DNA of 13,056 nt from Methanothrix sp. (GTDB taxonomy: Archaea; Halobacteriota; Methanosarcinia; Methanotrichales; Methanotrichaceae), in contig JAJRAX010000153.1 of the NCBI GenBank assembly GCA_028679775.1, forward strand, positions 1-13,056. The letters are read 5' to 3'. The position numbers and the translations under genes are program-made. The number at the start of each line of letters is the position of its first letter. Position 1 is the stretch's first letter. Positions 1 through 13,056 of this stretch are shown one piece after another. Under the pieces are notes generated by a model, which saw only the letters and a list, made by a program, of their open reading frames with translations, made no database searches and had not been told where the DNA came from.

Positions 1-158
1 AAGGCTGCCTGATTCCAGCACTTTAAAGACAAGCTTTGCCGATGGTGGCAAGTGCTCTATCTTCGTGCCGGTCGATTCATTTTTGGTTTCAGCAAAGTCG
101 ATCCCTCATTTACATTTCACCTGGACTATCCCTACTACCTGATCTATTATCAAGTCTG

Positions 159-173
159 TTATTGCGGCAATAA
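159..173. repeat. Short inverted repeat TTATTGC-G-GCAATAA
   Basis: A perfect 7-base inverted repeat around one central G, in non-coding sequence. Its arms contain the same GCAA/TTGC words as the promoter elements at 1645 and 5885, but in the opposite order (TTGC first). It could be a protein-binding site or chance; nothing nearby decides this. Confidence 0.3.
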
Positions 174-332
174 TGGCACCATAGCGCCGGTGTTATGCGG
201 AAAGTGTGCAGGAATAAGCTACATTTGATGCGCCAATTTGGAAATGCTCTGGCAGCGTCCCGAATTGAGCAGAAGAGTATGGCGAGAGATCTGCCGCAAG
301 ACTGCTGCCAGACTTTAGTGGAGTTGTAATTC

Positions 333-345
333 GGCAAATCTTGCC
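333..345. repeat. Inverted repeat GGCAA-ATC-TTGCC downstream of the binding-protein gene
   Basis: A perfect 5-base inverted repeat with a 3-base centre, 20 bases beyond the stop codon of the minus-strand binding-protein gene. It has the same GCAA-N3-TTGC architecture as the elements at 1645-1655 and 5885-5895. It could be a weak transcript-end hairpin or another copy of the same protein-binding site. No TATA-like box at the matching distance supports a promoter here. Confidence 0.35.
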
Positions 346-365
346 AAAGGATAGGACTTGGCTGA

Positions 366-1379
366 TCAGCCGCAGGGTGCTAAAGCCTCGTTGTTCTTGT
401 ACGTCTTGGCGATAAAAGAACCATTCATTGTGCTGTTAATGTCCAGCGTGCCCTTAAGAATCTTGAGCCGTACGAGAGACTCATAAAGATATGCCAGATC
501 TTCTTCTGTCGGCCTCAGGCTGGCATAGGAGACGCCCCATCTGAAGCACTCGTCCATGATACTCTTGTCAATCGCGATCTGGTCTCCAACCGTTGGCACT
601 GTCATATTATGGTTCCTGTCGATGAAGAACCCGGACCCAACGTAGCCGTCGGTCAGCTCCTGCACAGTTTTGGGATACCTGGCAATGAAATCCCGGTCGA
701 GCGTCAGAACACAGCAGGTCTCGTTCCTCCAGATATCCTGGGAGCGGCGCAGCCATTTTGCCTGGCCTGCCAAAACGCTCCCGGCTCCGATATACTGGTC
801 AGCCACGTATCCTTTGATCTCGCCCCTGGATAGCGCTGCAGCCATCTCTTCCGGTTCCATCTCAATAAGATCCACTCCGCCGAAATTGGTATCGTTTTTA
901 AAGGCGCGATAAAGGAGAATGGTGCAGGTCGATGCAAGAGCGGGCACTGCAACCTTTCGGCCTGACAGATCGCGGATTGATTTGACATCATTGGCCACAA
1001 TCAGGGCATTTCCATGCCGGTGGCTCTTGGCCACAATCTGGAGAGCGACGCCCTCTTCCGCGGCCTGCAAGTCCAATGCCGCCGGGAGCGATGCTCCTTG
1101 AATTGAGCCTGAACGCAATGCTTCAATCAGGTCGTCCCAGGAGTCGAACTTGATGAGCATAAAATCCATGTTTTTGAAGTTGGGCGCATAGAGCTTGTTG
1201 AGAACAACCGGATCTATGGAGTGGACGGTGGGAACATATCCGAGCGACAATTCCGGCACATCCTCAGGCTGCTCAGACTTGGGGCCGAAAATGCTGTTCA
1301 ATATGCTCCAATCCCAGCCCAAGGCGGGCGTGATCAAAACGATTAGCGTAAGGATAATCAATAGCAGTATCTTTTTCAA
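366..1379 (-). CDS. ABC transporter substrate-binding protein, SsuA/TauA/NMT1-like
   Basis: Predicted extracytoplasmic binding protein of 337 residues that would capture a small, probably sulfur- or nitrogen-containing organic compound. I chose the TTG start at 1379. It follows GGGGAAATAAGG and opens directly into a signal-peptide-like N-terminus (MKKILLLIILTLIVLITPALG, residues 1-21), whereas the longer open frame would begin upstream of the likely promoter. The mature part starts at about residue 44 with SLGYVPTVHSIDPVV. It continues through GSIQGASLPAALDLQ (91-105) and IRDLSGRKVAVP (135-146), the usual lobe pattern of the SsuA/NMT1 family. No lipobox cysteine is seen, so anchoring is uncertain. 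The gene is divergent from the first nitrogenase-like pair across 340 bases. No permease or ATPase gene is in the window. The family call is firm; the ligand is unknown, with sulfonate, sulfide-ether or nitrate-like compounds possible. Confidence 0.8.
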   Translation of the reverse strand: MKKILLLIILTLIVLITPALGWDWSILNSIFGPKSEQPEDVPELSLGYVPTVHSIDPVVLNKLYAPNFKNMDFMLIKFDSWDDLIEALRSGSIQGASLPAALDLQAAEEGVALQIVAKSHRHGNALIVANDVKSIRDLSGRKVAVPALASTCTILLYRAFKNDTNFGGVDLIEMEPEEMAAALSRGEIKGYVADQYIGAGSVLAGQAKWLRRSQDIWRNETCCVLTLDRDFIARYPKTVQELTDGYVGSGFFIDRNHNMTVPTVGDQIAIDKSIMDECFRWGVSYASLRPTEEDLAYLYESLVRLKILKGTLDINSTMNGSFIAKTYKNNEALAPCG

Positions 1380-1437
1380 CCTTATTTCCCCTATCAGAGG
1401 ATTAAAATCGCTTCCTAGACAATCTTCCTGTGCAATA

Positions 1438-1500
1438 CTTTCCGAGAGAGATGGGGGTCGGGCTTCCCCATTTGTTGAGGTGGTTTTTTGCCTCGGAAAG
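1438..1500 (-). promoter_or_regulatory. Structured 5' leader of the binding-protein mRNA (candidate cis-regulatory RNA)
   Basis: Read on the minus strand, a perfect 9-base stem CTTTCCGAG / CTCGGAAAG (1500-1492 with 1446-1438) closes a 63-base element. Inside it is a second perfect stem ATGGGG / CCCCAT (1471-1466 with 1456-1451) with a 9-base loop, plus an A-rich and CCACC-containing single strand. The element ends about 60 bases before the TTG start. It matches no riboswitch class I can name. Whether the transcript includes the whole outer stem depends on a start site near 1495-1500, inferred from the TATA-like box at 1516-1527. It might instead be a DNA-level repeat. Confidence 0.4.
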
Positions 1501-1515
1501 ATACGGCACAAAAGA

Positions 1516-1527
1516 GGTATATTAAAG
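1516..1527 (-). promoter_or_regulatory. TATA-like box for the binding-protein gene
   Basis: On the minus strand the sequence CTTTAATATACC resembles an archaeal TATA box. Transcription would start roughly 25 bases downstream, near 1497, giving a leader of about 115 bases before the TTG start at 1379. That leader would carry the stem structure described at 1438-1500. This is inference from composition and spacing only. Confidence 0.4.
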
Positions 1528-1644
1528 GCCAGAATTTCCAACTACTTAAGAACCACCTCCACGATCTCCAGAATCAGCAGATCCATCATTTTATTTCACC
1601 AATTCATGAATAGAACTCAAATTGATATTAAATCTGACATAGTG

Positions 1645-1680
1645 GCAATATTTGCACATTTCTTCGCGGATATATACAAT
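1645..1680 (+). promoter_or_regulatory. Promoter of the D1-K1 unit with shared upstream element
   Basis: The element GCAATATTTGCA, two bases, then TTTCTTC occupies 1645-1665. A TATA-like stretch ATATATAC starts at 1670. The first 11 bases are a perfect GCAA-N3-TTGC inverted repeat, as expected for a site bound by a dimeric regulator. The same element occurs at 5885 before the H-D2-K2 unit, identical at 19 of 21 positions and at the same distance from its TATA-like box. A start near 1698 would give a leader of about 20 bases that includes the GAGGG ribosome binding site at 1708-1712. Confidence 0.65.
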
Positions 1681-1719
1681 GTCAGAAACCCATCATATCA
1701 AAATTATGAGGGCGACAAA

Positions 1720-3252
1720 ATGCATTCTTCTCAGAATCTGATTAATCAAGAGATAGACCTGTCAGAGAACACCTGCCCCAATCGCGAGCAGCGCGCCAGA
1801 GGGATTAACGTCTATTACGGCCGGGCCTCCGAGCTGGTCCGGGACGCCAAATGCGGAAAGCTGCAAAACCGGGAACGAAAGTTCCAGCAGGCATCCGGCT
1901 GCGTCCTCAACTTCTACCTATCGGTTCGAGTCAACACCATCAGGGATGCTGCTGCCATCTTTCACGCTCCGGTAGGCTGCTCTGCGCCGGCTCTGGGGTA
2001 CAGAGAACTCTTTCGGGATATTCCGGTAGATCTGGGCAGACCTGAGAACTTCGACCTGCACTGGATGACTACCAATATCAACGAGCAGGATGTGGTCTAC
2101 GGAGCGGCAGATAAGCTCAGGTTCGCGATTGAGGAGGCTGAACGCAGGTATTCCCCCAGGGCCATATTCATCCTGACCTCATGCGTCGCAGGAGTGATCG
2201 GCGAGGATATCGAGGGCGTGGTAAACGATGTCCAGCCCTTTTGCAGCGCCAGGATCGTTCCCGTCCACTGCGAGGGCGTGCGCTCCAGGCTGGTTCAGAC
2301 CGGCTATGATGCATTCTGGCACGGAGTACTGAAGTATCTGGTGAAGAAGCCGGAAAAGAAGCAGAAGGATCTGGTCAATGTGGCCAGCATGCTCTCTTAC
2401 ACCTGGCAGGATCGTCGGGAGATCACCAGGCTTCTCGGCAAGCTCAGCCTTCGCCCCAACTTCGTGCCGGAGTTCGCAACTGTCGAGCAGTTCGAGCAGC
2501 TTTCAGAGGCGGCAGTCACGGCTCCGCTCTGCCCGACCTATACCGACTATCTCTCCAAAGGCCTTGAGCAGGAGTATGGTGTGCCTTACTTCCTCTATCC
2601 GTCACCCATGGGCATAGCCAGCACGGACGAATGGTTGCGCAAGGTGGCCCGGTTTACCGGAAAAGAGGGCGAGGTAGAAGCGCTGATTGATGAAGAGCAC
2701 AAAAAGTGGCAGCCGAAACTGGATATTATCCGAAAGGAGCTGGAGGGGTTCAAAGGGAACGGAGAGAAGATCGAGGTTTTGGGATCGTTAGGACAGGGCC
2801 GGCTGCTTGCTCAGCTCCCGTTCTTCGATGAGCTGGGCTTAAGCTCCAAAGCAGCCATGGCCCAGGACTTTGACAATCTGATTTTGGAGGAGGTAGAAGA
2901 CCTGATCGGCAAAGTGGGAGACTTCGAGATACTGGTCAACACCTTCCAGGCCGCAGAGCAGGCTCATATCACGAGAAAGCTCAACCCTGACCTGGCGCTC
3001 ACCTGTCCATTCCAGGGAGGTGCCTACAAACGGCTGAAGGGAATAACCAGAATTCATGCTTTACGAGGCGACTCCCTTCCCTGGAGCGCGCAAAGCGGTT
3101 ATGCAGGAGCCGTGTCCTATGCAGCCTTCCTCTTGCAGTCGCTAAAGAGCGTCTCATTCCAGAGGACCATGCTAACCAAAACCCGCGACAGCTACAGGGA
3201 TTGGTGGTATGACCAGCCGAATCCGTTGCACTACCTGGAAAAGGAGGCTTGA
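1720..3252 (+). CDS. Nitrogenase-like component 1 alpha subunit, copy 1 (D1; MarD-like)
   Basis: NifD-family subunit of 510 residues that should pair with K1 and receive electrons from the H protein. The ATG at 1720 has GAGGG 7 bases upstream; the longer open frame would read through the promoter. Cys61 (ASGC), Cys87 (APVGC) and Cys155 (LTSC) match the P-cluster ligands Cys62, 88 and 154 of Azotobacter NifD. Cys271 (APLCPTYTDYL) matches cofactor ligand Cys275, and His446 (TRIHALRG) is the best candidate for His442. The segment matching NifD Gln191/His195 has Val192 and Tyr196, so ordinary N2 reduction is unlikely. A separate K subunit follows, unlike homodimeric CfbD. The overall character fits the methylthio-alkane reductase (group IV) branch; that function is inferred. 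The stop lies 4 bases before K1, and GGAGG for K1 sits in this gene's last codons. Confidence 0.88.
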   Translation: MHSSQNLINQEIDLSENTCPNREQRARGINVYYGRASELVRDAKCGKLQNRERKFQQASGCVLNFYLSVRVNTIRDAAAIFHAPVGCSAPALGYRELFRDIPVDLGRPENFDLHWMTTNINEQDVVYGAADKLRFAIEEAERRYSPRAIFILTSCVAGVIGEDIEGVVNDVQPFCSARIVPVHCEGVRSRLVQTGYDAFWHGVLKYLVKKPEKKQKDLVNVASMLSYTWQDRREITRLLGKLSLRPNFVPEFATVEQFEQLSEAAVTAPLCPTYTDYLSKGLEQEYGVPYFLYPSPMGIASTDEWLRKVARFTGKEGEVEALIDEEHKKWQPKLDIIRKELEGFKGNGEKIEVLGSLGQGRLLAQLPFFDELGLSSKAAMAQDFDNLILEEVEDLIGKVGDFEILVNTFQAAEQAHITRKLNPDLALTCPFQGGAYKRLKGITRIHALRGDSLPWSAQSGYAGAVSYAAFLLQSLKSVSFQRTMLTKTRDSYRDWWYDQPNPLHYLEKEA

Positions 3253-3256
3253 AAGA

Positions 3257-4606
3257 ATGACTTCAAACAATTCAGAGGCATCGGTAATATCTGAGCCTAA
3301 ATACCCGGAGGTAATGGAAGCGCCCCGCTATTCATGCGCTCTCGGCGGAGCTATCTCCACAGCGTTAGGCATCTTTGGGACGGTGCCCATCCTTCACTCA
3401 GGGGCCGGCTGCGGTCAGGCCCATCTCAACGGCCAGGCCTACGGTTGTGGTGAGAATGCCGGTGGCCCCCAGGGCGGCACCAGCACACCATGCTCCTGCC
3501 TGGTAGAGGAGCATGTCATCTTCGGAGGCGAGAATAAGCTGAGAAATCTGATCCAATCGAGCATCGAGCTGATGGATGGCGATCTTTATGCGGTGATTTC
3601 CGGATGCGTGCCAGCTCTGACCGGCGACGATGTGGAGTCGGTGGTCAAGGAGTTCAAAGAAAAGGCGAACATCATCTCTATCAAAACTGCAGGCTTCATA
3701 GGCAACTCCTACAAAGGCTATGAGCTTTTCTTCCTGTCGACGATAGATCAACTGCTTAAGCCCTTGCCCGTGAAAAAGGGGAGAATTAACATCTTCGGAG
3801 TTGTGCCCTACCAGCATCTTTTCTGGAAAGGGGACTTAAAGGTTCTGAAAGGTACTTTGCAGAGGCTGGGAATTGAGGCAAACATAATTCTTCGGGAATT
3901 TAACGGTCTCGCGAATCTCCTGGAGATTCCGGCAGCCGAGCTGAATGTCGTTCTGTCGCCCTGGAATGGTCATGAGATTGCTAAATCGCTTCAAGAGAAG
4001 TTCGGCACATCTTATCTGACATTTCCAGGAGTGCCGGTCGGCCCCAAACAGACCTCGAATTTTCTGCTGCAATTGGCCGGGCGGCTGAACATCCCGGAAG
4101 AAAAAGTGCAGGAGATCATCGAAGAGGAAGAGCGCATAGCTTATCGGTTCATCGAGTATTTGGGAGACGTCCACATCCTCGGTCTGCCGCATCCCTACTT
4201 CGCGGTGGTGGCCGACAGTGGGACTGCGATTGGCGTCACTCAATTTCTGGCCAACGAGATGGGCTATCTGCCTGAGACGGTCATCATAACAGACAATCCG
4301 CCTCAAGAAGCGAGAGCGGAGATCATCCATCAGCTTTCTGTGAACATCGAGAGCATCTTCAAGCCCGATATAATCTTCGAGTCGGATTCGCATAAAATCA
4401 GGCTGAAGCTGCGAGACCGCAGTTTCCTGGTGCTGCTGGCCAGCTCTTTGGAGAAGTTTATTGCGGCCGATCTTGGAGCAACCGTTCATTTGAGCGTCTC
4501 ATTTCCATCATTTGACCGGCTCATTTTAGAACGCAGCTACGCAGGTTTTGGCGGCGGTCTGAACCTGATGGAAGACATATTGAGCAAAACTGTGGCACCG
4601 CTGTAG
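3257..4606 (+). CDS. Nitrogenase-like component 1 beta subunit, copy 1 (K1; MarK-like)
   Basis: NifK-family subunit of 449 residues, partner of D1. The ATG at 3257 follows GGAGG (3243-3247) and starts 4 bases after the D1 stop. Cys27 (YSCALGG), Cys52 (GAGCGQ) and Cys117 (ISGCVPALTGDD) match the three NifK P-cluster cysteines. The segment LVEEHVIFGGENKL (82-95) is the usual NifK core. Two further cysteines, Cys64 (YGCGEN) and Cys81 (PCSCLVEE), are glycines in the second copy, so this subunit may differ in cluster environment or redox behaviour. The C-terminus (YAGFGGGLNLMEDIL) is intact. At 449 residues it is shorter than many NifK proteins, which carry N-terminal extensions. A six-T run lies just beyond the stop (4618-4623), before the aminotransferase. 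The family is certain; the substrate is inferred. Confidence 0.88.
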   Translation: MTSNNSEASVISEPKYPEVMEAPRYSCALGGAISTALGIFGTVPILHSGAGCGQAHLNGQAYGCGENAGGPQGGTSTPCSCLVEEHVIFGGENKLRNLIQSSIELMDGDLYAVISGCVPALTGDDVESVVKEFKEKANIISIKTAGFIGNSYKGYELFFLSTIDQLLKPLPVKKGRINIFGVVPYQHLFWKGDLKVLKGTLQRLGIEANIILREFNGLANLLEIPAAELNVVLSPWNGHEIAKSLQEKFGTSYLTFPGVPVGPKQTSNFLLQLAGRLNIPEEKVQEIIEEEERIAYRFIEYLGDVHILGLPHPYFAVVADSGTAIGVTQFLANEMGYLPETVIITDNPPQEARAEIIHQLSVNIESIFKPDIIFESDSHKIRLKLRDRSFLVLLASSLEKFIAADLGATVHLSVSFPSFDRLILERSYAGFGGGLNLMEDILSKTVAPL

Positions 4607-4641
4607 AAAGCTTTAACTTTTTTATTCTTGTGAAGGATATC

Positions 4642-5814
4642 ATGCCGCCGTTGAGCAATCGCATAGGTTTATTCACCGAATCTGTCATCAGGAAGATGAC
4701 AAGAATCGCCAGTGCCTACAACGCTGTCAACCTCTCCCAGGGCTTTCCTGATTTCGACCCGCCGCAGCAGCTTTTGCTGGCTCTCAAAAAGGCTTCCACC
4801 TGCGGCCCTCATCAGTATGCAGTAACCTGGGGCGCACCTAATTTCCGTGAGGCTCTGGCCAGGAAGCAATCTCGATTTATGGGGCTTGATATCGACCCCG
4901 AGACGCAGATTTGCGTTACCTGCGGAAGCACAGAAGCTATGATGACCGCCATGATGACTGTCTGCAATCCAGGTGATAAAGTCATAGTGTTCTCGCCGTT
5001 TTATGAGAATTACGGGGCCGATGCCATACTGTCCGGAGCTCTTCCAATCTACGTGCCTCTCTCTCCTCCTGATTTCTCATTCGACGTTGAGGAACTGACC
5101 CGCGCATTCCAGCAAAGGCCAAAGGCTCTGATTCTATGCAATCCGTCCAATCCTACTGGGAAGGTCTTCACCGAGAATGAGCTGAAACTCATTGCCGATC
5201 TGGCTGACCGATATGATACATTTGTGATCACTGATGAGGTCTATGAGCATATCGTGTATTCTCCGAATAAACATGTCTATTTTGCGTCTCTGCCAGGCAT
5301 GTTCGAGAGGACCATCTCCTGCAGCTCGCTATCCAAAACCTATTCCATCACAGGCTGGAGACTGGGATATCTGATTGCTCCGGCTAAGATCATCGATGGC
5401 GCGAGAAAGGTGCACGACTTCCTGACAGTTGGGGCTCCAGCGCCCCTGCAGGAGGCGGCGGTGACTGCATTGAACTTTCCGGATCGGTATTATGAACGTC
5501 TCCAGGAATTGTATACGGGAAAGAGGGACTTCTTCATCAAAGGCCTGGATGAAGCAGGACTGGAATACACCAAACCACAGGGCGCCTATTATGTGATGGT
5601 CGACATCTCCGAGTTTGAGTGTCCGAGTGATACCGTTTTTTGTGAATGGCTGGCCAGAGTTGTGGGCGTCGCTGCAGTTCCCGGATCAAGCTTCTTTAAA
5701 GAAGATGTTGGGCATCTAATCCGCTTGCACTTTGCAAAAAAGCAGGAAACGCTCGCAGACGCCCTGGAAAGGCTCTCACATCTTAGAAGCCTGGCAGAGA
5801 AGGGCATAAATTGA
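4642..5814 (+). CDS. PLP-dependent class I/II aminotransferase (YbdL/KAT-like)
   Basis: Cytosolic aminotransferase of 390 residues that moves an amino group between an amino acid and a 2-oxo acid. I chose ATG 4642 with GAAGGA just upstream (4632-4637); an in-frame GTG at 4630 would add four residues. The opening [21 protein letters not shown] followed by [10 protein letters not shown] is typical of the subfamily that includes kynurenine/glutamine aminotransferases and E. coli YbdL, which prefers methionine. Visible key residues are NPSNPTGK, Asp198 and Tyr201 (TDEVYEH), the PLP lysine Lys232 ([14 protein letters not shown]) and the carboxylate-binding Arg361 (LIRLHF). It starts 35 bases after K1, so it is probably in the same unit, although the T-run between them may reduce read-through. 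A role in making methionine from its keto acid would fit a C-S cleaving neighbour, but the substrate cannot be read from sequence. Confidence 0.85.
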
Positions 5815-5838
5815 GGGGCTTTTTCAGGCCCAACTTTT
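5815..5838 (+). terminator. Probable transcript end after the aminotransferase
   Basis: Immediately after the stop codon, GGGC (5816-5819) can pair with GCCC (5828-5831) around a loop holding a five-T run. Another four Ts follow at 5835-5838. Archaeal termination mainly needs T-runs, so this is plausible. The next promoter element begins about 45 bases downstream. Confidence 0.4.
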
Positions 5839-5884
5839 CCCATTGCGCCTTTATCTCAGGCCTATTTTAAGCCTTTCTGTTAGA

Positions 5885-5920
5885 GCAATATTTGCATGTT
5901 TCTTCATCAATAAATATCAA
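5885..5920 (+). promoter_or_regulatory. Promoter of the H-D2-K2 unit with shared upstream element
   Basis: GCAATATTTGCA, two bases, then TTTCTTC lies at 5885-5905, followed by a TATA-like ATAAATATC starting at 5910. This repeats the element before D1 (1645) with only the two middle bases changed, at the same offset to the TATA-like box. The GCAA-N3-TTGC core is a perfect inverted repeat. Transcription would start near 5937, about 35 bases before the GTG start of the H gene. The TATA-like sequence here overlaps the longer open frame, which argues that the H protein begins at 5972. Confidence 0.65.
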
Positions 5921-5971
5921 GCCGATTACTATCGATTATCGTTAAAGAGCGCCCACTTTGAGGTGGCAATA

Positions 5972-6901
5972 GTGACAAAGATAAGAAACATCGCAATATA
6001 CGGAAAGGGAGGCATCGGCAAATCCACGACCTCCTCCAACATCAGCGCCGCCCTCTCGGAAGAGGGTTACAAGGTCATGCAGATAGGCTGCGATCCAAAG
6101 AGCGATTCGACGAACACTCTCCGAGGCGGCAGGTTCGTGCCTACTGTCCTCGACAAGCTGCGTAGCGGCAAAAGGATCGAGACCAACGAGATCGTCCACG
6201 AGGGATTCAACGGCATTCTCTGCGTGGAGACAGGAGGCCCGGAGCCTGGCGTCGGCTGCGCCGGGAGGGGGATCATCACGGCAATCGAGCTTCTCAAGCA
6301 AAAGAAGATCATTGAGGAGTTCTCACCGGATATCATCATCTATGACGTTTTGGGTGACGTCGTCTGCGGTGGATTTGCCATGCCGATCCGCGAGGGAGTG
6401 GCCGAACAGGTCTACACAGTCAGCTCCTCGGATTTCATGTCTTTGTACGCTTCCAACAATCTCTTCAAAGGCATCAAGAAGTACTCCAAGAGCGGCGGTG
6501 CCCTTTTCTCAGGCATCATTGGCAACTCCATAAATCTGCCCATAAATGAAGAGATCATCCAGGATTTTGCAGCCAATACCAAATCGACCATCGCAGGATT
6601 CGTGCCGCGTTCTCTGACGGTAGCCAAGGCCGAGCTGCAGGGCAAGACCACCATCGAAGCCGACCCGGATTCAGATCAGGCTGAGCTCTACCGGAACCTC
6701 GCCCGGAAGATAATCAGCAATGAGAGCCGATATGTGCCTGCACCTCTCGGCACGGACGAGCTGAAGGCATGGGCCGAGAGCTGGTACGACAGGCTGCTAC
6801 AGCACAATAAAAATCAGGAACAACAGGACACCGAACCAGTAAAAAGCGACCTGAAGTACTACGAGCTGAAGCCGGACAGCGCAAAAGCCAAGGTGAAATG
6901 A
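5972..6901 (+). CDS. NifH-like Fe protein / component 2 reductase (H; MarH-like)
   Basis: ATP-dependent electron donor of the nitrogenase family, 309 residues, acting as a dimer with one [4Fe-4S] cluster. The GTG at 5972 is preceded by GAGGTGG (5960-5966); earlier in-frame codons lie in the promoter. The P-loop [10 protein letters not shown] is at 10-19. The cluster cysteines are Cys96 (GVGCAGRG) and Cys132 (DVVCGGF), and Arg99 is the residue ADP-ribosylated in some NifH proteins. The switch region reads [14 protein letters not shown], where classic NifH has CDPKADSTRL, placing it outside canonical NifH. After the NifH fold a charged tail of about 40 residues (from roughly 270) extends beyond the usual length. 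It is the only H protein in the window, so it probably serves both D/K pairs. The stop is one base before the D2 start. CfbC or another group IV reductase is the alternative identity. Confidence 0.9.
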
Positions 6902-6902
6902 G

Positions 6903-8441
6903 ATGGCATCTAATGATGCTCATAATCTGGTCGAGCCTGGCATAAACCTGAATGCTCCCACATGCCCCAACCGGGAGCAACGTGCCCACGGCATCAATGT
7001 CTACTACGGCCAGGCGTCTCAACTTTTAATCGATGCAAGAGAAGGAAAGCTTCAGGCCAAGGACCGCGACTTTCAGCAGACCTCCGGCTGCGCTCTAAAC
7101 TTTTACCTGGCAGTGAGGCTCAACACCATCCGAGATGCGGCTGTAATCTACCATGCGCCCGTCGGCTGCTCGGCGTCATCTCTGGGATATCGAGAACTCT
7201 ATCGGCATGTTCCGGTTAGCCTCGGCAGACCTGAGAATTATGACCTGCACTGGATAACAACCAACATCCAGGAGAACGATGTGGTTTATGGAGCGGGAAA
7301 TAAGCTGCGCTATGCAATCCGAGAGGCGGAAAGGAGGTACTCGCCCAAAGCTATATTCATCCTGACATCATGCACCTCCGGGGTCATCGGCGAGGATATC
7401 GAGGGGGCTGTGAATGAGCTTCAGCCCTACATCGACGCCAGAATCGTGCCAGTTCACTGCGAGGGCGTTCGCTCCAGGTTGGTTCAGACTGGCTATGATG
7501 CTTTCTGGCATGGAGTCCTGAAGTATCTGGTAAAAAAGCCTGAAAAGAAGCAGAAGGACTTGGTAAATGTGGCCAGCATGCTATCTTACACCTGGCAGGA
7601 TCGCCTGGAGATCAAGAGAATTCTCGGAAAGATTGGGCTACGGCCAAACTTCGTGCCTGAGTTCGCGTCTGTTGATCAGTTCGAGCAGCTCTCCGAGGCG
7701 GCGGTCACGGCTCCGCTCTGCCCGACTTACACCGACTATCTCTCCAAGGGCCTGGAGCAGGAGTATGGTGTGCCTTACTTCCTCTACCCGTCTCCAATGG
7801 GCATCAGAAATACCGATGAATGGCTGAGAAAGATCGGAGAGTTCACAGGCAAAGAGAGTGAGGTGGAGTTGGTGATTGAAGAGGAGCATAAGGTCTGGCA
7901 GCCCAAGATCGATGCCCTCCGAGAGCAGTTCCTGAAGCTGAAGGGCAAAGGCGAGAAGCTAACCGTCCTCGGCTCGCTTGGACAGGGCAGGCTTCTGGCT
8001 CAGCTCCCGTTCTTTGATGAGATTGGACTGTCTTCGCCAGCTGCCATGTCTCAGGATTTTGATAACCTGATTCTCGATGAGGTAGAGCAACTGATCGGAA
8101 CAGTAGGTGACTTTAAAATCCTGGTCAACACCTTCCAGGCTGCCGAACAAGCTCATGTAACCAGGCAGCTTGATCCTGACATCGCCCTTACCTGCCCATT
8201 CCAGGGCTGCTCATTTAAGAGAGAGAAAGGCCTGACAAGGATTCATTCCCTGCGTGCCGATGCCCATCCCCGGAGCACTCAGAGCGGCTATGCCGGAGCC
8301 GTAGCCTGCGCCAGTTTCCTGCTCCAATCCTGGACAAGCAAGTCCTTCCAGAAGACCATGCTCGCCAAGACCAGAGATAGCTACAAAGATTGGTGGTACA
8401 AGCAGCCCGATCCCCTTCACTACCTCAAGAGGGAGGTCTAA
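6903..8441 (+). CDS. Nitrogenase-like component 1 alpha subunit, copy 2 (D2; MarD-like)
   Basis: Second NifD-family subunit, 512 residues, collinear with D1 and much like it along the full length. The ATG at 6903 follows AGGTGA (6891-6896) in the end of the H gene. Cys63, Cys89 and Cys157 match the P-cluster ligands; Cys273 matches cofactor ligand Cys275, and His448 is the candidate for His442. As in D1, the NifD His195 position is Tyr (198) and Gln191 is Val (194). Differences from D1 cluster near the presumed active site: TSCTSG against TSCVAG, FQGCSFKR with an added Cys436 against FQGGAYKR, and IHSLRADAHPRSTQ against IHALRGDSLPWSAQ. This suggests a different substrate preference or division of labour. 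The tight H-D2-K2 order matches the H-D-K order of Mar operons. Substrate inferred only. Confidence 0.9.
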   Translation: MASNDAHNLVEPGINLNAPTCPNREQRAHGINVYYGQASQLLIDAREGKLQAKDRDFQQTSGCALNFYLAVRLNTIRDAAVIYHAPVGCSASSLGYRELYRHVPVSLGRPENYDLHWITTNIQENDVVYGAGNKLRYAIREAERRYSPKAIFILTSCTSGVIGEDIEGAVNELQPYIDARIVPVHCEGVRSRLVQTGYDAFWHGVLKYLVKKPEKKQKDLVNVASMLSYTWQDRLEIKRILGKIGLRPNFVPEFASVDQFEQLSEAAVTAPLCPTYTDYLSKGLEQEYGVPYFLYPSPMGIRNTDEWLRKIGEFTGKESEVELVIEEEHKVWQPKIDALREQFLKLKGKGEKLTVLGSLGQGRLLAQLPFFDEIGLSSPAAMSQDFDNLILDEVEQLIGTVGDFKILVNTFQAAEQAHVTRQLDPDIALTCPFQGCSFKREKGLTRIHSLRADAHPRSTQSGYAGAVACASFLLQSWTSKSFQKTMLAKTRDSYKDWWYKQPDPLHYLKREV

Positions 8442-8444
8442 AGC

Positions 8445-9788
8445 ATGGCAGCAGTTATTGAGGAACGCCCAGAGGACGTGATTTATCCAGAGGTCATGGA
8501 GGCTCCCCGGTATTCCTGTGCTCTGGCTGGCGCTTACTCCACAGCAGTCGGAATCTACGGAGTGGTGCCCATTCTTCATTCCGGGCTTGGATGCGGCATT
8601 GGCCAGCTCTTCGGCCAGTTTTATGCCGGTGGCCAGAATGCAGGAGGACCGCAGGGCGGCACGAGCACTCCCTGCTCAGGGCTGGTCGAAGAGCATGTCA
8701 TCTTCGGAGGCGAGGACAAGCTGAGGAGACTCATAAAGTCGAGCATCGAGCTGATGCAGGGCGACCTTTATGCTGTCCTATCAGGCTGCGTTCCATCTCT
8801 GACCGGAGACGACATAGAATCTGTGGTCAAGGAGTTTCGGGAACAGGCACCTATCATCTACGTTAAGACTGCCGGATTCCTGGGCAATTCCTATGAAGGC
8901 TACGAGCTCTTCTTCGAGGCAGTGATTGATCAGCTCCTGAATAAGCTGCCCATCAAGAAAGGGTTGGTAAATATCTTCGGAGTGGTTCCCTATCAACACA
9001 TCTGGTGGAAGGGAAACCTGAGGGCCATCAAAGAGGATCTGCAGAAGCTCGGCCTGGACGTTAATATCATATTCACAGAGTTTTCCGGATTGGAGAACCT
9101 GATCAAGATCCCTGCTGCGGAATTGAATATCGTCCTGTCTCCCTGGAATGGACAGCGAGTGGCAAAGAAGCTCGAAGAGAAGTTCGGCACGCCTTTTATC
9201 ACTCTGCCGGGCGTTCCAGTAGGACCCAAGCAAACCACCAGGCTGATCCAAGAAGTGAGCCAGGCTCTGAATCTTCCCACAGAACCTGTGGACGAACTGA
9301 TCGCCAGAGAAGAGAGGCATTCATACCGATTTGAGGAGTATTTCGGAGACGTGATGATTCTTGCCTTCCCGCAGCCATACTTCTCTGTAGTGGCCGATGC
9401 AGGGACTGCTGTAGGCATCGCCCAGTTCTTGACAAATGAGGTTGGCTATCTGCCGGATAAGGTGATAATTGATGACGGCACGCCTGAGGAGAATAGAGAG
9501 GAAATTTTGAGGGAGCTGAAGGAGAATCTGGAATGCGTTGTCAAGCCGGAGGTGATCTTTGATGAGGATTCGCATAGGATACGAGAGAACCTGAAGAAAG
9601 GAAACTCGCTCGTTCTATTGGCCAGTTCTCTGGAGGGGCCGATAGCTTCAGAATTTGGCTGCGTGATACATGTAACCGTATCCTTCCCGTCCTATAACCG
9701 GCTCATCCTCGACCACAATTATGCCGGCTACCGAGGCGGGCTACGGCTCATGGAGGATATTGTAAGCAAATACTGCGGACCGCTTTAA
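8445..9788 (+). CDS. Nitrogenase-like component 1 beta subunit, copy 2 (K2; MarK-like)
   Basis: Second NifK-family subunit, 447 residues, partner of D2. The ATG at 8445 follows GGGAGGT (8431-8437) and lies 3 bases after the D2 stop. P-cluster ligands are Cys25 (YSCALAG), Cys50 (GLGCGIG) and Cys115 (LSGCVPSLTGDD). Compared with K1, the stretch after Cys50 is GIGQLFGQFYAGGQN rather than GQAHLNGQAYGCGEN, and the second half of PCSC is PCSG, so the two extra cysteines of K1 are missing. Cores such as EEHVIFGGEDKL and the C-terminal YAGYRGGLRLMEDIV are shared. The protein is complete and ends the H-D2-K2 unit, with a terminator-like sequence overlapping its last codons. Confidence 0.9.
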   Translation: MAAVIEERPEDVIYPEVMEAPRYSCALAGAYSTAVGIYGVVPILHSGLGCGIGQLFGQFYAGGQNAGGPQGGTSTPCSGLVEEHVIFGGEDKLRRLIKSSIELMQGDLYAVLSGCVPSLTGDDIESVVKEFREQAPIIYVKTAGFLGNSYEGYELFFEAVIDQLLNKLPIKKGLVNIFGVVPYQHIWWKGNLRAIKEDLQKLGLDVNIIFTEFSGLENLIKIPAAELNIVLSPWNGQRVAKKLEEKFGTPFITLPGVPVGPKQTTRLIQEVSQALNLPTEPVDELIAREERHSYRFEEYFGDVMILAFPQPYFSVVADAGTAVGIAQFLTNEVGYLPDKVIIDDGTPEENREEILRELKENLECVVKPEVIFDEDSHRIRENLKKGNSLVLLASSLEGPIASEFGCVIHVTVSFPSYNRLILDHNYAGYRGGLRLMEDIVSKYCGPL

Positions 9789-9817
9789 AACGGGCCGCTG
9801 CATCTTTCTAATTTTTT
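9775..9817 (+). terminator. Terminator-like hairpin and T-run after K2
   Basis: GCGGACC (9775-9781, ending in the last K2 codons) pairs with GGGCCGC (9792-9798) with one mismatch. A run of six Ts follows at 9812-9817. The next gene has its own TATA-like box, which supports an end of transcription here. Confidence 0.5.
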
Positions 9818-9926
9818 GAAGGAAAGCCCTTCATTCCGATGAGATCTTAGGTTGCTGTCTGAATTCGAATCTGAACTTATCGATTATGCCTATCCAAGGC
9901 CATTGTATTTGGTATTCCTAGTTGCG

Positions 9927-9935
9927 TTTAAATAC
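9927..9935 (+). promoter_or_regulatory. TATA box of the glucan phosphorylase gene
   Basis: TTTAAATAC is a near-consensus archaeal TATA box. A start about 25 bases downstream would give a leader of only about 15 bases that still holds the TGAGGAG ribosome binding site at 9954-9960. The GCAATATTTGC element of the nitrogenase-like units is absent, so this gene is probably controlled separately. Confidence 0.6.
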
Positions 9936-9970
9936 AACTTCCTCTATCAGCCTTGAGGAGCCAAATTCTG

Positions 9971-12100
9971 ATGGACAATTATGATGGCAAATTTCCTTAT
10001 CTTCCCGAAAGAATAAGCCGCCTGGGGGAGCTGGCCTGTAACCTCTGGTGGAGCTGGCATCCGGAAGCACGAGCCCTCTTCTATCTGCTGGCGGGAAACG
10101 GTTCCCGGTACAAAGCCCAAAATCCAGTGAAGCTTCTTTTCGAGATTAATGGCCAGGTTCTCGATGACGCCACGAGAAACCCCCGCTTCTTGCGCCGCTA
10201 TGATGCAGTGATGACTAGATTCGACTCAGAGATGAACGCCTATCAGAGCTGGTTTAACTCCAAGATCGAAAACAGGGGCCGCCTGCCTGTAGCCTATTTC
10301 TCAGCCGAGTTCGGCCTGCACCAATCCCTTCCATTTTATGCAGGAGGCCTAGGCTTTCTGGCAGGCGACTATCTCAAGGAGTGCAGCGACCTGGGAGTCC
10401 CCGTGGTCGGTGTGGGCTTCATGTACCCAGATGGCTACTTGCATCAGCGCCTGTCTGCTGACGGATGGCAGAAGAGCGAGAGCGAATCCCTGGACCGGGA
10501 GCGAGCTCCCATATGCCGGGTTCTCGATGCCGAGGGCAGGCCTATGATCCTCAAGATCACAATCATGCAGCTTCCTGTCTACTTCGAGGTATGGAAGGCC
10601 CAGATCGGCAGGGTGCCTCTCTATCTGATAGACACCGACTTAGAGGCCAACGATCCCCAGAGCCGGAGCATCTCCTCTCGTCTCTACATCGGTGATCATG
10701 AGCACCGCCTCGTCCAGGAGATCATCCTTGGAATTGGCGGAACCCAGATTCTCAAAGCTCTGGGCATAAAGCACTTCGTCTTGCACCTGAACGAGGGGCA
10801 CTCTTCTTTTGCCATTCTTGAACGAATTCGGGAGATGGTGGAAAACGGCAAGAGCTTTGCCGAGGCAGTCGGCTTTGTCCGGAAGACTATCATCTTCACA
10901 ACCCACACCCCTGTTCCCGCCGGCCATGACATCTTCTCCTTATCCATGATGGATAAATATTTCGCGTCTTATATTTCTCTGCTGGGAATAAGCCGAGAGG
11001 AGTTCTACAGGCTGGGGGAAGATCCTTCTGCAGGTTCTGCCGGCTTTAACATGACAGTCTTCGCGCTCCGACTTTCTGCTCACTGCAATGCCGTGAGCAA
11101 GAGGCACGGAGAGGTAGCAAGACGGATGTGGCAGCATCTGTGGCAACCTCTGGCCGAGCACGAGGTGCCCATAGACTACATCACCAACGGGGTCCATGTA
11201 CCCACCTGGATAGACTCCCGAATGGCATTGCTCTTCAACCGATACCTTGGCCCCAACTGGCTTGCCGACCACGACGATCCATCCATCTGGGAATTGGTCG
11301 ATGACATCCCAGACGAGAAGCTGTGGATGGTCCACCGCCATCAAAAGATGAACCTGATTGCGGTCTTGCAGGAGAGAGCACGGCAGCGTTGGCTTGAGCA
11401 TGCTGACCCCAATGTCATCCTGGCCTCAGGGACCATGCTGGATCCAAACGCCCTCACCCTGGGATTCGCCCGCCGCTTTGCCTCCTACAAGAGGGCCAAT
11501 CTGATACTGGAGAATCTGACCAGACTCAAGGCCATTCTAGGCTGTGCCAATATGCCGGTTCAGATAATCTTTGCTGGAAAGGCCCATCCCTCAGACGACG
11601 CCGGAATAAGGCTCATTCAGCAGGTTTACAATGTGGCCCGCGATCCGGATTTTGGGGGCCGAGTGGCATTCATCGAGGACTACAACGAGGGGCTCGCCCA
11701 GTATCTAATCCACGGTGTAGACGTCTGGCTGAACAATCCCCAGCCACCATTTGAGGCATCAGGGACGAGCGGGATGAAGGCCGGGATCAATGGGGTGCCT
11801 CACCTTAGCGTTCTCGACGGCTGGTGGATCGAGGGATACAATGGTGCCAACGGCTGGGCCTTTGACGGAAACGACTGCGAATCAGGTGAACGAGATGCAC
11901 AGGAGCTTTATTCCATTATTGAAAGGCAGATCGTGCCACTTTACTACGACCAGAACGAGTCCGGCATATCTCCTGGCTGGATCAAGATCATGAAGGCATC
12001 AATAAAGAGTACCGCGGCACGGTTCAGCTCCCGAAGAATGGTTAAGGAGTATGCCGATAAATTTTATCAGGATGCTCTCTTCCAGGCATCAGAGACCTGA
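9971..12100 (+). CDS. glgP: Alpha-glucan (glycogen/maltodextrin) phosphorylase
   Basis: PLP enzyme of 709 residues that cuts glycogen or maltodextrin with phosphate to release glucose-1-phosphate. The ATG at 9971 follows TGAGGAG (9954-9960); an in-frame TTG at 9953 would overlap that site. The N-terminal 90 or so residues (LPERISRLGELACNLWWSWH) form the small domain found in short archaeal and Thermotoga-type phosphorylases. The catalytic core shows VAYFSAEFGLHQSLPFYAGG (108-127), GDYLKECSDLG (132-142), LNEGHSSF and TTHTPVPAGHD. The PLP lysine is Lys603 in EASGTSGMKAGING, followed by DGWWIEGYNGANGWAF. It is shorter than the 800-residue bacterial or animal enzymes, as expected for this subgroup. 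It would supply sugar phosphate from stored glycogen. No glycogen synthase or branching gene is nearby. It converges on the repeat protein gene with 12 bases between stop codons. Confidence 0.93.
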   Translation: MDNYDGKFPYLPERISRLGELACNLWWSWHPEARALFYLLAGNGSRYKAQNPVKLLFEINGQVLDDATRNPRFLRRYDAVMTRFDSEMNAYQSWFNSKIENRGRLPVAYFSAEFGLHQSLPFYAGGLGFLAGDYLKECSDLGVPVVGVGFMYPDGYLHQRLSADGWQKSESESLDRERAPICRVLDAEGRPMILKITIMQLPVYFEVWKAQIGRVPLYLIDTDLEANDPQSRSISSRLYIGDHEHRLVQEIILGIGGTQILKALGIKHFVLHLNEGHSSFAILERIREMVENGKSFAEAVGFVRKTIIFTTHTPVPAGHDIFSLSMMDKYFASYISLLGISREEFYRLGEDPSAGSAGFNMTVFALRLSAHCNAVSKRHGEVARRMWQHLWQPLAEHEVPIDYITNGVHVPTWIDSRMALLFNRYLGPNWLADHDDPSIWELVDDIPDEKLWMVHRHQKMNLIAVLQERARQRWLEHADPNVILASGTMLDPNALTLGFARRFASYKRANLILENLTRLKAILGCANMPVQIIFAGKAHPSDDAGIRLIQQVYNVARDPDFGGRVAFIEDYNEGLAQYLIHGVDVWLNNPQPPFEASGTSGMKAGINGVPHLSVLDGWWIEGYNGANGWAFDGNDCESGERDAQELYSIIERQIVPLYYDQNESGISPGWIKIMKASIKSTAARFSSRRMVKEYADKFYQDALFQASET

Positions 12101-12112
12101 TCTTTATCGATC

Positions 12113-13056
12113 TCATGCTTCGTGCTCTCCCTTCTTTTTCATCAGTTCTGCGATCTGCAGGTCTATCTCCGAGACCAGAGAAAACGTAGCATCCAACGAA
12201 CTGTCAAATGATGTCTCTGAGGCATGCATCCCATCTCTTGCCAGAACTGTGATCCTGTAGTCTCCCACAGGCTGGCCCTTTGAGGCCCATTTCCAGGTGG
12301 CTGACTCGGACCATCGGTTCATATCCCGGCCGTTGAGCCGGAACTTATAGAATATTTTGTCTCCCTCCGGGTCCAGGGCCTCGGCCTTCCAGACCACCGT
12401 TGCACCCTGAGCCTGTGGGCTGGTGGCGTTCGGCACAAGAGACCTCAAAACTGGCGGTTTATTGGCTCCAGTGACTGTGAATGCAACAGTCTTGAAGCTG
12501 TCAAAGGAGTCCTCGAAAGCATGCTTTCCATCTCTTGCCAGGACTCTGATCTCATGATCTCCAGACATAACTCCTGAGGTATCCCAGGACCAGGAGTTCG
12601 AATGAGACCATTCTCCTGCCGGTTTGTCGTCAACCAGGAACCTGTAGGATATCTCATCGCCGTCAGCATCTGAAGCCTTTGCAGTCCAGGTTATGACTGT
12701 TCCCTGGGGCTGCGGGCTATTTTGGTCCGCGAGAAGTTCGGTGACCTCCGGGGCATTGTTGGGCTGATCCAGCACAAATGCACTCTCCAGTGAGCCGTCA
12801 GAGGACGTCTCGGATGCATGCAATCCGTCTCGCACCAGAACTGAGATCGCGTAATCTCCAGGCATCTCGGACGAGGTATTCCAGATCCATGAGTTGGATG
12901 TCTGCCAGCCGGTGGCCTCCAGGTCGTTCTTCACGAACTTGAAGTAAATAGCATCGTCATCAGGATCGGCGGCCATAGCCGTCCAGACGATCATGCTGCC
13001 TGCATTCATGGGACTGGTTTTATCTGATTTCAGTTCCTTCAGAACAGGCGGTTGGT
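12113..13056 (-). CDS. Surface or secreted protein of tandem Ig/PKD-like repeats (5' part missing)
   Basis: The minus-strand frame is open to the right edge, so the N-terminus, including any signal peptide, lies outside. The visible 314 residues are three copies of a repeat with a period of 99 residues, described separately, then a short charged end (LQIAELMKKKGEHEA). Each copy has a P-rich opening, a T(I/V)xWTAxAxDxDGD acidic loop, a W-rich middle (SNSWxWDTS) and GDxxIxVLARDGxHAsE. This pattern suggests beta-sandwich domains, possibly calcium-binding through the acidic loops, as in methanogen cell-surface proteins. No transmembrane segment or C-terminal anchor is visible, so attachment would have to be at the N-terminus. 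Its function is unknown; adhesion or envelope structure is a guess. Nothing links it to the neighbouring genes. Confidence 0.75.
   Translation of the reverse strand, partial: QPPVLKELKSDKTSPMNAGSMIVWTAMAADPDDDAIYFKFVKNDLEATGWQTSNSWIWNTSSEMPGDYAISVLVRDGLHASETSSDGSLESAFVLDQPNNAPEVTELLADQNSPQPQGTVITWTAKASDADGDEISYRFLVDDKPAGEWSHSNSWSWDTSGVMSGDHEIRVLARDGKHAFEDSFDSFKTVAFTVTGANKPPVLRSLVPNATSPQAQGATVVWKAEALDPEGDKIFYKFRLNGRDMNRWSESATWKWASKGQPVGDYRITVLARDGMHASETSFDSSLDATFSLVSEIDLQIAELMKKKGEHEA
12173..13056 (-). repeat. Three tandem 99-residue (297-base) protein repeats
   Basis: Copy boundaries on the minus strand are about 13056-12761 (cut by the edge), 12760-12464 and 12463-12173. The SP pair near each start recurs exactly every 99 residues. 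Recurrent words are DPDDDAIYFKF, DADGDEISYRF and DPEGDKIFYKF, and LVRDGLHASE, LARDGKHAFE and LARDGMHASE. The copies have diverged at protein level, which indicates old duplications rather than recent slippage. More copies may lie beyond the edge. Confidence 0.85.

What the first reader, a model, noticed from the sequence alone, without database searches (positions are those of the whole stretch)
1720..9788. One Fe protein serving two distinct nitrogenase-like D/K pairs in an archaeon
Directly seen: D1-K1 and H-D2-K2 are arranged in tandem with a single H gene, and all subunits are full length with cluster cysteines intact. From the known families, F430 biosynthesis uses a homodimeric CfbD without a K subunit, and Mar operons carry one H-D-K set. 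A doubled pair plus aminotransferase and binding protein would be an expanded system. It could have two C-S reductases with different substrates, or one pair could be a cofactor-building scaffold like NifEN. No nifB, nifE or nifN is in the window.
Basis: partly seen in the sequence, partly recalled or inferred. Interest (0 to 1): 0.8.

Follow-up and report, generated by a model that had tools for sequence, protein, structure and literature searches.

The report
Two nitrogenase-like reductases, one electron donor
A methane-producing archaeon carries two complete copies of an uncharacterised nitrogenase-like enzyme that probably frees sulfur from organic compounds, both apparently fed electrons by one shared partner protein, an arrangement that its relatives take even further.

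Summary
Confirmed: the window (a Methanothrix-like MAG) encodes D1-K1-aminotransferase-H-D2-K2, all intact, with all P-cluster cysteines, the Cys275-type ligand and one Fe protein. D1/D2 are 77% and K1/K2 65% identical. H groups with MarH. The D and K subunits form their own well-supported clade near MarDK, not inside it, and far from Nif, Vnf and NifE. MarD's His429 ligand and His194-Trp195 are absent, as are nitrogenase's Gln191 and His195. Best explanation: two isoenzymes of a Mar-like sulfur-scavenging reductase (probably C-S cleavage at a NifB-derived cluster) sharing one Fe protein. The NifEN-like scaffold idea for one pair is disfavoured: both pairs keep the same ligands, and 9 of 12 genomes counted have a single clade pair. 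Sharing recurs: one non-Cfb Fe protein with two pairs (G204, one contig) or four (G072), and one clade-type Fe protein with three clade pairs (G285, one contig). Of 25 clade loci, 11 have an NMT1-type binding protein and 7 a MetY-like (homocysteine/methionine synthesis) gene within 10 kb. Tandem pairs and one-to-many Fe proteins are already in print (2012, 2022): a new variant of a known kind. The aminotransferase is widespread and may be incidental. Substrate, cluster type and Fe-protein sharing are untested.

The parts
366..1541 (-). NMT1/SsuA-type ABC substrate-binding protein ORF (probable true TTG start near 1379, before a signal-like peptide), divergent from D1
   Evidence: PF13379 E 1.5e-19; best NCBIfam SsuA_fam 82 bits, below its cut-off of 163.5; start codon read
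1720..3252 (+). D1: nitrogenase-like alpha subunit, 510 aa
   Evidence: PF00148; best PDB sequence match MarD 9fmg/9d9u 243 bits, next chain 97 bits; ligands
3257..4606 (+). K1: nitrogenase-like beta subunit
   Evidence: PF00148 E 2.2e-66; K tree; three P-cluster Cys
4630..5814 (+). Class I aminotransferase, methionine-aminotransferase-like but widespread; possibly incidental
   Evidence: PF00155; the 25 NCBIfam matches shown are all below cut-off; 7998 of 7998 scored candidates match, listed relatives 76-78% identical in clostridia
5963..6901 (+). H: Fe protein (NifH/MarH type), the only one in the window
   Evidence: PF00142 E 5.2e-98; MarH 408 bits, next PDB chain 286 bits; H tree
6903..8441 (+). 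D2: nitrogenase-like alpha subunit, 512 aa
8445..9788 (+). K2: nitrogenase-like beta subunit, 447 aa
   Evidence: PF00148 E 1.6e-69; MarK 9d9u_C 271 bits, next chain 100 bits

Best explanation
D1K1 and D2K2 are two isoenzymes (paralogues) of an uncharacterised group IV nitrogenase-like reductase clade related to methylthio-alkane reductase. The MarH-type Fe protein H docks on either heterotetramer and passes ATP-driven electrons through a P-cluster to a NifB-derived iron-sulfur-carbide cluster held by Cys273 and a residue of the 431-453 loop. The enzymes reductively cleave organosulfur compounds, most likely at a C-S bond, to feed sulfide or methanethiol into cysteine/methionine synthesis. The two pairs probably differ in substrate. 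Shown: gene set, intact ligands, clade, Fe-protein type, sulfur-linked neighbourhoods in some relatives. Inferred: shared use of H, cluster type, C-S chemistry, different substrates.
Against: No activity, expression or sulfur-growth data. NMT1-type transporters carry other solutes too. In 14 of 25 loci no such binding protein and in 18 of 25 no MetY-like gene was seen within 10 kb (some contigs end early). Only 5 of 25 have a NifB-like gene nearby. The second cluster ligand is unresolved, and the 432-449 loop of the model has pLDDT under 50. The own MAG is 83% complete, so other Fe proteins may be missing; it also has a VnfH and a CfbC-like Fe protein, and D'K' in G204 or G072 could use CfbC instead. 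Copies in two Methanosarcina-type genomes are broken (G177, G195), so the function is dispensable there.
Confidence: 0.57

Rival explanations
1. One pair (D1K1) is a cofactor-building scaffold for the other, as NifEN is for NifDK.
For: Tandem pairs of this class were suggested to be scaffolds in 2012 (PMC3464626 section 11, read). In L019/G072 a more diverged pair D'K' lying directly after DK lacks the DK loop motif and is followed by NifB-like and NifX-like genes, so D'K', not D1K1, is the better scaffold candidate.
Against: D1 and D2 share all ligand positions and 77% identity. Seven of the 12 genomes counted have one clade pair and no D'K' (G006, G399, G403, G318, G141, G179, G205; G006 is 66% complete). 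D1/D2 show a moderate conversion signal over the cluster-binding core.
Confidence: 0.1
2. The two pairs are redundant copies of one enzyme (dosage, or recent gain) with no difference in substrate.
For: High identity; D1 and D2 have identical residues in the two long runs 179-234 and 259-301 that line the active site; G006 carries only H-D2-K2.
Against: D1 and D2 belong to two sister subclades, each with its own members in other datasets. K1/K2 are only 65% identical. The loop 441-460 differs. Both are kept by selection.
Confidence: 0.22
3. One or both pairs are group IV nitrogenases that reduce N2.
For: Cys275 equivalent kept; NifB present in the genome.
Against: Positions of Gln191 and His195 are Val (122 of 134; Met, Ile, Leu or Ala in the rest) and Tyr (134 of 134). 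The D tree places them outside Nif/Vnf (100/100). The genome already holds a Vnf operon and NifK/E/N-type genes.
Confidence: 0.05
4. The tandem is an assembly join of two separate loci.
For: MAG of 410 contigs, which seems to hold sequence variants (C151 and C330 overlap by 548 bases at 93% identity); no second genome with D1-K1-AT-H-D2-K2 was seen among those searched; the relative UBA80 has other genes upstream of H-D2-K2.
Against: No N in the window. Genes are closely spaced (4, 23, 148, 1 and 3 bases). Multi-pair clusters of this clade exist in the single-contig genome G285.
Confidence: 0.06

Closest known systems
Methylthio-alkane reductase MarBHDK (Rhodospirillum rubrum, PDB 9FMG/9D9U; PMC12552129)
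   Same: Closest sequence for D, K and H and closest fold for D; P-cluster Cys; Cys270 cluster ligand; MarH-type Fe protein; NifB-like gene nearby in 5 of 25 loci
   Different: Own clade; no counterpart of MarD His429, His194, Trp195 or Phe199; carries its own Cys431 (132 of 134) and invariant His448, Arg451, Asp453
Multiple NflDK pairs: Syntrophobotulus glycolicus (nine pairs, PMC3464626) and Heliophilum fasciatum (one NflH, five NflDK, PMC9147875)
   Same: Several nitrogenase-like pairs, linked genes, in Heliophilum one Fe protein; a Syntrophobotulus protein (P0185) matches at the level of this clade, though it was not put in the tree
   Different: Here in methanogens, with trees, a ligand survey and genome-wide Fe-protein counts for this clade
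Isethionate reductase IsrBHDK (Rhodobacter capsulatus, PMC11423573)
   Same: Group IV, SsuA-type transporter, sulfur assimilation
   Different: IsrD keeps one of three P-cluster Cys and lacks the Cys275 equivalent (from the paper); the clade here keeps all
NfaHDK / group IV-A genes near methyl-sulfur gene clusters (PMC10418091 passages)
   Same: MarHDK-like, close to methionine, MetY, CysK and methionine-aminotransferase genes
   Different: No IV-A reference sequence was at hand, so identity with that group was not tested; it may well be the same group

Membership tests
Methylthio-alkane reductase (Mar) | Six P-cluster Cys and Cys270 ligand | tested here: met
Methylthio-alkane reductase (Mar) | Arg428-His429 dyad of loop I (hallmark proposed in PMC12552129) | tested here: not met
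   No Arg-His dipeptide in residues 425-440 of any of 134 rows (2 rows have one elsewhere in 419-458); His429 has no counterpart by MAFFT or hhalign; the two Mar-like L022 proteins keep the dyad
Methylthio-alkane reductase (Mar) | His194 and Trp195 at the S2B site | tested here: not met
   Leu/Ile/Val at the first and mostly Val at the second position in 134 rows
Methylthio-alkane reductase (Mar) | D and K inside the Mar clade | tested here: not met
   Separate clades; their branching order with the D'K' lineages is unresolved
Methylthio-alkane reductase (Mar) | Fe protein of MarH type | tested here: met
Methylthio-alkane reductase (Mar) | ATP-dependent reduction of methylthio compounds | not testable with these tools
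   needs enzyme
Mo/V/Fe nitrogenase | Gln191 and His195 of NifD | tested here: not met
   Val (122 of 134) and Tyr (134 of 134)
Mo/V/Fe nitrogenase | His442 cofactor ligand | tested here: inconclusive
   Invariant His448 lies 2 columns from His442 in MAFFT and 5 in hhalign; model loop has low confidence
Mo/V/Fe nitrogenase | Grouping with NifD/VnfD and NifK/VnfK | tested here: not met
   NCBIfam scores far below cut-offs
NifEN scaffold (for D1K1) | Ligand set differing from that of the catalytic pair, or grouping with NifE/NifN | tested here: not met
   Same ligands in D1 and D2; trees
CfbCD | D homodimer without K | tested here: not met
   Two K genes; H not with CfbC
Isethionate reductase (Isr) | IsrD with one of three P-cluster Cys and no Cys275 | tested here: not met
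   All present here; the Isr feature is taken from PMC11423573
BchNB | Score over the family cut-offs | tested here: not met
   70.9-93.3 bits against the 490 bit cut-off of the BchB model; best BchN score 55.3 against 324
NfaHDK (group IV-A) | Clade membership with Endomicrobium/Paenibacillus NfaDK | not tested
   No NfaD sequence was obtained

The most novel reading that the evidence does not exclude
A modular reductase: one Fe protein powers a set of two to four exchangeable DK catalytic modules, each tuned to a different organosulfur compound, with gene conversion keeping the cluster-binding core alike while the substrate loop diverges. The active site would hold a carbide cluster in a way not yet seen in nitrogenase or Mar.
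Probability: 0.25. Interest if true: 0.75.

Novelty: new variant of a known kind. Interest (0 to 1): 0.5.

Why it matters
If true, methanogens and anaerobic methanotrophs hold a further kind of sulfur-releasing nitrogenase relative whose cluster pocket differs from both nitrogenase and Mar. That would give a new reference point for how the protein, not the cluster, sets the chemistry, and a possible sulfur source (and hydrocarbon source) in anoxic settings. Genomes such as G204, with this system and CfbCD but no other nitrogenase-type D/K genes, make the one-Fe-protein-many-partners question directly testable.

Tried and rejected
A D tree with CfbD as outgroup gave an implausible root through long branches, so the tree was rebuilt without it; in both, several long branches meet, and the order among the D'K', Mar and clade lineages stays open. 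The D2 model was meant to settle the His442 question, but residues 432-449 have pLDDT under 50. The aminotransferase as part of the system: rejected as specific evidence because the 120 listed relatives (75-100% identical) reach into clostridia; the D-K-aminotransferase order in G285 (53% identity) is noted only. NifB as support: six of eight genomes, among them the window's own and G204 (which has no nif D/K/E/N), have NifB over the cut-off, but 2 of 14 control genomes also pass, and I recall that methanogens without nitrogenase carry NifB, so it is weak; G072 has only NifB-like genes under the cut-off and G006 fragments. Gene conversion: Fisher p 0.0075 for a region chosen after looking; 149 of 5000 shuffles reach the best segment when the choice of region is allowed for, so only moderate.

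Rows dropped: L012, L018 and L020 (short or broken D) from the D alignment; L010, L011, L023 and a C330 fragment from the second tree. The chance rate of a MetY-like or transporter gene near a random locus was not computed. No NfaD (group IV-A) sequence turned up.

Full report
What is there. The window is contig C398 of a 2.34 Mb, 410-contig genome estimated 83% complete. Genes on the + strand are D1 (1720-3252), K1 (3257-4606), a class I aminotransferase (4630-5814), H (5963-6901), D2 (6903-8441) and K2 (8445-9788), with gaps of 4, 23, 148, 1 and 3 bases. The 148-base gap before H suggests two transcription units (inference). An NMT1-type binding-protein ORF is divergent upstream (366-1541) and a glucan phosphorylase follows. 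The nearest named relative is Methanosaeta sp. UBA80, whose H, D2 and K2 are 92, 96 and 90% identical, without D1-K1 on the held contig. Of 26 genomes searched in the genus, only the window's own and one other (G006, 66% complete) have D matches of 77% identity or more; other matches are 38% or less. In wider searches at E 1e-90 or better, 13 of 237 genomes of the class and 11 of 392 drawn from the phylum match, some of them by D' only in addition to D.

Ligands. D1 and D2 keep the three alpha-side P-cluster Cys and the Cys275/Cys270-type ligand; K1 and K2 keep the three beta-side Cys; H keeps both cluster Cys. Across 134 clade D rows (the 120 listed hits plus 14 loci) these four Cys are invariant, as are Gln195, Tyr198 (at the nitrogenase His195 / Mar Phe199 position), His448, Arg451 and Asp453; Cys431 is present in 132. 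Counterparts of MarD His429 and of His194-Trp195 (PMC12552129; abstract and sections 4, 6, 8 and 12 read) are missing: no row has Arg-His in residues 425-440, while two Mar-like proteins of an Oscillospiraceae locus (L022) keep both pairs. Whether His448 takes the place of nitrogenase His442 is open: MAFFT puts it 2 columns away, hhalign 5, and the predicted loop is unreliable. Dos Santos et al. 2012 (PMC3464626, section 11 read) described nitrogenase-like proteins with Cys275 but without His442. The numbering of NifD residues is recalled.

One Fe protein, several pairs. Counts were made genome-wide in 12 genomes (own; seven; four). Five of 12 have more pairs of this clade or its D'K' cousins than clade-type Fe proteins: G072 4 (two clade, two D'K'), G285 3 (all clade), the own genome at least 3 (D1K1, D2K2, and D'K' on C330, with a second D' copy or strain variant on C151 that overlaps it by 548 bases at 93%), G204 2 and G189 2 (one clade, one D'K' each). 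The other seven (G006, G141, G179, G205, G399, G403, G318) have one. So 9 of 12 have a single clade pair. G204 is one contig of 3.1 Mb: its two Fe proteins (E 1e-30 or better) are H and one beside CfbD, and its five Oxidored_nitro places (E 1e-12 or better) are DK, D'K' and CfbD, so either H serves both pairs or D'K' uses CfbC. In G072 the same holds for four pairs. G285 has one H within a cluster of three clade pairs, besides a nif Fe protein and a third Fe protein of another H-D-K trio. G189 has further Fe proteins of other types, so there the inference is weaker. Physical sharing is not shown by any of this.

Context. In 25 clade loci, within 10 kb of D: H in 20, NMT1-type binding protein in 11, ABC ATPase in 11, ABC permease in 9, MetY-like in 7, NifX-like in 6, NifB-like in 5, FMN-type oxidoreductase in 3, HgdB/HgdC-type in 2, D' in 2, aminotransferase in 2. 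Of five MetY-like proteins scanned, three (L154 8686-10089, L158, L091) pass the O-acetylhomoserine sulfhydrylase cut-off TIGR01326 and two (both in L154) do not. G285 has D-K-aminotransferase beside cysteine synthase (over the TIGR01136 cut-off), a cystathionine gamma-synthase-like gene (498 of 513 bits), cysteinyl-tRNA ligase and O-acetylhomoserine sulfhydrylase genes. A Chlorohelix plasmid has ABC transporter genes, a radical SAM gene, H-D-K of this clade, a NifX-type gene and O-acetylhomoserine sulfhydrylase, followed by a second NifB-NifX-H-D-K set whose D and K are Mar-type. This fits sulfur assimilation, as known for Mar and for isethionate reductase (PMC11423573: abstract, passages and section 12 part 1 of 2 read), and the report that MarHDK-like group IV-A genes sit near methionine and MetY genes (PMC10418091, a preprint, passages read).

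D1 against D2. dN/dS is 0.11 for D1/D2 and 0.08 for K1/K2, the latter with saturated dS. Synonymous differences between D1 and D2 drop in residues 101-301 (0.36-0.57 against 0.74-0.78 outside), a drop weaker against the UBA80 orthologue (0.58-0.69 against 0.72-0.86) and not clear against G204. At fourfold sites 16 sites group D1 with D2 and 15 group D2 with UBA80 inside this region, against 11 and 40 outside (Fisher p 0.0075; 149 of 5000 shuffles when the region is free). I read this as moderate evidence that the paralogues have long shared a genome and exchanged the cluster-binding core.

Against. Nothing is measured. D copies in two genomes carry internal stops (G177, G195). The aminotransferase is widespread. 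No second genome with the exact window order was seen in the genomes searched. In print: nine pairs in Syntrophobotulus and tandem pairs proposed as scaffolds (PMC3464626), one NflH with five NflDK in Heliophilum (PMC9147875, passages). My searches (listings, abstracts and the passages named above) showed no paper on this methanogen clade's function; PMC8674449 (passages) mentions abundant nitrogenase-like transcripts in a Methanothrix bin without saying which clade, and PMC9012536 (passages) treats other ANME nitrogenases. The 2020 paper that defined Mar was not seen; it is cited through the others.

Verdict. The system is a pair of isoenzymes of an uncharacterised Mar-related clade with one Mar-type Fe protein, probably for sulfur scavenging; a new variant of a known kind.

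Noticed in passing
   Followed up: partly
L154 3448-15725 (G285): A sulfur amino acid island: cysteine synthase, cystathionine gamma-synthase-like, cysteinyl-tRNA ligase, O-acetylhomoserine sulfhydrylase, a methionine-gamma-lyase-like gene, then aminotransferase, K and D of this clade.
   Followed up: partly
G285:C1:2155649-2158572 and matching places in G318 (C6), G403 and G399: A further Fe protein next to two short D/K-like proteins; in G318 the only Fe proteins found are this one and the clade-type H, so CfbC of F430 synthesis must be one of them or be shared.
   Followed up: no
L032 1-1569 and L033 3-2927 (own contigs C151, C330): Further nitrogenase-like D'K' genes of the same genome, on C330 followed by an NMT1-type binding protein; D' keeps the four Cys but lacks the TCPFQG...H motif. 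The two D' pieces overlap by 548 bases at 93% identity (two copies or two strains).
   Followed up: partly
L022 9986-20004: Oscillospiraceae locus with two convergent Mar-type DK pairs, a radical SAM gene and one Fe protein that groups with NifH/VnfH rather than MarH.
   Followed up: partly
L098 11094-30287: Chlorohelix plasmid carries this clade's H-D-K and a Mar-type H-D-K in one region, with Fe proteins 88% identical to each other.
   Followed up: partly
L096, L097 (G195, G177): Copies of the clade D gene broken by internal stops in two genomes of the class.
   Followed up: no
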